Below are positions 1 through 64,000 of a DNA stretch of 64,000 bases, one piece after another. The DNA comes from Bacillota bacterium (GTDB lineage: Bacteria; Bacillota; Bacilli; Bu12). Under the pieces are notes generated by a model. That model was not told where the DNA came from and did no database searches. It saw only the letters and a list, made by a program, of their open reading frames with translations. Within the stretch, counting starts at the first letter, position 1; each line of letters begins with the position of its first letter. The position numbers were made by a program, and so were the translations under genes. The stretch spans positions 1-64,000 of the forward strand of contig JADBKH010000008.1 in assembly GCA_014896485.1 (NCBI GenBank), in the 5' to 3' direction.

Positions 1-144
1 TGTCCCAACTACGAGGAGCAAAGCCAACAATTTTCGGCAATTACCGCCAAAAAAAGAGCTGGACGCCTTTTGCGGTTTTCGTAGAATTAGAACACTGTTG
101 CGGGAAAAGAGCAAAAGTAAGTGCATGTGAAAGGAGAAAAAGTT

Positions 145-1263
145 TTGGCAAATGCCGCCAGCCAGCTCGCACCCAATGCCCACTCGGCAGGATCCACGAC
201 CGATCTGATGATCTCCGATCTCGCAGAACGTTTCGAGCAAAATCCTTTGATACGTCCGCAAGATGTACCGCCGAGCGTCGATGGCTTTGTCGTCGAAGGC
301 GTCTTTAACCCGGGCGCTTTCCGAATGGGCGATCGATTTTTTCTACTGCTGCGTGTGGCTGAGCGACCGGTGCCGCGCGAGGGAGTCGTGACCACGCCTA
401 TCTTTGACGCTGGAACCGGCGAGGTACGCGTGCTGCAATTCCGTGAAAACGACCCGCTGCTGCGTTCCGTCGATGCGCGCGGTTTTTGGTATGGCAACCA
501 GATGTACCTTACCACCCTCTCTCACCTGCGCCTCGCTTCTAGCCGTGACGGCGTCTCGTTTGAAGTGGAGCCCAAACCTTTGCTGACCGGCTTGTAGCCG
601 CTGGAAACGTTCGGAATGGAAGATTGTCGGGTGACGGAAATCGAGGGTTCCTATTACCTTACCTATACCCAGGTCTCCCCCAACGGTGCAGGTGTTGGGT
701 TGATCAGCACCAGAGACTGGCAGCAGTTCGAGCGCCATGGGATGATCTTTGCACCGCCCAACAAGGATTGTGCGGTTTTCCCAGAGTCAATCGACGGCGT
801 TTACTTTGCACTGCATCGGCCCAGTACCGCACCATTGGGTGGCAATTTCATCTGGCTTGCTTCGTCTCCCGATTTAGAGCATTGGGGGGACCATCAAGTG
901 CTCCTGCGCACCCGACCAAACAGCTGGGACAGCAGCCGCGTCGGTGCTGGAGCGGCACCCATCCGGACCGACAAAGGCTGGCTAGAGATCTATCACGGGG
1001 CAGATGAAAACGATCGTTATGCACTCGGTGCCATACTGCTAGATGCACATGATCCCCATCGTATCTTGGCGCGATCGGTGACGCCGATCATGGAGCCGAT
1101 TGCCCCGTACGAACGAAACGGCTTTTTCAACAATGTGGTCTTCAGCAACGGCCTCGTGCGCTCTGGCGATGAGTTGTTGCTCTATTACGGCGCAGCTGAC
1201 CGCCTCACCTGTGGCGCCCGCCTCTCGCTCAAGCAGATTCTTGAAAGCTTAGAAGAGGAATAG
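145..1263 (+). pseudogene. GH130 family glycosidase/phosphorylase, interrupted by in-frame TAG
   Basis: The reading frame resembles glycoside hydrolase family 130, enzymes that phosphorolyse or hydrolyse beta-mannosides in the cytoplasm. The N-terminal part has the family pattern NPLI...VFNPGAF....LLLRVAE; the C-terminal part has GMEDCR, YYLTYT and IYHGAD-type motifs. Both halves lie in the same frame, separated only by TAG at 595-597, about codon 151, just before the GMEDCR motif. A CAG-to-TAG change would explain it. I place the start at TTG 145 because AAGGAG lies 8 bases upstream; GTG 121 is in frame but has no ribosome site. It faces two sugar ABC permeases and a broken binding protein, so the locus was probably a manno-oligosaccharide uptake and use cassette. 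A sequencing error at 595 is the alternative. Confidence 0.8.
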
Positions 1264-1327
1264 GTAGTCAAAGAATATCCTACAGGAATCCCCCAATCAT
1301 TTGTCCTTTAGATTCGAAGTAGATTCG

Positions 1328-1366
1328 AAGGATAAGGCGGGCTGAGGCCTGCCTTATCCTTCTTTG
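1328..1366 (+). terminator. Intrinsic terminator after GH130
   Basis: Arms AAGGATAAGGC (1328-1338) and GCCTTATCCTT (1351-1361) are perfectly complementary, with further G/C pairing inside, followed by TCTTTGC. The stop of the convergent permease gene (1354) lies inside it. Just upstream is an 11-base tandem repeat of AGATTCGAAG (about 1310-1330). Confidence 0.65.
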
Positions 1367-2235
1367 CTTCCTGTAAAGGTAATACCCTCAATGAAATAGC
1401 GTTGGGCCAAAAAGAAAAGCAGGAGCATGGGGAGCATCGTCAATACCGAAGCCGCCATCAATAGATTCCAGTCTGTTCGAAAGGAGCCTTTAAATAGATT
1501 CAATCCCAGCTGAAGTGTAAACAAGTTGTGATCATCGAGGTAGATGAGCGGTGCCAAAAAATCATTCCATGCCCCTTGAAAGGACAGAATGGCTACTGCA
1601 GTAAGAGCAGGTCTTGTTAAAGGAAGAACGATGTAGCGAAATCGTTGAAATGCGTTCGCCCCATCTATGAGAGCAGCTTCATCCAAATCGTAGGGGATAC
1701 CCATCATAAACTGTCTTAATAGAAAAATGTAGAATGCAGATCCAAAAAATGCTGGCACAATAAGTGGTAAGTATGAATTTAGCCATCCCAGGTCACGAAA
1801 AAGAATATATTGGGGTACCATCAGAACCTGATAAGGGATCATGGTAGTGGCTAACATAATGATGAATAAGATATTCTTCCCTGGAAAACGAAACCGCGCA
1901 AATCCGTAAGCAATGAAAGCACTGGATAATACGTTACCTAATGCGACCAAGCCAGCAACTAAAAGCGTATTTAGTGTATAGCGTAAGAAAGGAATAACTG
2001 TCGTAGCTTGAATATAATTACTCCAATAAAACTTTGTGGGAATCCATTTTGGCGGAAACAGAAAGATCTCATCGCTCTCTTTGAAGGAAGAGAGTACGAG
2101 CCAAGCAAAGGGAATTAGAAATGCAATCGAGAGCACGATCAGTGCTACATAGGACACCACACGACCAGGTCGGACCTTTGGTCTTGGCGATCCTATTTGA
2201 GGAGGATGGGTGGACACACTCAGAGCCTGACTCAA
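1354..2235 (-). CDS. Sugar ABC transporter permease, MalG/UgpE type
   Basis: This 293-residue protein is an inner-membrane permease of the carbohydrate uptake (CUT1) ABC class, MalG-like. A cytoplasmic N-terminus is followed by six hydrophobic segments. The cytoplasmic EAA loop that contacts the ATPase is visible as EAALIDGANAFQRFRYIVLP. The C-terminus ends in the family's F.....F..G...GS-type tail. The start is a TTG overlapping the TGA of the upstream permease gene (TTGA), with GGGGGTGA upstream, so the two are translationally coupled. Base composition is clearly more AT-rich than most of the window, suggesting acquisition. No ATPase gene is nearby; such importers often share an MsmX-type ATPase. 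The cognate binding protein is broken, so present function is doubtful. Confidence 0.9.
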   Translation of the reverse strand: MSQALSVSTHPPQIGSPRPKVRPGRVVSYVALIVLSIAFLIPFAWLVLSSFKESDEIFLFPPKWIPTKFYWSNYIQATTVIPFLRYTLNTLLVAGLVALGNVLSSAFIAYGFARFRFPGKNILFIIMLATTMIPYQVLMVPQYILFRDLGWLNSYLPLIVPAFFGSAFYIFLLRQFMMGIPYDLDEAALIDGANAFQRFRYIVLPLTRPALTAVAILSFQGAWNDFLAPLIYLDDHNLFTLQLGLNLFKGSFRTDWNLLMAASVLTMLPMLLLFFLAQRYFIEGITFTGSKEG

Positions 2236-3170
2236 CGACGTTCACCCCCATAATAGACCCAAATACTTGACGATCTGAATATAAGGAGCGTTAACAATAG
2301 AATGATGACCAACATCACCCAGGCCAATGCCGATGCATAACCAAGGTTGAGATTTGAAAAGGCCTGTTGATAAACGTAGAGCGCATAAAAGAGACCCGCG
2401 TCATTTGTACCGCTTCCCGAGCCTACACCTTGTCCAAGAATAAATGGAGTTGTAAAATAGCTAAAAGATCCAATAATTCCTTGGATTACGTTATAAAATA
2501 AAACGGGAGAAATCATGGGCAGGGTAATATGCCAAAAGCGCGCCCAAGTTCCCGCACCGTCCAATATCGCAGCTTCAATCAAACTTTTCGGAACGTCCTG
2601 TAGCCCCGCCAATGAAACAATCATCGCTGTCCCCACACCCCAAAGGCTCATTAAGATATAGGCGGGAACCGTCCATTCTGGCGCGATCAACCATTGGGGT
2701 AACGATTCTTTGGGAATCCCAAAAAAATGCAAAGCAGCATTGAGAATGCCAAAGTCAGGATTAAGGATCCAGTTCCATAAAACTGCTGTTGCCACGGGAG
2801 GAAGCACCGCTGGCAAATAGAAAATGGTCCGAAAGATCCCGAGACCGCAAACGCGCTGGTTCAGTAGAAGTGCTAAACCCACTGCTACGGCCAAATCTAA
2901 AGGTACAGAGACAATGGCATAGTAAAAGGTCACCCATAAGGCAATATAAAATCGATGATCATGAAAGAGCAATATATAATTTGCTACACAAATAAATTTT
3001 GGTGGTTCCAACAAGTTGTAATTGGTAAAACTGAGCAAACCAGAGGCAAGAAAGGGTCCAACTGCAAATACCAGCAGCCCGATAACCCCTGGTGAAACGA
3101 ACGCTAATCCAGTCCAAGCTTCTCTTCGCCTGAGCCGGTTCAATGTACGATAACTCCCTTCTAAACACAC
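2232..3170 (-). CDS. Sugar ABC transporter permease, MalF/UgpA type
   Basis: The 312-residue product is a MalF-type inner-membrane permease of a CUT1 sugar importer. A short basic N-terminus (RLRRREAW) precedes a first membrane helix and five more. The EAA-type coupling loop reads EAAILDGAGTWARFWHITLP, near residue 215. It pairs with the downstream MalG-type permease through a 4-base overlap. GTG 3170 gives the longest frame; TTG 3143, ten codons in, has a better ribosome site (AGAAGGGAG) and may be the true start. The sequence is AT-rich: the 60 bases from 2881 are 43% GC by hand count. Substrate cannot be read from the sequence; the adjacent GH130 remnant suggests beta-mannosides. Confidence 0.9.
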   Translation of the reverse strand: MCLEGSYRTLNRLRRREAWTGLAFVSPGVIGLLVFAVGPFLASGLLSFTNYNLLEPPKFICVANYILLFHDHRFYIALWVTFYYAIVSVPLDLAVAVGLALLLNQRVCGLGIFRTIFYLPAVLPPVATAVLWNWILNPDFGILNAALHFFGIPKESLPQWLIAPEWTVPAYILMSLWGVGTAMIVSLAGLQDVPKSLIEAAILDGAGTWARFWHITLPMISPVLFYNVIQGIIGSFSYFTTPFILGQGVGSGSGTNDAGLFYALYVYQQAFSNLNLGYASALAWVMLVIILLLTLLIFRSSSIWVYYGGERR

Positions 3171-3232
3171 AAGTACCTCTCGTTGAAAGGGTACCTGCGC
3201 TTGCTCTCAATAAATAGATTAAGTCGCTCCCA

Positions 3233-4020
3233 TCATTTCTTGTTCAAAATAGCCTGAAGATCGCTAGCAGCCTTTGCAGCTGCTGTCGCAGCGTCTGTCT
3301 TTGCTGAAAGGATAGGCTGGTAAATATCATTGCTCATAATGTTGTAATAGTCGGTCATATCCTGAATCTGTAACGGAAGGCGAGCATACTTAGCAGAGTT
3401 AAGGATAGGCGCGATGCGATCCTGAGGCGTATGCCCGTTCGGCGCATCCGGAATTTCAATATCTGCTAGATTAGCTGCATACTGCTTGATAGGAGTAAGA
3501 ACTTTCCAATGATCAATTTTTTCGAGTAAGGCACACATCGCCTGGAATGCCAAATCTGGATTCTTTACTTTTGCATTGATTGCCATGTCCGCTACGTATA
3601 AGTACGTTGCGGGTTGGGTTCCTATCGGCATTTCTGCCACTTTTGCTGTAAACCCTTTGGTATCATAATTGCCATCCGCAGCGCCGCCAGCAAACATAGC
3701 GACCCGCCCTTGCCGGAAAAGATCCTCGCTATCTACGTTGGCTAACTGGGAAGGTGGGGGTGTAATTTGATCCTTAACAAAATTTTCCATTAACTTCAAG
3801 CCCTGAACCGCATTCGGCTGGCCAATCGTAACCTGAGAGTGATCCTTACTAAATACGTCTCCACCGTAGGCCCATATGTACATCTCAACGGGCGGCCAAC
3901 CATTTGTTTGCACATATCCATATTGATTTTTTGAGGATTCATCAGTTTTTTAGCATCCTGCAAAAATTCATCCCATGTCCACCCGGGCTTTGGTTCCTGC
4001 AATCCTGCTTGCTTAAAAGA
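3233..4020 (-). pseudogene. Truncated, frameshifted sugar-binding protein
   Basis: This is the remnant of an extracellular solute-binding protein (family 1) for the adjacent permeases. The C-terminal part is open from a GTG at 3913 (reads VQTNGWPP...YIWAYGGDVF) to 3233. The preceding segment (FKQAGLQEPKPGW.WDEFLQDAKKL) lies in another frame. They join smoothly if one A is restored in the A6 run at 3927-3932, giving NPQKNQYGYVQTNG, a normal motif. Independently of the frameshift, the N-terminal third with signal peptide and lipobox is absent: recognisable similarity starts at about 4017 and sequence towards 4196 is unrelated. Without it the importer should be inactive unless another binding protein substitutes. 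Confidence 0.85.
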
Positions 4021-4195
4021 TGCAATCACCCTTTTTAATGCTACCAAGAGCAAGGAAGGAATACGCGAAGGGCCTGCCACCCTCTCGACCCTTTAAAGTG
4101 TTAAGAGACCTGCCGACTAACCAGCAGGCCTGAAGTTCATTCGACTTTCCAAACAAACAAGTCTAGAGATACCTTCTCCCCCTATTTGCTAGCTA

Positions 4196-5269
4196 CTAAG
4201 GTGAAGGGGGTCCTGACTGAATCTCTGTAAAGCGAACGGGAAGCACGAGTGTTTCGATGCGGCTGCCATCTTTGGGGCTGTACGCGTAGACAAGGACAGC
4301 GCCCGTTTTGTTGGTCGGCTTGTTGAAATGCACCGTGACGTCGAAGCGATAATCGGTGTTGACGTGTATCGGTTGACGGGCAAGGACATCATGTCCATCT
4401 TCGATATCGACCATGAAAGTTCCCTCAAAAAACTGCGTGGCTCCCCCAGAAAGGCGTACCTTCTCGGTCAGCGACTGTCCCGACTGGGGAGTTTCCAAAT
4501 AAAGGTATGTCGGGTTCTCCTGCACTTTGCCGTATCCGGAAACCCCGTTGTCTAACGTCACATCCGTTGCCAATGTGCCGCTTCCTCGCAAGGAACGAAA
4601 GCTAATGTGCAAAGGTCCTGGCCCAGGAGAGGGCAGGTAGTAGGTAAACCCCAGATTTTCTTTGGCCAACGAGACCCGCGCCGTTGCCAATCGAACGTTC
4701 CCACGGAAAACGTTCAATTCGCTCAGCCCTTCCCAGGTTCGGATGGGCGCAACGGTCACCGCAATTCGAGGTCCGGAGATGGCTTGTTCGTAGTGGACCT
4801 GCAGTGCGCCGGAATTGCCCGGAACAGAGGAAGGTTGCGGTTTCTCTGTCTGCTGGTTTGGCACGACAATACCGATTGTATGATCGTTCCCACCTGGGAT
4901 CGTAGCGGGATTTTGTTGAGGAAGGATGTCCACCTGTGGAAGGGTATTCTCCTTACCGGCCAATGCGTGGTTTGCTTCCTGTTTGGCAGTATTGTCAGGA
5001 CCCAGCGTCAACAATACAACTACGGCAACAACAGCAACACCGACGACAGCTGTTCCGACGACCCGGATGGGAAAATGCCGCTTAGGAAACGAAGAAGGAG
5101 GTTTTTCTTCGGATGGATGCATGGACTCACGCTCCTTTGAATCGGACACGACATCTGGAAAACGCGCATACCTTGCCGTCGCCGCTTTGACCAACTTTTC
5201 CCGAAAAGTGGCGTGAAATCCTTCTTTCTCCTTGTAGCGGGGCAATTCGGGTAGCCGCTGATCACGCAT
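4196..5269 (-). CDS. Membrane anti-sigma factor-like protein with C-terminal Gmad2 domain
   Basis: The 357-residue protein is probably the anti-sigma factor for the overlapping ECF sigma gene. The N-terminal ~65 residues are charged and cytoplasmic, one membrane helix spans about residues 68-89, and the rest is extracytoplasmic. The last ~90 residues resemble the Gmad2 immunoglobulin-like domain of spore germination and surface lipoproteins (pattern YLETPQSGQSL..KVRLSG, then AYSPKDGS). The start ATG 5269 lies inside the end of the sigma gene (8-base overlap) with GGAGG 6 bases upstream, so the two are coupled. I see no clear zinc anti-sigma HxxxCxxC motif, so binding of the sigma factor is inferred from context and topology. 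It could instead be another surface sensor. Confidence 0.7.
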   Translation of the reverse strand: MRDQRLPELPRYKEKEGFHATFREKLVKAATARYARFPDVVSDSKERESMHPSEEKPPSSFPKRHFPIRVVGTAVVGVAVVAVVVLLTLGPDNTAKQEANHALAGKENTLPQVDILPQQNPATIPGGNDHTIGIVVPNQQTEKPQPSSVPGNSGALQVHYEQAISGPRIAVTVAPIRTWEGLSELNVFRGNVRLATARVSLAKENLGFTYYLPSPGPGPLHISFRSLRGSGTLATDVTLDNGVSGYGKVQENPTYLYLETPQSGQSLTEKVRLSGGATQFFEGTFMVDIEDGHDVLARQPIHVNTDYRFDVTVHFNKPTNKTGAVLVYAYSPKDGSRIETLVLPVRFTEIQSGPPSP

Positions 5270-5840
5270 GAGGCACCTCCCTGCCCATTCGCCGCAGCTG
5301 TTTTTCCGCACGTCGCAATGCACGGAAATACAAGACCTTGACGGCTGCTTCGCTGCGCCCCATCACGCGGGCAATCTCACCAAATGGCATCTCCTCCTGC
5401 CAACGAAGGATCAACACCGTGCGGTCATCGGGTGCCAGTTGTGCGAGCAGCGCGACGATCTCAGCATGCTGTTCATGAGCCATCAGCGTTTCCTCAGGTG
5501 TTGCACCGGGCTCGACAAGTGCTTGAAAGGTCAATGAGGTTTCTACGCTTTCCGTATGCCTTTTTCCCTGGCGGTAGGTATCGGTAAGAAGGTTTCGGGC
5601 AATTTGAAAGAGCCATCCTTTAAAGGAGCCCTCGTCCCGATAACTGGGGAGGGCCTCGAGAACATGAAGAAACGTCTCTTGAACCAAATCTTCAGTAAGA
5701 GACGCGGAAGAGACACGATGGCGGAAAAAGTTGTAGAGCGCATCCCCATAGCGGTCGTAGAGTAAGCCGAAAGCCTCTCCATTGCCTCCTAGTGTTTCAC
5801 GGACCAACGCTGCGTCATCGGCACCTCGCCCAATCGCCAC
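5262..5840 (-). CDS. ECF-type RNA polymerase sigma factor
   Basis: The 192-residue product has the two-domain layout of group 4 sigma factors. Region 2 (about residues 20-90) contains LYDRYGDALYNFFRHRV and the core-binding DLVQETFLHV followed by GWLFQIARNLLTDTYRQ. Region 4 (about 130-180) has the helix-turn-helix MPFGEIARVMGRSEAAVKVL. It directs transcription of a stress or envelope regulon, probably including itself, because a matching ECF promoter lies 28 bases upstream. It overlaps the anti-sigma gene by 8 bases. The start is GTG 5840; an in-frame TAG immediately upstream rules out a longer form, though the GGGGGAG site sits very close to this GTG. Confidence 0.93.
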   Translation of the reverse strand: MAIGRGADDAALVRETLGGNGEAFGLLYDRYGDALYNFFRHRVSSASLTEDLVQETFLHVLEALPSYRDEGSFKGWLFQIARNLLTDTYRQGKRHTESVETSLTFQALVEPGATPEETLMAHEQHAEIVALLAQLAPDDRTVLILRWQEEMPFGEIARVMGRSEAAVKVLYFRALRRAEKQLRRMGREVPHA

Positions 5841-5867
5841 CTCCCCCTACCCCTCCCCACACCGATA

Positions 5868-5896
5868 TAGACGTAACTGTACCCTATAAAGTTACA
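5868..5896 (-). promoter_or_regulatory. ECF sigma promoter of the sigma/anti-sigma operon
   Basis: On the minus strand, TGTAAC (5896-5891), a 17-base spacer, and CGTCTA (5873-5868) match the usual ECF -35 AAC and -10 CGTC elements. The -10 lies 28 bases before the GTG start at 5840. This suggests autoregulation, the common arrangement for ECF sigma factors. Confidence 0.7.
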
Positions 5897-5950
5897 CAGG
5901 GATCTCCATCTGTGCCGTGATCCATTCGGTCTAGAAATGTCGCACCTATT

Positions 5951-5980
5951 TTGCCTCTCCATCTTCCGTCGCAATATGTA
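5951..5980 (+). promoter_or_regulatory. Possible SigA promoter for the oxidase operon
   Basis: TTGCCT (5951-5956), an 18-base spacer and TATGTA (5975-5980) precede the oxidase genes by about 100 bases. The match is partial. Confidence 0.3.
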
Positions 5981-6083
5981 GCCCAACATACTTCATTCAG
6001 TCGATCCATAAAATGCGCACGTTTCGTATGCTTACCGCAGAGCACAAAAGGCCCCTGTCTGAAGCATCAGAGGAGGTGTACAG

Positions 6084-6254
6084 ATGGACCATAATGGGAC
6101 GAATGACGAGACAAGCGCCGCCCAAGAAGCTGTCCAAGCGGCACCGGAGGACCAGCGATCGCTGCGCACGGCATTTGGTTGGGCAGGGATCGTAGGCGGC
6201 ATTCTCATCGCTTGCTGGGTAGCTGCTTTCTTGCTGTTTACATCGCGCATGTGA
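6084..6254 (+). CDS. cbaD: ba3-type oxidase small subunit IIa-like protein
   Basis: A 56-residue protein, MDHNGTNDETS... ending TSRM, with ATG 6084 behind a strong AGGAGGTG (6071-6077). It has an acidic hydrophilic N-terminus and one membrane helix near residues 32-52 (AGIVGGILIACWVAAFLLF). It lies 19 bases upstream of oxidase subunit II. In Thermus ba3 oxidase and Bacillales relatives, a one-helix subunit IIa fills the place of the missing first helix of subunit II, so size, topology and position fit. Sequence similarity alone would not identify it. Confidence 0.75.
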   Translation: MDHNGTNDETSAAQEAVQAAPEDQRSLRTAFGWAGIVGGILIACWVAAFLLFTSRM

Positions 6255-6273
6255 CGAATGGAGGCAGAGGTAA

Positions 6274-6738
6274 ATGCACTTTCCCCGTTACGAAAAGATC
6301 TGGCTGGCGATCGGAGGAGGGGCGCTGGCTGTCTTTCTCATCGTCTTGGGCATCTACGGCTTTGGAATGGGCTTCAACACGCCCCATGATACACAAACCG
6401 TCGATGCACAGACGATCTCCCAGAATCCGAATTTCCAACCCGGTGTAAAACAGACCGGACCCAACCGTTATGAGGTGACCATCGTTGCCCGGACATTCAG
6501 CTTTGCGCCGGCAGTCATCCAGGTGCCGGCAGGTGCAGAGGTTACTTTCCGCATGACATCCGCTGATGTTGTCCATGGGTTTGAAATTCCGCAAACCAAT
6601 GTCAACGTCATGGTGGTTCCCGGGCAAGTGACTACGATTACCCATACCTTTGAGAAGCCCGGCAACTACCTGATCCTCTGCAACGAATATTGTGGTACCG
6701 GCCATCAATTGATGCAGGCACAACTGCAAGTGCAATAG
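6274..6738 (+). CDS. cbaB: Cytochrome c oxidase subunit II, ba3 type
   Basis: The 154-residue protein carries the CuA electron-entry site of a B-family heme-copper oxidase. An N-terminal membrane anchor (about residues 10-30) is followed by a cupredoxin domain outside the membrane. The CuA ligands are visible: H101 (VVHGF), then C136, E138, C140, H144 and M147 in CNEYCGTGHQLM. One N-terminal helix and the short length are typical of ba3, not aa3, subunit II. It accepts electrons from cytochrome c or another small carrier and passes them to subunit I, encoded directly downstream. The c-type cytochrome lipoprotein at 26.1-26.5 kb is a possible donor, though unlinked. Confidence 0.93.
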   Translation: MHFPRYEKIWLAIGGGALAVFLIVLGIYGFGMGFNTPHDTQTVDAQTISQNPNFQPGVKQTGPNRYEVTIVARTFSFAPAVIQVPAGAEVTFRMTSADVVHGFEIPQTNVNVMVVPGQVTTITHTFEKPGNYLILCNEYCGTGHQLMQAQLQVQ

Positions 6739-6776
6739 ACGCCGAGAGAGACGGCGTTGGGAAAAGAGGGAGGATA

Positions 6777-8480
6777 TTGGCTGCTGTAGAAGTTCCATCC
6801 TCACGAGAGGCACACCCTGAAAAGCAGGGAGGACCCTTTTCAAAACCGGATGCAAACTTGAGCTTGGCACATTTTATCGTCGTCTTTGTCGCACTCGTTC
6901 TGGGCGGTATCGCCGGTGCTTTGCAAGCAGAGGTTCGTTCCGGAACCTTAACCCTCCCGGCGGGAATCGACTATTATGCACTTCTAACCTTACATGGGGT
7001 CGTGATGGCGCTCGTAGTGACCACCTATTTTATTGTAGGTTTTCTACTTGCATTCTCCGGTCACCTGCTGGGCGGTGAACTCAAACCAACACCCCGATTG
7101 CTCGGTTGGATTGGATTTATCGTCATGACCCTAGGAACTGCGATGGCCGCCATTGAAATTCTGCTCGGCAACGCTTCCGTGCTCTATACGTTTTACGCGC
7201 CGATGCAAGCTTCCCCTTGGTTCTACGTCGGTGTTACCCTGCTCATTGTTGGCAGTTGGATCAGTGGCGCGGCGATCTTCGTTCAATACCATCTGTGGCG
7301 GAAAGAACACCCCGGCGAACGCTCACCTTTGGGTGCCTTTATGGCCGTCTGTACGTTTATTCTGTGGGACATCGCCACGTTGGGCGTAGCGATCGAGTCC
7401 CTCTTCCAGCTGATACCCTGGTCTTTCGGCTTGACGAAAACCATCAACGTCGAACTCTCCCGGACTTTCTTCTGGTACTTTGGTCACCCGCTGGTCTACT
7501 TCTGGCTTTTGCCGGCCTATATTGTCTGGTACACCGTCATTCCCAAGATTGTCGGAGGCAAAGTCTTCAGCGACACGCTGGCACGATTTGCCTTCCTGTT
7601 ATTCATTCTCTTCAGTGTGCCCGTTGGCTTTCACCATCAGTTAATGGATCCTGGCATCCAAAGTGGCTGGAAGTTTGTTCAAGTCGTGCTCACCATGATG
7701 GTCGTCATTCCTTCGCTGATGACTGCCTACGCGCTCTTTGCCACCTTTATCCGCGCAGGCAGGGCCAAAGGTCAGACCGGTTTTACTGGTTGGTTGAAGG
7801 CGATGCCTTGGGGAGACGTCCGTTTTCTGGCTCCCTTTATCGGTATGGTCGGCTTCATCTTTGGTGGTGCTGGTGGCATCATCAACGCCAGCAACCAGAT
7901 GAATGCGATGGTCCACAATACCCTGTGGGTGACCGGCCACTTCCACGAAACCTTGGCATTGACGGTTATCCTCACTTTCTTTGGGGCCAGCTACTGGCTG
8001 CTCCCCGCACTCTCCGGACGCAAACTGACACCACAGATGAACAAGCTCGGCATCCTGCAGACGATCTTGTGGACGGTCGGTATGGTGATCATGAGTGGGG
8101 CCATGCATGCCGTCGGCCTGTTGGGAGCCCCACGTCGCACCTCGTATACGACCTACCAAAACAATCCTCTGGCCCAGACGTGGGTAGGCTATGAGCAGTG
8201 GATGGCCATTGGTGGGATCATCCTCTTTATCGGGTTGGCCTTGATGGTCTACAACGCCTTCCGGATGATCTATGGGGCGCCCAAGGGATATACGGAGGTT
8301 CCCGTCGCTGATATCGAAGAGGAAGCCGGCACTCCCCCTGCCATCTTTGAGAAGTGGTGGTTGTGGATCGGCATTACGGTGGTGTTGGTGCTAATCGCGT
8401 ACTTTGTCCCCGTGACACAAATGATTCAAAACGCAGGCCCCGGTTCGCCCGGCTTTAATACCTGGAACTTTGGCCGATAA
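6777..8480 (+). CDS. cbaA: Cytochrome c oxidase subunit I, ba3 type (B family)
   Basis: This is the catalytic membrane subunit reducing O2 to water and pumping protons. From TTG 6777 it has 567 residues and about 13 membrane helices. Expected ligands are present: H73 (LTLHGVV) for the low-spin heme; H237 with cross-linked Y241 (FGHPLVYFW) and H286/H287 (GFHHQLMD) for CuB; H388 and H390 (TGHFHETL) for the a3 heme iron and low-spin heme. The absence of the A-family proton-channel signature supports the B family. No ATG or GTG precedes the first helix in a sensible place; TTG 6777 follows GAGGGAGG by only 3 bases, so the exact start is uncertain. A strong terminator follows. Confidence 0.95.
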   Translation: MAAVEVPSSREAHPEKQGGPFSKPDANLSLAHFIVVFVALVLGGIAGALQAEVRSGTLTLPAGIDYYALLTLHGVVMALVVTTYFIVGFLLAFSGHLLGGELKPTPRLLGWIGFIVMTLGTAMAAIEILLGNASVLYTFYAPMQASPWFYVGVTLLIVGSWISGAAIFVQYHLWRKEHPGERSPLGAFMAVCTFILWDIATLGVAIESLFQLIPWSFGLTKTINVELSRTFFWYFGHPLVYFWLLPAYIVWYTVIPKIVGGKVFSDTLARFAFLLFILFSVPVGFHHQLMDPGIQSGWKFVQVVLTMMVVIPSLMTAYALFATFIRAGRAKGQTGFTGWLKAMPWGDVRFLAPFIGMVGFIFGGAGGIINASNQMNAMVHNTLWVTGHFHETLALTVILTFFGASYWLLPALSGRKLTPQMNKLGILQTILWTVGMVIMSGAMHAVGLLGAPRRTSYTTYQNNPLAQTWVGYEQWMAIGGIILFIGLALMVYNAFRMIYGAPKGYTEVPVADIEEEAGTPPAIFEKWWLWIGITVVLVLIAYFVPVTQMIQNAGPGSPGFNTWNFGR

Positions 8481-8496
8481 GCGACAGTTCTTTGGA

Positions 8497-8528
8497 AAAG
8501 GCATCGCGCCTTACGCGATGCCTTTCTA
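8497..8528 (+). terminator. Intrinsic terminator of the oxidase operon
   Basis: A perfect 12-base inverted repeat AAAGGCATCGCG / CGCGATGCCTTT with a 5-base loop and a short T-rich tail (TTTCTATTT), 17 bases after the stop. Confidence 0.85.
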
Positions 8529-8684
8529 TTTGCCACTCTGTTCAGCAGATTGACCGATGGGTCAGGCGCCTCCTCCTACGGCACTGCCCGGAGGAGAAAG
8601 ATCAGTATTACCAACGATGCCAGCCAAAGCGAGCACGATTAGGATCTAATTGTACAAAAGCATTGTCAAAAAGGAGGTTGCACG

Positions 8685-10400
8685 ATGGCCAGCGATGAAT
8701 ACACGCGCTATACCGAGACGTTAGATGCCTTGGGACATACACCATGGACAACCGTGTTACAAGGTGCTGGAAAACGTGTCGTACCCTCACGTGAACATGA
8801 GTGCTCTCAAGCACGGTGCGATCTCTGTTTCGATCGCTTCTGCGATTTTCGCGATGACATGCGTGCTCCTTGCGGACGCACAAAAGCCGACGCGGAAGCG
8901 CTTCTCCTGTTGCGCCGCATGCTGACAGCAGCAGGTACCGCACAACGGGGGGCGCTGCAAACGATCCAGGCGATCTTGCGTTCTCCCCAAAGCATCGAGG
9001 ACACAGCTGTGGCCGATCTGCTCTCCCGGTTGCAGCCACTGACCACCGACGGAAGCCAGGAGAGCACCCTCTCTACGCAGCGACTGCTACGGCATTTGCT
9101 CCATGGCATTCTAGGCGGTTACACGCAAGCAGAGGGACGATCCCTGTGGGCGCGGGTCTTGGCCGACCCAGAGAGTTTAAAGCGTCTGGACAAAACCGGA
9201 ATGGTGCCCAAGCCGGCTTATACCCAGTTGATCGACGCGGCCGCACTCCTTTCACCCGGCAGTCTTCAAGACCGAGACGAGATTCAGCGTGCAGCCACGA
9301 CAACCGCCCTCTCTGCGTTTTTTGATGGCTTGGCTGCCCAGGCCTTTTTGACGGAATTGCTCAAGTTCAAGACGCAAAAAAACACGTCTACACCGGTCGG
9401 ATTGGCCAATCTTCGTCCACAGACCCTCAATTTGGTGCTGTTGACCGACAATGCCGTGCAGGCAGCACGACTCATCGAAACAAGTTGGAAGGCCTCCGAG
9501 ATCTTGGAAAATGCCAACGCCGAACAGATCGCATTCTTCGTTGCCGGAGACAATGGGGCACGTGTTGCAGCCAAACTGGGGATCCCATGGTTGGCCGATT
9601 ACAATGCAGAAGTGCTGCTTCCCTTTGCAACCCTCGTTGACGGCATCATCGTCGGATCAGGGAATCATCCCCCAATGGTCGCCACCGCTGCACAGGTAGC
9701 CGAAGTCCCCTTGCTTCGATTGGGAGTTCCTGCATCTTGTGACGGCTTCTTTGAAGCGACTGTCACCCATTTTTCACGTCGGGTGCGCAGCAACACCCCA
9801 GCGCTTTCGGGTAAAGGAAACTTCGTCTTGCTGCGTGACTACCTGCGCCGTATCGAAGGTCGCCCCCGCATCGCCGCACGCCGGGCCACCGTCGATGCCA
9901 TGCAGCAAGGTACGTTGCGTGGAATTGCGTTGGTCTATGCGGGACAGTTGGATGCCGGCCAACCCGAAGAAATCGAAACGCTCTTGCGCACCCTTCACAC
10001 CCAGGGGCTCTTGCCCATCGTTGCTGGCGCAGTCGCCTTGCCAGCGGCACTGGCCGGATGGACCGACGAGCACGAAGCGACGGCATTGCTCCCCTTCCGC
10101 CGTTCCTTTGAAGATGCAACCGGCGTTCTGCTTCCACCTGTCATCGTCGCCGGCGGCGCAGCAGAACTGGCTGCAACCTATCTGTTACTGCAGCGGGAAC
10201 GCCTGGTGCGCACCGATCCTTTGACGTTGCCAATCCGCTTTTTCCTGCCGACCCAATTCGATCCAGTAGGCGAACTGATGGCCATTTCGTTGGCGGCTTT
10301 GGGCTGTGAAGTCACTGTCGCGCAGCAACCCGACTGGCAAATCCGTCTTTTCGAAACAGGGACAGGCGAGCCTGCACAAATGGAGAAGGGATCGACATGA
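8685..10400 (+). CDS. CO dehydrogenase (CooS)-like protein lacking catalytic C-cluster ligands
   Basis: The 571-residue protein has the order of motifs of Ni-Fe carbon monoxide dehydrogenase. Near the N-terminus, C40, C45, C48, C53 and C63 (CX4CX2CX4CX9C) match the B-cluster region, followed by PCGRTKADAEALLLLRRML.AAGTA, the CooS GVCGA.ADTIVARNLLRM.AAGTA segment. Further on are TGMVPK (GIVPR), AAKLGIP (MRHGIP), GTLRGIALVY (G.IRGIVGVV) and LLPIVAGAV (VLVVTTGC). By eye alignment, every C-cluster ligand is replaced: the His (HGHEP) by TDNA near 254-257, and the cysteines by residues near 290, 327, 420, 449 and 492. Only two other cysteines remain (352, 541). CO oxidation is therefore unlikely; one Fe-S cluster may persist. 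It is coupled by ATGA to a CBS-ACT gene. ATG 8685 follows AAGGAGG. Confidence 0.7.
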   Translation: MASDEYTRYTETLDALGHTPWTTVLQGAGKRVVPSREHECSQARCDLCFDRFCDFRDDMRAPCGRTKADAEALLLLRRMLTAAGTAQRGALQTIQAILRSPQSIEDTAVADLLSRLQPLTTDGSQESTLSTQRLLRHLLHGILGGYTQAEGRSLWARVLADPESLKRLDKTGMVPKPAYTQLIDAAALLSPGSLQDRDEIQRAATTTALSAFFDGLAAQAFLTELLKFKTQKNTSTPVGLANLRPQTLNLVLLTDNAVQAARLIETSWKASEILENANAEQIAFFVAGDNGARVAAKLGIPWLADYNAEVLLPFATLVDGIIVGSGNHPPMVATAAQVAEVPLLRLGVPASCDGFFEATVTHFSRRVRSNTPALSGKGNFVLLRDYLRRIEGRPRIAARRATVDAMQQGTLRGIALVYAGQLDAGQPEEIETLLRTLHTQGLLPIVAGAVALPAALAGWTDEHEATALLPFRRSFEDATGVLLPPVIVAGGAAELAATYLLLQRERLVRTDPLTLPIRFFLPTQFDPVGELMAISLAALGCEVTVAQQPDWQIRLFETGTGEPAQMEKGST

Positions 10401-11050
10401 CCGTCGAAGAGATCATGGCACGCCAACTCATCACCATTTCGCCCCAAGCAACGCTGGATGAAGCCATTCGGCTCATGTATGCACATCGCATCCGCCACTT
10501 GCCGGTAGTAGATGCCCAGGGAGCATTGGCCGGCATCCTTTCTGACCGGGATGTGCGGACCTTCGTCGGAACGGCCTACCTGTCCGGCGAGCATTGTCTG
10601 ACGGAAAACGATCATGTCGCAGATGCCATGACATCGGAGGTGGTGACCACTACGCGTGATACGTTCGTCGAGGAGGCAGCCCGCGTCATGATCGAGCGCC
10701 GCATCGACAGCCTACCTGTTGTCGAAGGAAAACAGCTTCTTGGCCTGATTACCGATACTGACTTGCTGAAAACCCTCATTGCTTGGACGGGCGTCCTGCA
10801 TCCCAGCTCCCGCGTGGAGATCGAGGTGGATGACAGTGCCGCAGCCCTGGCGGAACTCTTGAAGATTTTTGCAGCGCATCGGCTCAATATCGACAGCCTC
10901 ATGATGGTGGGGTATACACCTGCAGGCAAACGCCGATTGGTCGTACGCTTTACGGCGCTCAACTACCTCCCCATTGTTCAAGAAATTCGCACCAAAGGGA
11001 TGAAAGTGTTTACGGGCCTGCCTGGCGAAGAGATCGCCGACACGCCTTAG
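10397..11050 (+). CDS. CBS-domain pair plus ACT-domain protein (AcuB-like)
   Basis: The 217-residue soluble protein has two CBS domains (about residues 3-60, EIMARQLITISPQATLDEA, and 75-135, MTSEVVTTTRDTFVEEAARVM) and a C-terminal ACT-like domain (about 140-213). CBS pairs bind adenine nucleotides and ACT domains bind small ligands; AcuB-like proteins of this layout are regulators of uncertain mechanism. Its ATG overlaps the TGA of the CODH-like gene (ATGA), so it is translated with it and probably controls or reports on that protein. A terminator closes the two-gene unit. No catalytic domain is present. Confidence 0.85.
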   Translation: MTVEEIMARQLITISPQATLDEAIRLMYAHRIRHLPVVDAQGALAGILSDRDVRTFVGTAYLSGEHCLTENDHVADAMTSEVVTTTRDTFVEEAARVMIERRIDSLPVVEGKQLLGLITDTDLLKTLIAWTGVLHPSSRVEIEVDDSAAALAELLKIFAAHRLNIDSLMMVGYTPAGKRRLVVRFTALNYLPIVQEIRTKGMKVFTGLPGEEIADTP

Positions 11051-11080
11051 GGAGGATTTACCTCATTCCTTTAAGCTGGC

Positions 11081-11104
11081 AGCGCCCTTTCCGGCGCTTT
11101 TTTC
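11081..11104 (+). terminator. Intrinsic terminator after the CODH-like/CBS pair
   Basis: AGCGCC (11081-11086), loop CTTTCC, GGCGCT (11093-11098) and a run of six T. It separates this pair from the NrfD operon. The remaining 200 bases to 11311 show no clear promoter or gene. Confidence 0.75.
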
Positions 11105-11311
11105 ATGGCCTCCTCCTCAGGGAGGCGCTTGATCCAAAGGGTTCATGAGCTAAGCATCCTGGTCCCAAACGACTAGGCCTCTATTTGTAAGAAGCCGGAT
11201 TTCAAAAATACGTCGTTCACGCGATATCCCCTCCGTTCCTCCAAGTTTAGGATGAGGACGATGCGAAACGGCGAACCCGTTTACGCAGATTACCGAAAGC
11301 AGAGGTGAAAA

Positions 11312-12265
11312 GTGATGTGGGCACCAGAGCCTGCTTTTGTGGAACGTGAGAGCCATCCATCCCAGCGCTTCTCACTGCATTTTACACCGCAGCGGGAGTG
11401 GCACTTGTGGCATGCGCTGTGGTTTTGGGCCATGGGCATTGGCAGCGGTGTCTTTCTGCTTCGCCAGTTCTTCGCCCTCGAACAGACAGGCACCCTTTTG
11501 GGAATGGATTGGCCCGACATTTTGGGTATCGTCTTTGTGGCCATCGGCGGACTGATCCTGATCCTCGATTTGGGCAAGCCACAGCGTGTTTTCAATGCGC
11601 TGCTGCAACCCAAGCATTCCTGGATCAGCCGGGGTGCCATTGCCGACTTCACCTTCCTATTCTTTGGGGCGTTGTACACGTTGGCGGGTTGGTTCTCTCT
11701 TCCCTGGAGTCCAGCGACCTTCGTCCATGCGGATTTGGTCAGCCAGATTTTTATCGCAATCTGCACGTTAACCGCCTTCGTGATCATGCTTTATCCGGGT
11801 TTTGTCCTCTACGAGTCGCTGGCCATCCCGTTTTGGAATTCTGTCTTGGTCCCTGCCCTCTTTTTCGAGCTGGCCATCACATCGGGATTCGGCCTGCTGT
11901 TGGTGACCATGGCCGCCACGGGTACGTTGACGGCAGCTGTCCTCACCCCTCTGGCCACGGCGACATTGATTGCCAATGTGGTCACACTGCTCACCGTCGT
12001 CCTCTATCTGTTCGATCGATATAAGTCACCGCGTCCGGCTGCACGGGTTGGACTCCAGCGTCTGCTGACCGGGAAGATAGCACCGTTTTTTTGGGCGACA
12101 GCTGTACTCGGCCTGATCGCTCCCGTGGTACTGACAGCACTGGCGCTTGCCGGTGTTGCGACTGTCCCCTTGCTCGTGGCAGGAGGTGTGTTGGCCATTT
12201 TGGGAAGCTTTGGCTTTCGCTATGTCCAGCTGCTGTCGGGGGTACGGCAGACCGCCGTCCTCTAA
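11312..12265 (+). CDS. NrfD/PsrC-type membrane anchor subunit
   Basis: About 317 residues with eight or so membrane helices and the NrfD/PsrC family pattern: WHLWHALWFWAMGIGSGVFLL in the first helix, then GGLILILDLGKPQRVFNALLQP and SWISRGA. These anchors bind quinone and connect the menaquinone pool to an iron-sulphur subunit in polysulphide, tetrathionate and related reductases. It opens a three-gene operon with a molybdopterin oxidoreductase and a four-cluster ferredoxin, in the unusual order anchor-catalytic-ferredoxin. GTG 11312 and ATG 11315 both follow AGAGGTG; either may be used. No heme ligands stand out. Confidence 0.88.
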   Translation: MMWAPEPAFVERESHPSQRFSLHFTPQREWHLWHALWFWAMGIGSGVFLLRQFFALEQTGTLLGMDWPDILGIVFVAIGGLILILDLGKPQRVFNALLQPKHSWISRGAIADFTFLFFGALYTLAGWFSLPWSPATFVHADLVSQIFIAICTLTAFVIMLYPGFVLYESLAIPFWNSVLVPALFFELAITSGFGLLLVTMAATGTLTAAVLTPLATATLIANVVTLLTVVLYLFDRYKSPRPAARVGLQRLLTGKIAPFFWATAVLGLIAPVVLTALALAGVATVPLLVAGGVLAILGSFGFRYVQLLSGVRQTAVL

Positions 12266-12296
12266 ATGGTTCAAAGAATGTTGGAGGTGAAGGATC

Positions 12297-14796
12297 ATGC
12301 CGATCACCGTTGATACACCCGAAGGGAAAGAAACCCTTTACTATAGCGCTTGCACGCCCAACTGCTGGATGAATTGTCGGTTGTATGCCCATGTGCGCGA
12401 CGGCAAATTGGTCCAAACGTCGGCAGCCCCCTTTCCAGACAGCCGCTACAACCGGATTTGCCTACGTGGCCTCTCCCATCCCCAGCGCGTCTACAGCAAG
12501 GAACGCTTGACCAAGCCGTTGCTCCGTGTCGGCAAGCGTGGGGAAAACAAGTGGAAAGAGATCTCCTGGGATGAAGCATTCACCCTCATGGCCAACAAAC
12601 TGTCAGAGATCAAAGAAAAATACGGCAGCCAAGCGGTCCTCTTTGCACCCTTGTCGGGCAACTATGCCATCTTAAATGGATCGCTGGCCGGTGCCACGCA
12701 CCGCATGGCCAACATCTTCGGAGGCACCCTGGCCTGCGATAGCATCGATTTGGCCCTGGCAACCGGAGAATCCCAGGTTGTCGCCAACCTGGGATCGGGG
12801 ATGACTTCCTGGTTTTTGGGGCACCAGCCGGAAGATATCGCCAATGCCAGGACGATCGTGGCATGGGGCACCAATGTAACCGAGTCCCAGGTACACAACT
12901 GGCACTTTTTCGCAGATGCACTGGAGAAGGGCGCCACCCTGATTTGCATCGACCCGCGTTACTCAGAAACCGCAGAAAAGGCGCACTACTGGCTGCGTCC
13001 TCGCCCCGGCTCCGACGCGGCGCTGGCGATGTCGATGATCGATGTGGTCATCGAAGAAAACCTCTATGACCGATCCTATGTGATCGATCACACCGTCGGG
13101 CCCTTCTTGGTGCGCAGTGACAACGGCAAGTTCCTGCGTCGCAACGATCTCGACCCAGATGGCGATGGATCAAACCTCGTCTTTGACGAAAAGAGCCAAT
13201 CTTTCGTCCCTGTGGATACCGGAGAGATTGCGCCCGCGCTCTTTGGCAGCTTTGAAGCCCACTTGGCTGACGGTACGACCATCCAGGTACGCCCAGCCTT
13301 CCAGCTGTTAGCGGATCAAGCGGCAGCCTATACCCCCGAGCAGGCCGAAGCGATCACATCGGTCCGGCCGGACCTGGTTCGCGAGGTAACCCGCATCTAT
13401 GTGCAAAACGGCCCTGCTTTCGTCTATTCCGGCATGGGCATCGACCGCGGGACAATGCTGACATGGTCGGCCGGGCCATCGCGACACCGGGCGTCATCAC
13501 CCACCAGATCGGCAGTTCGGTGCAACACCCTTGCGCTTTGATGGGCGGTCCGCTATTGGCGTCGAGTTTACGCCTGGTATTCTCGATGCGTAATCATGCC
13601 CACGGGCCAAAGCCACTGCACGGCTCAACTTCCTGTTGACCTACGATGCCATTACCAAAGGGAAGATCAAAACCTGGGTCCCCAAAGATCCGAGCAATCC
13701 CATGGCTGGACCGCGCAGTAAAGAGCCCGAAGAGGTCCCTTACACGATCAAGGCGGCCATCTTCTCTTGCGCCAATTTTGCCAGCAACTTCCCCAATCAG
13801 AATCGCATTCTCAACGAGATCTTCGATGAGAAGAACCTCGAGTTTGTCGTCGATCTGGAAATGTTCATGAACGATACGGCGCGTATGTGCGATCTGGTCT
13901 TGCCCATCACCTCCTGGTTTGAGAACGACGACATCGTCGGCGGCATGCATCCATTCATGATGCGCCAGGAGCGGGCCATTGATCCCATTGGAGAATGCAA
14001 GTCCGACTTTGAAATCTATAAGGGACTCTCTGAGAAGTTGGGGCTGAGCCAATATTGGGTGAAGACCCCTCAAGCTTTCATCGATGAGATCATCCACAAT
14101 ATCGCCCAAGCCCTGCAAAATCCGCAGATCGAGGAAGATTTCAAACGGGATGGCGTGGCCCGGCTGATGCCTCCTGCCCTGATCCCGTTACAGGATGGCA
14201 AGTACATGACTCCTTCAGGAAGGGCCGAATTCTATGCGGAAGGGGTCGTTGTCAACTGGCCGGCCATCCAGCCTTCTTTCCGTTTGCCGGTGGACATGGG
14301 CTTTGCCCCCCTGCCACACTTTGAGCCGCCCTATGAGGCTTGGCACGAGAATCCGAAGTTTGCCCAATATCCCTTGGTCTTAAACCAGCGCCACTCGCGT
14401 TTCCGCGTACACACCACTTATTACAACGTACCTGTGCTACGCGAGATGGATCCGGAGCCATTGGTCGAGATGAACGAGCATGAGATGGCCCGGCGCGGTC
14501 TTAGAGACGGCGATATTGTCCGGGTCTACAACGACCGGGGCCAGGCCGTTTTGAAAGTCCGTACCAATAATGCTTACCCCGATCACACGTGCAACATCAA
14601 CAAGGGGTGGCAACGGCACCAGTTTATCGCCGGTGGCTATCAGGAGCTGACAACCGAACATGTCAACTACCGGCATTACAACTGCTCGTTCTTCGATGTG
14701 TTGGTCGAAGTGGAACCCTGGAATCCAGAAAAAGTGCCGCCCCGTTCCATCGAAGAGCACGATGGCAAAGCCCATATCGTGAAAGGAGGCGTTTGA
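12297..14796 (+). pseudogene. Molybdopterin oxidoreductase catalytic subunit with multiple frame breaks
   Basis: This is a DMSO-reductase-superfamily catalytic subunit of about 830 residues in two frames. The first part (12297-13541) has the [4Fe-4S] motif CTPNCWMNC...ICLRG and the cofactor-binding region (SGMTSWFLG, TIVAWGTNVTES, LICIDPRYSETAEKA). The second (from 13594, recognisable from about 13621) has the DLVLPI.SWFE region and C-terminal molybdopterin-binding domain with HSRFRVHTTYY. Frame 1 stops at 13541, while the second frame is closed by TAA 13591-13593, so at least two indels are needed; local matches (NADMVGRAIAT, GVEFTPGILDA, HAHGPKPLHGST) suggest about four. No twin-arginine signal precedes the cluster motif, implying a cytoplasmic enzyme if functional. 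ATG 12297 has GGAGGTG. The substrate cannot be assigned. Confidence 0.85.
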
Positions 14797-14797
14797 A

Positions 14798-15547
14798 ATG
14801 GCTGTCGCCGAAACAGAACAAAAGCCGATCGTCATCTCGCCCAAACCGGACCACATTCCCCACTGGGGCATGGTGATCGACTTAAACCGCTGTATCGGCT
14901 GCGAGACATGCGCGGTAGGTTGCAAAATCAAGAACAATCTAGCCGACGGCGTTTGGTGGAATCGGGTGCTGACCATAGGGGGCGATGGCCTCGACGTGGC
15001 AGACGGAAGCGTGGAGCAGCCGCGCGCCTATGCCCTTCCTCTCTCTTGCCAGCACTGCGAGAATGCACCTTGTCTGAAAGTTTGCCCGACAGGCGCCACG
15101 TATCGTACGGCCGACGGCCTGGTGCTGATCGACTACAACAAATGCATCGGATGCCGTGCCTGCATCCAAGCTTGCCCCTACGGGGTGCGTATCTTTAACG
15201 AAGAACAGCCCAAGCACGAATATACTGACTTCGACTTGGGTGCAGCAGAAGCGTTGCCACACGAGCAAGGCGTCGTGGAAAAGTGCACGTTCTGCGCTGA
15301 CCGCCTCGAACAGGGACTAGACCCGTTCTGCGTCGATGTTTGCCCAGCGCGTGCCCGCTTCTTCGGTGACTTAAACGACCCTGACTCTGAGGTCTCGCAG
15401 CTCATCGAAGAACGCCACGCCGAGACACTGCACCCAGAGCTTGGAACCAAGCCCAGCGTCTATTACATTCCCCCGGAAAAGGTGCGGACGCACCCGACGG
15501 GGTTGGATCGGCTCCAGCTCAATGCTGCTGACGTAGTCCACGAATAA
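14798..15547 (+). CDS. Four-cluster ferredoxin subunit (DmsB/PsrB type)
   Basis: The 249-residue protein carries electrons between the molybdopterin subunit and the NrfD anchor. Four cysteine groups, each able to hold [4Fe-4S], are visible: RCIGCETCAVGC near residue 30; CQHCENAPCLKVCPTGA near 85; KCIGCRACIQACPYG near 115; and KCTFCADRL..G..PFCVDVCPARA near 165. There is no Tat signal, consistent with its partner. It begins one base after the molybdopterin gene's stop, behind AAAGGAGG, and is intact although the catalytic gene is disrupted. A terminator follows. Confidence 0.93.
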   Translation: MAVAETEQKPIVISPKPDHIPHWGMVIDLNRCIGCETCAVGCKIKNNLADGVWWNRVLTIGGDGLDVADGSVEQPRAYALPLSCQHCENAPCLKVCPTGATYRTADGLVLIDYNKCIGCRACIQACPYGVRIFNEEQPKHEYTDFDLGAAEALPHEQGVVEKCTFCADRLEQGLDPFCVDVCPARARFFGDLNDPDSEVSQLIEERHAETLHPELGTKPSVYYIPPEKVRTHPTGLDRLQLNAADVVHE

Positions 15548-15572
15548 GTCTCGACTTACGTTCCATTTGTAC

Positions 15573-15601
15573 AAGGCCCCTGCATACGGGGGGCCTTTTT
15601 G
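15573..15601 (+). terminator. Intrinsic terminator of the molybdopterin oxidoreductase operon
   Basis: AAGGCCCC (15573-15580) pairs with GGGGCCTT (15590-15597), followed by TTTTTG. Confidence 0.85.
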
Positions 15602-15761
15602 TCCTATCTTCACCTTTCTATTGTAGGAAGGTCAGGCTAAGTAGACAACCCGTTTCGGCAGAAAAGTGTAGCGCAAAAATACGACAGAAACTGGATATCA
15701 AACGCATCGGGAATGGTTACACTGGGTATGCAAAGGATGTTTGTGAAAGGTGATGAGTGCG

Positions 15762-17783
15762 ATGGCTGGTCGATGGATCCGCTGGCTACATCTGCGTCAG
15801 CCTCCCAAAGAAAAGGGCCAAGAATATGACCGTCGCGAAGCAGCTGCGATCTACGCAGCTGGCGGAGATGCTTCGGCTGCGAGTGAGCAGGAAGGTCGCT
15901 TTGAAGGTTTTCGTCGGTTTCCCGCCCATCCTTCTGCTACGGAAGGAAACCGGGCTACCAACCAAGCACCGACCCTCGGCGCGCTTGCTGTCGACTTGAC
16001 CCGTGTGGCCGAAGAAGGCAGACTCGATCCAATCATCGGTCGCGACAAAGAAATCGCACGCGTCGCCCTGATTCTGTCGCGCCGCTCAAAGAACAACCCT
16101 GTACTCATCGGCGAACCAGGCGTCGGCAAGACAGCCATTGCCGAAGGACTGGCCCAGCGCCTGGCCTCGGGAGATGTGCCCCAGCCGCTGCTTGGAAGGC
16201 GGCTGTGGGCGCTGGACATGGGGCGCCTGGTCGCCAACACCCGTTATCGCGGGGACTTTGAAGGTCGTATGGAAAAACTGCTCACTGAATTGCGCAACAA
16301 TCCAGAGGTCATCCTCTTTATCGATGAACTGCACACGGTCGTCAATACAGGCGGGACAGAAGGAGCCGTCAGTGCCTCTGACATCTTAAAACCGGCTCTT
16401 TCCCGCGGAGAAGTGCAGTGCATCGGAGCGACGACCCCAGACGAATACCAGAAATATATTGAAAAAGATGCTGCACTGGCACGGCGTTTCCAACCCGTCC
16501 GCGTGGCAGAACCCGATGTGGCCGCGACACGCCAGATTGCTGCCGGCATGGCCGTGGAGTTGGCACGCTACCACGGCGTTCATATCGAGGCACAGGCGAT
16601 CGAAGCAGCTGTTCACCTTTCCCAGCGTTACTTGCCCGATCGCAACCAACCGGATAAAACGTTGGACCTTCTGGATGAGGCCGGCGCACTCGCCCGTCTT
16701 TCCTCGGATGGAAGCCATCAGCCCGTTGTCAATGAGGAGACGGTAGCCTATGTCCTCGCCGATTGGACGGGCATCCCCGTGGCCAAATTGACCGAAAACG
16801 AAGCCGAACGCCTGATGCATCTGGAAGCGCGCTTGCATCAGCGCGTCATCGGCCAAAACGAGGCGGTCTCCGCCGTCGCGACCGCCATTCGGCGGGCTCG
16901 TGCCGGATTGAAGGATCCCAATCGGCCGATCGGCTCCTTCCTTTTTCTCGGGCCTTCAGGCGTCGGCAAGACAGAGCTGGCCAAAGCGTTGGCAGAAGCG
17001 CTCTTTGGCGACGAGAAGGCACTGGTCCGCATCGACATGTCCGAGTATGAAGAAAAATTCTCTGCTTCACGCTTGGTCGGCGCACCTCCCGGCTACGTCG
17101 GCTACGAAGAAGGGGGACAGTTGACCGAAGCGGTCCGACGGCACCCCTATTCGGTGCTTCTGTTGGATGAGATTGAAAAAGCCCACACCGACGTGCTGAA
17201 CACCTTGCTGCAAGTGCTCGAAGACGGTCGCCTCACCGACGGACGCGGTCGCGTCGCCGATTTCCGAAACATTGTGATCATCATGACGTCCAACGTCGGC
17301 GCAACCGAAATGGCAACCGTCGCCACCGGCTTTCTGGAAAGCCAACGCGACCCCGATCTTTCTGTAGCCGAACGCACCTTGGATGCGCTGAAACGCCAGT
17401 TTCGTCCGGAGTTTCTCAATCGTGTCGATGGCTGGATTGTTTTCCACCGTCCCACGCTGGCAGAGATTTACGCAATTGCAGATCTGATGCTCCAGCAGCT
17501 TGCACAGCGGCTCCGCAGTGCTGGGTATCGGTTTACCTACACGCAGCAGGTGCGCGACTATCTCGCCCAGCTCGGTTACAGTCCCGCCTATGGAGCCCGT
17601 CCTTTGCGCCGCACCATCGAACAGCAGATTGAAAATCGCTTGGCCGAGGCGGTGATCTGCGGTGATCTCAAACCAGGGAATGAAGTCATGGCCGTACTTG
17701 AAGCAGGGACCATCCAGTTCCGCTTCACACCCACACAAACAGGGCAAAGGGTGGCAAGCCTTGCTGCCGTAGGTGTAGAATAA
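15762..17783 (+). CDS. ClpC/ClpE-like AAA+ unfoldase lacking N and M domains
   Basis: This is a two-ring-domain Clp/Hsp100 ATPase that unfolds proteins, normally for ClpP. The first ATPase domain has Walker A GEPGVGKT and Walker [11 protein letters not shown]; the second has GPSGVGKT and [11 protein letters not shown], then [10 protein letters not shown] and a D2-small domain ending YGARPLRR. The N-terminal ~75 residues are low in recognisable motifs and lack the Clp_N double repeat; between [12 protein letters not shown] and [18 protein letters not shown] there is no room for the coiled-coil M domain. In the place of the ClpP-docking loop (VGF in ClpC) it reads ATGF. No ctsR/mcsAB genes or CtsR operator are adjacent. 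Start: ATG 15762; ATG 15753 and GTG 15750 sit on the AAAGG site itself. Confidence 0.9.
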
Positions 17784-17797
17784 CGCATCGACCATAT

Positions 17798-17886
17798 GCG
17801 CCGAGGGGTGCCCAATCATTGGGCTGAGAGCGGAATTCCGCAACCCTAGAACCTGATCTGGGTCATACCAGCGGAGGAACGGCAGA
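17798..17886 (+). promoter_or_regulatory. TPP riboswitch (THI element)
   Basis: The conserved aptamer segments are all present in order: GAGGGGTGCCC, GGGCTGAGA, ACCCT, GAACCTGATCTGGGT, ATACCAGCGGAGGAA. It precedes an intrinsic terminator and thiD-thiM-thiE, so thiamine pyrophosphate should cause premature termination. Confidence 0.96.
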
Positions 17887-17890
17887 CCAA

Positions 17891-17923
17891 AGCAGGACCG
17901 TTTCCTACGGTCCTGCTTCTTTT
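17891..17923 (+). terminator. Riboswitch expression-platform terminator
   Basis: AGCAGGACCG / CGGTCCTGCT (10-base perfect arms, 7-base loop) followed by TCTTTT, directly after the TPP aptamer and 20 bases before thiD. Confidence 0.9.
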
Positions 17924-17942
17924 CGTAAAAAGGGAGGTTCCG

Positions 17943-18776
17943 ATGCCACCAAACGACAAGATTCCCCGTACGTTGACCATCGCCGGGTCCGATAGTGGAG
18001 GAGGCGCTGGCATCGAAGCCGATCTGCGCACCTTTGCACTGCTGCACTGCTTTGGCATGGCCGCAGTCACGGCGGTTACGGCCCAAGACACACGGGAAGT
18101 CTACCGCAGCTTGCCGATTGATGGGGAGATGGTCTCCGCACAAATCCAAGCCGTTGCAGAGGATATCGGTATCGATGCGGCAAAGACCGGCATGCTTGGC
18201 ACAGCTGAGACAGTCGACGCTGTCGCCGACACCCTTGCCTCTTCTGGGCCGCTTCCCCTGGTCGTCGATCCGGTCATGGTGGCCAAGGGCGGTGCCCAGC
18301 TGTTGGATCCCCCGGCAGTGGCACGCCTGCGGCAACGACTGCTCCCATTGGCGGAAGTGGTGACCCCCAATCTTCCGGAAGCCGAGGCGCTGGCCAACCG
18401 TCCCATCCAGACCGATGAAGACCGTATCGATGCTGCAAAAGAAATCGCGGCCTATGGGGCCCACTATGTCGTCATCAAGGGAGGCCATGCATCGGGAGAG
18501 CGTGCAGACGATCTGGTGTACCACGACGGTACGATCACCTGGCTTTCTGCACCGCGCTTGGGGACACGCAACACCCATGGGACCGGATGTACCTTCTCCG
18601 CAGCGATCACAGCCGGTCTAGCCTGGGGCCTTTCCGTAGAAGATGCACTGACTGCCGCCAAACGCTACATCACAGCTGCCATCGCTCAAGGCCTACCGTT
18701 GGGACATGGACATGGTCCGACCAACGGTTGGGCTGGTGCAGCCGCATGGCAGGAAGGAGATACATTCCATGGATGA
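17943..18776 (+). CDS. thiD: Hydroxymethylpyrimidine (phosphate) kinase
   Basis: The 277-residue ribokinase-fold enzyme phosphorylates HMP and HMP-phosphate to the pyrophosphate used in thiamine synthesis. Family marks are TIAGSDSGGGAGI at the N-terminus, KTGML, VVDPVMVAKGG, TPNLPEAE, the VIKGGH segment and the anion hole/catalytic base motif THGTGCTFSAAI near residue 220. ATG 17943 follows GGGAGG. It opens the riboswitch-controlled operon and overlaps thiM by 8 bases. Length is normal for ThiD. Confidence 0.96.
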   Translation: MPPNDKIPRTLTIAGSDSGGGAGIEADLRTFALLHCFGMAAVTAVTAQDTREVYRSLPIDGEMVSAQIQAVAEDIGIDAAKTGMLGTAETVDAVADTLASSGPLPLVVDPVMVAKGGAQLLDPPAVARLRQRLLPLAEVVTPNLPEAEALANRPIQTDEDRIDAAKEIAAYGAHYVVIKGGHASGERADDLVYHDGTITWLSAPRLGTRNTHGTGCTFSAAITAGLAWGLSVEDALTAAKRYITAAIAQGLPLGHGHGPTNGWAGAAAWQEGDTFHG

Positions 18777-19608
18777 TACCCTTCGGGAAAATGGCGCTGC
18801 GATCCGAGAACAGATCATCGAACAAAACCCGTTGATCCATCACATCACCAACCTCGTTGTCACCCACAGCACGGCCAATGCTACGTTGGCCTGGGGCGCT
18901 TCTCCAGTGATGGCCGATGCTCCTGAAGAAGTTGCGGAGATGACTAGCGCCGCGCAAGCATTGGTCCTCAACATCGGCACACTCACTTCGTCGACGTTGG
19001 CTGCAATGCGTTTGGCCGCTGCTGCTGCCACCACTGCACACATCCCCATCGTTTTAGATCCAGTAGGAGCTGGTGCTACCGTTTTTCGCACCCAAGCCGC
19101 ACAGCGTTTGGCCTACGAAGCCCATCCCCAGGTTATTCGCGGCAATGCAGGCGAAATCGCGGCGTTGTGTGACAGAGAGCACCAGACACGTGGCGTCGAC
19201 ACGGTTGGGGAAGTGTCCCTTTCCAACCGCATCGACCTCGCCCAAGAAGCGGCCCGGCGTCTGCATACGGTCGTCGCCCTAACCGGTGCCACCGACGTGA
19301 TCACCGATGCAGACCGCATCCTGCTGGTCGAAAACGGCCATCCATTGCTCACCCGCCTCACGGGCACAGGCTGCATGGCGACAACAGCTGTCGCCTGTTT
19401 TTTGGCCACAGGCGCAGAGCCCCTGCTCGCTGCCGCTGCAGCACTGGGCGCTTACGGACTGGCCGCTGAACAGGCCGCTGCGACGGCAACCGGTCCGGGA
19501 AGTTTCGCCATCGCACTGCTCGATCGCATCGCGGCACTCGATACACCGGCACTCCGCGCTGGCTTACGCATTCGGGATGCATCGAGTGAGGAAGGCGAGT
19601 CGATATGA
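18769..19608 (+). CDS. thiM: Hydroxyethylthiazole kinase
   Basis: The 279-residue enzyme phosphorylates hydroxyethylthiazole for salvage into thiamine. It shows the ThiM signatures NPLIHHITNLVV, ASPVMADAPEEV, LNIGTL, VLDPVGAGAT, IRGNAGEIAAL and the catalytic GTGCMATTAV. ATG 18769 lies inside the end of thiD behind AGGAAGGAG, giving tight coupling. With no thiG/thiC here, the operon appears to join salvaged or separately made thiazole and pyrimidine halves. Confidence 0.96.
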   Translation: MDDTLRENGAAIREQIIEQNPLIHHITNLVVTHSTANATLAWGASPVMADAPEEVAEMTSAAQALVLNIGTLTSSTLAAMRLAAAAATTAHIPIVLDPVGAGATVFRTQAAQRLAYEAHPQVIRGNAGEIAALCDREHQTRGVDTVGEVSLSNRIDLAQEAARRLHTVVALTGATDVITDADRILLVENGHPLLTRLTGTGCMATTAVACFLATGAEPLLAAAAALGAYGLAAEQAAATATGPGSFAIALLDRIAALDTPALRAGLRIRDASSEEGESI

Positions 19609-20279
19609 GCCTTCCCAGGGATGAATTGGCTCAGCGACTACGCCTCTATGTGGTGACCGATGCTACGTTGGCACGCGGACGCAGCGATCTGGAGATAGTC
19701 GAAGCGGCGATATCCGGGGGAGCAACCGCCATCCAACTGCGTCACAAGACAGCAGAGGATCGCGCACGCTATGAAGAAGCGGTCGCTCTGGCAAGGTATT
19801 GTCGCAAACGAGATGTCCTTTTTTTCGTCGATGATCGTGTAGACATCGCCTTGGCATCCGGCGCAGACGGCGTGCATTTGGGCCAAAGCGATCTCCCCCT
19901 CCCTGCTGCCCGGCAAATCGCCGAATCTCGGCTACTCATCGGCATCTCTGCCGAAACGCCCCAACAAGCTCGTCAAGCGGCAGACGGCGCTGCCGATTAT
20001 ATCGGCGCAGGGACGGTCTTTCCGACATTGACCAAATCGGACGCAGGTACGCCCATTGGCATCCGTGGATTGGCCGCGATCACCCAAGCCGTCGACCTGC
20101 CGGTGGTCGCGATCGGGGGAATCCAAATCCAAAACATCGCGCAAGTGGTCTCGACCGGTGTCTGTGGCGTCGCAGTCGTCTCTGCGGTCGTGGCTGCTGA
20201 AAAACCAGAAGCAGCAGCACGTGCATTGCGCGATGCATTGGACCGGGCATTGGGAAACCAATTCCCCTCCGACAGGTAA
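19605..20279 (+). CDS. thiE: Thiamine-phosphate synthase
   Basis: The 224-residue TIM-barrel enzyme condenses HMP-pyrophosphate with thiazole phosphate. Recognisable motifs are LYVVTDATLA, IQLRHK, FFVDDRVDIALASGADGVHLGQSDLP, LIGISAET, DYIGAGTVFPT.TK and VVAIGGI. Its ATG overlaps the thiM TGA (ATGA). It ends the riboswitch operon; a GCGGCAG/CTGCCGC hairpin spans its stop codon, with no good T run. Confidence 0.96.
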   Translation: MSLPRDELAQRLRLYVVTDATLARGRSDLEIVEAAISGGATAIQLRHKTAEDRARYEEAVALARYCRKRDVLFFVDDRVDIALASGADGVHLGQSDLPLPAARQIAESRLLIGISAETPQQARQAADGAADYIGAGTVFPTLTKSDAGTPIGIRGLAAITQAVDLPVVAIGGIQIQNIAQVVSTGVCGVAVVSAVVAAEKPEAAARALRDALDRALGNQFPSDR

Positions 20280-20374
20280 GCGGCAGATGCCCTTCAACCT
20301 GCCGCACAAAGCAGGTATACTGCAGCAAAACCCCAAGGGTGGTCAGACCCTTTTCAAAAGAGGGATGGGTTGCA

Positions 20375-20986
20375 ATGAACTTTTTTGAACTTGCCGAAAG
20401 ACGACGCTCGATCGGGAAGGTGACAGATCGTCCCGTTCCGCAAGTGCTGATCGAACATTTGCTACATGCAGCCATCCAAGCACCGAATCACCACCTCACC
20501 CAACCTTGGCGTTTCTTTATCTTGCAGGGCGAAGCCCGAAAACGCTTGGGTACCTGCATGGCCGAAGCAGCTCGGCAACGCGCCGATACTGCCGAAAAAG
20601 AGGAGGCCTACTTTCAACGGGAAGCGGAGAAACCCATGCGCGCACCGCTGTTGATCACCGTCGCCTCGGTCAGTGATCGCGACGATCCGCTCCGCATCCA
20701 CGAAGATCAACTTGCTACAGCAGCAGCAGTCGAAAACCTACTGTTGGCCGCAACCGAAGCCGGACTGGCTGCCCAGTGGCGCACCGGCAAACCTGCTTAC
20801 GACGATCACGTCAAAGCTTTCTTTGGATTGCGCCCCCAGGACAGCATCATCGCCTTCCTCTATATTGGCTACGCTGCAATCGACCCACCGCCCAGAGAAC
20901 GCATTCCTTGGCAGGCCGTTTCGTTTCTCCCAGACAGCACCAATGGCTGGCAGCCGCTCCAGCCACCCCATACCCCCACCTCGTAA
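20375..20986 (+). CDS. Nitroreductase-family flavoprotein
   Basis: A 203-residue FMN-dependent nitroreductase-fold protein. The N-terminus MNFFELAERRRSIG..TDRPVP, the segment AIQAPNHHLTQPWRFFIL and the C-terminal AATEAGLAAQWRTG and IIAFLYIGYA fit the YdjA-like subgroup. These enzymes reduce quinones, nitro compounds or pyrimidine-type substrates with NAD(P)H; the natural substrate is unknown here. I chose ATG 20375, 8 bases or so after AGAGGGATGG; an upstream in-frame GTG at 20339 gives residues that do not fit the family. Confidence 0.88.
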   Translation: MNFFELAERRRSIGKVTDRPVPQVLIEHLLHAAIQAPNHHLTQPWRFFILQGEARKRLGTCMAEAARQRADTAEKEEAYFQREAEKPMRAPLLITVASVSDRDDPLRIHEDQLATAAAVENLLLAATEAGLAAQWRTGKPAYDDHVKAFFGLRPQDSIIAFLYIGYAAIDPPPRERIPWQAVSFLPDSTNGWQPLQPPHTPTS

Positions 20987-21099
20987 GGAAGCAGAACGCT
21001 TTTCTCCGACGGATGCTCCACTTCCTTTTTCGGACGCTTTGGAGAGATTTAGCCAAGAGGACATCGAGATAAAAATCCTTGTCCTCTATGCTTGTCCAC

Positions 21100-21160
21100 A
21101 TCGAAGTTAAAAATCATTTTTTATGTATTGATCTCATTATGATGTTGATATAACATACTT
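21100..21160 (+). promoter_or_regulatory. AT-rich promoter-like region before an MFS gene
   Basis: An AT-rich stretch unlike its surroundings contains TTGATC (21128-21133) and TATAAC/TAACAT (21149-21156), 15-17 bases apart. The match to SigA promoters is partial. Confidence 0.3.
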
Positions 21161-21189
21161 AAAACTGCCCCCAAAGGAGGAGAACGACT

Positions 21190-22575
21190 ATGTCTGCATC
21201 GACAGCCACACAGACAGGAACCATTGCCGCTCGTATCGACCGCTTGCCCCTAACCTGGGTCCAGTACTCGCTGGCGCTGATCACCCAAGCGTGTTATGGG
21301 ATGATCATCGGAACAGATGCTGTCGTCGCAAGGCTTTATCCATTTGTCTGGGAACCCGCCGGCGTGATCACAGCGGGGCAATTTTCCATCCTTCTCGCTG
21401 CCAACACAGGCTTGGGGATCCTCATTGGTGAATACTTGCTCGGTTTCTTCTCCGATCGCTTCGGCCGTAAGCCAACCCTCATCCTTTCTGCTATCCTAAC
21501 CGGCATTTTCCTGTGGCCCATTGCCTTGACGACCAACTTTTCCCTCTTGCTTCTCTTTAATATCCTGTACGCCATTGGAATGGGTGGGGTACTCTCTGCC
21601 AACTCGACGTACATGCATGAGATCTCCCCACCACGTGAACGTGGAAAAGTTTCCCAGCGCACCCAGACACTTGCCGCTTTTCTGCTTGGGGCCGTAGGTA
21701 CAGTGCCTGCCATCTTTTGGGTACCCGATCACTATCAATGGTATGTTTTCCTTTTGGCAGCACTACCCGTCGTCACGTTGATCCCTTTGGTGGCTTTTTG
21801 GCTTCCGGAGTCGCCACGCTGGCTGGAAGCCAAGGGGCGCCTATCGGAAGCAGATGCCGTCGTCAGCAAGTGGGAAGAGCGAATCCGCCAACGTGGGTTT
21901 GAACTGCCTCAGCCAGAATCCGAACGACATACCGTCATTACTTCCGAAAAAGTACCAGTGAAAGAGATCTTTACCGGCAAATACGGCCGCCGGACCGTGA
22001 TCTTGTTGATCTGTTGGATTTTTGGATATGCCGGCATTGTCTACGGAACAGCGGGATTTGTCCCAAGTTACTTGGCTGCCCGGGGGTTTGACCCACAGAC
22101 GACCTTCATCGTTCAGTTCATCGGTTCTGTTTTCGGTGGAGCGTTGGGCATGTTCGTCAGTTCCCTGTTTGGAGAGCGCATCGAACGGCGGGCATTGGTC
22201 ATGGGCGCGGGGATTCTTTTTGCCCTGATGACCTTGGCTCTCTATGTCGTACCGGGAACCATCGGCGTCTCGGTTTTGGTTATCCTTTCCAATGCGCCGG
22301 TCATTCTGTGGCTCTTCAACATGTACAATTACACGGCAAATGCCTACCCAACACGGTTGCGCTCGGTAGGTACCGGGTGGACCGATGGCATCGGCCATCT
22401 GGGATCCATCGCCGGTCCTCTGATCGCAGGCTACTTCTTTGCAACGACCGCTTCTGCGGGACACATCGGATGGCTGCTGTGGATCGCCTTACCCGGTGCC
22501 CTGTTGCCCGGGCTGCTGCTCGGGTTTGCCGGCATCCGGCAGCGCAACGCCATTCTCGAAGAGATATCGACGTAG
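21190..22575 (+). CDS. MFS transporter, sugar/metabolite:H+ symporter type
   Basis: A 461-residue, 12-helix major facilitator carrier. The loop after helix 2 has GFFSDRFGRKPTL (the D-R-x-G-R motif), the helix-4 end has HEISPPRERGKVSQR, and the central loop has WLPESPRWLEAKGRLSEA, all typical of the metabolite:H+ symporter and sugar porter families. In the second half, NYTANAYPTRLRSVGTGW is the matching repeat. Substrate unknown. A strong AAAGGAGG precedes ATG 21190. It stands alone, convergent with the TSUP carrier gene. Confidence 0.9.
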   Translation: MSASTATQTGTIAARIDRLPLTWVQYSLALITQACYGMIIGTDAVVARLYPFVWEPAGVITAGQFSILLAANTGLGILIGEYLLGFFSDRFGRKPTLILSAILTGIFLWPIALTTNFSLLLLFNILYAIGMGGVLSANSTYMHEISPPRERGKVSQRTQTLAAFLLGAVGTVPAIFWVPDHYQWYVFLLAALPVVTLIPLVAFWLPESPRWLEAKGRLSEADAVVSKWEERIRQRGFELPQPESERHTVITSEKVPVKEIFTGKYGRRTVILLICWIFGYAGIVYGTAGFVPSYLAARGFDPQTTFIVQFIGSVFGGALGMFVSSLFGERIERRALVMGAGILFALMTLALYVVPGTIGVSVLVILSNAPVILWLFNMYNYTANAYPTRLRSVGTGWTDGIGHLGSIAGPLIAGYFFATTASAGHIGWLLWIALPGALLPGLLLGFAGIRQRNAILEEIST

Positions 22576-22591
22576 CAGCTTCGCTTTGCTT

Positions 22592-23449
22592 TTACGGGAT
22601 GAATTCGCGAATGCCCAAGGCCATCAAAAGGCCAGCAAAAATCCAGGTAATCCACGCACCGGAAAGGCGTGTCGAAAGGGCAGCACCCAGTTGTGCGCCA
22701 CCGATCATGCCAATGCCGAGCGGAATCGCTGTCCGCCAGACGACATGACCGAGTGCCAGATGCGTACCCAGCCCAAAAAAACTGTTAATCGCGAGGATAA
22801 ATGTCGAAGTGGCTGTGGCAAAATGCATTGGGAGCCCCACCAAGCCCGCCAGTACCGGCACATTGATCACACCACCGCCGATTCCAAAGAGGCTGGAGAT
22901 AAAGCCGATACCCAATCCGATCACCATGGGCCAGCGCAAATCGTAGGAGAACCAATGCGTCGTCCCTTGAAAGGCAACGGTATGACCCACCTGAAACCAG
23001 TGCGTAGGCGGCGTATGTTCTTTGTCCGCTCCGGAGGCAGCGGGAGGATGCCGTTGACGCCAGACCATGTAGACAGCGATACTTAGCTGCAAAATACCAA
23101 AAAGGATCGCAAAAAGGTGTGCGTCGACCCTGCGGACGATAAAAGCACCTACAACCGAGCCGGGCAACGTGGCAATGGCCATCAAAAGCCCGGCTTTGAC
23201 CTCCACACGATGCTGGCGCAGATAGGTGACACTGCCAGAGAGGCCGTTGAGAAAGACGGCAAACAGCGAGGTTCCCGCTGCCTGCATCGGGGTAAAATGG
23301 TATACCCACATGAGCACGGGTACGACCAAAAACGCTCCGCCAACGCCCACCAGCGTCCCTAAAAATCCCGAAAATACGCCCAATAAGAATGAGACCAGTG
23401 TCCAAAGTGTGACCGCCGGAAATGCCCCCTTCTCTCTGCTGGCGGACAA
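22592..23449 (-). CDS. TSUP family transporter (TauE/SafE-like)
   Basis: A 285-residue membrane protein with two homologous halves of about four helices. Each half starts with the TSUP glycine motif: GFLGTLVGVGGAFLVVPVL near residue 30 and SSLFGIGGGVINVPVL near residue 190. Family members export sulphite, sulphoacetate or related anions, or take up sulphur compounds; substrate cannot be inferred. The frame opens at TTG 23449 without a visible ribosome site, and its first 15 residues are not conserved-looking, so the true start may be slightly downstream. Confidence 0.88.
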   Translation of the reverse strand: MSASREKGAFPAVTLWTLVSFLLGVFSGFLGTLVGVGGAFLVVPVLMWVYHFTPMQAAGTSLFAVFLNGLSGSVTYLRQHRVEVKAGLLMAIATLPGSVVGAFIVRRVDAHLFAILFGILQLSIAVYMVWRQRHPPAASGADKEHTPPTHWFQVGHTVAFQGTTHWFSYDLRWPMVIGLGIGFISSLFGIGGGVINVPVLAGLVGLPMHFATATSTFILAINSFFGLGTHLALGHVVWRTAIPLGIGMIGGAQLGAALSTRLSGAWITWIFAGLLMALGIREFIP

Positions 23450-23585
23450 GATAGCCGTTTTAGTCTATCAACGCAGGGAAAGGTACGCAAGGAGAGGCTA
23501 CAACACCCTTCTCAATGCGGTGCTACAATGGAAAGACGAATGGACACAAAACGGTTTTGCAGGTAAAGGAGATGACGGCGCTTCC

Positions 23586-24836
23586 ATGGAAACGTGGCAG
23601 CGAAATCTATACGCCATGGTGATTGTGCAGTTTGTTATGTCGATCGCCTTTTCGACGATGACTCCTTTCTTACCGTTTTTCGTCCAACAGCTCGGTGTCC
23701 CCCATGGCAGCAGTGTCGAAGTCTGGTCTGGTCTTATTTTCTCGGCCAATTTTTTGATGGCAGCGATTCTTTCCCCCTATTGGGGCTACCTTTCCGATCG
23801 CCTGGGCCGCAAGCCCATGGTGCTGCGTTCGACCCTTGCCGTCGCAGTCTTTACGGCGGCGATGGGGTTCTCGCAAAACGTCTACGAATTGTTGGCGGCC
23901 CGCGCGATAATGGGCGCGCTTTCGGGCTTTTCTGCAGCCGCCACCACCCTCGTCGCCACACAAGCACCCCGGGAACGCGTCGGATACTCCTTAGGTTTGT
24001 TACAGACCGGTCAAGTGAGTGGGGCAGTCTTTGGCCCTTTGCTGGGGGGCTTGCTCTCTGACTGGCTGGGAAGCTATCGGTATGTCTTTTGGGTAACCGG
24101 TCTCCTTGCATTCGTCGCCACACTTCTGGTGGTGTTCATGGTACAAGAGCACTTTGTCCCCGCACGGGAGGCTTCCAAACGTCCCTCACTGTTCCGCTCC
24201 TTTGCTACTGTCGCTAGAGAACGCCAGCTTCTGCCCATGTTTGTCGTGCTGTTTATGGGGCAACTCGGCATCATGTCGATCGCACCGGTATTAACGCTGT
24301 ACACCGCGTCGTTGCTTGGAGAGAACCATCCCCACCTTGGCCTGTTGGCCGGCTCTGCGCAAGCCGTCACTGGAATCGCCAATGCGATCGCTTCACCGCT
24401 GATCGGGCGTCAATCCGACCGCATCGGCCAAAAGCGTGTGCTCATTGCCGCCTTGATTGGGGCGGCCTGTTTTTTGGCGCCTCAAGGGCTGGTGGGCAGT
24501 TACCCGATCTTTCTGGGGCTGCGTTTTGGCCTGGGTCTCATGCTGGGCGGCCTGCTTCCCTCGGCAAACGCACTGGTCTCCAAACTGGCACCCCCTTCCA
24601 TGCGCGGTCAAGCCTTCGGCTTAACCGCGTCGACAACCTTTTTGGGCAATTTCGGCGGCCCTCTGTTGGGCGGATTCGTCTCAAGTGCCTATGGTATTCC
24701 GACCATGTTTCTGGTGACTGCCTTCTTGTTGTTCGCCAACGCCTGTTGGGTCTTGCTTGCCGTGCCCAGGTTGGCACCCTCCCCTGCCAGGGCAACATCC
24801 CCCCTTACGCAGCAGGGCAAACACCTGCCTCAGTGA
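23586..24836 (+). CDS. MFS transporter, drug:H+ antiporter-like
   Basis: A 416-residue, 12-helix MFS protein. The first half has WGYLSDRLGRKPMVLRS after helix 2 and AIMGALSGFSAA in helix 4; the helix-5 motif C (LLQTGQVSGAVFGPLLGGLLSD) is characteristic of antiporters of the DHA1 drug-efflux class. The second half repeats the loop as SPLIGRQSDRIGQKRVLI. I chose ATG 23586 (METWQRNLY), close before helix 1; AAAGGAG is 13 bases upstream, a little far. Substrate unknown. The gene lies 35 bases before ilvA and could be co-transcribed. Confidence 0.88.
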   Translation: METWQRNLYAMVIVQFVMSIAFSTMTPFLPFFVQQLGVPHGSSVEVWSGLIFSANFLMAAILSPYWGYLSDRLGRKPMVLRSTLAVAVFTAAMGFSQNVYELLAARAIMGALSGFSAAATTLVATQAPRERVGYSLGLLQTGQVSGAVFGPLLGGLLSDWLGSYRYVFWVTGLLAFVATLLVVFMVQEHFVPAREASKRPSLFRSFATVARERQLLPMFVVLFMGQLGIMSIAPVLTLYTASLLGENHPHLGLLAGSAQAVTGIANAIASPLIGRQSDRIGQKRVLIAALIGAACFLAPQGLVGSYPIFLGLRFGLGLMLGGLLPSANALVSKLAPPSMRGQAFGLTASTTFLGNFGGPLLGGFVSSAYGIPTMFLVTAFLLFANACWVLLAVPRLAPSPARATSPLTQQGKHLPQ

Positions 24837-24871
24837 GTGCACCGAAGATTTCAAGGTCAGGAGGCCTACCG

Positions 24872-26116
24872 ATGGATGCACACATCGCCACACTCACCCG
24901 CTTGATCGAAAAGGCGCGCGAGACAATTACACCTTTTGTCCACCGCACGCCGATGGAACACTCCACCACGCTCTCGACACTCAGCGGGGCCGAGGTCTTC
25001 TTGAAACTCGAAAACCTGCAGAAAACCGGCTCTTTCAAAATTCGCGGCGCAACCTATGCGCTGGCCCGCTTGAGGCAGAAGGGATTTCGTGGAGGCGTGG
25101 TCGCTGCCTCAGCAGGTAATCACGCTCAAGGCGTAGCCTACGCAGCCTCCCAATTCGGCTTTCCAGCAACCATCGTCATGCCCGTCCATGCTTCTTTGGC
25201 CAAAGTGGAAGCAACCAAGGGATACGGTGCTGCCGTCGAGCTGGTCGGTCAGGATTTTGGGGAAGCCTACACATATGCTCAGGCGCTGGCTGCTAAAAAC
25301 ACAATGCGTTTTATCCCTGCCTTCGACGATCTGGCCGTGATCGCAGGGCAAGGTACCGTTGGCTTGGAGATCGTCGAGCAGCTGCCTGACGTCGACGCCA
25401 TTGTCGTTGCGACAGGAGGGGGTGGCCTGATCGCAGGCATCACCGCTGCCGTCAAAGCGCAGCGCCCAGAAGTCGCCGTCTACGGAGTGCAGGCGCAAGA
25501 CGCCGATGCCATGGTACGCTCTTATCAAACCGGACACCTTACAACAGGGGGAGTCGCCACCATCGCCGACGGTATCGCCGTCGGTCAGCCCGGCCGGCTT
25601 CCTTTTGCTGTGATCCGTCACCACGTCGACGGCTTGGTGACCGTCACGGATGAACAGATCGCTACAGCCATGCTGCTTTTACTGGAACGTTCCAAACAAG
25701 TGGTCGAAGCAGCCGGTGCGGCTCCGTTGGCTGCATTGTTGGGTGGGGAATTGCCCCTGAAAGGAAAACGCGTGGCGCTTGTCCTTTCCGGTGGAAACGT
25801 GGATGTCGTCTTCCTCCAACACGTGTTGGAATATGCCTTACAGGCTGAAGGGCGCTACTGGCGTACGCAAGTGATCCTCACCGATCGACCTGGCAGCCTC
25901 GCCACCTTGCTCATGCTGGTGGCTTCGACCGGTGCCAACTTACTCTCGATCGAGCACCACCGCGAAGGTCGGCGATCGGCCGTCTCACGCATCGAAGTTG
26001 AACTGGCACTCGAAACCTCCGGCTCAGCGCACATCGCACAACTGAAGCAGTTGTTGCAGCAGGAAGGCTATACGCTCAGCGAGACTGAATCGTCTAACGC
26101 AGCGCCCCATCGGTAA
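24872..26116 (+). CDS. ilvA: Threonine dehydratase with C-terminal ACT domain
   Basis: The 414-residue PLP enzyme deaminates threonine to 2-oxobutyrate, the first step to isoleucine. The PLP lysine lies in GSFKIRGA near residue 58, the phosphate-binding loop is TGGGGLIAG near 185, and SAGNHAQGVA is the family asparagine loop. A C-terminal ACT-like domain (about 330-405, VILTDRPGSLATLLMLV..TGANLLSIEH) suggests allosteric control by an amino acid. This single-ACT form occurs in Firmicutes and archaea. ATG 24872 follows AGGAGG. The last 23 bases overlap the convergent cytochrome gene. ilvD lies 20 kb away. Confidence 0.93.
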   Translation: MDAHIATLTRLIEKARETITPFVHRTPMEHSTTLSTLSGAEVFLKLENLQKTGSFKIRGATYALARLRQKGFRGGVVAASAGNHAQGVAYAASQFGFPATIVMPVHASLAKVEATKGYGAAVELVGQDFGEAYTYAQALAAKNTMRFIPAFDDLAVIAGQGTVGLEIVEQLPDVDAIVVATGGGGLIAGITAAVKAQRPEVAVYGVQAQDADAMVRSYQTGHLTTGGVATIADGIAVGQPGRLPFAVIRHHVDGLVTVTDEQIATAMLLLLERSKQVVEAAGAAPLAALLGGELPLKGKRVALVLSGGNVDVVFLQHVLEYALQAEGRYWRTQVILTDRPGSLATLLMLVASTGANLLSIEHHREGRRSAVSRIEVELALETSGSAHIAQLKQLLQQEGYTLSETESSNAAPHR

Positions 26117-26462
26117 CCCACTGTCGAATCAGGGCGGCTTCTTGCGCGGTCAACCTTTCGTTCATCGAACCTCCCGGCTGGGTTTTTAAGACCAGCCAGG
26201 ATTCTGCATCACCTGGCGAGACGAAACGCAGCACTTCTTCATAACTGGTCAAAGGTGCCTGCGCCTCTATGCCGTTGGGACCGTGGCACATCATACAACG
26301 CTGGGCGAAGATAGGCGCAACCTGCTCGTAGTGCACTTTTGGGGCAGGTGGGGGAGCTTGCTGCGGTGGTTTTTGCGGATGTGCCGCCGATCCGCACCCT
26401 GTCAATCCCAGGAATGTGCCGATCAGCAAGATGCCCACCCATCTTTTTCTCTTGATGCGCAT
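26094..26462 (-). CDS. Mono-heme c-type cytochrome lipoprotein
   Basis: A 122-residue secreted lipoprotein: basic start MRIKRKRW, hydrophobic segment, lipobox LTGC, then a proline-rich linker (PPQQAPPPAPK). The globular part has one heme c site, CMMCH, near residue 57, and a likely axial methionine in GGSMNE near residue 98. It would sit on the outer face of the membrane and shuttle electrons, possibly to the ba3 oxidase CuA site. I chose ATG 26462; a longer frame reaches 26513 but its N-terminus spoils the signal peptide. The C-terminus overlaps the end of ilvA. Confidence 0.87.
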   Translation of the reverse strand: MRIKRKRWVGILLIGTFLGLTGCGSAAHPQKPPQQAPPPAPKVHYEQVAPIFAQRCMMCHGPNGIEAQAPLTSYEEVLRFVSPGDAESWLVLKTQPGGSMNERLTAQEAALIRQWVTDGALR

Positions 26463-26481
26463 GGCCTCTGCCTCCGCTTTT

Positions 26482-26511
26482 GGTCTATGCGCTCGTCCAC
26501 CCGCATAGACC
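26482..26511. repeat. Inverted repeat between cytochrome and pseudouridine synthase genes
   Basis: Perfect 10-base arms GGTCTATGCG / CGCATAGACC with a 10-base loop. Neither strand has a T run after it, so it is not a classical terminator; it may be an mRNA-stabilising or processing hairpin. Confidence 0.55.
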
Positions 26512-26527
26512 ACTGCGGCTTGCAGTG

Positions 26528-27550
26528 TTATTGCAATGCTTCTGGCAGAGGACGAAGGGCTTCAACGAGCCGTTGCATATCTTCGGGCAAAGGTGCTTCA
26601 AAGCGCAAACGTTCTTGGGTTTGGGGGTGGATAAAGCCCAAAACAGCAGAATGCAGCGCTTGTCGGTCGATGAGGGAACTCGGCTGTCCGTAGACGCGAT
26701 CGCCGATCAATGGATGGCCAATCGCAGCGAAATGAACCCGGATCTGATGGGTGCGCCCGGTCAACGGTTGTACCTCCACCACTGTCGCTTCTTCCAGCCG
26801 CTCCCGAACCTTCCAACGGGTCACCGCTGGCACGCCTTCTTGCATGCTGACACGGCGGCGTGTAGGCAACGCTTCCTGCCGCCCAATGGGCAGATCGATC
26901 TCTCCCTCTTCTTCTTCCAAGTGGCCCGAGACGATCGCCAAATAGCGGCGTTCCATCTCATGGCGATCAACTTGCGGTGCCAAGCGCTCGTGTGCATACC
27001 GGCTGTTGGCAAACAGGATCAAGCCAGACGTCTGCCGATCGATGCGGTGCATGGGATGAACGGCACGGACCAACCCTTGCTGGGCCCACCAGCCTGCTAC
27101 CGCATTGGCCAGCGTGCCACTCTGATAACGCCCGGTCGGATGTACCACGAGGGTGGGGGGCTTGTTGACGACCAAGTAGTCCCGATCAGCGAAGACCACA
27201 TCGATGGGAATCGATTCGGGACGGATGCCCGTCGGCTTTTCTGCCGCCAACAGGTAGATATCGAGCAGATCACCCCGGTGGAGGTGGGCGATCAGCCGTA
27301 CGGGAATCCCGTTGCGCCACACCCCACCGGTCTGGCGATATTTGGTCAACAATCGCTCGGAAAAGCCGAGCTTTTTGCGCATGACCTCTTCAACGGTCCA
27401 ATCGTTCAGCGCCTGCCCAATCTTTAGCCGGAGTACCTCATCCCGTCCCCCGGGAGGAATCTCGAAATCCGGTGCAGGCTGGTTTTCGGCGAATGCTCGT
27501 CCACGTCCGGGTTGATGGGGGCGATGAGAAACTTTGGAATGCGTGATCAA
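26528..27550 (-). CDS. RluA/RluD-family pseudouridine synthase
   Basis: The 340-residue enzyme isomerises uridine in rRNA. An S4 RNA-binding domain occupies about residues 55-120 (VEEVMRKKLGFSERLLTKYRQTGGVWRNG), followed by the catalytic domain with VVNKPPTLVVHPTG, the signature HRIDRQTSGL with catalytic Asp near residue 170, and TGRTHQIRVH. The first ~40 residues are basic and unusual for the family. The start TTG 27550 gives the longest frame; a later start is possible. Target uridines cannot be told from sequence. Confidence 0.9.
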   Translation of the reverse strand: MITHSKVSHRPHQPGRGRAFAENQPAPDFEIPPGGRDEVLRLKIGQALNDWTVEEVMRKKLGFSERLLTKYRQTGGVWRNGIPVRLIAHLHRGDLLDIYLLAAEKPTGIRPESIPIDVVFADRDYLVVNKPPTLVVHPTGRYQSGTLANAVAGWWAQQGLVRAVHPMHRIDRQTSGLILFANSRYAHERLAPQVDRHEMERRYLAIVSGHLEEEEGEIDLPIGRQEALPTRRRVSMQEGVPAVTRWKVRERLEEATVVEVQPLTGRTHQIRVHFAAIGHPLIGDRVYGQPSSLIDRQALHSAVLGFIHPQTQERLRFEAPLPEDMQRLVEALRPLPEALQ

Positions 27551-27651
27551 TCCACTCCCTGTCCTGATTTTGACGCAACTATTCTCTGCAACAGATTGGC
27601 GCGGACCCCCTGCTTTTGTCTATACTTCAGAAGAAGCAAGGAGGCAGAAGT

Positions 27652-29010
27652 GTGGCTGCATCGGAAGTCATCGCCTATCTGTGGCGCATTGCCGACCAAC
27701 TGGTGAATCAGTATCACATGAAGCCACTCGGTAAAGAGTCCCCCGGTCCACAGGGGCTGACCGTTCCGCCTGATCTCATCGACGAACGTACCGAATGGCC
27801 GCTGATCCTGCGCCTTTACGCGGCAGAACAGGTCGATGATGCCGTTTTGGCCATGCTCGGCGGCGAAATCGAAACTGTCTTACGGCAGGAGGGTTCAAAG
27901 CGCCCCGTCCTTCAAATGGTAATCATTGCCACAGAGCATGCGACCGACGAAGCCCTTGACCGTGTCCGTCACTTTCGCCCTCCCTCGATCAAGGCGGGCA
28001 GCTGGTTTCTCGTCATCGTCGATCTCAGCAGAAGGAAGGCTTTTGTACCGCAGGGAATCTCGGATCCATACTTCCCAACCTCCCAGCTGCTCGACTTCGA
28101 CGATCTTCGGACCGATGAAATTGCCGTGCATCGTCATCGTATCTTCCAATCCGATACGACACAAGCAGATACGGCAACAGCGTCGAAACAGCCCCATACG
28201 CGACGTCCACGCCAACGGGAGTGGCGCAGTTGGCAACCTCCACAAGCGCACGGTGCTTACGGCACCTACTTCGTCCTTGCTGTACTGGTCATCGTCTTTG
28301 TCTTTGAAGAACTGGCTGCAATGCGCCACCTTTCTCTAATCACGTGGGGGGCAAACAGCAGGACAGCCATCGCAGACGGGCAGTGGTGGCGCCTGTTTAC
28401 CTCGGTTCTCCTCCATTTGAGCATTTGGCATCTGCTCTTTAACGGACTAGCCCTCTATTGGCTGGGCACTGCTACAGAGCAGATTTACGGGACGGGGCGC
28501 TTTTTGTGGCTGTTCATCATGAGTGGTCTGGTGGGAAGTCTGCTCTCGGTACTGCTCCTGCCTCCGATGACCTATTCGGCCGGTGCTTCTGGTGCCATTT
28601 TCGGCATGTTCGGGGCGTTGCTCTATTTCGGCTCGCAAGAACGGCGACTCTTTCGCCAGACAATCGGCCCTTCGGTGATCTTTTGGCTGGTCTTTAACCT
28701 GTTCTTCTCGTTCGCAAACCTCAACATCGATGTAGGCGGTCATATTGGCGGCCTGATCGGTGGTTTCCTGGCTGCGGCAGCCTGCGGCCTTCCCAGTGCG
28801 CGCCGTGCTCGCGAGGCCGTGGGGATCTGTCTGATCTTTACGCTTTTGTATGTCGGCGCTGCCTACAGCAGCATCCACGCCATCCATGCCAGCGTCGCCC
28901 ACAAGGGGGATCTGTTCAACGCCGCAGAGAGATCCGCTTGGGCGCAACTGTCCCCGCAGCAGAGTAAGCTGAATCCGATGGTCAGAGGAGTTACCCGTGT
29001 CGACGCGTGA
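27652..29010 (+). CDS. Rhomboid-family intramembrane serine protease with long N-terminal domain
   Basis: From GTG 27652 (AAGGAGG 7-8 bases upstream) the product has 452 residues. The C-terminal half is a six-to-seven-helix rhomboid domain: WWRLFTSVLLHLSIWHLLFNG, the catalytic serine in YSAGASGAIFGMFGALL, and the catalytic histidine in DVGGHIGGLIGG. The N-terminal ~200 residues are soluble, predicted cytoplasmic, with no motif I recognise; B. subtilis GluP also has an N-terminal soluble domain. It cleaves membrane proteins within helices. It overlaps the following membrane-protein gene by 14 bases. Confidence 0.9.
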   Translation: MAASEVIAYLWRIADQLVNQYHMKPLGKESPGPQGLTVPPDLIDERTEWPLILRLYAAEQVDDAVLAMLGGEIETVLRQEGSKRPVLQMVIIATEHATDEALDRVRHFRPPSIKAGSWFLVIVDLSRRKAFVPQGISDPYFPTSQLLDFDDLRTDEIAVHRHRIFQSDTTQADTATASKQPHTRRPRQREWRSWQPPQAHGAYGTYFVLAVLVIVFVFEELAAMRHLSLITWGANSRTAIADGQWWRLFTSVLLHLSIWHLLFNGLALYWLGTATEQIYGTGRFLWLFIMSGLVGSLLSVLLLPPMTYSAGASGAIFGMFGALLYFGSQERRLFRQTIGPSVIFWLVFNLFFSFANLNIDVGGHIGGLIGGFLAAAACGLPSARRAREAVGICLIFTLLYVGAAYSSIHAIHASVAHKGDLFNAAERSAWAQLSPQQSKLNPMVRGVTRVDA

Positions 29011-30568
29011 GCCTGCTCTCTTTGCTTCATCGCGTCCTTTTCCGCACCGGTGGCGGCTAGTGGGACGGAGGCTGCACTTCACCCACCGGGTGATCCCGCC
29101 GCAGCTGCACCTGCGCGATCCCCTCTATGCAGCCATCCTCTTGTTTATCGCCTCGTTACAGGGTGCTGCCTTGTGGACAGCGGATGCCTTTTGGCAGGAA
29201 AAGACCGGCGAATGGATCTTGGCGCACGGTCAGGTGCCTCATGTGGATGTCTTTTCCGGGACGGCCCGTGGAACACCTTGGGTGGTACAAGAGTGGTTGG
29301 CCAATACGTTGCTCGCTGCCCTCAACCACATCGATCACATCTTACCTTTTGTGTTGATGACTTTTGTCATCGACGCAACGTGCCTATTGATGTATGTGCG
29401 GGCGCGCAGCGCCAATGCCAATCCCCAGTGGGCACTGATCGTGACAGCCATCGCCATCATCGGCTTTGGCAGCTTCTTTTGGATGCGTATGTTCTGGTGG
29501 TCCTACCTGCTGCTCAATCTCACCTTGTGGTTGCTGGAAGATTACCAACGCACACCGAGCCTCCGCATTCTCCTGTTGATCCCTTTGATGGCATTGTGGA
29601 CCAATCTGCACTCCGGGGTCATTTTGGGCATCCTCGTCATCGTCATGTTTTGGTTGACCACCCACCCACGGATTGCCGCAGCAATCAACCAGACCGGCCA
29701 TTTGCACGCACATGCCCTTTCCAAAACAGCATGGAGTCGCCTGGTCCTGGTGGGCGTACTGGCGATCGCCGCCACGCTCGCCACACCCAATGGTATCGAC
29801 CAGCTTGCCTATTCGCTTTTAAACGGTACCGATCCCGATCAGATCAACCAGATCGACGAATGGCTCTCGCCCAACTTCCACAACCAACAAGGGGCTCGAT
29901 TCGGCTTGTTTCTGGCGGCCATGCTCGCACTGCTGTTCACTCGCCGCCACATCCCGGTCGAAGTCGCGCTCCTGTTGTTGGGCTTTGGCGCGATGGCTTT
30001 CTACGAGCTGCGCAATATCCCCATTCTCGTCGTGGCATTGGCCCCCATGGTGGCTGCCACCTTCGCCGACGCACCCGAACAAAACCAGTGGATACGTACG
30101 CGAGCGCTTCAGGTGCTTCCCCACATCGCCTGGTGGCGCGCCGGCGTCGCACTCCTGTGTCTCGCCCTACTCAGCGGCACGGTTTGGCAAACCCGCCAGC
30201 ATTACGACACCTACGGTGGCGAAAACTATTATCCGATGGCTGCAGTCGACTATCTGGTGGAACATCGAATCCCCGGCCAGGTCTTCAACGATTATGTCTT
30301 CGGTGGCTACCTCATCTACAAGGGGATTCCACCTTTTGTCGATGGACGCTCCGATCTCTATGTGAAGACCAACGTCTTTCGTGACTACTTGGACGTAAGC
30401 AATGGCAGTGTCGACCCCGATCCCATTTTTCGCAAGTACCATGTCACCCACGTGCTCATCAAACCGGACAGCTATCTTGCAAGCGAGCTGATGCAGCGGG
30501 GCTGGACGACTCTCTATTCCGACGGAATGGCCGTCATCCTGGTCCCCCCTACCCAACGCAGCACCTAG
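28997..30568 (+). CDS. Polytopic membrane protein, GT-C glycosyltransferase-like
   Basis: A 523-residue protein with about ten to twelve membrane helices. The first extracytoplasmic loop reads DAFWQEKTGEWILAHG..PHVDVFSGTARG.PWVVQEWL, resembling a recurring GT-C-like family (pattern FW....TG.WIL..G.VP..DPFS....G.PW...EWL), and the C-terminal domain has PPFVDGRSDLY. GT-C enzymes move sugars from lipid-linked donors; activity here is inferred. It overlaps the rhomboid gene and starts at GTG 28997 behind AGAGGAG, so the two may be co-expressed. A convergent MBL gene lies downstream with no clear terminator between. Confidence 0.7.
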   Translation: MSTREPALFASSRPFPHRWRLVGRRLHFTHRVIPPQLHLRDPLYAAILLFIASLQGAALWTADAFWQEKTGEWILAHGQVPHVDVFSGTARGTPWVVQEWLANTLLAALNHIDHILPFVLMTFVIDATCLLMYVRARSANANPQWALIVTAIAIIGFGSFFWMRMFWWSYLLLNLTLWLLEDYQRTPSLRILLLIPLMALWTNLHSGVILGILVIVMFWLTTHPRIAAAINQTGHLHAHALSKTAWSRLVLVGVLAIAATLATPNGIDQLAYSLLNGTDPDQINQIDEWLSPNFHNQQGARFGLFLAAMLALLFTRRHIPVEVALLLLGFGAMAFYELRNIPILVVALAPMVAATFADAPEQNQWIRTRALQVLPHIAWWRAGVALLCLALLSGTVWQTRQHYDTYGGENYYPMAAVDYLVEHRIPGQVFNDYVFGGYLIYKGIPPFVDGRSDLYVKTNVFRDYLDVSNGSVDPDPIFRKYHVTHVLIKPDSYLASELMQRGWTTLYSDGMAVILVPPTQRST

Positions 30569-30640
30569 CTTTCTATTCAAAGTCCTCCAGATCTCTCCTA
30601 CATGCAAGGCACTTCCCAATCGTTCCGCAGGAAATCTTTT

Positions 30641-31336
30641 CTAAGCGGCAGTAAATCCATCGACTAGTGCACGTACCGCCTTCTGTGCTTCGCTGCGGAT
30701 GGGATCGCCATGTCCCGGCCACAGCTGCTCAAAAGAAAGCGCAGTCAACCGGCTTAGACTTTCCCTCGCCTGATCCATGTCATCGGTAAAGGGAGCGGGA
30801 GGAGGCGCTGCACGGCCCCTCCGGGTAACAATGGCATCGCCACTGATGAGTGCGCCCAGCTGCGTCACCAAAAAGGCGACCGATCCCGCCGTATGTCCGG
30901 GTACATGGAGAACGCGTAGCGTCCATCCGGCAAGTTCAAGGATTTGCCCATCTTGCAACGGCCTGCTCTCCTCGACAGGTGGAATACGAGTAAAAGTGCC
31001 AAAGATCCGAAAGAGTGCGGCCATCCATCCCTGCTGCGGGCCGACCTGTCCACTCGCTACAAAGGGAGCATCTGCTGGATGCACGTAAAGTGCAGCTGCA
31101 GGGACCTGTGCCAGCAATGGTGCAACACTACCGGCATGATCCATGTGCCGGTGCGTCAGCAGGATCGCCTTCAAGCCAGACAGCCCCAAACCCAATTGTT
31201 GCGCAAACGAAAGGATGGCTTTGGCATGACCTTTCATGCCAGTGTCGACGACCACCCAACGCCCTTCCCCGGAGAGCAGATAGGCACTGGAATGGCGAAT
31301 GCCATCGATGCGATAGCATCCCTGACCGAGCTCCAT
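30641..31336 (-). CDS. Metallo-beta-lactamase-fold hydrolase
   Basis: The 231-residue protein has the complete MBL metal site: THRHMDH near residue 62, PGHTAGS near 145, GDAI near 167 and WPGHGDP near 207. This glyoxalase II-like group hydrolyses thioesters, lactones or phosphoesters using two metals. Substrate unknown. The gene starts at ATG 31336, divergent from the sugar ABC operon. Two proline/alanine stretches near residue 175 are unusual in the family but leave the metal ligands intact. Confidence 0.88.
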   Translation of the reverse strand: MELGQGCYRIDGIRHSSAYLLSGEGRWVVVDTGMKGHAKAILSFAQQLGLGLSGLKAILLTHRHMDHAGSVAPLLAQVPAAALYVHPADAPFVASGQVGPQQGWMAALFRIFGTFTRIPPVEESRPLQDGQILELAGWTLRVLHVPGHTAGSVAFLVTQLGALISGDAIVTRRGRAAPPPAPFTDDMDQARESLSRLTALSFEQLWPGHGDPIRSEAQKAVRALVDGFTAA

Positions 31337-31370
31337 GGCTCATCTCCTTCTTCAGCGGATGCGAACCGCT

Positions 31371-31398
31371 TGACGTACTTAACCGAAAGTTTATACCT
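31371..31398 (+). promoter_or_regulatory. SigA promoter of the sugar ABC operon
   Basis: TTGACG (31371-31376), 16-base spacer, TATACC (31393-31398), about 60 bases before the first permease gene. Confidence 0.6.
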
Positions 31399-31456
31399 TC
31401 TTCATTTTCCCTTAATGCCCGACTGTTACAAAAGAGACAGAGGGGGAAAGAGATAC

Positions 31457-32413
31457 ATGTACGAGTCCGAGCCGCCGTTCTCCTTGGAGGTTGCCCAGCA
31501 ACCGGCCGCATCTATCCGCAAGCGCAGAAAGCTTCCCCTGAAAAGAGCAGGTGAGATGGGCATTGCCCTCGGCTACATGGCCCCAGGGCTGCTCCTTCTC
31601 GGGCTTTTCCTCTTTTATCCGGCGATTCGCGCGCTTTGGCTCAGCCTGAGCACGACAGATTTAGATGGAAAAATCACGGGCTTTGTCGGCGTGGCACAGT
31701 ATCGGCTGCTTTTCACGTCGCCAGCCTTTTGGACAAGCTTGCGGGCCACATTGCTCTTTGCCGTAATCGTCGTGCCCTCCACCCTTTTGGTGGCCATGGG
31801 GCTGGCATTGCTTGCGGACCGAGAGCTGCCCGCGATCGGCCTCTTTCGGACGCTGTTCGCTTCTCCCATGGCGGCTTCTGTCTCTGCGGCAGCACTCATC
31901 TTTCAGCTGTTCTATAACCCCGCCAGCGGGGTTTTGAATGATCTGCTGCAGCACATGGGGCTCGGTCCCGTCCCGTGGTTAACTGCACCCGGATGGGCTT
32001 TGTTTTCGGTGGCGTTGATCTCGATATGGATGAACGTCGGCTTTACCTTTTTGCTGTTGCTCGGCGGTTTGGCCCAGATTCCCCGAGAGCTGTACGAAGT
32101 AGCGGATCTCGACGGGATTTCACCGTGGCAGCGTTTGACACGCATCACCCTGCCCCTGTGGTCTCCTACCCTCTTCTTTGCGCTCATCGTCACGATGATT
32201 TCCTCGTTTCAAGTCTTCGGCCAGATCAACATACTCACCCGTGGCGGGCCGATCGGTGCCACCAATGTGCTCGTCTACGACATCTATCGCAACGCTTTCT
32301 TCAATTTTCAGTACACCTCGGCTTCGGCAGAAGCGATGATCCTCTTTGCCATCGTCATCGTCCTGACCTTGCTCCAGTTCCGCATCGGCGAAAGGAGGGT
32401 TTTCTACCGTTGA
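31457..32413 (+). CDS. Sugar ABC transporter permease, MalF/UgpA type
   Basis: A 318-residue inner-membrane permease with a basic N-terminus (IRKRRKLPLKR) and six helices. The coupling loop is YEVADLDGISPWQRLTRITLP near residue 222. Conserved WMNVGFTFLLLLGGL and GGPIGATNVLVYDIY fit UgpA-like members of the CUT1 class (glycerol-3-phosphate, lactose, raffinose and similar). ATG 31457 follows AGAGGGGGAAAG. It is the first gene of a three-gene operon whose order (permease-permease-binding protein) puts the binding protein last. Confidence 0.92.
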   Translation: MYESEPPFSLEVAQQPAASIRKRRKLPLKRAGEMGIALGYMAPGLLLLGLFLFYPAIRALWLSLSTTDLDGKITGFVGVAQYRLLFTSPAFWTSLRATLLFAVIVVPSTLLVAMGLALLADRELPAIGLFRTLFASPMAASVSAAALIFQLFYNPASGVLNDLLQHMGLGPVPWLTAPGWALFSVALISIWMNVGFTFLLLLGGLAQIPRELYEVADLDGISPWQRLTRITLPLWSPTLFFALIVTMISSFQVFGQINILTRGGPIGATNVLVYDIYRNAFFNFQYTSASAEAMILFAIVIVLTLLQFRIGERRVFYR

Positions 32414-33264
32414 GCGACCGGGTTTTTCCCACAGTCTGCAGGCGGATTCGTGTAGCAACGCTGGGCCGTTACTTCCTGCTGGTGCTCTGCACCATCGTCA
32501 TCGTCTTTCCCTTTTGGTATGCATTGAGCACTGCACTCTCCCCAACCGAGGCATTGAACCGGGGTCCACGCTACTGGCCGGCCGATCCAACCTTCTCTGC
32601 TTTTGCAGACGCTTTTAATGCAGCACCGTTGGGACGATTCCTGTTGAATACCGTGGTCGTCTCCTTCGGCATTGTCGCAGGACAGATGATTGCCGCCGTG
32701 TTGGCTGCCTACGCATTTGCCTTCCTTTCCTTCCCGGCCAAGCGCCTCTTTTTCGTGCTCTTTTTGGCGACGATGATGATCCCTGCCGAAGCTACCATTA
32801 TTCCCAATTACCTGACGATGCGCTCCTGGGGTTGGTTGGACAGCTATGCAGGACTGGTCGTCGTTCCCCTCACTTCGGGAATCGGCTTCGGCACTTTCCT
32901 GATGCGCCAGTTTTTCCTGCAGCTGCCCCTGGAGCTCTACGAGGCAGCACGGGTCGACGGGGCTTCCAGTCTGCGTTTTCTGCTGCGCATTGCATTGCCC
33001 TTGTCCCGATCTGGTGCTGCGATCTTTGCCGTCTATGCTTTTCTGAATGCCTGGAATCAATACCTTTGGCCGCTGTTGGTGACCAGCTCCGAATCGATGC
33101 GTACGGTCCAAATCGGTTTGGCCATGCTGCAGTGGGCCGATACGACCTGGTGGAACCTGCTGATGGCCGGCGTGGTCGTCATTCTCCTACCTACGCTGGC
33201 TGTCTTGTTCCTCAGCCAAAAGCAGCTCGCAAAGGGGGTGATCGCCGGCGCCATTCGCGGTTGA
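32410..33264 (+). CDS. Sugar ABC transporter permease, MalG/UgpE type
   Basis: A 284-residue partner permease with six helices and coupling loop YEAARVDGASSLRFLLRIALP near residue 190. The N-terminal IVFPFWYALSTALSPTEALNRGPRYWP is typical of UgpE-like proteins. The start is TTG 32410, overlapping the TGA of the previous gene (TTGA) with GGAGGG about 10 bases upstream: the same coupling form as the permease pair at 2.2 kb. No ATPase gene is present, so an ATPase encoded elsewhere must energise it. Confidence 0.92.
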   Translation: MSDRVFPTVCRRIRVATLGRYFLLVLCTIVIVFPFWYALSTALSPTEALNRGPRYWPADPTFSAFADAFNAAPLGRFLLNTVVVSFGIVAGQMIAAVLAAYAFAFLSFPAKRLFFVLFLATMMIPAEATIIPNYLTMRSWGWLDSYAGLVVVPLTSGIGFGTFLMRQFFLQLPLELYEAARVDGASSLRFLLRIALPLSRSGAAIFAVYAFLNAWNQYLWPLLVTSSESMRTVQIGLAMLQWADTTWWNLLMAGVVVILLPTLAVLFLSQKQLAKGVIAGAIRG

Positions 33265-33332
33265 ACCGAGGAGAAGGTCAGTAGTCCGCCACACGTACCC
33301 AACAACGAGAGGGAAAGGGGTTTTAGACGGTT

Positions 33333-34733
33333 GTGTTTACCCTAAAACGCAAATGGATGATGAGCGGCCTCGGGATCTTCGCCACAGCAGCATTGCTGGC
33401 CGGGTGTGGAAGTGCTGCTGGCGGTACCACACCGACCCAGCAGGCACAGGGACAGACCACACCCGCATCGAACAACCAGGGACCGGTCGAAATTGCTTTC
33501 TGGCATGCCATGGGCGGGGGCCTGGAGCCTGTCATCCAAGAACTGGTCAGCCATTTTAACAGCACCCACCCCAACGTCCATGTCACTGCCACCTTTCAAG
33601 GAAACTACGATGACGAGCTCAACAAATTTCGGCAGTCCGGCAAAGAAGATGGTCCGGACGTCATCCAAGTTTACGACATTGGCACGCGTTACATGATTGA
33701 CAGCGGGCGCATCGTGCCGATGCAGCAATTCATCGACCAAAGCCAATTCGACCTCTCTAAATTTGAGCCGAACGTCCTCGGCTATTACAGTGTCGACAAC
33801 AAGCTTTACTCGATGCCCTTCAACACCTCAAACCCGGTCCTCTATTACAACAAAGACGCCTTCCAGAAAGCAGGCCTTGATCCCAACAAGCCCCCGCGCA
33901 CCTACTCCGAATTTGCCCAGGATGCGCAAAAGCTGACGGTGAAAAACGCGGCAGGAACAACGACCCAGTATGGTGCCGGCATCGCTATCTATGGGTGGTT
34001 CTTTGAACAGGAACTGGCCGAAGCCGACGCCCTTTTTGCAGATAACAACAACGGCCGGACATCACGTGCCACCGCAGCCGTCTTTAACCAATCAGCAGGG
34101 GTCAACTTTGTGAATTGGTGGAAATCCATGATCGATCAAGGGAGCATGGCCAACCTGGGACGCAACACTGCCGACACACAGAAAGCGTTCGAAGACGGTA
34201 AGATCGCCATGACACTTGATTCCACCGGCGGCTTGACACCGATCGTCGACGCCGTTGGTAACAAATTCAAAGTTGGCGTCGGATACCTGCCCAAACCCGA
34301 TAATGTTCCACAGGACAAGGGTGGGGTCATCATCGGCGGTGCTTCGCTGTGGATCACCAACAGCCATCCGGACAAAGAAGAAGCTGCTTGGGAGTTCGTC
34401 TCTTGGCTTTCGCAGCCTGAACAGCAGGCCTTGTGGCACGCCAAGACCGGCTACTTTGCCACCCGTACCGATGCCTACGACCAGCCCATTGCCCAACAGT
34501 TTCATCAGAAGTACCCACAATTGGAAGTCGCCATCAACCAATTACACGATACCAAGCTGGATTATGCCACCCAGGGTGCCCTGGTCGGAACCATGACCCA
34601 AGCCCGTCAGGAAGTCGAAAGCGCTATCGAATCGGTGTTGGGCGGCCAACAGCCTACCCAACAAGCACTCGATCAGGCAGCCCAGCAGATCAGCTCGCAG
34701 ATAAAGCAGTACAACTTGCAGACCGGAAAATGA
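33333..34733 (+). CDS. Sugar-binding lipoprotein of ABC importer
   Basis: The 466-residue extracellular solute-binding protein (family 1) has a short signal peptide with lipobox LLAGC near residue 27, a Gly/Thr/Gln linker, and the mature motif EIAFWHAMGGG...ELVSHFN. MPFNTSNPVLYYNKDAFQKAGLDPNKPPRTYSEF is the typical hinge region, and ends in a Gln-rich tail. Similarity in layout to UgpB-type proteins suggests an oligosaccharide or glycerophosphodiester ligand; it cannot be fixed. The start is GTG 33333. A bidirectional terminator follows. Confidence 0.92.
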   Translation: MFTLKRKWMMSGLGIFATAALLAGCGSAAGGTTPTQQAQGQTTPASNNQGPVEIAFWHAMGGGLEPVIQELVSHFNSTHPNVHVTATFQGNYDDELNKFRQSGKEDGPDVIQVYDIGTRYMIDSGRIVPMQQFIDQSQFDLSKFEPNVLGYYSVDNKLYSMPFNTSNPVLYYNKDAFQKAGLDPNKPPRTYSEFAQDAQKLTVKNAAGTTTQYGAGIAIYGWFFEQELAEADALFADNNNGRTSRATAAVFNQSAGVNFVNWWKSMIDQGSMANLGRNTADTQKAFEDGKIAMTLDSTGGLTPIVDAVGNKFKVGVGYLPKPDNVPQDKGGVIIGGASLWITNSHPDKEEAAWEFVSWLSQPEQQALWHAKTGYFATRTDAYDQPIAQQFHQKYPQLEVAINQLHDTKLDYATQGALVGTMTQARQEVESAIESVLGGQQPTQQALDQAAQQISSQIKQYNLQTGK

Positions 34734-34751
34734 ACCTTTCCCCGCATGCAC

Positions 34752-34783
34752 AAAAGAGGCGCCTATGTCCAGGCGCCTCTTTT
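34752..34783. terminator. Bidirectional terminator between sugar ABC operon and ddl
   Basis: Perfect 13-base arms AAAAGAGGCGCCT / AGGCGCCTCTTTT with a 6-base loop, so both strands end in a T4 run between convergent genes. Confidence 0.85.
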
Positions 34784-34803
34784 GTACCGAGACAGGTCTG
34801 TTT

Positions 34804-35796
34804 CTACACCGGCCCAGGGTGCAACCCTCCGTCGTCGCGCGAAATTCCGGAAGTACTGCGCCGCTGTAATGCCAGGCGGATCAGCCGATCGACCAGCTCG
34901 TCAAACCCGATTCCCGCCGCACGTGCAGCATCGGGTACCAGACTGGTCGATGTCATTCCAGGCAACGTATTGACTTCCAAAAAAACCGGGTCGCCGCCAT
35001 CTTCGGGCAAACGAAAATCAGTCCGCGAAAAGTCCCGACCACCGAGTGCCTGGTGGGACAGCACGGCGTCCCGCTGTAACCGTGCAGCCTGCGCGTCGTC
35101 GATCGGCGCCGGGCACAGGTGTCGGCTGCCGCCGGGGGTGTACTTGGCATCGTAGTCGTAGAAAGGACGATCGGTCACGATTTCAATCACTGGCAGTGCC
35201 TGGGCGGGCTCCCCCAAAACAGCAACGGTGATCTCTTTGCCTGCGACATACGGTTCGATCATCACCTTGCCGAATTCCGATGCTTTCAAGAGAGCCTCGG
35301 GCAACTGCTCGATCCGGTGCACGATGGTCACCCCGACGGCCGACCCCTGTTCGGCAGGCTTGACGACGAGGGGCAATGGGAAGGAGGCCGCCACATGGCG
35401 GGCAGCTTGTTGGGGGTCTGCCCGACACACTTGGGAAGCGACGACGAGATCGGGCAGCACCCGTACCCCCACCTCTGCCACCATCTTTTTGGCAAGAGGT
35501 TTGGCCATCGCCAGACTACTAGCCAACACACCAGCACCGACGTAAGGGAAGCCCAATAAATCGAGCATCCCTTGCACGGTCCCATCTTCCCCCGGCACAC
35601 CATGCAACGCGATGTAGACGGCGGCGGGATCAAAGGCGAGCAGGTTGGGCCAAAGCGCCTCATCGAGGTCAAAGACAGCCACGTGGTACTGTAAGCGGCG
35701 CAGTGCTTCGGCGACATTTCGGCCGGTATTGAGGGAGACTTCCCGTTCGGCGGAGGTACCGCCAGCAATGACCGCAACCCGTGCTCCTTCCGTCAT
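34804..35796 (-). CDS. ddl: D-alanine--D-alanine ligase
   Basis: The 330-residue ATP-grasp enzyme makes D-Ala-D-Ala for peptidoglycan. It has IAGGTSAEREVSLNTG at the N-terminus, ALHGVPGEDGTVQG near residue 65, the ATP-binding VVKPAEQGSAVGV near 148, the omega-loop region YDYDAKYTPGG, and the metal-binding FLEVNTLPGMT near 277. The tyrosine in the YDYDAKY loop suggests a normal D-Ala rather than D-lactate ligase, by family knowledge. About 15 extra C-terminal residues (RRSTSGISRDDGG) extend past the usual end. Monocistronic. Confidence 0.95.
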   Translation of the reverse strand: MTEGARVAVIAGGTSAEREVSLNTGRNVAEALRRLQYHVAVFDLDEALWPNLLAFDPAAVYIALHGVPGEDGTVQGMLDLLGFPYVGAGVLASSLAMAKPLAKKMVAEVGVRVLPDLVVASQVCRADPQQAARHVAASFPLPLVVKPAEQGSAVGVTIVHRIEQLPEALLKASEFGKVMIEPYVAGKEITVAVLGEPAQALPVIEIVTDRPFYDYDAKYTPGGSRHLCPAPIDDAQAARLQRDAVLSHQALGGRDFSRTDFRLPEDGGDPVFLEVNTLPGMTSTSLVPDAARAAGIGFDELVDRLIRLALQRRSTSGISRDDGGLHPGPV

Positions 35797-35875
35797 CTCT
35801 TCGACTCCCTCCTCCTTTTCCCAAAGCGGCGTTCGTCTTTTCTAGCGTATGCATCCCACTTTGATGCAGCCCTGC

Positions 35876-37768
35876 TCACTTTGCTTCCCGGCGTTGGCGC
35901 TGCCGACGTATCTCGTCGAGCAACTCTTCCGTAAAGGCGCGATACGGCTGTGGGCCCACATCGCCGACGCCGCGCTTGCGTACGGCAACACTCTGACTGT
36001 CCAGCTCTTTGTTGCCCACCACCGCCATATAGGGAACCTTCTCCAACTCGGCTTGCCGGATCTTTTGGCCGATCTTTCCGTCCCGTAGATCAGCGACGGC
36101 GCGCAAACCGTGTTCGACAAAATATTGGGCAACATGGCGGGCATAGGCTTCATGTGCAGAGGCAATCGGCAATACCTTCACTTGCACCGGTGCCAGCCAC
36201 AGCGGAAAAGCGCCGACATATTGCTCGGTCAGGATAGCGATGAAGCGCTCGATCGAGCCAAAGATCGCCCGGTGGATCACGATCGGGCGGTGCGGTTGGT
36301 TGTCCTCCCCGATGTATTCGATTGCGAACTTTTCTGGCATCTGAAAATCCAGCTGGACAGTCCCACATTGCCAGAATCGTCCCAAGGCGTCCTGAATATG
36401 AAAATCGATCTTTGGCCCGTAAAAGGCCCCCTCTCCCGGGTTGAGGGTGTAGGGCACCGCACGTTCCTCAAGCACTTGCTTCAGCGCTGCCTCCGCGCGC
36501 TCCCACAGCTCTTCGGAGCCCATGGCATCTTGCGGCCGCGTCGAGAGCTCGACGCGATACGGAAAGCCGAAGACGCGGTAAATGTGATCGACCAATTCCA
36601 GCACACGGGCCAACTCCGCCTCCATCTGGTCTGGCGTGACAAACAGGTGGGCATCATCCTGGGTAAAAGCACGTACCCGCAGCAGTCCGTGCAAGGTGCC
36701 AGAGAGTTCGAAGCGGTGGACCAGCCCCAGCTCGGCATAGCGCAGCGGGAGATCACGATAGGAATGTGACTCACTCTGATAGGCCAAGATCGCCCCGGGA
36801 CAATTCATCGGTTTGACAGCGTAGGGCACCCCTTCAACGTCGGTAAAGTACATGTTGTCTTTGTAATGATCCCAGTGGCCCGAACGCTCCCACAGCGAAC
36901 GGTTCATCATCATCGGGGTGCGAATCTCCTGATAGCCAGCCAAGCGATGCTCTTCACGCCAAAAGGATTCCAAGGTGTTGCGCAATGCCATCCCATTGGG
37001 CAAAAAGATCGGCATACCCGGTGCCTCATCGACAAAGGTGAAGAGCTTCAACTCCCTACCCAATACCCGATGGTCACGCCGCTTGGCTTCTTCGGTCATC
37101 TCTAAGTGCCGGGCGAGTGCGGTCTCATCGGCAAAGGCAGTGCCGTAGACCCGCGTCAACATGGGATTGCCCGCCTTCCCCCGCCAATACGCCCCAGCCA
37201 GCGAGAGCAACCGCAGCGCCCCTACCTGTCCGGTGTGCTGTACATGAGGACCTGCGCACAGGTCGGTGAACCCCCCCTGTGTGTACACCGTAATGCGCGC
37301 CCCTTCGGGAAGCCCAGAGATGATCTCACATTTGAAAGGTTGCTGCGCAAAGAGTTCCAGCGCTTCTTCGCGGCTTACCTCTCGGCGATCGATAGGCAAC
37401 CGTTCGGTGACAATGTGCTGCATCTCTGCTTCCAATGCCGGCAAATCGGCCTGGGTAAGCGGCGTTTCAAAGGCCATATCGTAGTAGAATCCCTCTTGTG
37501 TGGCGGGACCGGTCCCCAATTTGGTGCCCGGGAAGAGCCGCAAGGCTGCTTGTGCCAACAGGTGGGCAGCGGTATGCCGCAACACTTGCAACGCTTCCGG
37601 ATCGTTTAAATGGACCAAGCGAACTGAGGCACCTTCGGGAATCGGATCGCGCCAATCCTTAAGCTGGCCATCGACCACGGCTGCCACGACGTCGTCTGCT
37701 GCTTCGCCCCGCATCTGGGCAAAGGCCAACGCATCTTTGGCCAGAGGGCGCTTGTTTTCTACTGCCAT
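35876..37768 (-). CDS. thrS: Threonyl-tRNA synthetase
   Basis: The 630-residue class II synthetase charges tRNA-Thr. Domains in order: an N-terminal TGS domain (first ~60 residues), the editing domain with HTAAHLLAQA and the CAGPHV zinc-type motif near residue 185, the catalytic core with NCPG, YRDLPLRYAELG and RAFTQDDAHLF, and a C-terminal anticodon-binding domain (APVQVKVLPIA..H). ATG 37768 follows GGAGGAG; the longer open frame upstream is the T-box leader and is not coding. Expression should respond to uncharged tRNA-Thr through that leader. Confidence 0.96.
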   Translation of the reverse strand: MAVENKRPLAKDALAFAQMRGEAADDVVAAVVDGQLKDWRDPIPEGASVRLVHLNDPEALQVLRHTAAHLLAQAALRLFPGTKLGTGPATQEGFYYDMAFETPLTQADLPALEAEMQHIVTERLPIDRREVSREEALELFAQQPFKCEIISGLPEGARITVYTQGGFTDLCAGPHVQHTGQVGALRLLSLAGAYWRGKAGNPMLTRVYGTAFADETALARHLEMTEEAKRRDHRVLGRELKLFTFVDEAPGMPIFLPNGMALRNTLESFWREEHRLAGYQEIRTPMMMNRSLWERSGHWDHYKDNMYFTDVEGVPYAVKPMNCPGAILAYQSESHSYRDLPLRYAELGLVHRFELSGTLHGLLRVRAFTQDDAHLFVTPDQMEAELARVLELVDHIYRVFGFPYRVELSTRPQDAMGSEELWERAEAALKQVLEERAVPYTLNPGEGAFYGPKIDFHIQDALGRFWQCGTVQLDFQMPEKFAIEYIGEDNQPHRPIVIHRAIFGSIERFIAILTEQYVGAFPLWLAPVQVKVLPIASAHEAYARHVAQYFVEHGLRAVADLRDGKIGQKIRQAELEKVPYMAVVGNKELDSQSVAVRKRGVGDVGPQPYRAFTEELLDEIRRQRQRREAK

Positions 37769-37776
37769 TCTTCTGC

Positions 37777-38008
37777 TCCTCCTTTGACAGCGAGCAGGTG
37801 CTCCGATCCCCAAAAAGGGACGGGAGCACCCGCGGTTCCACCCTTGTTGGCCCAAAGGCCCACTTTTGTGCCCGATAACGGGGGCATCCGAAAAAAAGTC
37901 CAACCCGAAAAGTGGTACGACAGACCCGCTGTCAGAGGCTTGCACCCATCCCTCTTCGCTGTTGGCAGCAGACAGCCTGCGCGTCTCTTCGGTGTGTTTC
38001 CTGAGATC
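37777..38008 (-). promoter_or_regulatory. T-box leader of thrS (threonine specifier)
   Basis: Read on the minus strand, the leader has a Stem I closed by CCGAA/TTCGG, an internal loop with ACC at 37916-37914 followed by A, as expected for a Thr specifier, and the T-box GGGTGGAACCGCG at 37843-37831. A stable hairpin GGTGCTCC/GGAGCACC (37830-37797, inner CGTCCC-TTTTT-GGGGATC) follows but has no U run before the ribosome site. Together with the flanking promoter this accounts for the gene-free stretch 37769-38045. Confidence 0.92.
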
Positions 38009-38014
38009 GCGACG

Positions 38015-38044
38015 ATTGTAGCAGAGTGTAACGACCTGACTCAA
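38015..38044 (-). promoter_or_regulatory. SigA promoter of the T-box/thrS transcript
   Basis: Minus strand TTGAGT (38044-38039), 18-base spacer, TACAAT (38020-38015); transcription would begin near 38008, the start of the T-box leader. From 38045 to 38200 I see no gene, and no clear SigE-type promoter for cotJB. Confidence 0.65.
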
Positions 38045-38200
38045 CTTCCGCAGCCAGCCTACCTTGCCCTGGAGTATCCGGTGCAGTTGCGAGGCGTTTG
38101 GCAACAAAGCCAGGGCTTTCGTATCTTCCCGCCTTTCTTCTTGCTGCGTAGCCTAAGTGTAGATGCTGCCACCAAGCGCTCACAGGAAGGAATGAGGGGA

Positions 38201-38452
38201 ATGGCCCATACCGAGTGGGACCGAATGGGGCGCAAAGAGCTCTACCACCGTCTTCAGCTGCACCAATTCCAGGCATATGACTGGATGCTCTACACCGATA
38301 TGCACCCGCACAGCCGAGAGGGTTTGCGTCGTTTTCAAGAGCACAACGAAGAAGCACGCCAATTGCGGGAAACTTTCGCACGGCGTTACCGTCCCATCGA
38401 CCAATGGGATGACCAATGGCCGGTGCGTTCTGAAGTTGATGTAGAGGGGTGA
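38201..38452 (+). CDS. cotJB: Spore coat protein CotJB
   Basis: An 83-residue soluble protein with the CotJB pattern: aromatic-rich LYHRLQLHQFQAYDWMLYTDMHPHSREGLRRFQEHN followed by a YRPIDQW segment. In Bacillus, CotJB belongs to the cotJABC operon of inner coat proteins made in the mother cell. Here cotJA is missing and cotJC follows after 7 bases. ATG 38201 is 9 bases after AGGAAGGA; ATG 38192 is too close to it. Its presence marks the organism as a spore former. Confidence 0.9.
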   Translation: MAHTEWDRMGRKELYHRLQLHQFQAYDWMLYTDMHPHSREGLRRFQEHNEEARQLRETFARRYRPIDQWDDQWPVRSEVDVEG

Positions 38453-38459
38453 GAGGCAG

Positions 38460-39110
38460 ATGTGGTATTACGAAGCCAAATTTGAGCATCCAGTCAAAGT
38501 CAATCACTCCGATCCCCGACTCGCCAAACTGTTGCTGGCACAATACGGTGGACCCCAAGGCGAATGTGCCGCTGCCTTGCGTTATCTGGATCAACGTTAT
38601 GCCATGTCCGATTTTGACAAACGAACCGCCGGTCTGCTGACGGATATTGGGACAGAAGAGATGGCGCATTTGGAAATCTTGGGAGAGCTTTACCACCAGC
38701 TCGTCGAAGGCGTCTCTCTCCACGAGCTAAAAGAAGCAGGATTGGCCGGCAATTATGTCGAGTTTGGAACCAACCCCTTCTATATCAATGAGTCCGGACA
38801 GCCGTGGACCGCCGGATACATCTCTGCGACGGGAGATCCGTTGGCAGATGTCCATGAGGACATCGCTGCGGAAGAAAAAGCACGGGCGGTCTACGAGCAC
38901 CTGATCGACCTGACCGACGATCCCGATGTGAAAGACACACTGCAATTTTTGTGGAGTCGCGAGATCGTGCACAGCCGTCGTTTTCGCGAAGCAGCACAAC
39001 ACTTAGATGAAGTACTCCATGAGCGGCGCAGCATCGTCATTGGCGGGCCCGTCAGTCGGACCAACCGCTATGTCCACTATGAACACAAGCCAGAATCGGA
39101 CCGCCCTTAA
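38460..39110 (+). CDS. cotJC: Spore coat protein CotJC (manganese catalase fold)
   Basis: A 216-residue protein of the manganese catalase family used in the spore coat. Metal-ligand motifs in the four-helix bundle are visible: E (GECAAALRYLDQR), EEMAHLE with TDIGTEEMAHLEILGEL near residue 65, and the second half EDIAAEEKARAVYEHL and REIVHSRRF. It may protect spores from peroxide. It is translated with cotJB. The C-terminus ends in charged residues and has no membrane segment. Confidence 0.93.
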   Translation: MWYYEAKFEHPVKVNHSDPRLAKLLLAQYGGPQGECAAALRYLDQRYAMSDFDKRTAGLLTDIGTEEMAHLEILGELYHQLVEGVSLHELKEAGLAGNYVEFGTNPFYINESGQPWTAGYISATGDPLADVHEDIAAEEKARAVYEHLIDLTDDPDVKDTLQFLWSREIVHSRRFREAAQHLDEVLHERRSIVIGGPVSRTNRYVHYEHKPESDRP

Positions 39111-39149
39111 ACGGATCCCAGGCCGCAATGCTCACAATCCACTTCATTG

Positions 39150-39187
39150 GCGAAGGAGGCGTAAGGGGATGCTCCTTCGCTTTTTCT
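39150..39187 (+). terminator. Intrinsic terminator of cotJBC
   Basis: GCGAAGGAG (39150-39158) and CTCCTTCGC (39172-39180) followed by TTTTTCTC. Confidence 0.8.
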
Positions 39188-39190
39188 CTT

Positions 39191-40336
39191 CTAATCAGCG
39201 AGCCACACCGCCCGTTTGATTTCTCCTTTCTGGTGCCGGTAAGCCTGCGCGACCTCCTCCAAGGGAATCCGTTTTGCGATAAAGCTTCCCAGCCAGCCGG
39301 GATGTTCTGCTTCGACCGTCGACAGCCAGCCGATCGCTTCTTCAAAGTCGCCTCTTGAAGAGCTGACCGATCCGCAGACGATCCGGTTGCCCAGCACCAG
39401 CTGCTTTTCCAATGCACCGGCTTCGAGATCGAACCGTTGGTGTTGATCGGCGACACCGAGCAGGAGCACCACGCCATCCTCGCCGACGGCCTTGGCCGCT
39501 TCGACCGCCAATGGTGCCACGCCAGTGGCTTCAACGACCAAATCGGGACTTCCCATTACAGCGGGCAGCTGCTCAACCGCGTAGATGTCGGCGGAGAGGA
39601 ATCGTGCGCCAATCGCCTGGACCAATGAAGCTTTGGGATCAATCTCAGAGACCGCATCGAAGACGGAGACCTCCCATCCCCGCCTGCGTAGAAAGCAAGT
39701 CGCCAAAAGGCCGATTTGGCCAGCCCCCAACACCAGTGCACGCTGCGGGTGCCATGCGCGCATGCGGCGGGCGAAGAGATCGATCTGGTGCATCGCCTTG
39801 ATGACCACGCTGGCAGGTTCCGTTAAAATGCCCAACGCCTTAAGCGGGGGTGGCAAGGGAACCAGGTATGCAGCATCCTCAACAAAATATTCCGCCAGAT
39901 ATCCATCCGCCCCCCAGAGTCCTCGTTCTGTGTACGCTCCCGAACGGCAATAGTCCGGCTCTCCCGCCCGGCAGGGCGAACAACTGGGGTCGGCACAAGG
40001 GCGGCGGACGGTCGGCACCACGTACATGCCGGCCACCAGGGCGTGTACTTGTCTTCCAACGGCGATCACGCGTCCTACAGCCTCATGACCGACAACCAAC
40101 GATCCGTCTGGGGCGGCAGGACGTCCGTAGTTGCCCTCGTAAACCGCCCGATCGGTCGCATCAATGCCGAGCTGTAGGGTTTGGACCAACACCTGATGAT
40201 CCTGCAACCCCGAAAGGGAACGCCAGACGGTTTGCAGACTTCCCCGCTGACCTACCTTCACAGCAACCGCGCGTACCTCTTCCCGTCCGGGCAGGAGTGT
40301 TTCCTGCTGTGCGGGAGCGATGCCCATCGTCCCCAC
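39191..40336 (-). CDS. Zinc-dependent glucose 1-dehydrogenase-like MDR enzyme
   Basis: A 381-residue medium-chain dehydrogenase resembling archaeal glucose dehydrogenases, which oxidise glucose to gluconolactone with NAD(P)+. It has LGIDATDRAVYEG, VVGHEAVGRV with zinc ligands H and E, the structural zinc loop CADPSCSPCRAGEPDYC, LTEPASVV and the nucleotide fold VLGAGQIGLLA. The usual first zinc-ligand Cys is Asp (GIDATD), as in Haloferax glucose dehydrogenase. GTG 40336 lies 7 bases after AAGGAGGGG. It follows the GH15 glucoamylase gene by 14 bases, so glucose released there could be oxidised here. Confidence 0.82.
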   Translation of the reverse strand: MGTMGIAPAQQETLLPGREEVRAVAVKVGQRGSLQTVWRSLSGLQDHQVLVQTLQLGIDATDRAVYEGNYGRPAAPDGSLVVGHEAVGRVIAVGRQVHALVAGMYVVPTVRRPCADPSCSPCRAGEPDYCRSGAYTERGLWGADGYLAEYFVEDAAYLVPLPPPLKALGILTEPASVVIKAMHQIDLFARRMRAWHPQRALVLGAGQIGLLATCFLRRRGWEVSVFDAVSEIDPKASLVQAIGARFLSADIYAVEQLPAVMGSPDLVVEATGVAPLAVEAAKAVGEDGVVLLLGVADQHQRFDLEAGALEKQLVLGNRIVCGSVSSSRGDFEEAIGWLSTVEAEHPGWLGSFIAKRIPLEEVAQAYRHQKGEIKRAVWLAD

Positions 40337-40350
40337 TTCGAGTCCCCTCC

Positions 40351-42327
40351 TTATTCGGCCAATGCCTGCTTTTTCCGAACATACTCCTGAAAGACGCGGC
40401 AATAGGTGGCCTGTGACCAGGTGAGCGGTGAGACCGACACAAAATTTCCTGTATACGGATCGATCTGCTCGGCCATCACCCCAGAGGGCAAGGTGTGGTC
40501 GGCCACCCACTGCAGATAAGGAAGAGCTTCATCGACTTCCTGCAGTTGCGTGGCTTTAGCGATCAACCACTCGGCGTACCAAAGGGTACAGATGATCCAA
40601 GGATTGCCTGGAACACGGTCGATCTCTTCGCTCACCCGATGGTAAGCATCCCCAGGATAGCGGGCGATCCCTCCGATTGGGGTCTGGACCCATAGCTGTT
40701 CACGAATCTGAGACATCGTTGCCACAACCTGGGGAGCATCGGGTGGAAGCACGCCGAAGTCAAAAACCGCGTATAGGCTGGCATCCAACGTCTTGTCAGG
40801 AACCACTCGTCCCTGATCGTCTAGCGTGAGCATGCGCACAAAGCGTTGGGAGGATGCGTCCCACAGCTGCTGAAGCATCGCCGTGCGCACCTGTTGGGCT
40901 CCCTCCGAAAATGCCTGAGCCTCCTCTCCATCCCCAAATGTCTCAGCGAACGCAGCTGCCGCCTGTAGCCCAGCGACCACCGTCGCGGTCGTGAAAGTGA
41001 GAATGCCTCGTCGTTCCTCCCACAGGTCGTAGGAAGGCCTGGGCAGCTTCGTCTGGGCATCGCGGTAAGCGAGCAGAAACTTTCCAGCGGGAAGAATGAG
41101 CCGATCGTAGAGCGATCGGACAAACTCGGTATCGTGAAAGCAAGCATAGTGATGCCAGAGTGCGTACAATGGCAGAGCCGTCTCATCCTCCTGGATGGGC
41201 AACTGTCGATGGCGATGGGGATCGCTCCAGGGATGCCAGCTCGATCCGGCCGAGCCGTCGGGATTGTACTTGTGTAGCCAAAAACCCTGGCTGGTGATGC
41301 GATCGGCCAAAAAGGTGTAGAAGCGCTGTGTCATGCCGGCATAGCCACACAGATCCAACGTGTAGGCCACCAGGGCACCGTCCCGCGGCCACAGGTAAGC
41401 ATAAGTATCGCGGTTGAATTTGAGCACATCGGCATCGGTCGAAGCAATGATGGCACCGCTGCGATCCACTTGGGTGCTGAGCACCAACAGAGACCGTTTG
41501 TAGACCTCAGTCAGCCGTGGATCGACGCCCTCAAACCGTTTGGGTTGCTTGTGTAACCAAGCACTCCAAAACGATCGGGTACGCCCCAAGAGCCTGTCAG
41601 GGGTACGATGAAGCAGCCAGTCATGTAAACGCAACGCATCGGGGTACTCCGTCCCTGCCGTCAACCAGAACCATCCTATCGCTCCTGCTTGACCACCGAC
41701 TTGCAAATCGATCTCGCCGACCCCGTCGATCGACCCTTGGCTGACCGGATAAGCTTCGAGCCGGCCATCTTCGGCATCTTTCCACGTTCCTTGGCTGCCG
41801 TTAAACTCCTTAACACCAGTAGCAAAATTGCTCAACCCAGGAGCCTCCTGCCCGGCCTGTCCACACAAGAGGAAGTAACGGCGTCGCTTGTAGAAAATCA
41901 ACGCGCGGTGGACAGGATCGTAAAAGCAGGTATCCCCCACGTTTGCTTCCTGAAGATGGGCATCGAAGTGAAAGAAGAGGCGTACCTGACGATCGGCTTC
42001 CCGAAGGTTGTCGACTTTGACTTGGCGGATCAGAACATTACGCTCAAAGTCGATCGCATCGTGCAGCGTCAAACGCACCCCGAGCTGCGGCTCCTCTAGG
42101 ATGACATCGCTCACCAGCGTCTCTGCTTCGTACGTCTGCCGGATTCGTCGCCACACCGGATCGTCGATCCAGCGAAAGACCCCGTCGACGAAGATCCCAA
42201 AATGGGAGAGATGATCCTCGGTATGGTCTTCTTCACCGACGTGCGGGTAAAAGAGCTCGCGTAGGTTGTAACCACTGTCGAAGTTGACCGCCAACGAACC
42301 ATTGGACAACGGCAAATCTCGGGGCAC
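40351..42327 (-). CDS. GH15 glucoamylase-type glycosidase
   Basis: A 658-residue glycoside hydrolase family 15 enzyme that removes glucose from alpha-glucan ends; some relatives act on trehalose. An N-terminal beta-sandwich (about residues 1-270; NFDSGYNLRELFYPHVG) precedes the (alpha/alpha)6 barrel: YLWPRDGA, the catalytic acid region YDLWEERRG near residue 430, and the second glutamate region GVMAEQIDPYTGNFVSVSPLTWSQA near 620. No signal peptide is visible, so it is probably cytoplasmic and acts on glycogen or imported maltodextrins. The start is GTG 42327 behind GGAAGGTG. It heads an operon with glucose dehydrogenase. Confidence 0.9.
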   Translation of the reverse strand: MPRDLPLSNGSLAVNFDSGYNLRELFYPHVGEEDHTEDHLSHFGIFVDGVFRWIDDPVWRRIRQTYEAETLVSDVILEEPQLGVRLTLHDAIDFERNVLIRQVKVDNLREADRQVRLFFHFDAHLQEANVGDTCFYDPVHRALIFYKRRRYFLLCGQAGQEAPGLSNFATGVKEFNGSQGTWKDAEDGRLEAYPVSQGSIDGVGEIDLQVGGQAGAIGWFWLTAGTEYPDALRLHDWLLHRTPDRLLGRTRSFWSAWLHKQPKRFEGVDPRLTEVYKRSLLVLSTQVDRSGAIIASTDADVLKFNRDTYAYLWPRDGALVAYTLDLCGYAGMTQRFYTFLADRITSQGFWLHKYNPDGSAGSSWHPWSDPHRHRQLPIQEDETALPLYALWHHYACFHDTEFVRSLYDRLILPAGKFLLAYRDAQTKLPRPSYDLWEERRGILTFTTATVVAGLQAAAAFAETFGDGEEAQAFSEGAQQVRTAMLQQLWDASSQRFVRMLTLDDQGRVVPDKTLDASLYAVFDFGVLPPDAPQVVATMSQIREQLWVQTPIGGIARYPGDAYHRVSEEIDRVPGNPWIICTLWYAEWLIAKATQLQEVDEALPYLQWVADHTLPSGVMAEQIDPYTGNFVSVSPLTWSQATYCRVFQEYVRKKQALAE

Positions 42328-42435
42328 GCGCCACCTTCCCTTCCTCGCCTAAGGTGTGGCACGACCCCGCAAGCTATACGTCTGAAATGAACCCGCATTC
42401 AGGCCACCTGTGCATCCTGTGTCGAAACGCTGCAA

Positions 42436-42485
42436 AGAAAAGAGCAGGGCGATGGTAGCTACCCTACTCTTTTCTGCAAGTGTGG
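42436..42485 (-). terminator. Terminator of pstS
   Basis: Complementary AGAAAAGAG (42436-42444) and CTCTTTTCT (42477-42485) with further AGGG/CCCT pairing inside; on the minus strand the RNA ends in CUUUUCUUU. The rest of the gap to the GH15 start (42327) shows nothing clear. Confidence 0.65.
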
Positions 42486-42493
42486 TTGAGGGC

Positions 42494-43639
42494 TTATTGC
42501 TGCAAAAGTGGCTGCCCATCCGGACCTGTGATTTTTTGCAACTGGTGCAAGCCAAACTGCTGCACCGAGTCCGGCAGCGGCGCATAGTAGAGCGAGGCTG
42601 CTTTCGATTGGCCGTCCGTGATCATCCATTTCAATAGATTGACCAACTCTTTCCCCTTGGTGGCATCCGTCTGTTTGGTGTAGACGATCACCCATGAAAA
42701 GCCCGTAATCGGGTAGGAGTCAGCCCCGTCCGCATTGACGATATAGATTTTGCCATCCGCCGGGAGTTGGAACTGTGCAGCAGCAGCCGAAGCGGCCTCT
42801 ACGGTCGGTTCGACAAACTTGCCCGCCTTGTTCTTGACCCACACGACCGGCATGTTGCTCTGCTTCGCATAGCTCAATTCGCCATAGCCAATGGAATATT
42901 TCGTGCTGCGTACGGTCGAAGCCACACCCTCTGTACCTTTCGCACCTACACCGACATTGTGCCAATCCGGTGAAGTACTCGCATTCGACTCAGGCCAATC
43001 CTGAGGATCGACGGCCGCAAAATAATGGGTGATAATCGAAGTCGTTCCGGAACCGTCGGAACGGTGGGCGACGACGATATTATTCGAAGGCAGCTTTACG
43101 CCAGGGTTGTCTGCCGCGATCGCCGGATCGTTCCATTTGGTGATCTTGCCAGCAAAGATCTTCGTCAGCGTCGTCCCGTCCAGTTGCAGCTTGTCAACCC
43201 CCGGGAGATTGTAGAAGATAGCGGCAGGACCGATGGTCACCGGAATGTGAACGACCGCGTCTGCGCCGCCCACCGCCTGCTCTTGATCGGGTTTGAGAGG
43301 GGCATCCGAGGCGCCAAAATCCACTTCCTTATTGGTTAAGGCCTGAATGCCACCACCGGAGCCGATCGATTGATAGTTGATCTTTACATTGGGATGCGCA
43401 CGCTCATAGTCTGGAAACATGGCAGAAAAGAGCGGATTATCAAACGTCGATCCGGCACCCGTCAAATTGACAGTAGCGCCTGTACTGCTCTGTGGTGTGG
43501 AAGACTGCTGAGGAGAAGTCCCTGTACTGGCATTACCGGCGGTATTGCCACCGTTGCCCGAGCCGCAACCAGCCAAAAGCGCGGCAAAAAGGACGCCCCC
43601 GGAGAGCAAAATCCCTGTCTTTCGGTTGAACACGCGCAT
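42494..43639 (-). CDS. pstS: Phosphate ABC transporter substrate-binding protein
   Basis: A 381-residue secreted lipoprotein that captures phosphate outside the cell. The signal peptide ends at lipobox LLAGC, followed by a Gly/Asn/Ser/Thr linker. The mature part has VNLTGAGSTFDNPLFSAMF, INYQSIGSGGGIQALTNKEVDFGASDAPL and RSDGSGTTSIITHYFA, which form the phosphate site. ATG 43639 follows AAGGAGG. No pstC/pstA/pstB genes are adjacent. A terminator follows, and an 11-base-periodic PhoP-like operator lies upstream, so it should be induced when phosphate is scarce. Confidence 0.94.
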   Translation of the reverse strand: MRVFNRKTGILLSGGVLFAALLAGCGSGNGGNTAGNASTGTSPQQSSTPQSSTGATVNLTGAGSTFDNPLFSAMFPDYERAHPNVKINYQSIGSGGGIQALTNKEVDFGASDAPLKPDQEQAVGGADAVVHIPVTIGPAAIFYNLPGVDKLQLDGTTLTKIFAGKITKWNDPAIAADNPGVKLPSNNIVVAHRSDGSGTTSIITHYFAAVDPQDWPESNASTSPDWHNVGVGAKGTEGVASTVRSTKYSIGYGELSYAKQSNMPVVWVKNKAGKFVEPTVEAASAAAAQFQLPADGKIYIVNADGADSYPITGFSWVIVYTKQTDATKGKELVNLLKWMITDGQSKAASLYYAPLPDSVQQFGLHQLQKITGPDGQPLLQQ

Positions 43640-43683
43640 CCTGAGCCTCCTTGGCAATCGCAATCACTTCCTGCGCCTTGTCC

Positions 43684-43737
43684 AGTGTAGCGATCGAATG
43701 TTATGAGAATGTTAAGGAACGATTAAGTCTTTGTTAG
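43684..43737 (-). promoter_or_regulatory. PhoP-like operator and promoter of pstS
   Basis: On the minus strand four hexamers, CTAACA (43737-43732), TTAATC (43726-43721), TTAACA (43715-43710) and ATAACA (43704-43699), start exactly 11 bases apart, as in Firmicutes PhoP boxes (TTAACA-type repeats). A -10-like TACACT (43689-43684) follows ten bases after the last repeat, the spacing seen at PhoP-activated promoters. Confidence 0.75.
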
Positions 43738-43936
43738 GACGGACACCCTAGACACGTCTTTGCTTTATCATGCTCCCTCGACAAGTACATTACTCTAAGG
43801 GGTCCATACGAGCCACCGCTGACTCGATAAGCATGCGTTTCGACAGCGAATTCCAGAAAGATGCTTGCTTTGTGATACCGAGGCGATATGCTGATAACCA
43901 AAAGCACCATCGACAGATGGGAAGGAGATGTTCCGG

Positions 43937-44338
43937 TTGCAATACTGGCAACGAATCGAACCGGACCAAGTGATGACAGCCTTCCATCAGACAGGACTAA
44001 CCCCCCTTCAACACGCCTATTTCAACGAGGACGGCAGCGGTGCCTGTGCAATCGGTGCACTTTTCACACTCGCCTACGGCCGCTTGCCCGGAGACATGTT
44101 CCAGCGTTCCAAGCAGGCCTTTGATTGGGCGATCGCCCGCTGGGGCGGATGGTACGTCCTCGGTTTTGTCAGGGGATTCGATGGCAATCAGCATGGACTG
44201 GCCTATCACGGGGCCTATTGGCTGTCGAAACGCTTTCGCCAAGGTATCCAGGATGGACAGCAGGTATGGCAGAAGGTTCAACACGTATTGCCTTGTACGC
44301 CCACTCAGACGGACCGACCGGTTGTAGAGGTCGCCTGA
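43937..44338 (+). CDS. Hypothetical protein
   Basis: A 133-residue protein I do not recognise. From TTG 43937 (AAGGAG 9 bases upstream) it reads LQYWQRIEPDQVMTAFHQTG; ATG 43928 directly abuts the ribosome site. It has a Gly/Ala-rich centre (GACAIGALFTLAYGRLPGDMF), tryptophan-rich RWGGWYVLGFVRGFDG and a hydrophilic Gln-rich end. No signal peptide or definite membrane helix. A strong bidirectional terminator follows. Confidence 0.6.
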   Translation: MQYWQRIEPDQVMTAFHQTGLTPLQHAYFNEDGSGACAIGALFTLAYGRLPGDMFQRSKQAFDWAIARWGGWYVLGFVRGFDGNQHGLAYHGAYWLSKRFRQGIQDGQQVWQKVQHVLPCTPTQTDRPVVEVA

Positions 44339-44368
44339 CACCCTTGCCCCACACGCCAGCACCGGCAG

Positions 44369-44415
44369 GTAGAACAAAAGCGGTACGGATCGAGTCCGTA
44401 CCGCTTTTGTTCTAC
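44369..44415. terminator. Bidirectional terminator before tRNA-Val
   Basis: A perfect inverted repeat of 21 bases per arm (GTAGAACAAAAGCGGTACGG..., loop TCGAG) with T-rich outer ends in both directions; it separates the hypothetical gene from the convergent tRNA. Confidence 0.8.
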
Positions 44416-44441
44416 CTTCGTCCAAATAAATCGAAAGGAAA

Positions 44442-44516
44442 TGGTGGGCGCTGTAGGGATTGAACCTACGACCTCTTCCGCGTCAAGGAAGCGCTCTCCC
44501 ACTGAGCTAAGCGCCC
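44442..44516 (-). tRNA. tRNA-Val (GAC)
   Basis: A full cloverleaf on the minus strand: acceptor GGGCGCT, D arm AGCTCAGTGGGAGAGC, anticodon arm CTTCC-TTGACGC-GGAAG (anticodon GAC), T arm with GTTCAATCC, and encoded CCA. Confidence 0.95.
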
Positions 44517-44567
44517 AAGCGCCGTGCGACAGCAGTGAGCATAGCACAGCGGCGACAAAGCTTCAAG

Positions 44568-45584
44568 TCAATCTTGCTCTTGGGGAATGCGCAATACGAT
44601 CTTCCCGAACTGCTCCCCTTGGGCCATCCGTTGCTGGGCTTGGGCAGCTTCTTCCAATGGATAGACCGCGTCAACGACCGGATGAAGCTGCATCTTTTCA
44701 TAGAAGGCCAACATCTCAGCGAAGTCCTTCGGGCTACCCATCGTCGATCCCCGTATGTCGAGTTGCTTAAAGAAGAGTCGAGGCAGAACAAGTTCATGTA
44801 CTGGACCCGATGTCGCCCCAAAGACAACAATGCGCCCTCCCGGATTGGCCACGTAGATCAGATTGGCAAACGTTTCACCGCCGACGCTATCGATGCTCAA
44901 ATCCGCTCCGCCACACAGCTGCCGCAACTGTTTTTGCCAGCCATCGGCTTTGTAGTTAACACCTCCCGCTGCCCCCATTTCTTTCGCCCGGACAAGCTTG
45001 GCCTCACTCGAGGAAGTCACATAGACCTTGGCCCCGAGCGCAACGCAGATTTGCAGCACGAAAGTAGCGACACCGCCACCAATCCCCGGAATCACCACGG
45101 TTTACCCTGCAGCAAGCTTCCCGCGTGTCACTACGGCACGCCACGCCGTCAACCCGGCCAGTGGAAGCGCTGCAGCCTCCTCAAAAGAGAGATGGGCCGG
45201 CTTGGGAAAGACATTCTCGGCAGGGACGGCCACAAGCTGTGCATAGGTCCCGTTGCTCGGGATGCCCAAGATCTCAAAATCGGGGCCATAGAACCGCTCG
45301 TCCTCTCCCCAATGGAGGGCTGGATTGATGAGTACAGGATCGCCAACCTTCACGTGTCGGACATGCTCCCCGACCTCCGCCACAACGCCAGCTCCATCCG
45401 AACCGGGAATGGCGGGCAGATGCACGCCAGGATACTGTCCTTGCTGTGCGTAAAGATCGCGGCGATTGAGCGCTGCTGCCCGAAGACGGACAACCACTTC
45501 CTCGGCAGAGGGATGGGGATCTTCCACCGTCTGCAGGACCAGCTTGTCCGAACCTCCAAGTTCTGGCATGACCATCGCTTTCAT
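44568..45584 (-). pseudogene. Zinc-less quinone oxidoreductase-like MDR gene with in-frame TAA
   Basis: The gene encodes a medium-chain alcohol dehydrogenase/quinone oxidoreductase of about 338 residues. The N-terminal part (45584 to 45105) has AAALNRRDLYAQQGQYPG, GSDGAGVVAEVG and PLAGLTAWRAVVTRGKL; the C-terminal part has IPGIGGGVATFVLQI (nucleotide fold), DSVGGETF and FGKIVLRI. Both lie in one frame separated only by TAA at 45104-45102, where CAA (Gln) would fit (GQTVVIPG). Start ATG 45584 has AGGGGGTGA. An intact paralogue lies at 58.2-59.1 kb. A base-call error is the alternative. Confidence 0.82.
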
Positions 45585-45604
45585 CGACTCACCCCCTGCT
45601 TTAT

Positions 45605-46003
45605 TCAACGGTCCGCTCCTGCCCACCAACGCACGATCATCATCCCCAGCCATACCAGCAAAAGACCGCCTGCATTGGTCACCAGAAGGTAGCCCACCGC
45701 CTGGGTCGGATGCCGTCCATCTGCCAATCGGACAACTTCGCTGACAAAGGTAGAAAAGGTCGTAAATCCACCTAGGAAACCAGTCACCGCCCAGACCCTA
45801 CCCGCGCCGCGAAAAGCAAGGCCCATCACTGAAAGCTCTACAAAAACGCCAATCAGAAATGCACCGAGCAGGTTGATCACCAGTGTCGGGATGGGAAAGA
45901 GCGTAGGCCAGCGACGTGCCATTTCGTTTGAGAGCATCCACCGTGCCAGCGATCCCAACGCCCCGCCAATTGCGACACCGAGGATCACAGCCAAGCGATC
46001 CAT
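45605..46003 (-). CDS. crcB: Fluoride ion channel CrcB/FluC
   Basis: A 132-residue, four-helix protein that exports fluoride as a dual-topology dimer. Family residues are visible: GGALGSLARWMLS in helix 1, TLVINLLGAFLIG in helix 2 with its Asn, and GFLGGFTTFSTFVSE in helix 3, containing the phenylalanine box and sodium-site backbone. It starts at ATG 46003 just after ilvD (21-base gap), so no fluoride riboswitch precedes it and it is probably read from the ilvD transcript. Only one copy is seen; many Firmicutes have two. Confidence 0.93.
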   Translation of the reverse strand: MDRLAVILGVAIGGALGSLARWMLSNEMARRWPTLFPIPTLVINLLGAFLIGVFVELSVMGLAFRGAGRVWAVTGFLGGFTTFSTFVSEVVRLADGRHPTQAVGYLLVTNAGGLLLVWLGMMIVRWWAGADR

Positions 46004-46024
46004 AGCCGTCTCCTTTAATTCGCT

Positions 46025-47761
46025 TTACGGTTGAGGTGGGCGCGTGACAGCCCCTTCGGCAGCGCTGGAAACCAGGGCTGCATATTTGGCCATCACGCCA
46101 CGGGTATAACGGGACGGTTTGGGTTGCCACGTCGCAAGACGTTGGGCCAAAACGGCCTCTTCAAGCTCTACGTCCAAACGGCGATTGGGGATATCGATGA
46201 CCACCATATCGCCGTCTTGAAGTGCAGCCAAAGGACCACCTTCGGCAGCTTCGGGGGCAACGTGGCCGATCATCAGGCCACGCGTTGCCCCTGAGAAGCG
46301 GCCGTCGGTCAACAGCGCGACACTTTCGCCCAGCCCGGCACCGACGATGGCAGCCGTTACGCCGAGCATCTCGCGCATTCCCGGACCGCCGCGAGGTCCC
46401 TCGTACCGGATCACCACCACATCTCCTGGGGCAAGGCGTCCTTGCGTCACAGCAGCCATCGCTTCTTCTTCGGAGTCAAAGACCCGCGCCTGACCACGGT
46501 GGTACGGGCGCTCGTGGCCGGCTGTCTTGACCACTGCACCAAGAGGAGCCAAGTTGCCCTTGAGAATCGCCAACCCGCCTTCCTCGCGGAAGGGTTGCTC
46601 GATCGTGTGAATGACTTGCTGCCCCGGCGTTTCTTGTGCCGAGCTGACCTGCGCAGCCATCGTCTCTCCTGTGATGCTGCGCTGCCCACCGTCAATCAGC
46701 CCTGCTGCAAGCAGGTTCTTCGCCAAAAGGGCGGGACCTCCGGCCTTTGCCAAATCTACGGCTGTGTACTTTCCGCCGGGGCGCAAATCGGTCAGAATGG
46801 GCGTGCGCCGGCTGATCTCATCGAAATCATCGATGGTCAGGGAGACGTCGGCTTCCTTGGCCAAAGCCAGCAGATGAAGCACCGCATTGGTGGAGCCCCC
46901 TGAGGCTGCAACTGCGGCAATCGCGTTGAGGAAAGATTGCCGCGTTAAGATCTCTTTGGGAGTCAGCCCACTGTCGAGCACATCGAGTACCTGACGTCCT
47001 ATTGCCTGGGCAATATCCCCTTTCCGAGGATCGACGGCCGCAATGGCCGCACTACCAAAGGGCGACAAACCCAGGAATTCGAGCGCCATCGCCATGGTAT
47101 TCGCCGTGTACTGCCCGCCACAGGCACCTGGTCCTGGACAAGCGACATTTTCGAGTGCGAGCAACTCTTCGTCGCTCATTTTGCCTGCAGCGTTGGCGCC
47201 GATCGCCTCAAAGACATCCTGAATCGTGACATCCCGTCCTTGAAAATGACCTGGCGCAATCGAACCGCCATAAAGGATGAGTCCGGGCACATTGAGTCGA
47301 ACGAGTCCCATTGCGCCTCCGGGCAAAGTCTTGTCACAACCCACCAGGACGACCAAGGCATCAAACAAGTAGCCCAGTCCCGCCAATTCGATCGAGTCAG
47401 CGATCACTTCGCGACTGACCAGGGAGGTCTTCATCCCTTCTGTGCCCATGGTCACGCCGTCTGAAATTGCGACCGTATTGAACTCCATCGGCGTTCCACC
47501 TGCCTGGCGGACACCTTCCTTGACACGCTGTGCCAAACCACGCAGATGGAAATTACACGGCATCGTCTCGATCCACGTGTTTGCAATGCCGATCAAAGGC
47601 TTCTTTAAATCCTCATCTGTGTACCCGATCGCTTTCAACATGGCCCGTGCCGACGCACGGTCGCGACCATCGAGCAACACCTGACTGCGTGGACGAAGAT
47701 GGCGCACTGTTTCTGTTGCAGCCACTACCTTTTCACTCCCCTCATCCCTTTGCCTAACCAT
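46025..47761 (-). CDS. ilvD: Dihydroxy-acid dehydratase
   Basis: The 578-residue Fe-S enzyme dehydrates dihydroxy acids in valine/isoleucine synthesis. Family motifs: GIANTWIETMPCNFHL with a cluster cysteine, VGCDKTLPGGAMG with the second cysteine, CPGPGACGGQYTANTMA with the third, DGRFSGATRG, and GPRGGPGM. The start at ATG 47761 gives MVRQRDEG; GTG at codon 13 behind GAAAAGG is an alternative. ilvA is 20 kb away and no other ilv gene is adjacent, so the pathway is dispersed. Confidence 0.95.
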   Translation of the reverse strand: MVRQRDEGSEKVVAATETVRHLRPRSQVLLDGRDRASARAMLKAIGYTDEDLKKPLIGIANTWIETMPCNFHLRGLAQRVKEGVRQAGGTPMEFNTVAISDGVTMGTEGMKTSLVSREVIADSIELAGLGYLFDALVVLVGCDKTLPGGAMGLVRLNVPGLILYGGSIAPGHFQGRDVTIQDVFEAIGANAAGKMSDEELLALENVACPGPGACGGQYTANTMAMALEFLGLSPFGSAAIAAVDPRKGDIAQAIGRQVLDVLDSGLTPKEILTRQSFLNAIAAVAASGGSTNAVLHLLALAKEADVSLTIDDFDEISRRTPILTDLRPGGKYTAVDLAKAGGPALLAKNLLAAGLIDGGQRSITGETMAAQVSSAQETPGQQVIHTIEQPFREEGGLAILKGNLAPLGAVVKTAGHERPYHRGQARVFDSEEEAMAAVTQGRLAPGDVVVIRYEGPRGGPGMREMLGVTAAIVGAGLGESVALLTDGRFSGATRGLMIGHVAPEAAEGGPLAALQDGDMVVIDIPNRRLDVELEEAVLAQRLATWQPKPSRYTRGVMAKYAALVSSAAEGAVTRPPQP

Positions 47762-47886
47762 ACATCACCTGCCTGTCCCGTGCACGCAGCAACGCGTTCC
47801 CGGATGTGTCTGCCAAGGAAAAAAGGGACTCTTTTCCCAGGTATACGCATGTCCTGGTCGCGCATGCTAAATGCGGAGGTGAAAAC

Positions 47887-48225
47887 TTGCACCGTCATTT
47901 GCGTAGGGGCATTTTCGTTGCGGCACTCCTTGTCTGTAGCGGTATTGCTTCGTTGGCAACGGCCTGTGGTCCTGCACCACAACCAGCTCCGACGAACAAG
48001 CCTGCGCCCGCAGCACCGGCCCAACCACAACGCCAGACTGTCCCGCCAGCCATTCCCCAGCGTGCGCCAGCACCGACCCCCGTGCCAGGCACTAGGCCCG
48101 CCCCAGCGCCGTTGCCGCAAACCAATCCGTATGCGCCAGCGCCGGTTCCCGGTACGACACCCGCACCGGGCACGACTGCACCACCCCAAGGCGCCGTACA
48201 ATCTGCACCTGGTACTATCCGATGA
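47887..48225 (+). CDS. Proline/alanine-rich small lipoprotein
   Basis: A 112-residue secreted protein: basic start MHRHLRRG, hydrophobic segment, cleavage-like LATAC near residue 27, then about 85 residues almost only Pro, Ala, Thr, Gln and Gly with recurring PAPAP, PVPGT and PAPGTTAP units. TTG 47887 lies 5 bases after GGAGGTG. Such tails span the cell wall or act as flexible linkers, but here no globular domain follows. Specific function unknown. Confidence 0.65.
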   Translation: MHRHLRRGIFVAALLVCSGIASLATACGPAPQPAPTNKPAPAAPAQPQRQTVPPAIPQRAPAPTPVPGTRPAPAPLPQTNPYAPAPVPGTTPAPGTTAPPQGAVQSAPGTIR

Positions 48226-48313
48226 GCAAACCGAAACGAGGACACCTGGAAAACGAGATGCACGCATGCTGCGTCATCTCGTCCTCGCCATTCGATTTGC
48301 TTCTCTGAATCAT

Positions 48314-48619
48314 TCACGAAGAAATATCTTGGTGTTTCCATTGGTACCAATAATAGAGCCGCCCACAGACAGTGCAGACGCCGTGGCCAATCCGCAAGTG
48401 ACGCGTCGCGTCGAGGACCTTCAAGTTCACCCAAGTCGGTGTTCCCTGGTCTTCATGGCGGCATAGAATGGAATCGAGGGGATCCGCCAACCAAGTTGCT
48501 TCGTCGATGGTCTCGTGTGAATAGTTTAACCGCGTATCGAGCAAATCCTGGACAAATGCGCGCGTATCTGCAGCCAAGTTTTTGCGAATCTCTTCGCTAG
48601 AAAGGGAATCTTCGGCCAC
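48314..48619 (-). CDS. Hypothetical protein with C-terminal CxxC
   Basis: A 101-residue acidic soluble protein, not recognised. From GTG 48619 (GGAGG 7 bases upstream) it reads VAEDSLSSEEIRKNLAADTR; the C-terminus has LRIGHGVCTVCGRLYYWYQW. The H.VCTVCG segment could be half of a zinc knuckle. It is 40 bases from the DedA gene on the same strand and could share its transcript. Confidence 0.6.
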   Translation of the reverse strand: MAEDSLSSEEIRKNLAADTRAFVQDLLDTRLNYSHETIDEATWLADPLDSILCRHEDQGTPTWVNLKVLDATRHLRIGHGVCTVCGRLYYWYQWKHQDISS

Positions 48620-48660
48620 CTTCTCACCTCCGCTGCTCGTCATGGAATTCTGCTTTTATT

Positions 48661-49320
48661 TTACTCCCTTTCTCCTGCTGCAGACGAGCGGATTTCCTTG
48701 GCTTGCGCACTCCGCACAAGGCGTACCTGTCGCCAGACCCACCAAATTGCAACCGCTGCTGCCGCAACGACCACGCCGATCACATAGGGCAATGCCGCAC
48801 GAATCCAAACGTCAAGTGTCTGCCAGTGATCCCCTAAAACCCTGCCACCCAGAGCCAGTGCAAGGTCCCAGAGAGCCGTTCCCAATGCCGTATAAGCGCA
48901 AAAACGCCCTACATTCATTCGCACCACGCCGGCTGGAATGGAGATATAGCCACGAATGCCAGGAATGAGCCGTACGATGAAGACCGCCCAGCTTCCCTTG
49001 CGATCAAACCATGCTTGGGCTTTGGCCAGGTGTTTATCATCGAGTAGGACGTATTTGCCGTAGCGCTTGATGAGCGCATATCCTCCCGTGGCACTCAGCC
49101 AATAGAGTAAGAGCGCCCCGAGGACACTGCCGACAGTTGCAGCCAAGACCACTCCCCACAAGGTCAAGCGCCCCGTTGCAGCAAGGTAGCCGCCGAAAGG
49201 AAGAATGACCTCGCTCGGTATCGGAATGCCAAACGACTCGATTATCATCAGCCCACCGACAGCCAAGTAGCCAAACTGTGCAATCCAGTCCACCAAACTC
49301 CCCAGTGGACTCACTCCCAT
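48661..49320 (-). CDS. DedA-family membrane protein
   Basis: A 219-residue protein of the DedA/VTT (SNARE-associated Golgi) family with four to six hydrophobic segments. Marks are FGIPIPSEVILPFGGYLAATG, with the conserved Glu, the glycine motif GSVLGALLLYWLS..GG, and the FIVRLIPGIRGYISIPAGVVRM segment with its conserved arginines. Members flip undecaprenyl phosphate or phospholipids and support membrane potential. ATG 49320. The C-terminal tail is basic. Confidence 0.92.
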   Translation of the reverse strand: MGVSPLGSLVDWIAQFGYLAVGGLMIIESFGIPIPSEVILPFGGYLAATGRLTLWGVVLAATVGSVLGALLLYWLSATGGYALIKRYGKYVLLDDKHLAKAQAWFDRKGSWAVFIVRLIPGIRGYISIPAGVVRMNVGRFCAYTALGTALWDLALALGGRVLGDHWQTLDVWIRAALPYVIGVVVAAAAVAIWWVWRQVRLVRSAQAKEIRSSAAGERE

Positions 49321-49434
49321 CCATTCGTCTCTCTTCTCTTGTATAGCTTACCGCACTTCCACCATGCGGCATAGCAACGCTTCGTTTACAATGAAGATGA
49401 GGATGCAATTTCTGCAACGAAAGCGAGGCAAAGG

Positions 49435-50292
49435 TTGGACGTAGCTGTGGATGGTTTTGCCGACTTACATCTCCATTCCAACGCATCGGACGGCTCTGAT
49501 CCACCCCACCGTGTCGTCGAACGGGCCCACGCAGCCGGCCTACGTTGTATTGCGCTCACCGATCATGATACCGTTTTGGGCATTCAACCGTTTCTGGACG
49601 CCTGCCGAGCACACGAGATAGAAGCGATCGCCGGCGTAGAGCTTTCGACCCTCTCGCAGGGTCGCGAAATGCACCTGCTGGGCTATTTCGTCGACTGGAC
49701 CCATCCCCTCTTTTTAGAGCGGTTGGCGGCTGTGCGACACGCCCGCCTCAACCGTGCCCAACAGATGGTGGAAAAGCTGCAAGCGCTGGGCGTACCCATC
49801 TCCTGGGAACATGTGCAGGCGATCGCCTCCGAAGAAAATGTCGGTCGTCCGCACATCGCACGCGCCATGGTCGAGGTAGGAGTGATCCGCAAGCCTTCTG
49901 AAGCATTTACGGATACCTACATTGGCAACAACGGTCGTGCGTTCGTTCCTCGACTACTCTTTTCCGAGGAAGAGGCACTGCGAACCATTCATGAGGCAGG
50001 CGGATTGGCGATCCTTGCACATCCGGGTCGTCTGGAGGAAAACGGAGAGCCTGTTGCCGACAGCCAGATCATCCACTTGCAGGAGCGTGGCCTGGATGGA
50101 TTGGAAGTGTACAACACCCGCCACACACCACAAGCCGTCGCCCACTACCTTGCCTTGGCACAGCGGCAGGGATTGCTGATCACCGGCGGCTCTGATGATC
50201 ACGGCACCCACACTGACCTTCCCTTTCTCGGAAAGGCAAAACTCCCCTATCGGTACGTCATCACCTTACAAGCTGCCCATACGCAGAAGTAA
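49435..50292 (+). CDS. PHP-domain phosphoesterase (TrpH/YciV-like)
   Basis: A 285-residue metal-dependent phosphoesterase. The PHP motifs are complete: DLHLHSNASDG near residue 8, ALTDHDT near 40, GVELST near 65, LAHPGR near 195 and GGSDDHG near 257. Relatives hydrolyse 3',5'-nucleoside bisphosphates or nucleotide 5' phosphates during RNA and CoA-linked metabolism. The start TTG 49435 follows a weak GAGGCAAAGG site. It stands alone; the next gene is 117 bases on. Confidence 0.9.
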   Translation: MDVAVDGFADLHLHSNASDGSDPPHRVVERAHAAGLRCIALTDHDTVLGIQPFLDACRAHEIEAIAGVELSTLSQGREMHLLGYFVDWTHPLFLERLAAVRHARLNRAQQMVEKLQALGVPISWEHVQAIASEENVGRPHIARAMVEVGVIRKPSEAFTDTYIGNNGRAFVPRLLFSEEEALRTIHEAGGLAILAHPGRLEENGEPVADSQIIHLQERGLDGLEVYNTRHTPQAVAHYLALAQRQGLLITGGSDDHGTHTDLPFLGKAKLPYRYVITLQAAHTQK

Positions 50293-50409
50293 CAGGTGCC
50301 TGGATCAGCATTCGCATCCCCCACAGCCTCTTTCTGCAGTAAAATCGTTGGTGTTTGCCATCGGAGAAAAGCAGCCATGCTAGGGAAAGCGTAGCAGTCG
50401 AGGTGAACC

Positions 50410-51357
50410 GTGCAGCGGCCAAGACGTGCAGAGATCATGGGCCTGTCGATCCTTCTTGCAGGGATGGGGATCGTGGTTTACCTCGCTTTCACTTTCGGAT
50501 CGGCGGGCTTTGCATTGCTCGCCACCGATCCGCACCTTGCCTGGACGTGGTTCTGGCAGGTGGCAGCCGTTCCCATCGCCTATGCCGAAGGCATCCTCGC
50601 TTGGCTGACTGCTTTTGCCTTGGTGCTATGGGGCTATCTGCGCCTCATCCGGCGAGGTACCCGCCGCCGGCTGAGCCGCTCCTGTGGTACGTGGAAGTTG
50701 CCGCTTCCCACGAGTGGAAACGCGGCTGCGCTGCTGGCCACCCTCTTGGAAACGTGGGCTGTTCCGCTGCGCCCAGCCCACGGCTGGCGAACCCTATTGC
50801 AGGTGCGCCTGCCCCTTTTGGTCGAGCGGCGTTACGAAGAGCCGGAAGTGTTGTATCTTACTGCACCTGAAGCGTTAATTGAAATCGCACAAAAAGCACT
50901 GCCTCAGATAGAGGTTGTGCCCACTACAGCGCAGGTCCAGGCCACCAAAATCAGAGGCTGGTTGATCCCCCCTCCCCAAGAGGAGGTCAATCTCCTCACA
51001 AGCCTGCAGACAGCCCTCCCAACTTTGTGCGGGGAAGGTTGGGTGCTTTTGCCGCGCCGTGTCCCGCGCAAGGGCGGACTTGAGACGACCTGGGCCTATA
51101 CGTGGCGCCTGTATGCGATCTCGCAAGGCACTCGGCAAGATCGCGCCACACTGGCAGCACTGCGGGCTACCTTTGGTGAAGGGATCGTGTCGATACCGCA
51201 ACGCCAGATCACCCGGGCACCGCAATGGGGTCGTCGCGAGCGGCTTGCCGCCACGTTGACAACCTCCAGTCAAATCGCCCGTCGCTTGGCCAAAAACACC
51301 GCCCCGGCGCGGCCACCGCAGCGTCTCAAAAGCACGTCAGAGGGAGAAGGCCGATGA
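50410..51357 (+). CDS. Hypothetical two-helix membrane protein coupled to penicillin-binding protein
   Basis: A 315-residue protein I do not recognise. Two membrane helices lie near residues 10-35 and 50-77, followed by a cytoplasmic basic region (RLIRRGTRRRLSRS), a mixed alpha/beta part and a basic, Pro/Ser-rich tail (KNTAPARPPQRLKSTSEGEGR). The start is GTG 50410 after AGGTGA. Its stop overlaps the ATG of the penicillin-binding protein (ATGA), suggesting a cell-envelope or septation partner. Confidence 0.65.
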   Translation: MQRPRRAEIMGLSILLAGMGIVVYLAFTFGSAGFALLATDPHLAWTWFWQVAAVPIAYAEGILAWLTAFALVLWGYLRLIRRGTRRRLSRSCGTWKLPLPTSGNAAALLATLLETWAVPLRPAHGWRTLLQVRLPLLVERRYEEPEVLYLTAPEALIEIAQKALPQIEVVPTTAQVQATKIRGWLIPPPQEEVNLLTSLQTALPTLCGEGWVLLPRRVPRKGGLETTWAYTWRLYAISQGTRQDRATLAALRATFGEGIVSIPQRQITRAPQWGRRERLAATLTTSSQIARRLAKNTAPARPPQRLKSTSEGEGR

Positions 51358-53312
51358 ATCTCGACACACTGCGCCACCCCCGCCTGCTCCTCATTTTGGG
51401 CGTACTCTTCGCCATTGTTGCCGGCACGTTTGTCTCCCTCTTTGTCCCGATCACCGGGCTTTCTGCCCAGCAACTCAATGGCCCAACGCCGAGTATGGTC
51501 TACGATCGCAACGGCAATCCCATTGGTACCCTGCCTGGCCAGCCCCAGCGACGTGTGGTTGCCTTCGACGAGATTGCTCCAGTCATGCGCGAAGCGATTG
51601 TTGCCATTGAAGATCGCCATTTCTACGAAGAAGGTGCTGTCAACCCCATCGCCATCGTCCGTGCCTTGGTGACCAATCTACGCAGTGGCGAAACGGTACA
51701 GGGCGGATCGACGATCACCCAGCAGCTCGCCAAAAATGCCGTCGTCGGAACCGAGCCAACCCTTTGGCGCAAGCTCAGAGAAGCGTACTTTGCGGTCCAC
51801 TTGGCGCAAGTCTACTCCAAAGATCAAATTTTGACCTTTTACCTGAATCAGATCTATTTTGGCGCTGGGGCCTACGGCATTGAAGAAGCGGCACAAACCT
51901 ATTTTGGCGTATCCGCCAACAGACTGACCCTCCCCCAGGCAGCAACGCTCGCGGCACTTGTCAATGCGCCTTCTGCGCTTGATCCTCTGGTCAGCGACCC
52001 ACAGTTGCGCCAGCGTCACCAAGCTGCTGCATTGCAACGGCGTGACCTGGTATTGGATGCCATGGTCCGCCAAGGCGATATCGACCCTACACAAGCTGCA
52101 GCTGCCAAAAGAACGTCCTTTGAAGAAATGGGGCTGCGCCCACCCGGCTCACAAGCCCAAAACGCCTCGTGGTTTTTGGATTACGTGCAAAATGAGTTGG
52201 CCCAGTTGCCACAAGGCCAAGTTGTGCGTCAGCTCGGCGGATTCCACATCGAGACAACCGAAAATGCTGCCCTACAGCGCTCGGTCGAGAGCGTCTTCTC
52301 CTCAGACGCCCAGTCATCCGTACTCGCTGCCCTGCAAGACGATCCGCAAACCGACGCATCGCTGGTGTTGCTCGATGCGAAAACTGGCGCAATACGGGCC
52401 ATCTACGGTTCGTATCAAAGCGATCCGCGCACAGCTGGCTTTGTGCCGGCTTGGCAAGGGCAGATGGCTCCCGGCTCTGCGATCAAGCCACTCTCGGTCT
52501 ACGCCGCGGCGATCGAATCTGGAGCATTCACCCCTACCTCCCGTGTCTATGCTCAGGACGGCTACGCGATTGAAGGCGCACCCATCCACAATTTCAACAA
52601 CGAAAATCCCGGACGCTTTGTCTCCCTCACCGAAGCTGTCGCACAGTCGTACAATGTCTCCGCAGCCTGGGTCTTGCAGCAGGTCGGTCTTTCCCAAGGC
52701 GCCCATTACGCGCGGGCATTCGGTTTGCCCATCACACGGGCCGACGCGACGAGCATCCATCGCTTGGCCCTCGGCGACTTGCAAAAGGGAGTCTCCCCGC
52801 TGCAGATGGCAGCCGCCTATACCGCTTTGGCCAACCAAGGCACGCGATCGCAACCCTATGCCATCACCCGTATCGTCGATGCACAGGGACATCTTCTCTA
52901 CCAGGCCAAGCCTAAACAGCAACGAGTCATACGGTCTACTACAGCGTATGTGCTCACTTGGCTGCTACAACAGGTGGTCTCCACGGGAACAGCATCCCCG
53001 GCTGCCTCGGCAACCGGAGTAGGTGCGTGGTGGCCCGTTGCAGGCAAGACCGGCACCAGCAGCCCACCTGCCGCCATCGAAGCCGACAATCCACAAGCGG
53101 TCCGCGACCTTTGGTTTTGCGGATATACGCCCGAGTTGGTCGGTGTCGCCTGGATCGGCAAGCTCCAGCCTGCCAGCCTGCCTCCCCTTACCACCGGAAG
53201 CGCCGATCCTGCACAGTTGCTCCTGCAGGTCTTTGCCCAAGCCGGACGACCTGCTGCCGATTTTACCCGACCGGAAGGTATCCGCATCATCGATGGGATC
53301 CCCATGCCTTAA
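51354..53312 (+). CDS. Class A penicillin-binding protein (transglycosylase/transpeptidase)
   Basis: A 652-residue bifunctional peptidoglycan synthase. One N-terminal membrane helix (about residues 10-32) is followed by the GT51 domain with EDRHFYEEGAVN near residue 87, GGSTITQQLAKN near 122 and KDQILTFYLNQIYFG, then the transpeptidase domain with SxxK in PGSAIKPL near 377, SYN in AQSYNVSA near 434 and KTGT in AGKTGTSS near 565. ATG 51354 overlaps the preceding gene. It acts at the outer face of the membrane. Length and motif order are normal for PBP1-type proteins. Confidence 0.95.
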   Translation: MNLDTLRHPRLLLILGVLFAIVAGTFVSLFVPITGLSAQQLNGPTPSMVYDRNGNPIGTLPGQPQRRVVAFDEIAPVMREAIVAIEDRHFYEEGAVNPIAIVRALVTNLRSGETVQGGSTITQQLAKNAVVGTEPTLWRKLREAYFAVHLAQVYSKDQILTFYLNQIYFGAGAYGIEEAAQTYFGVSANRLTLPQAATLAALVNAPSALDPLVSDPQLRQRHQAAALQRRDLVLDAMVRQGDIDPTQAAAAKRTSFEEMGLRPPGSQAQNASWFLDYVQNELAQLPQGQVVRQLGGFHIETTENAALQRSVESVFSSDAQSSVLAALQDDPQTDASLVLLDAKTGAIRAIYGSYQSDPRTAGFVPAWQGQMAPGSAIKPLSVYAAAIESGAFTPTSRVYAQDGYAIEGAPIHNFNNENPGRFVSLTEAVAQSYNVSAAWVLQQVGLSQGAHYARAFGLPITRADATSIHRLALGDLQKGVSPLQMAAAYTALANQGTRSQPYAITRIVDAQGHLLYQAKPKQQRVIRSTTAYVLTWLLQQVVSTGTASPAASATGVGAWWPVAGKTGTSSPPAAIEADNPQAVRDLWFCGYTPELVGVAWIGKLQPASLPPLTTGSADPAQLLLQVFAQAGRPAADFTRPEGIRIIDGIPMP

Positions 53313-53317
53313 ACGGC

Positions 53318-53346
53318 TTGTTACTTCATCGACCTTCTTTTATAAT
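53318..53346 (+). promoter_or_regulatory. SigA promoter of the SDR gene
   Basis: TTGTTA (53318-53323), a 17-base spacer and a perfect TATAAT (53341-53346), about 50 bases before the SDR start. It is the best SigA match I found in the window. Confidence 0.75.
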
Positions 53347-53394
53347 GTGAATACATAGGCAAAATGGGATCACCTTGTTTGGAGGGCCGAAAAC

Positions 53395-54243
53395 ATGGGA
53401 AAACTTGATGGAAAAGTGGCTATCGTCACAGGCGCAAGCCGTGGCATAGGAAAAGCGATCGCCGAGCGGTTCGCCCAGGAAGGGGCTCGGGTCATCTGTG
53501 CCGCACGGACGTTGCATGAAGGGGATCATCCCCTGGAAGGTTCGCTGGAAAGCACCGTGGCCGGCATTCGCCAAAGCGGTGGTGTGGCAGAAGCAGTTAC
53601 GTGTAACGTGGCGGAAGAAGAGGATTGCATCCGCTTGGTCGAAGAGACCCGACGGATCTTCGGACCTTGTGATATTCTCGTCAACAATGCGGCGTTGACG
53701 TACTTCATCCCGGTACGGGATTTTCCGACGAATAAGTGGAAACGTTCGGTCGATGTCAATTTTCACGCACCCTTTATTCTCAGTAAACTGGTCATTCCAG
53801 AGATGGCTGCTCGTCACGAGGGTGCGATCCTCAACATCTCTTCACCCGCTGCAATTGGTCCGGGACGCGGTCCCTATCGGAATGGCAATGCCCTGCACGG
53901 AGGCACCCTCTATGGTGCAGAAAAAGCTGCATTGGAACGATTTACACAAGGCTTGGCCGAAGAAGTCTATGCCGATGGCATCTCTGTCACTTGCCTTTCC
54001 CCCTCCCTGGTCGTCCCCACGCCGGGCACGGTCTTCCATCACTTGGTCCAGTCGATCGACGACCCGCAAGGTGAACCGGTGAGTATGATGGCAGACGCTT
54101 CCCTGCTTTTGGTGACCCAGCCGCTGGATACGATCACCGGTCGTGTCTGCTACAGCCAGCAAATCCTGCAGGAGTTCGGTTGGATTCCAAAGGGTCGCGG
54201 GGTCGGCGTCGATCTTCCGGGAAGCGGGTACAGCCAAATGTAG
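53395..54243 (+). CDS. Short-chain dehydrogenase/reductase
   Basis: A 282-residue SDR oxidoreductase. The cofactor motif TGASRGIGKAIAE is at residue 12, NNAA near 101, the catalytic Ser in NISSPAAIG near 147 and Tyr/Lys in LYGAEKAALERF near 175. The pattern CAARTL after beta-2 suggests NADP(H). It is longer than the usual 250 residues, with an inserted loop (LHEGDHPLEGSLEST) and a C-terminal extension, as in the SDR group near hydroxysteroid dehydrogenase-like proteins. Substrate unknown. It has its own promoter and terminator. Confidence 0.88.
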   Translation: MGKLDGKVAIVTGASRGIGKAIAERFAQEGARVICAARTLHEGDHPLEGSLESTVAGIRQSGGVAEAVTCNVAEEEDCIRLVEETRRIFGPCDILVNNAALTYFIPVRDFPTNKWKRSVDVNFHAPFILSKLVIPEMAARHEGAILNISSPAAIGPGRGPYRNGNALHGGTLYGAEKAALERFTQGLAEEVYADGISVTCLSPSLVVPTPGTVFHHLVQSIDDPQGEPVSMMADASLLLVTQPLDTITGRVCYSQQILQEFGWIPKGRGVGVDLPGSGYSQM

Positions 54244-54262
54244 CCCACAAACGCAGGACAAT

Positions 54263-54306
54263 AAAGAGGAACCGCCTCAAATACTCGAGCGCGGTTCCTC
54301 TTTTTC
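54263..54306 (+). terminator. Intrinsic terminator of the SDR gene
   Basis: AAAGAGGAACCGC (54263-54275) pairs with GCGGTTCCTCTTT (54291-54303); a T5 run ends the RNA. Confidence 0.85.
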
Positions 54307-54320
54307 TGATCGGATACGAC

Positions 54321-54437
54321 TTAGAATGCGTCCCGCCCGGTCCCTTTGCTGCCCGGCTGTTCACGGGCACGCTCCGAAAGCCAGACCACTGCAGCGACAA
54401 AGAGCAACCCGACGACGACACCGATCGCAATCTCCAT
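54321..54437 (-). CDS. Small single-helix membrane protein
   Basis: A 38-residue reading frame with ATG 54437 behind GGGGTGAACG. It reads MEIAIGVVVGLLFVAAVVW, one membrane helix at the N-terminus, then a charged tail (LSERAREQPGSKGTGRDAF). Start, spacing and composition look like a real small membrane protein. No family is recognised. It lies alone between the SDR terminator and the LysM protein gene on the same strand as the latter, 70 bases downstream of it. Confidence 0.55.
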   Translation of the reverse strand: MEIAIGVVVGLLFVAAVVWLSERAREQPGSKGTGRDAF

Positions 54438-54507
54438 CGTTCACCCCGCTTGGGGGAAGTATACCGCAGGAGTGTCGTCACGACGAGTTTGTAGATGCAG
54501 GATGCGT

Positions 54508-54948
54508 TTAGCCAGCCACCTCAAAAAGGGCTGCCCAAGTCTTTGGACCGACGATACCATCCTGCACCAAACCGTGATCTCCCTGAAAGGCCAGTACAGC
54601 CTGTTGGGTACGGGGGCCAAAGATGCCGTCGATGGGCCCCGGTCGGTAACCGAGGGACGTCAACATGCGTTGCAACCTTTCCACCCAAACCCCACGGCTG
54701 CCGATCGAAAGTGTTGGGGGTGTCGGTGGCGCCGGGCTGGTGGGAATACAGATCACTTCCCCCGGATAGATGACATTGGGATCGGCGATCTGTGGGTTGG
54801 CGGCAATCAGTCGATTGAGCGAGATGCCATACCTTTTGGCGATGGCGTAGAGTGTATCGCCGGGTTGAATCACATAGCGTATGCCGTTACAAGGATGGCG
54901 GTATCCACTCGTTTGATCCTTTTCCTGTGCATCGTTCTCATCCGCCAT
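54508..54948 (-). CDS. LysM and peptidoglycan-binding-domain protein
   Basis: A 146-residue protein with two wall-binding modules. LysM lies at about residues 24-68 (YVIQPGDTLYAIAKRYGISLNRLIAANPQI...GEVICIP), then a Pro/Thr linker and a PG_binding_1 domain (LSIGSRGVWVERLQRMLTSLGYRPGPIDGIFGPRTQQAVLAFQ). No signal peptide is visible and no catalytic domain follows, so it may be a spore or wall-associated protein, as SafA-like LysM proteins are. ATG 54948 sits 8 bases after GGGGGAG. Confidence 0.88.
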   Translation of the reverse strand: MADENDAQEKDQTSGYRHPCNGIRYVIQPGDTLYAIAKRYGISLNRLIAANPQIADPNVIYPGEVICIPTSPAPPTPPTLSIGSRGVWVERLQRMLTSLGYRPGPIDGIFGPRTQQAVLAFQGDHGLVQDGIVGPKTWAALFEVAG

Positions 54949-55106
54949 CTGCACGCTCCCCCTTCTGCCGACAGAGTAGGTCTACTTCGGCCATGCATAC
55001 GGCTTCCACTTTCCCAGCCTATGAACGCGACTGTCTCGATGCCCCGGGCATCCGTCTCGGGTATGCGATACAATATCTTTTCGTCACAGAAGGAGGGAGA
55101 GCGCAG

Positions 55107-56639
55107 GTGCATGCATCTTCAGCGGCTTCTTCCCGTCGGACGACGCGACGGGGGCTGGTACTCGTCGGCATGATGCTTTCGATGGCATTGGTCGCGATGG
55201 ATAGCACCATCGTCGGAACGGCCATTCCTTCCATCGTCACAAAACTGGGGGGATTCCGGTTTTTTCCGTGGGTCTTCTCTGTCTATACCCTGGTCCAGGC
55301 GGTGACCATCCCGATCTACGGGAAACTTGCGGATCTCTATGGACGCAAACCGGTTTTACTCATTGGCATTGGCATTTTTCTGATCGGCTCGATCTTATCT
55401 GGCCTTTCCTGGAACATGACGGCCCTGATTGCCTTTCGTGCAATCCAAGGCATCGGAGCAGGTGCCGTACAGCCGATCGCCACCACCGTCATCGGCGATC
55501 TGTACACGGTCGAAGAGCGGGGACGGGCACAAGGATACCTTTCCAGTGTCTGGGGAATTGCCGCGATTTTAGGGCCTGCAATCGGCGGAGTTGTGGTCCA
55601 GTACGCGTCTTGGGAATGGATTTTCTATATCAACGTCCCCATCGGTGCAGCAGCACTTTGGATGATCAGCCGCAATTTATTTGAACAACTCAGTCGGCAA
55701 CGCCACGCCATCGATATTGCCGGCTCTCTCCTGCTGGTCACAGCTTTTGGCCTGCTTTTGACAGCGCTGCTGCAAGGAGGAGTGGCTTGGTCTTGGGGTT
55801 CACTGCCAAGCATCGCCTGCTTTCTTTGCGGAAGCCTTCTCTTGGGCGCTTTTATCTGGGTGGAACACCGTGCCAGCGAACCGATCTTGCCCCTATGGGT
55901 CTTCCAACAGAGACTGCTCATCGGGGCCAATGCGGCCAGTTTGGTGGTTGGGGCTTTGACCATCGGTCTCAGCTCTTTCCTGCCGACTTTCCTGCAAGGC
56001 GGTCTCCATGCCACACCCCTGGTTGCCGGCTTTTGCTTGGCGACCATGTCGATCGGTTGGCCACTTGCTTCGAGCTTCTCCGCTGCCTTGTACAAGCGCA
56101 TCGGCTATCGGCAGACCGCGTTTCTCGGCCTCGGCTTCTGTCTCGTTTCTGGCATCCTCTTTCTGCAGCTCAATCTCAGTTCACCCGTTTGGAATGCGGC
56201 ACTTTTCAGCTTTGTAATGGGACTGGGACTGGGCTGGTCGACCACTCCGGTTCTGGTAGCCATTCAATCGGCAGTCGTCTGGCAGCAGCGTGGCGTCGCC
56301 ACGGGAAGCAATCTGTTTACGCGGATGATCGGATCAGCCGTCGGTGCAGCCGTCTATGGTTCCCTGCTTAACGGAGCCTTTGCCCATTGGATGCAGCAAG
56401 CGCCGGCAACGGTGGCAAAGCAGCTGCCGGCTTCAACCAACGCTTCCGACTTGGTATTGAGCCACGCACTTCAAAATTTACCAGCAAACGTTGTGCACTA
56501 CATCCAGCAGGGATTTTATATCGGCACCCACCATCTGTTCTGGGCGATTACGTGTTCGGCTGTCGTCGGCCTTGTAGCGCTTACGATCATGCCGCGCCAC
56601 AGCAATACGGTTACAGCACCCACAACCGCCCAGCGTTAA
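55107..56639 (+). CDS. MFS multidrug exporter, DHA2 (14-helix) type
   Basis: A 510-residue MFS protein with about 14 helices. Helix 1 has the DHA2 motif ALVAMDSTIVGTAIPSI with its Asp, the loop after helix 2 reads GKLADLYGRKPVLL, helix 4 has RAIQGIGAGAVQPIA, and helix 5 shows motif C (SSVWGIAAILGPAIGG). These exporters use the proton gradient to pump drugs or metabolites. GTG 55107 is about 10 bases after AAGGAGGG. A 55-residue hydrophilic loop (ATVAKQLPASTNASD) lies before the last helix. Confidence 0.9.
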   Translation: MHASSAASSRRTTRRGLVLVGMMLSMALVAMDSTIVGTAIPSIVTKLGGFRFFPWVFSVYTLVQAVTIPIYGKLADLYGRKPVLLIGIGIFLIGSILSGLSWNMTALIAFRAIQGIGAGAVQPIATTVIGDLYTVEERGRAQGYLSSVWGIAAILGPAIGGVVVQYASWEWIFYINVPIGAAALWMISRNLFEQLSRQRHAIDIAGSLLLVTAFGLLLTALLQGGVAWSWGSLPSIACFLCGSLLLGAFIWVEHRASEPILPLWVFQQRLLIGANAASLVVGALTIGLSSFLPTFLQGGLHATPLVAGFCLATMSIGWPLASSFSAALYKRIGYRQTAFLGLGFCLVSGILFLQLNLSSPVWNAALFSFVMGLGLGWSTTPVLVAIQSAVVWQQRGVATGSNLFTRMIGSAVGAAVYGSLLNGAFAHWMQQAPATVAKQLPASTNASDLVLSHALQNLPANVVHYIQQGFYIGTHHLFWAITCSAVVGLVALTIMPRHSNTVTAPTTAQR

Positions 56640-56666
56640 GTCGGAAAAGGGAGATGCGGCAATGGC

Positions 56667-57536
56667 TCATATGCCGCTACGCAGACCCTTTTCATCGAGG
56701 CACGCATAGACCATCTGCGGTGTGGTACAGGCAAACCCAAGTCCGCCTTGGGCATCGACAGCAATCAACCCTGCTGCAACCTTTTTCTGGCGGGCCACTT
56801 CTATCGCAGCTTCCACAGCCTGCTGGGCAGGATGTTGTACCATGGTTTGGACAGCGAGCCGTGTCAATCCGAGGCGCAGAATGCCTTCGCCATCTCCTGT
56901 GGCAGAGGCAGCACCGATGAGCTCTGCATAGGTGCCAGCGCCCATCACCGGTGTATCGCCCACACGACCTGGTAATTTGAGGGAGATCCCTCCGGTAGAG
57001 GTTGCTGCTGCGACGGCACCTGCTCTGTCGACAGCGACTGCGCCGACCGTCCCATACCTAGATCGACGCTGATTGAGGCGCTGCCAGTAGGGCAATGTGC
57101 CTTGCTCAAGCAGCGCCCTATCCCGTTCATAGCGCTGTAAGCGTTCGACCGTCACGGGATTGAAGGGAGGATATCCCCGTGCCCGTGCAAAGGCAAGGGC
57201 GCCTTCCCCTACCAACAGCAGATGATCGGTCTGTTCCATCACATCCCGCGCCACCAGCACAGGGTGCTGTACGGCCTGCAGTGCACCGACAGCGCCAAAA
57301 CCCCCTTCGCCGGTGGCCACTGCAGCATCCAGCTCTGTAGCACCTGCCAGATTGAGAACAGCGCCTCGCCCGGCGTTGAAATGGGGATCGTCTTCCAACA
57401 GGCAGACCGCCGTTACAACCGCTTCAAGCGCGCTCTCCCCCGCTACGAGTTTTGCCCATCCCGCAGAAGCGGCGTGCTCGGCGCCGTGCTGCTGCTCGCC
57501 ATCTGTATCTTCGACGTGTCCCGCGCCACCATGCAC
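56667..57536 (-). CDS. Isoaspartyl peptidase/L-asparaginase (Ntn hydrolase)
   Basis: A roughly 290-residue plant-type asparaginase of the Ntn-hydrolase fold, which self-cleaves to expose a catalytic threonine. The N-terminus HGGAG is the family start; the cleavage site with catalytic Thr is YGTVGAVAVD near residue 163, followed by TSTGGI and GDTPVMGAGTYA, with TGDGEGILR contributing to the substrate site. The start is unclear: GTG 57536 encodes the first residue of VHGGAG, and a few more residues (TPAIL) could precede it behind AGGAGGGAG, but no normal start codon exists there. The YGTVG replaces the usual D/HGTVG. Confidence 0.87.
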   Translation of the reverse strand: MHGGAGHVEDTDGEQQHGAEHAASAGWAKLVAGESALEAVVTAVCLLEDDPHFNAGRGAVLNLAGATELDAAVATGEGGFGAVGALQAVQHPVLVARDVMEQTDHLLLVGEGALAFARARGYPPFNPVTVERLQRYERDRALLEQGTLPYWQRLNQRRSRYGTVGAVAVDRAGAVAAATSTGGISLKLPGRVGDTPVMGAGTYAELIGAASATGDGEGILRLGLTRLAVQTMVQHPAQQAVEAAIEVARQKKVAAGLIAVDAQGGLGFACTTPQMVYACLDEKGLRSGI

Positions 57537-57561
57537 AAGGATTGCTGGCGTTTTCTCCCTC

Positions 57562-58113
57562 CTATCCGGTCTTGCTCAAACCGACGGCCGCAGCTTCGTG
57601 TTGGAGCAAGTCATCGATGATCAAAGCAGTCGCACCCCAGACGCGATCCCAATGGGTCACAAACTCGGGCATGCGCTGTCGTTTTCCGTTGCGCTCATAG
57701 AGCGAGATACGACGGGAGGAACGCAGTTCTTCAAAGGAGATCCAGGCAGCATCGGCCACCTCCGCCACCGAGAGATGCAAAAGCGGAGGCTGCTGACGAT
57801 AGACGACGAAAGGCTGGATCGTGTATCCCGTCGCCACAGTCCCTACCGGATCCAATACCAAGCAAGGGGCATCGGCCGGCACGCGAACCCCGACCTCTTC
57901 AAACGCTTCTCGACAAGCCGTTTCCCACAACGAAGCATCGATCGCAGGCTCGTATTTCCCGCCAGGACAAGCCACCTGACCCGCATGCTCCCGCAACGTC
58001 GCGGGGCGCTTGATCAACAAAACCGAAGGCGCTGCAGGCGCACCGCTGACCAACACCAGTACAGCGGATGGTTTGGCCCAGCTACGCCATGCCTCACTTC
58101 CTGCCACGGACAC
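57562..58113 (-). CDS. NUDIX hydrolase, CoA pyrophosphatase-like
   Basis: A 183-residue NUDIX protein. The Nudix helix reads PGGKYEP..DASLWETACREAFEEVGV; the PGG.xE..D...TA.RE spacing is that of the NudL/CoA pyrophosphatase group, which splits CoA to phosphopantetheine and 3',5'-ADP, rather than of MutT. Preceding LLIKRPATLREHAGQVACPGG also fits that group. I chose GTG 58113, 7 bases after GAGGGAG, since the longer frame overlaps the quinone oxidoreductase gene. It is followed by the isoaspartyl peptidase gene after 25 bases, so the three form an operon. Confidence 0.87.
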   Translation of the reverse strand: MSVAGSEAWRSWAKPSAVLVLVSGAPAAPSVLLIKRPATLREHAGQVACPGGKYEPAIDASLWETACREAFEEVGVRVPADAPCLVLDPVGTVATGYTIQPFVVYRQQPPLLHLSVAEVADAAWISFEELRSSRRISLYERNGKRQRMPEFVTHWDRVWGATALIIDDLLQHEAAAVGLSKTG

Positions 58114-58150
58114 CCTTCTTCTCCCTCTTTCTTCTTGCAAATCTGGGCGT

Positions 58151-59134
58151 TCAGCTGATCCGCAACACGATCTTCCCAAAATTCTGGTTATTCTCCATCC
58201 GGCGGTGTGCATCCGCCACTTTTTCCCAGTCGAAAATCTGATCGAGAACCGGATGCAACGCCCCACTGGCAAAGCGCGGAAGGGCCCACTGGCCGAACGC
58301 TTGCACAAAGTCCACCTTGATCGCAAGTGGCCGGGAACGTAAAGAGGTACCAATGATGGAGAGACGTTTGTTGAGCAGCAGTCCCAAGTTGACTTGTTCG
58401 GCCACCGCTCCACCCATCGTCCCGATCAAAAAAATTTTACCATCGGTCGCTGCACACGAGACATTTTGCTCCCAATAAGGTGCACCGACAAAATCAAGGA
58501 TAATTTCGGCTCCCTTGCCCCCCGTTGCCTCCAATACCTTGGGCGCAAAAGGCCCCTCATGGTAGTTGATGCAGGTACGCGCACCAAGTTGCTGACAGGC
58601 ATCCAGCTTAGCCGACGAACCTGCCGTCACATGTGCTCGCGCACCAAATTCCCGGACGATCTGGATGGCAGCTGTTCCCACCCCGCTGCCCCCTGCATGA
58701 ATCAGTACGTCCATTTGCGCCGTCAGGTTGCCGAGCAAAACCAAATTGCTAAAAGCCGTGATCCATGCTTCCGGGATGGCCGCAGCCTCTTCAAAAGAGA
58801 GATTTGAAGGAATCGGCAAGGCCAACCCGACAGGCAAGGTCACCTTTTGAGCATATCCACCCCCTGGCAACAACGCCATGACGCGGTCGCCAACCTGTAA
58901 CGTCTCGACCCGCTCGCCGACTGCGGCCACGACTCCAGCAATCTCCAGCCCCAAAAGCGGGCTTGCTCCTGCCGGTGGCGGATAACCTCCCCTGCGCTGC
59001 AGCAGATCGGCCCGATTGACACCAGCTGCTCGAACATCGACCAAAATTTCATCCGGTTGCGGCATAGGATCGGGAACTTCTTCCAGCTTGAGCACTTCAG
59101 GTCCACCCGGTTCTGAAAAACAGACGGCCCGCAC
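58151..59134 (-). CDS. Quinone oxidoreductase-like zinc-less MDR protein
   Basis: A 327-residue NAD(P)H-dependent medium-chain dehydrogenase like quinone oxidoreductase/PIG3. Motifs include RAAGVNRADLLQRRGGYPPP, LGLEIAGVVAAVG, AAIPEAWITAFSNL, the nucleotide fold IHAGGSGVGTAAIQ and a C-terminal FGKIVLRIS. No structural zinc cysteines. GTG 59134 follows AAAGGGGGAAGA. It heads the operon with NUDIX and isoaspartyl peptidase genes and is an intact relative of the interrupted gene at 44.6-45.6 kb. Confidence 0.9.
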   Translation of the reverse strand: MRAVCFSEPGGPEVLKLEEVPDPMPQPDEILVDVRAAGVNRADLLQRRGGYPPPAGASPLLGLEIAGVVAAVGERVETLQVGDRVMALLPGGGYAQKVTLPVGLALPIPSNLSFEEAAAIPEAWITAFSNLVLLGNLTAQMDVLIHAGGSGVGTAAIQIVREFGARAHVTAGSSAKLDACQQLGARTCINYHEGPFAPKVLEATGGKGAEIILDFVGAPYWEQNVSCAATDGKIFLIGTMGGAVAEQVNLGLLLNKRLSIIGTSLRSRPLAIKVDFVQAFGQWALPRFASGALHPVLDQIFDWEKVADAHRRMENNQNFGKIVLRIS

Positions 59135-59210
59135 GCGTCTTCCCCCTTTCCCATCGTCCAGTACTCGTCTTGTACGAGTATAACGCACCGCTCCAGCGGC
59201 ATGGACCGAC

Positions 59211-59243
59211 AAAAATGCCTCTCTTGTAAACAAGAGAGGCATT
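59211..59243 (-). terminator. Intrinsic terminator of ptsH
   Basis: Perfect 14-base arms AATGCCTCTCTTGT / ACAAGAGAGGCATT; on the minus strand the RNA ends in a U5 run. Confidence 0.85.
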
Positions 59244-59263
59244 AAAGCAAGGAGAAACAGATA

Positions 59264-59530
59264 TCAGGCACCGATCGTCTCCGCTTCCAACAAATGGCTG
59301 AGCGCTTCGACTGCTTCCTGCTCATCTGGCCCTTCTGCAGTGATCAGCACTTCCGTATTCGGCCCTGCGCCCAGTGCCATCACGCCCATGACACTTTTGG
59401 CATCGACTTTCATATCCCCTCGCTGCAGGGTGATTTCCGATTCATATTTACAGGCCTCTTGCGTAAAAAGTGCGGCGGGCCGTAGATGAAGGCCTGTCGG
59501 CAACTTCACAATTACAGAACGATGCGTCAT
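59264..59530 (-). CDS. ptsH: Phosphocarrier protein HPr
   Basis: An 88-residue HPr. The phosphoryl-accepting histidine is in TGLHLRPAALF near residue 15, and the regulatory serine site is present in DAKSVMGVMALG near residue 46. Both sites mean it could serve in PTS sugar phosphorylation and in CcpA-dependent catabolite control; Crh would lack the His. No ptsI is adjacent. ATG 59530 follows GGGGAGTG. A -10-like TATAAT is present on the minus strand at 59569-59564. Monocistronic. Confidence 0.93.
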   Translation of the reverse strand: MTHRSVIVKLPTGLHLRPAALFTQEACKYESEITLQRGDMKVDAKSVMGVMALGAGPNTEVLITAEGPDEQEAVEALSHLLEAETIGA

Positions 59531-59743
59531 TCGAAACACTCCCCGTTCGCCGACTTCATTTGTATTATAAAGAGATGCTCTCCACAAACGCCATCGGTCT
59601 CTAGTCTTATCTTCCATACTGCTTTGCTCAGTATAACACCCGAAGTCACTCCATAAAACACCGGAGGAGATTTTCATGGACGGTCCATAACGATTTAAAG
59701 AGGCGCATGCTACAATGCTTCCCAGTGAGGAGGCCCTTTCTTC

Positions 59744-61177
59744 ATGACAAAGCAACCAGCGCATGCGCCGCATCTGTTGAGCGTCGAAGCGGCACTCGCC
59801 CAAACTGCAGAAGAAGTCACCCAGCGGTATCGTACCTACGTCAATCCCGGCATTGTTGCCCAGATGCAGCTCGTCGGTTTCAACAAACGGTTTGTGCGGG
59901 CTCAAGGCACCACCGTCTATGATGATCGGGGCGATCCTTATCTTGACTTGCTCGGCGCCTTCGGAGCACTCAACCTGGGACACAATCCACCAGAAGTGCT
60001 ACGAGCCGTGCAACAGGCGATGGACCAACCCAACCTGCTCCAAGCTTCTCTTGGCGCTGCTGCAGCGGCCTTGGCCCACAATTTAGCCGCCCTGCTCCCA
60101 GGTGATCTCTCCCGCACCTTTTTCTGTAACAGTGGTGCAGAAGCAGTCGAAGGGGCACTCAAATTTGCCCGTGCTGCCACCGGGCGACCTGTCTTTGCAT
60201 ACTGCAAAGGCGCTTTCCACGGCAAGAGTTATGGAGCACTCTCTGTCACCGGTCGAGAAAAATACCGCGCTCCCTTTCAACCTTTGTTACCTGATACACG
60301 GGAGATTGCCTATGGTGATCCCGACGCTTTGGAACAGGTACTCAAAGCCCGTGATGTGGCCGCTTTTATTGTGGAGCCCATCCAGGGGGAAGGCGGTGTC
60401 GTTCTGCCGCCCGATGGCTACCTTCGGGAAGCCGAAGCCCTCTGCCATCAGTATGGTACGCTGCTCATCGTCGATGAGATCCAGACCGGCCTGGGACGCT
60501 GTGGCACCCTCTTCGCCTTTGAGCGTGAGGGAATCGTTCCAGACATCGTCTGCTTGGCCAAGTCATTGGGCGGTGGTATCATGCCCATCGGTGCCTTTAC
60601 CACGACCCCTGCCATTTGGGATCAGGTACTGGGTGGAATGGAACGTTCCCAGCTCCACACGTCCACATTCGGTGGCAATACATTGGCCTGTGTCGCAGGT
60701 ATTGCGGCGATCAATGCGATTTTGGACAAGCAGTTGCCCCAACGCGCCTTGACCATTGGAGAACATCTCAAAGCGGGATTGGCCCAAGCTGCCGCGAAAC
60801 ATCCGGAGCTGATCGATGACGTACGCGGCAGAGGGTTGATGATCGGGATCGCTTTCCACATTCCCAACAGCGATCGCAATCGCGGCATTGGAAGCACTTT
60901 GCACCACTTGGGTGAAGAATATATTGGCTCGATGGTAGCTGGAGAGCTGATGAACCACCATCATATGATTACAGCTTACACCCTGAACAACCCGGCAGTG
61001 ATACGCATCGAACCCCCGCTGATTCTCACCGAGCAAGAAGCCGATGACACAATTGCTGCCTTTTCGGAAGTGTTGGAGCGCATTAAAAACCCGCTGGGAC
61101 TGGCAGTCTCCAGCGGAAAAACCATGATTGCTACGGCTGTCGGACGCGTGGTGGACAAGGCCAAACGCAATCGCTAA
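59744..61177 (+). CDS. Class III (omega) aminotransferase, putrescine aminotransferase-like
   Basis: A 477-residue PLP enzyme. Motifs: YLDLLGAFGALNLGHNPPEV, FFCNSGAEAVEGALKFARAATG near residue 130, the PLP-binding IVDEIQTGLGRCG near 245 and the lysine in LAKSLGGGIMPIGA near 280. The extended N-terminus and NHHHMITAYTLNNP.VIRIEPPL C-terminal pattern resemble putrescine and other diamine aminotransferases (YgjG-like), which feed polyamine nitrogen into glutamate. Substrate is inferred only. ATG 59744 follows AGTGAGGAGG. It is convergent with the SDR gene. Confidence 0.88.
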   Translation: MTKQPAHAPHLLSVEAALAQTAEEVTQRYRTYVNPGIVAQMQLVGFNKRFVRAQGTTVYDDRGDPYLDLLGAFGALNLGHNPPEVLRAVQQAMDQPNLLQASLGAAAAALAHNLAALLPGDLSRTFFCNSGAEAVEGALKFARAATGRPVFAYCKGAFHGKSYGALSVTGREKYRAPFQPLLPDTREIAYGDPDALEQVLKARDVAAFIVEPIQGEGGVVLPPDGYLREAEALCHQYGTLLIVDEIQTGLGRCGTLFAFEREGIVPDIVCLAKSLGGGIMPIGAFTTTPAIWDQVLGGMERSQLHTSTFGGNTLACVAGIAAINAILDKQLPQRALTIGEHLKAGLAQAAAKHPELIDDVRGRGLMIGIAFHIPNSDRNRGIGSTLHHLGEEYIGSMVAGELMNHHHMITAYTLNNPAVIRIEPPLILTEQEADDTIAAFSEVLERIKNPLGLAVSSGKTMIATAVGRVVDKAKRNR

Positions 61178-61185
61178 ATCGAAAG

Positions 61186-61941
61186 TCACATGGCAATCCC
61201 ACCATCGACACACAGCACTTGGCCAGTGATGTAACTTTGGAGCGGATCGGCAAAGAAGCAGACAGCCGAAGCCACCTCCTGTACCGTCGCAAAGCGATGC
61301 ATGGGCACCCATCCTGCCGCACGTGTACGTACGCGCTCGCTGAGGGTCAGCGTCAGCTCTGTTTCGACATAACCTGGCGCCACAACATTGACCGTCACGC
61401 CACGATGGGCCACCTCTCGGGCAACAGCCTTCGAAAAGCTGATAAGGCCGCCCTTGGCAGCTGCATAATTGGATTGCCCTGCATTACCGATCACCCCGGT
61501 GACCGATCCCACCTGCACAATCCGACCAAACCGTTGACGCATCATGCCGCGCACGACGGTCCGGGTGCAGTAGAAAGCACTGGAAAGATCAGCTGCCAAA
61601 ACAGCCTCCCACATCTCGTCGGTCATGTGTGTCAGCAGGCCGTCCTGGGTAATGCCTGCATTGTTCACCAAAATTTCAATCGAACCAAAATACTCATAAA
61701 CGGCTCCGACCAGCGCATCCGCTTGCTTTGATGTCGTCAAATCCGCGGCAAATGCTACCGCTTCGCCCCCAACACCTCGGATACGATCGACAACCTCCTC
61801 CGCTTCCTCACGCCGACTGCGGTAAGAGATCGCCACCTTTGCGCCACGGCGGCCCATTGCTTCAGCGATGGCTCGTCCAATCCCACGCGAACCCCCGGTG
61901 ATCAGTGCGACTTTTCCACTCCACGTCTTGCTTTGCGTCAT
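61186..61941 (-). CDS. FabG-like short-chain dehydrogenase
   Basis: A 251-residue classical SDR resembling 3-oxoacyl-ACP reductase. TGGSRGIGRAIAE at residue 15, NNAGITQDGLL near 95 (the FabG-type NNAGIT), catalytic Ser in VGSVTGVIGNAGQ near 143 and Tyr/Lys in YAAAKGG near 158, with PGYVETELT and the end VLCVDGG.. GGAGGAG precedes ATG 61941. No other fatty-acid genes are near, so it may act in another pathway such as polyhydroxyalkanoate or specialised fatty-acid metabolism. Confidence 0.88.
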   Translation of the reverse strand: MTQSKTWSGKVALITGGSRGIGRAIAEAMGRRGAKVAISYRSRREEAEEVVDRIRGVGGEAVAFAADLTTSKQADALVGAVYEYFGSIEILVNNAGITQDGLLTHMTDEMWEAVLAADLSSAFYCTRTVVRGMMRQRFGRIVQVGSVTGVIGNAGQSNYAAAKGGLISFSKAVAREVAHRGVTVNVVAPGYVETELTLTLSERVRTRAAGWVPMHRFATVQEVASAVCFFADPLQSYITGQVLCVDGGIAM

Positions 61942-62120
61942 GGCTGCTCCTCCTGTGTACACATCGTGCACAAGGATAACGCGATAAGCGCATCGCTGCC
62001 AAGCCGCCCCTGGATCCCTGCGGATCAAGGCGCTTGCCCCTCAGGGCAGCCGTTCGATCAGACACGATCACCCTTTGGCACATGTGAAACGCTGCGTGGA
62101 AGGAAAAATTCGCGTCCACT

Positions 62121-62399
62121 TCAAAGACGCGCATCAATGGCTGTAGCCAAGGCAAAATCTTTTTCGGTCACCCCCCCTTCGCTATGCGTAGAGAGAACCA
62201 GGCTCACCCGGTTGTAACGAATGTCGATATCCGGATGATGATCCGCCGCTTGTGCAAGCAAAGCCACCCGTGTGACAAATCCAATTGCGTCGATAAAATC
62301 GTTGAACGTATAGACGCGCCGGATGCTGTCTCCATCCGCCTGCCATCCCGGCAGCCCGGCCAAGCGTTCCTGCACTTCCTGTTGGGAATATGCTGCCAT
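62121..62399 (-). CDS. Pterin-4a-carbinolamine dehydratase
   Basis: A 92-residue protein of the PCD/DCoH family. It has LAGLPGWQADGDSIRRVYTF followed by ATRVALLAQAADHHPDIDIRYNRV, with the histidine pair and Pro of the active-site motif HHPD.. present, and ends THSEGGVTEKDFALATAID. It recycles tetrahydrobiopterin or acts in molybdopterin-related metabolism in some bacteria. ATG 62399 sits about 9 bases after AAAGGAG. No aromatic amino acid hydroxylase gene is in the window. Confidence 0.9.
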   Translation of the reverse strand: MAAYSQQEVQERLAGLPGWQADGDSIRRVYTFNDFIDAIGFVTRVALLAQAADHHPDIDIRYNRVSLVLSTHSEGGVTEKDFALATAIDARL

Positions 62400-62511
62400 A
62401 AGGCACACTCCTTTCCATTCCCACGTTATACCCGCGTTCGTCCCAGATGCAACTTAGCCCTTTTCAAGCAAAAAGGGCCTCTGTTCACGGGAGAGACCCT
62501 CTTGTATGTAG

Positions 62512-62595
62512 TGCCGGGAGCGGGGCTTGAACCCGCACGCCCTTTCGGGCAAAGGATTTTAAGTCCTCCGCGTCTGCCGATTCCGCCACCCCGGC
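62512..62595 (-). tRNA. tRNA-Leu (TAA)
   Basis: An 84-base minus-strand cloverleaf with acceptor GCCGGGG, anticodon arm GAGGA-CTTAAAA-TCCTT (anticodon TAA), a long variable arm (TGCCCGAAAGGGCG) as in class II tRNAs, and T loop GTTCAAGCC. CCA is not encoded. Confidence 0.94.
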
Positions 62596-62691
62596 GCAGC
62601 AGGCTCAGGGTAGCACAGAGACGGCGCAACCGCAACCATCTCGATGCATCACGATAGATCAACCACAGGAATTTCTGCAACACATCTTGTC

Positions 62692-62815
62692 TCAAAAATA
62701 ACGGCCCCCTCTCGTTTAGAAGTGACCGTTATTACAGAAGCGGTTTTTGCTGGTTTGCAGGAGCAACGGTTTTTACACCACACTTGCTGCCCCTGCTTTA
62801 AGTCAGAAACCGCTT
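62692..62815 (-). ncRNA. Structured intergenic element ending in an intrinsic terminator
   Basis: On the minus strand downstream of the Asp and Cys tRNAs, AAGCGGTTT (62815-62807) pairs with AAACCGCTT (62746-62738); inside, GCAGGGGC (62796-62789) pairs with GCTCCTGC (62764-62757), one G-U. It is followed by AATAACGG/CCGTTATT arms (62733-62697) and a U5 run. This could be a small RNA, or a leader/trailer of the tRNA transcript. A 44-codon minus-strand frame from a GTG crosses it, but its codons look arbitrary. Confidence 0.4.
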
Positions 62816-62829
62816 GGTTTTATGTATGG

Positions 62830-62902
62830 AGGTGGGAACGGGATTCGAACCCGTGAATCGCGGTTTTGCAGACCGCTGCGTTAGCCACTTCGCCATCCCA
62901 CC
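62830..62902 (-). tRNA. tRNA-Cys (GCA)
   Basis: A 73-base minus-strand cloverleaf: acceptor GGTGGGA/TCCCACC, anticodon arm GCGGT-CTGCAAA-ACCGC (anticodon GCA), T arm CGGGTTCGAATCCCG. CCA is not encoded (the 3' end reads TCC). Confidence 0.95.
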
Positions 62903-62906
62903 GCGA

Positions 62907-62983
62907 TGGCGGAGCCAACGGGATTCGAACCCGTGTTCTCCTGCGTGACAGGCAGGCGTGTTGGGCCTCTACACCATGGCTCC
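62907..62983 (-). tRNA. tRNA-Asp (GTC)
   Basis: A 77-base minus-strand cloverleaf with acceptor GGAGCCA/TGGCTCC, anticodon arm CCTGC-CTGTCAC-GCAGG (anticodon GTC), T arm CGGGTTCGAATCCCG, discriminator G and encoded CCA. It lies 4 bases from tRNA-Cys, so the two are co-transcribed. Confidence 0.95.
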
Positions 62984-62992
62984 ACAGGTTAC

Positions 62993-63247
62993 TCATTTTA
63001 CGGAGCTTTTGCTGTCGCTGTCAAGCGGTAGATCCGCAGGCCACTTTCCGGGCAAAGGCAAACCGAAGCGTCCTCCAGAAGCATAATACATCCGGGCCAG
63101 TTCGAGAGTAGTCTGCCACTCGAGCTGTTGTGCCAGGTTACAGATATCATCGAGCGTATCCACCGTCTCCTGAGGATCACGCGTGTTCTCCTCAGCCAAG
63201 TGCAGGGTCCGTTCCAGGATCTGTTGCCGGAGCTGTTCCCGATCCAT
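62993..63247 (-). CDS. Hypothetical small acidic protein
   Basis: An 84-residue soluble protein, not recognised. It is largely helical (MDREQLRQQILERTLHLAEE, then ETVDTLDDICNLAQQLEWQ) with a C-terminal Gly/Pro turn segment (ASGGRFGLPLPGKWPADL). ATG 63247 follows GGGGTGTAA. It lies on the same strand as, and 72 bases downstream of, the deacetylase gene. Confidence 0.65.
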   Translation of the reverse strand: MDREQLRQQILERTLHLAEENTRDPQETVDTLDDICNLAQQLEWQTTLELARMYYASGGRFGLPLPGKWPADLPLDSDSKSSVK

Positions 63248-63319
63248 CGTTACACCCCATTCCATTATGGGTTTTATCTTGCCGCATCTTATGCTAGAGG
63301 AAAAGGGGCGCGTGCCCCC

Positions 63320-64000
63320 TTAAGGGCGGAAATAGGGCCACCAAGCCGGACGATCCTGCTGATTGCGAAGCAATTCTCCTACGGTGACACAAGAGAAGCC
63401 TTCTGCCTCCAACACACTGATCACGTGGGGAAGAGCCGCGACCGTGCGTGAACGATCCCCTCCCCCATCGTGAAACAAAAGAACGTCACCGGGTCGGACA
63501 TTCTTGGTTGTTCGAGAAACGATTGCTGCCACTGACGGCCTGCTCCAATCGACAGAATCGTGGTTCCACAAAACCAGTCGATATCCCATCTGTGCACACC
63601 GTTGCGTTAACGGGGCGTCGTAAAATCCCTCGACGGGCCGAAAGAGCGTGGGATGGACGCGTGTTGCTTCAAATACGACCCGGTCGCATTGACCCAATTC
63701 ATAGGCAACCTTCTCGGGAGAAGCGTGGGTCAAGACACGGTGGGAATAGGTATGGTTGCCAATCTCATTGTGAGAGGCAACGATCTCGCGCAGCAACTGT
63801 GGGTGTTGCTCTGCTTCTTTTCCAATGACGAAAAAGGTAGCATGGGCACCATACCTCTGCAGAATATCGAGCACGATCGGTGTATACGTCGAAGAAGGTC
63901 CATCATCGAAAGTCAATGCGACCACCGGCGCATGCGTATGGACATGCACAACGACGCTACTTTGGGGAGAAGCGACCGAGGGCATCACCACGAAGCCAAC
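63320..64000 (-). CDS. Polysaccharide deacetylase (NodB domain), 5' end beyond the window
   Basis: At least 226 residues of a carbohydrate esterase family 4 protein. The catalytic motifs are TFDDGPS (metal-binding Asp) and GNHTYSHRVL (two His), with FRPVEGFYDAP, VLWNHDSVDW and LLFHDGG completing the family set. It removes acetyl groups from peptidoglycan or chitin-like sugars, and in spore formers such proteins modify cortex peptidoglycan. The frame is open to the window edge and begins in a hydrophobic VGFVVMPSVASPQ stretch that looks like the end of a signal peptide, so the start lies outside. Confidence 0.9.
   Translation of the reverse strand, partial: VGFVVMPSVASPQSSVVVHVHTHAPVVALTFDDGPSSTYTPIVLDILQRYGAHATFFVIGKEAEQHPQLLREIVASHNEIGNHTYSHRVLTHASPEKVAYELGQCDRVVFEATRVHPTLFRPVEGFYDAPLTQRCAQMGYRLVLWNHDSVDWSRPSVAAIVSRTTKNVRPGDVLLFHDGGGDRSRTVAALPHVISVLEAEGFSCVTVGELLRNQQDRPAWWPYFRP

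Follow-up and report, generated by a model that had tools for sequence, protein, structure and literature searches.

The window analysed here is a stretch of 64,000 nucleotides, the minus strand of which carries a gene for an ECF sigma factor followed by a gene for a membrane protein. The start of the second gene overlaps the end of the first by 8 bases, and a promoter-like element lies upstream of both (Table 1). The sigma gene product scores above the Pfam cut-offs for both Sigma70_r2 (63.8 bits) and Sigma70_r4_2 (49.4 bits). With 192 aa and regions 2 and 4 only, it has the composition and the length (about 190 aa) of an ECF sigma factor, and the preliminary description of the locus was thus right on this point. 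Comparison of residues 13-91 with solved structures yielded 6dxo_A as the top match (E 1.3e-21), which we take to be BldN of the RsbN-BldN complex. Likewise, TIGR02952, the BldN equivalog, is the nearest model by score, at 127.2 bits, a value below its cut-off of 206.45, so that the protein is not a member. No close orthologue was found in a class sample of 398 genomes including its own, in which up to 8 candidates per genome were scored at an E limit of 1e-20; the best match in another genome reached 97.8 bits (34%). The source genome holds eight matches to sigma region 2, of which two are ECF-sized frames, the one in the window included.

Table 1. Features of the sigma factor operon in the window.
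Feature	Position	Strand	Details
-35-like element TGTAAC	5891..5896	-	exact sequence match
-10-like element CGTCTA	5868..5873	-	27 bases before the sigma start codon
ECF sigma factor gene	5262..5840	-	192 aa, GTG start; Sigma70_r2 and Sigma70_r4_2
Putative membrane-anchored anti-sigma factor gene	4196..5269	-	357 aa; ATG at 5269, stop at 4196
Cytoplasmic N-terminus, putative sigma-binding part	5078..5269	-	residues 1-64; helix 18-34 predicted, low confidence
Transmembrane segment	4985..5077	-	residues 65-95; hydropathy
Extracytoplasmic stalk	4775..4984	-	residues 96-165; predicted disordered, pLDDT block means 27-36 over 91-160
Middle all-beta domain, probably Ig-like	4550..4774	-	about residues 166-240; predicted strands
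Gmad2 domain	4262..4495	-	residues 259-336; PF10648

The surroundings of the operon were also inspected. Beside the end of the membrane protein gene, a gene for a sugar ABC substrate-binding protein looks broken (3233-4080, minus strand): only one frame matches SBP_bac_1 (profile positions 165-296 of 307), the frame before it being shifted and without a Pfam match. Further away on the plus strand, a GH130 (mannooligosaccharide phosphorylase) gene is split by a stop into two pieces in the same frame (121-597 and 616-1263), with Pfam GH130 in the second piece only. The GC content is 48% in positions 1-4000 vs 53-60% elsewhere in the window. Divergently oriented genes for subunits II and I of cytochrome c oxidase (6274-8480, plus strand) adjoin the sigma operon, and the two might be controlled from one shared region. 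The hairpin 3′ of the operon is unremarkable (z -1.03), and a search against a defence library gave no match. The other ECF sigma gene of the source genome (L142, on contig 12) is followed by an ordinary zf-HC2 partner and then, as read by eye, by cdaA-like and YbbR-like frames, an order resembling sigW-rsiW-cdaA-ybbR of B. subtilis; CGTAAC-N17-CGTTTA is found upstream of this sigma gene.

Hydropathy gives the membrane protein a single hydrophobic segment, residues 65-95, with 64 residues ahead of it. Its layout is hence that of an ECF anti-sigma factor, in that the gene adjoins an ECF sigma gene and the product has a cytoplasmic N-terminus and one transmembrane helix, as far as hydropathy predicts the topology. 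None of the other frames of at least 80 aa adjoining the sigma gene is anti-sigma-like. The protein contains no cysteine, and therefore lacks the class I zinc anti-sigma motif Hx3Cx2C. Its N-terminus matched no PDB chain and, in pairwise comparisons with other anti-sigma N-termini, showed no similarity above that of shuffles. A profile built from five non-zinc anti-sigma N-termini gave it -0.7 bits, a score equalled or surpassed by 1395 of the 1979 scored shuffles. Residues 41-99 matched CU044_5270 weakly (E 0.076), which was not counted as evidence. Furthermore, no full-length homologue of the protein was found in 60 other genomes, which counts against the switch that we propose below.

Gmad2 domains are known from germination and surface proteins that are themselves uncharacterised. 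A C-terminal domain of this type had been claimed for the membrane protein, and a domain search of 4196-4460 had been suggested. Our results confirm the domain, with PF10648 matching at E 2.7e-11 and 44 bits (cut-off 25.7), and show that the suggested range was nearly right, the domain lying at 4262-4495. It is the sole Gmad2 match found in the source genome. The claim had also been made to hang on a structural match, and this too was obtained: AlphaFold2, given the full protein together with Gmad2 slices from 30 of 42 named loci (a 31-row alignment), modelled residues 261-350 as an Ig-like beta sandwich with pLDDT block means of 89-98. In a structure search the modelled fold matched beta sandwiches with Z up to 10.6, which by our reading are of the Ig/FN3 and macroglobulin types; taken alone, Foldseek gave weak results, as a single one of its 1928 matches reached E ≤0.001. 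As the structure matches only generic beta sandwiches, the fold names no ligand.

Ahead of Gmad2, residues 168-238 were predicted as all-beta with pLDDT block means of 47-70, and the strands appeared again in a single-sequence model of residues 154-352, itself poor (pLDDT 51, Gmad2 part included). A second Ig-like domain at this place is probable from the models. We also considered that it could be a second Gmad2, for which the sequence gave no support, 182 of 1398 scored shuffles scoring at least as high. The preceding residues 96-165, to judge by their predicted disorder, are likely a flexible stalk. Within the Gmad2 domain, which is 47% identical to its nearest rows in the alignment (L070 and L072), an E-D-G-H loop recurs in all seven of the other rows found by similarity or Pfam; its invariance in the 31-row alignment is no evidence, because the rows were fetched with a pattern containing E-D-G-H. 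The P and the W of a GAPxWG stretch, nearly invariant in relatives, are absent from the window domain.

As the N-terminus gave no sequence help on an anti-sigma role, the same architecture was sought in other genomes. Gmad2 matches were present in 98 of 398 genomes of a phylum sample and in 87 of the 398 genomes of the class sample; the window membrane protein as query found matches in 6 of 61 genomes, its own included, and a pattern scan for Gmad2 loci yielded the 42 named loci. The samples overlap, and flanks were taken for nearly all matches. Among 275 loci examined, the own locus excluded, a custom profile recognised a Gmad2 frame in 267, of which 247 are distinct; 12 had less than 400 bases upstream. 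An ECF sigma gene directly upstream and co-oriented accompanies 4 of the 247 distinct frames, two in a family that we call f6 and two in another, f18. Sigma hits that were non-adjacent or not co-oriented (L103, L219, L223, L233, L290) were set aside.

Both genomes examined for f18 have the sigma-Gmad2 pair, and the two Gmad2 proteins are 50% identical over their full length. Directly after the sigma gene, they comprise zf-HC2, PrcB_C and Gmad2, all above cut-off, that is, a recognisable anti-sigma domain and a Gmad2 domain in one chain. The f18 domain does not have the E-D-G-H loop of the window Gmad2; for this reason the idea of one conserved E-D-G-H loop binding one common ligand was dropped. 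The pair was likewise present in both genomes examined for f6, one of which is evidently the same as the ZC4RG07 MAG. Here the protein after the sigma gene consists of a non-zinc N-terminus, a transmembrane helix, a stretch matching Gmad2 that includes E-D-G-H, and a weak SH3_3. The f6 stretches match the window Gmad2 at E 6.5e-6 and 3.0e-5. Pfam Gmad2 gives one member 14 bits (cut-off 25.7) and does not list the other at E 1. The custom Gmad2 profile detects both at E ≤1e-19, though one f6 row was in that profile. Residues 6-103 of the f6 protein, helix included, match a sigma-linked membrane protein without Gmad2 in G055 (E 3.5e-6), and one f6 protein matches CU044_5270 at 4.8e-5.

A different order was found in a third family, f22, in which the Gmad2 gene of six loci (L234, L243, L279, L280, L284, L286) immediately precedes an ECF sigma gene. 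In L234 and L243 a secreted-looking protein with tandem Gmad2 precedes the sigma gene and a separate DUF4179 protein follows it. We regard this arrangement as another link of Gmad2 to ECF signalling. Many free-standing Gmad2 proteins have, by eye, lipoprotein-like or secreted-like starts, and a role of Gmad2 in spores is thus not indicated. One locus (L071) encodes PrcB_C and Gmad2 in a single protein, both above cut-off. In genome G005, a protein (L009/L043/L317) combines LysM-type repeats, recognised by eye, with a C-terminal Gmad2, which suggests wall association of some Gmad2 proteins.

The preliminary description had also proposed that the operon is preceded by a promoter for its own sigma factor. 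Indeed, TGTAAC-N17-CGTCTA is found exactly at 5868-5896 on the minus strand, upstream of the operon. TGTAACN16-17CGTC matches the window twice (shuffle mean 0.10), the second match sitting within an opposing gene; the longer pattern, TGTAAC-N17-CGTCTA, with two mismatches allowed also gives two matches vs a shuffle mean of 2.06, no excess over chance. Sigma-70-type sites were absent from 3900-6300 (0 vs 1.6 in shuffles). CGTCTA and a -35-like element at N16-17 spacing stand upstream of all five Gmad2-coupled sigma operons: besides the window, TGAAAC-N17-CGTCTA in both f18 operons, TGCGAC-N17-CGTCTA in one f6 operon and GGGACC-N16-CGTCTA in the other. A pattern covering all five, composed after its sites had been seen, is matched by 0-2 of 2000 shuffles per region. 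A looser pattern is far less special, with 6-272 of 2000 shuffles matching, and counts against the signal. Taken together, this conservation of sequence is suggestive and speaks for the proposed promoter, and the operon is likely autoregulated from the putative TGTAAC-N17-CGTCTA site. By eye, a perfect inverted repeat of 6 bases, GTAACT-N11-AGTTAC (5873-5895), can also be seen in the promoter-like stretch and is a possible operator.

The definition of a regulon by scanning the genome for this promoter, as had been suggested, found no support. Two exact patterns gave 5 and 2 matches in the source genome vs 20 and 19 for their reversed controls. Besides the operon itself, three of the five matches lie within opposing frames and one (C39) lies ahead of a frame that by eye resembles citrate synthase; the second site of the two-match pattern overlaps an opposing frame and precedes a membrane-protein-like frame.

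We then asked the sigma factors themselves whether the coupling to Gmad2 has one origin or several. A tree was built from 25 sigma factors, 14 near-copies and 3 duplicate loci having been left out beforehand. The five Gmad2-coupled sigma factors fall in three places, and at least two changes are required by branches with strong support. Their union in one clade was rejected (AU p 1.1e-4), as were the grouping of the window with f6 (AU p 0.0046) and that of f6 with f18 (AU p 0.001). By best NCBIfam score, the window and f6 factors are BldN-like and the f18 factors SigW-like, each below its own cut-off. As a single clade of the three sigma lineages is rejected, the coupling probably had more than one origin. 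The window sigma factor sits on a long branch, outside any strongly supported small group, and the tool's output carries a warning about long branches meeting; the evidence for separate couplings is hence good, not final.

How, then, might the pair work? We consider it probable, for the reading taken as a whole, that a membrane-anchored anti-sigma factor holds the sigma factor until an envelope signal arrives, the two forming an autoregulated envelope signalling unit. The N-terminal cytoplasmic segment would tether its ECF sigma factor to the membrane, and the single helix predicted from the sequence would anchor the anti-sigma factor. A flexible stalk would present two beta-sandwich domains outside, a probable middle domain and, outermost, Gmad2, which profile and model both show. 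The signal met by these outer domains would probably come as an incoming protein or a component of the envelope. It would disable the anti-sigma factor, and regulated proteolysis, with a RasP-type site-2 protease making the last cut, is the most likely means. The released sigma factor would then transcribe its own operon from TGTAAC-N17-CGTCTA, to judge by the conservation of the motif, and perhaps a few other genes. Gmad2, finally, would be an interchangeable module joined to sigma regulators by separate lineages.

A precedent is offered by SigV-RsiV of Bacillus subtilis, in which, as described in an excerpt of PMC4183432, an ECF sigma factor also stands beside a single-pass anti-sigma factor with an outer sensor, a role that in the window is putative. 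According to the same excerpt, the outer part of RsiV binds lysozyme and the protein is thereby opened to signal peptidase and then to RasP (PMC4183432). By analogy with RsiV, we infer that the outer domains of the window protein would sense and that proteolysis would free the sigma factor. The two differ in their sensors, RsiV being a lysozyme receptor whereas the window protein would instead use Gmad2 and another beta domain. A further difference is the A-L-A triplet at 102-104, which lies some 12 residues beyond the hydrophobic stretch and which we judge by eye to be a poor signal-peptidase site. In the source genome, a match to RasP-type TIGR00054 exceeds the cut-off only when neighbouring pieces are included, its N-terminal part lying in another frame; a PrsW match was not found in that genome.

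Not every part of this proposal stands equally firm. That the two genes encode an ECF sigma/anti-sigma pair, as first described, agrees with the sigma factor, the position, the overlap, the topology and the f18 parallel, but not with the N-terminus, which matches no anti-sigma N-terminus tested. From gene position and overlap, topology and the parallel zf-HC2-PrcB_C-Gmad2 protein of f18, we regard the membrane protein as likely an anti-sigma factor. Another possibility is that the sigma operon encodes a surface protein instead, for instance a wall-associated or protease-guarding effector switched on by the sigma factor. The N-terminus would fit such a protein, as would the lipoprotein-like or secreted-like starts of many Gmad2 proteins seen by eye, the 243 of 247 Gmad2 frames without a sigma gene directly upstream, and f22, where Gmad2 genes precede the sigma gene and a DUF4179 protein follows it in the two loci read. 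Yet in the window the gene comes after the sigma gene and overlaps it, and 64 residues precede the transmembrane helix of its product; no other frame of at least 80 aa beside the sigma gene resembles an anti-sigma factor, and in f18 Gmad2 is fused to zf-HC2 at the very same position. We therefore hold the surface protein to be improbable.

A closer competitor shares the anti-sigma part with our explanation and differs on what senses: Gmad2 would be a mere stalk or wall anchor, and a site-1 protease would be the sensor, as proposed for PrsW/RsiW. Site-1 proteases are indeed thought to be the sensors in the sigma-E and sigma-W systems, as stated in the excerpt of PMC4183432. The generic nature of the beta sandwiches matched by the model would suit a stalk, and so would the missing P and W of GAPxWG; the f18 domain, lacking E-D-G-H, implies that no single loop marks sigma-coupled Gmad2 domains. 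On the other hand, the coupling of Gmad2 to sigma factors that do not form one clade suggests more than a chance stalk, and the genome gave no PrsW match. We give this competitor appreciable weight, clearly under even chances. Returning to the sensing explanation, there may well be something at the cell surface that Gmad2 in the sigma switch senses. Its broader form is that Gmad2 is a true signal-sensing module, plugged by separate Bacillota lineages onto unrelated ECF anti-sigma factors, and that free-standing Gmad2 proteins are envelope-ligand binders too; this we advance tentatively, at somewhat less than even chances.

That anti-sigma factors anchored in the membrane can bear a variety of additional domains is well established, as the excerpts of PMC7406223 and PMC8103513 illustrate. 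In the latter, RsbN is membrane-anchored, and BldN-RsbN of Streptomyces is the system whose sigma factor the window sigma factor scores best against (6dxo_A, TIGR02952); it differs in that the window sigma factor falls under the TIGR02952 cut-off and the window N-terminus matches no PDB chain. The lipoproteins and secreted proteins with Gmad2, some with PrcB_C, share the domain and differ in that most (243 of 247) have no sigma gene directly upstream. The f18 system, with its SigW-like sigma factor, likewise has a sigma gene and then a protein in which Gmad2 lies on the outer side of a likely transmembrane helix, in contrast to the window in its zinc-type anti-sigma domain, its PrcB_C, its want of the E-D-G-H loop and its sigma subfamily by best score. 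In the main texts of the literature searched, we found nothing on Gmad2 together with an anti-sigma factor, and neither a ligand of Gmad2 nor a tested role for it; the domain is listed in a figure of the architectures of BsuPI inhibitor domain proteins (excerpt of PMC3901451). Coupling to a sigma factor would give Gmad2 a readable output: what the domain binds could be approached through a screen for inducers, with a reporter driven from the promoter that the sigma factor would use for its own operon.

What the first reader, a model, noticed from the sequence alone, without database searches (positions are those of the whole stretch)
8685..11050. CODH-like protein with a retained N-terminal Fe-S site but no C-cluster, coupled to a CBS-ACT protein
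The 571-residue protein follows CooS along its length (N-terminal CX4CX2CX4CX9C at 40-63, then GMVPK, LGIP, RGIALVY and VAGA segments), yet the residues aligned by eye with the C-cluster His and the C-cluster Cys are non-ligands. It is translated by ATGA overlap with a CBS-CBS-ACT protein, an adenylate/amino-acid sensor layout, and the pair has its own terminator. A catalytically silent CODH relative with one Fe-S cluster could be a redox or gas sensor, or an electron-transfer scaffold. I know of no described function for such a pair. This is my first candidate for an undescribed system.
Basis: partly seen in the sequence, partly recalled or inferred. Interest (0 to 1): 0.82.

Follow-up and report, generated by a model that had tools for sequence, protein, structure and literature searches.

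The report
Gutted CO-dehydrogenase relative paired with AcuB
A bacterium that has no CO dehydrogenase carries a far-diverged relative of that enzyme which has lost every ligand of the catalytic metal site but kept one iron-sulphur site, in an operon with its only intact copy of the energy sensor AcuB; this may be a dead enzyme turned regulator, but only one example is known and the function is inferred.

Summary
Window 8685-10400 encodes a real but very distant relative of Ni,Fe-CO dehydrogenase (CODH): 54 bits against a CODH profile, best of 2000 shuffles 4.8, and 49.5 with all Cys masked. All six C-cluster ligands are replaced, and only two Cys exist after residue 63, so no C-cluster or hybrid cluster can form under any alignment. 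The four B-cluster cysteines remain; the D-cluster is half lost. The ATGA-coupled CBS-CBS-ACT gene is not of unknown type: it is AcuB, the adenylate/Ap4A-binding inhibitor of the deacetylase AcuC, described in 2026. All 29 class relatives examined have AcuB beside AcuC; here the only intact AcuB sits with the CODH relative, and AcuC stands alone on another contig. No orthologue of the CODH relative was found (400 class genomes, 399 phylum genomes, GTDB patterns, plasmids), so conservation of the pair cannot be tested. Best guess: a CODH-scaffold pseudoenzyme whose single [4Fe-4S] cluster gates AcuB. The scaffold identity is well supported; the regulatory mechanism is inferred (about 0.35). Published CODH surveys filter on cluster motifs, so such proteins would have been missed. 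A separate group of short, part-gutted CODH-like proteins was found in passing.

The parts
8670..8679 (+). Ribosome-binding site (AAAGGAGGTT) of the CODH-like gene
   Evidence: Read from sequence
8685..10400 (+). CODH-scaffold protein, 571 aa, without any C-cluster ligand
8802..8873 (+). Cys40 to Cys63: the four B-cluster ligands C45, C48, C53, C63, plus C40 at the place of the first D-cluster Cys (second D-cluster Cys missing)
   Evidence: invariant columns in A1 (C40, C45, C48, C53, C63) and A2 (C45, C48, C53, C63)
10397..10400 (+). ATGA stop-start overlap (translational coupling)
10397..11050 (+). AcuB: CBS-CBS-ACT adenine-nucleotide sensor, 217 aa; keeps R33, H34, R51 and T119; H86 is T and M188 is L
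11081..11103 (+). Terminator-like hairpin AGCGCC-loop-GGCGCT followed by TTTTT
   Evidence: weak statistically
8500..8531 (+). Terminator-like hairpin GGCATCGCG-CCTTA-CGCGATGCC-TTTCTATTT that ends the upstream ba3 oxidase operon and separates it from the pair
   Evidence: Read by eye; not called by the scan

Best explanation
Shown: the 571-residue protein is a far-diverged member of the CODH/HCP superfamily, nearest to CODH, that has lost all catalytic-cluster ligands and kept the four cysteines of the B-cluster; its gene overlaps that of the only intact AcuB of the genome, which keeps the adenine-nucleotide residues. Inferred: it is a pseudoenzyme. It folds as a CODH-like dimer with one [4Fe-4S] B-type cluster per subunit and no catalytic site, and it binds AcuB. 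The cluster's redox state, or its loss to O2 or NO, alters that binding, so AcuB would report redox state as well as energy charge to its target: the lone AcuC (and through it acetyl-CoA synthetase acetylation), or the CODH-like protein itself in place of AcuC.
For: CODH homology beyond the Cys motif; no possible C-cluster; B-cluster cysteines kept although the branch is saturated at about 10 changes per column, which suggests selection for the cluster; ATGA coupling and an own operon; AcuB identity (full-length match to GsAcuB 9s4w, E 4.5e-35) with R33/H34/R51 kept; AcuB works by binding and masking a partner protein (PMC13121692, PMC13039410); 29 of 29 class relatives keep AcuB next to AcuC and none has the CODH-like gene there, whereas here AcuC is intact but alone on contig C28; the AcuC-contact residue H86, 23/23 in relatives, is T, and P0002 departs at 9 of 35 conserved columns, more than any relative (maximum 6).
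Against: Single genome, no orthologue, so no co-evolution evidence for the pair. Own AcuC is also the most divergent of its set (mean identity 0.48, the others 0.50-0.64), so AcuB divergence may just reflect an isolated lineage. No model of the complex could be run. In CODH the B-cluster is buried, so how it would signal is unclear. M188->L is conservative (M or I in most relatives), so AcuC binding may be kept.
Confidence: 0.35

Rival explanations
1. Electron-transfer or structural subunit: the gutted CODH scaffold serves the respiratory genes around it (ba3 oxidase upstream, NrfD/Mo-pterin/Fe-S module downstream), passing electrons through its B-cluster, as may be true of the short CODH-like proteins of other Bacillota.
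For: NrfD, Mo-pterin oxidoreductase and a ferredoxin-like Fe-S protein lie 260 bases downstream on the same strand. Another part-gutted CODH-like family (473 aa) sits in a conserved cluster with a NAD(P)H-FAD oxidoreductase, Mo-pterin oxidoreductase and Fe-S protein.
Against: The pair is set apart by terminator-like hairpins and is coupled to AcuB, not to the respiratory genes. The D-cluster that would pass electrons out lacks its second Cys. The Mo-pterin gene next door is frame-disrupted. The two gutted CODH groups do not group together (unresolved).
Confidence: 0.18
2. AcuB here simply regulates AcuC as in related genomes; its placement beside the CODH relative is an accident of gene order, and the CODH relative does something unrelated.
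For: AcuC and AcsA-like genes are present. AcuB residues for nucleotides are kept and M188->L is conservative. The whole lineage is diverged.
Against: ATGA overlap is usually kept for coupled products; AcuB-AcuC linkage is otherwise 29 of 29 but broken here.
Confidence: 0.22
3. The CODH relative is an enzyme with a new active site: the cavity left by the C-cluster binds another cofactor or substrate.
For: 571 residues are retained with predicted Rossmann-like strands. N327-H328 and D255/D289 lie at former ligand places and could bind a metal without sulphur ligands. CooS-V shows that ligand change brings new clusters (PMC9311411).
Against: At most two Cys outside the N-terminus (352, 541), neither at a ligand place; the acid-base Lys aligns with Val528; no metabolic gene in the operon.
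Confidence: 0.13
4. Decaying relic of a horizontally acquired CODH gene under relaxed constraint, or a mis-binned contig.
For: No orthologue in the class, extreme divergence, one genome only.
Against: Full-length open frame with good ribosome-binding site; B-cluster cysteines kept while the rest saturated; GC and GC3 as in neighbours; its coupled partner is the class-typical AcuB, so the contig belongs here.
Confidence: 0.12

Closest known systems
Ni,Fe-CO dehydrogenase, CooS type (TIGR01702; CooS-II 1su6, CODH-IV 6elq)
   Same: Collinear sequence over residues about 60-550; four B-cluster Cys; first D-cluster Cys; predicted helical then Rossmann-like layout
   Different: All six C-cluster ligands and the acid-base Lys lost; second D-cluster Cys lost; about 20% identity; shorter; no CooC, CooF or acetyl-CoA-synthase gene beside it
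CooS-V / clade D CODH of Carboxydothermus hydrogenoformans (PMC9311411)
   Same: CODH scaffold that is not a CODH; no CO chemistry expected
   Different: CooS-V changes one ligand (C295E) and keeps a hybrid Fe-S-O cluster with hydroxylamine activity; here no ligand is left
Hybrid cluster protein (HCP)
   Same: Same superfamily; N-terminal Fe-S cluster
   Different: No significant match to E. coli Hcp or to HCP models; CODH-type Cys spacing; no hybrid-cluster cysteines
AcuB of Bacillus/Geobacillus (9s4w, 9s4v, 9qs7; PMC13121692, PMC13039410)
   Same: CBS-CBS-ACT, full-length match, nucleotide residues R33/H34/R51/T119 kept
   Different: Operon partner is a CODH relative instead of AcuC; H86T, M188L and P190-R191 to Y-L at or near the AcuC-contact loops
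Short CODH-like proteins of other Bacillota (L031/P0003, L044, L043; found here)
   Same: CODH scaffold with N-terminal Cys kept and H261, C295, C333 lost
   Different: Keep the three C-terminal C-cluster Cys and both D-cluster Cys; 457-473 aa; sit with Mo-pterin and Fe-S genes (FNOR too in two of three); no AcuB

Membership tests
Ni,Fe-CODH (functional enzyme) | C-cluster ligands, 1 His and 5 Cys | tested here: not met
   D255, D289, N327, A419/Q421, A449, A492 in their place; only Cys352 and Cys541 after residue 63
Ni,Fe-CODH (functional enzyme) | B-cluster, four Cys | tested here: met
   C45, C48, C53, C63 invariant with CODHs
Ni,Fe-CODH (functional enzyme) | D-cluster, two Cys per subunit | tested here: not met
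   C40 present, second Cys is R44
Ni,Fe-CODH (functional enzyme) | Curated family score TIGR01702 (478) / PF03063 (27) | tested here: not met
   21.9 and 13.9 bits
CODH/HCP superfamily (fold) | Significant sequence or fold similarity over the length | tested here: met
   54 bits against best shuffle 4.8; hhalign 96%; the listed Foldseek hits are all CODHs, E 2e-14, TM 0.45, but partly circular and low-confidence
Hybrid cluster protein | HCP family score and hybrid-cluster Cys | tested here: not met
   No HCP family; no match; Cys census
AcuB | CBS-CBS-ACT architecture with full-length similarity to characterised AcuB | tested here: met
AcuB | Adenine-nucleotide residues R33, H34 (and R51) | tested here: met
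AcuB | AcuC-contact residues H86 and M188 | tested here: inconclusive
   H86 is T (23/23 H in relatives), M188 is L (M or I in most relatives)
AcuB | Gene next to acuC | tested here: not met
   29/29 relatives yes; own acuC on contig C28, no acuB beside it
AcuB | Inhibits AcuC deacetylase | not testable with these tools
   Needs biochemistry

The most novel reading that the evidence does not exclude
A CODH scaffold stripped of its active site has become an Fe-S (redox, O2 or NO) sensor that partners the energy sensor AcuB in place of AcuC, so that one complex integrates redox state and adenylate charge to control protein acetylation or another target: a regulatory pseudoenzyme in the CODH/HCP superfamily, of which I know no described case.
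Probability: 0.22. Interest if true: 0.78.

Novelty: new variant of a known kind. Interest (0 to 1): 0.52.

Why it matters
CODH is among the oldest metalloenzymes, and its known deviants (clade D, CooS-V, groups A-4/A-6) keep most C-cluster ligands; in the 2019 survey the three C-terminal cysteines were highly conserved with a few exceptions (PMC6344411). A protein with none left, in an organism with no other recognisable CODH, shows that the scaffold can be kept for something other than gas chemistry. Surveys filter on cluster motifs (PMC6344411, PMC13240472, PMC11338639), so a hidden class of such proteins may exist. AcuB was only explained in 2026, and a second partner would bear directly on what AcuB does beyond AcuC.

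Tried and rejected
HCP membership: no match. Chance motif: rejected by shuffles and by Cys masking. Orthologue searches: relatives, 399 phylum genomes (only ordinary CODHs plus L002), 400 class genomes, plasmids, GTDB contigs by P0001 patterns (none) and by CODH patterns (four CODHs), viral contigs (none). Linkage of CODH to AcuB elsewhere: 20 CODH loci with several kb of flank on most sides plus four named ones; only L058 has an AcuB, 5.7 kb away in an ordinary acuBC operon behind a transposase-like gene. Single-sequence AlphaFold2 gave pTM 0.22, uninformative. Tree placement of P0001 is unresolved because of branch length.

Full report
WHAT IS THERE. The reported ORFs, motif and overlap are exactly as described. 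The 571-aa protein (P0001) has CX4CX2CX4CX9C at 40-63. A ribosome-binding site precedes it, its stop overlaps the start of the 217-aa CBS-CBS-ACT protein (P0002) as ATGA, and a hairpin with a T-run follows at 11081. The terminator scan is weak on its own (5 found, 3.6 expected). By eye a second hairpin ends the ba3 oxidase operon upstream (8500-8531), so the pair looks like its own transcription unit.

IS IT A CODH RELATIVE? Yes, distantly. Single-sequence searches give TIGR01702 at E 4e-5 and PDB CODH-IV at E 9e-5, with Pfam Prismane below its cut-off. A profile of 21 CODHs scores P0001 at 54.0 bits; the best of 2000 composition-matched shuffles scores 4.8; a copy with every Cys changed to Ser still scores 49.5, so the match does not rest on the Cys motif. 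Most of the signal lies in residues 60-323; the C-terminal 226 residues alone give 8.6 bits (E 2e-5). hhalign aligns residues 100-550 (probability 96%, E 3e-9). AlphaFold2 on an alignment with four CODHs gave mean pLDDT 55, pTM 0.57. The 50 Foldseek hits listed are all CODHs (E 2e-14, TM 0.45), but this is partly circular and the global rmsd is poor; without homologues the model is useless. HCP is not matched. In a tree P0001 has a branch of about 10 changes per column, so its place is unresolved.

THE CLUSTERS. In four alignments the six C-cluster ligands of CooS-II read: H261->D255, C295->D289, C333->N327, C446->A419 or Q421, C476->A449, C526->A492; the acid-base Lys aligns with Val528. CooS-II residue numbers are from my own knowledge of that structure, mapped by motif. 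An alignment-free test agrees: after residue 63 the protein has only Cys352 and Cys541, too few for a C-cluster or a hybrid cluster. The four B-cluster cysteines (C45, C48, C53, C63) are invariant with CODHs, and C40 stands at the first D-cluster Cys, but the second is Arg44. So the expected metal content is one [4Fe-4S] B-type cluster per subunit (inference). In the 2019 survey of 1942 CODHs several groups lack one or two C-cluster ligands, but the three C-terminal cysteines were highly conserved with a few exceptions, and sequences with deletions in the clusters were removed beforehand (PMC6344411); later surveys filtered harder (PMC13240472, PMC11338639). CooS-V, with one ligand changed, is already inactive with CO (PMC9311411). 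A 2026 study suggests redox-sensing or regulatory roles for low-activity CODH clades (PMC13056359).

THE PARTNER. P0002 is AcuB: full-length match to Geobacillus AcuB (9s4w, E 4.5e-35) and to B. subtilis AcuB. AcuB binds AMP, ADP and Ap4A through R33/H34/R51 and, through its ACT domain and a Bateman-domain contact (M188, H86), masks the active site of the deacetylase AcuC; the two papers differ on which nucleotide promotes this (PMC13121692, PMC13039410). P0002 keeps R33, H34, R51 and T119; H86, invariant in 23 relatives, is Thr; M188 is Leu. It departs from 9 of 35 conserved columns, more than any relative. It is the only intact AcuB of the genome.

THE UNUSUAL ARRANGEMENT. In all 29 class relatives with a fetched AcuB locus, AcuC is encoded within 1.5 kb, and none has a P0001-like gene there (an ORF-based count of 24 was low because antisense ORFs masked genes). 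In this genome AcuC, with its catalytic motifs intact, stands alone on contig C28, and AcuB is instead coupled to the CODH relative. The genome has no other CODH. GC and third-position GC of the pair match the neighbours, and P0002 is class-typical, so mis-binning is unlikely.

HOW WIDESPREAD. No orthologue of P0001 was found in 60 relatives, 400 class genomes, 399 phylum genomes, plasmids, viral contigs or GTDB contigs searched with six exact 8-residue patterns. The pattern searches are insensitive to diverged homologues. Among 20 CODH loci and four named ones, none has AcuB coupled to CODH.

MECHANISM. Shown: scaffold, lost catalytic site, kept B-type cysteines, coupling to AcuB, split from AcuC. 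Inferred: P0001 is a pseudoenzyme whose Fe-S cluster reports redox state, O2 or NO, and which binds AcuB. Either it modulates AcuB's hold on AcuC, or it has replaced AcuC as AcuB's client. AcuB already works as a nucleotide-switched protein adaptor, so a second client is the smallest step that explains the operon. I put this at about 0.35 as stated and 0.22 for the stronger sensor-integrator reading. Rivals are an electron-transfer or structural role with the respiratory genes around it, independent function with accidental linkage, a new active site, and decay.

VERDICT. New variant of a known kind; a single example without conservation keeps the score moderate.

Noticed in passing
L031:8192-9613 (-), L044:6691-8109 (+), L043:7427-8800 (+): A separate family of short CODH-like proteins (457-473 aa) in three genomes of one order. 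They lost H261, C295 and C333 but keep the three C-terminal C-cluster Cys and the B/D-cluster Cys. They sit with Mo-pterin oxidoreductase and Fe-S protein genes (plus a FAD-dependent NAD oxidoreductase in L031 and L044) next to a corrinoid methyltransferase set.
   Followed up: partly
window 12297-14796: The DMSO-reductase-type Mo-pterin oxidoreductase downstream is split into two ORFs with no continuous frame across about 13480-13640: a pseudogene or an assembly error.
   Followed up: partly
G000 contig C4:5054-6850 and C8:16644-17219: The best AcsA-like match in the genome carries an in-frame TAA, and a second, partial AcuB-like stretch also has an in-frame TAA.
   Followed up: no
window 17794-17896: TPP riboswitch ahead of apparent thiamine genes; ordinary.
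   Followed up: no
L058:9126-18863: A genome with CODH and, 5.7 kb downstream behind a transposase-like gene, an ordinary acuB-acuC pair; no coupling.
   Followed up: yes
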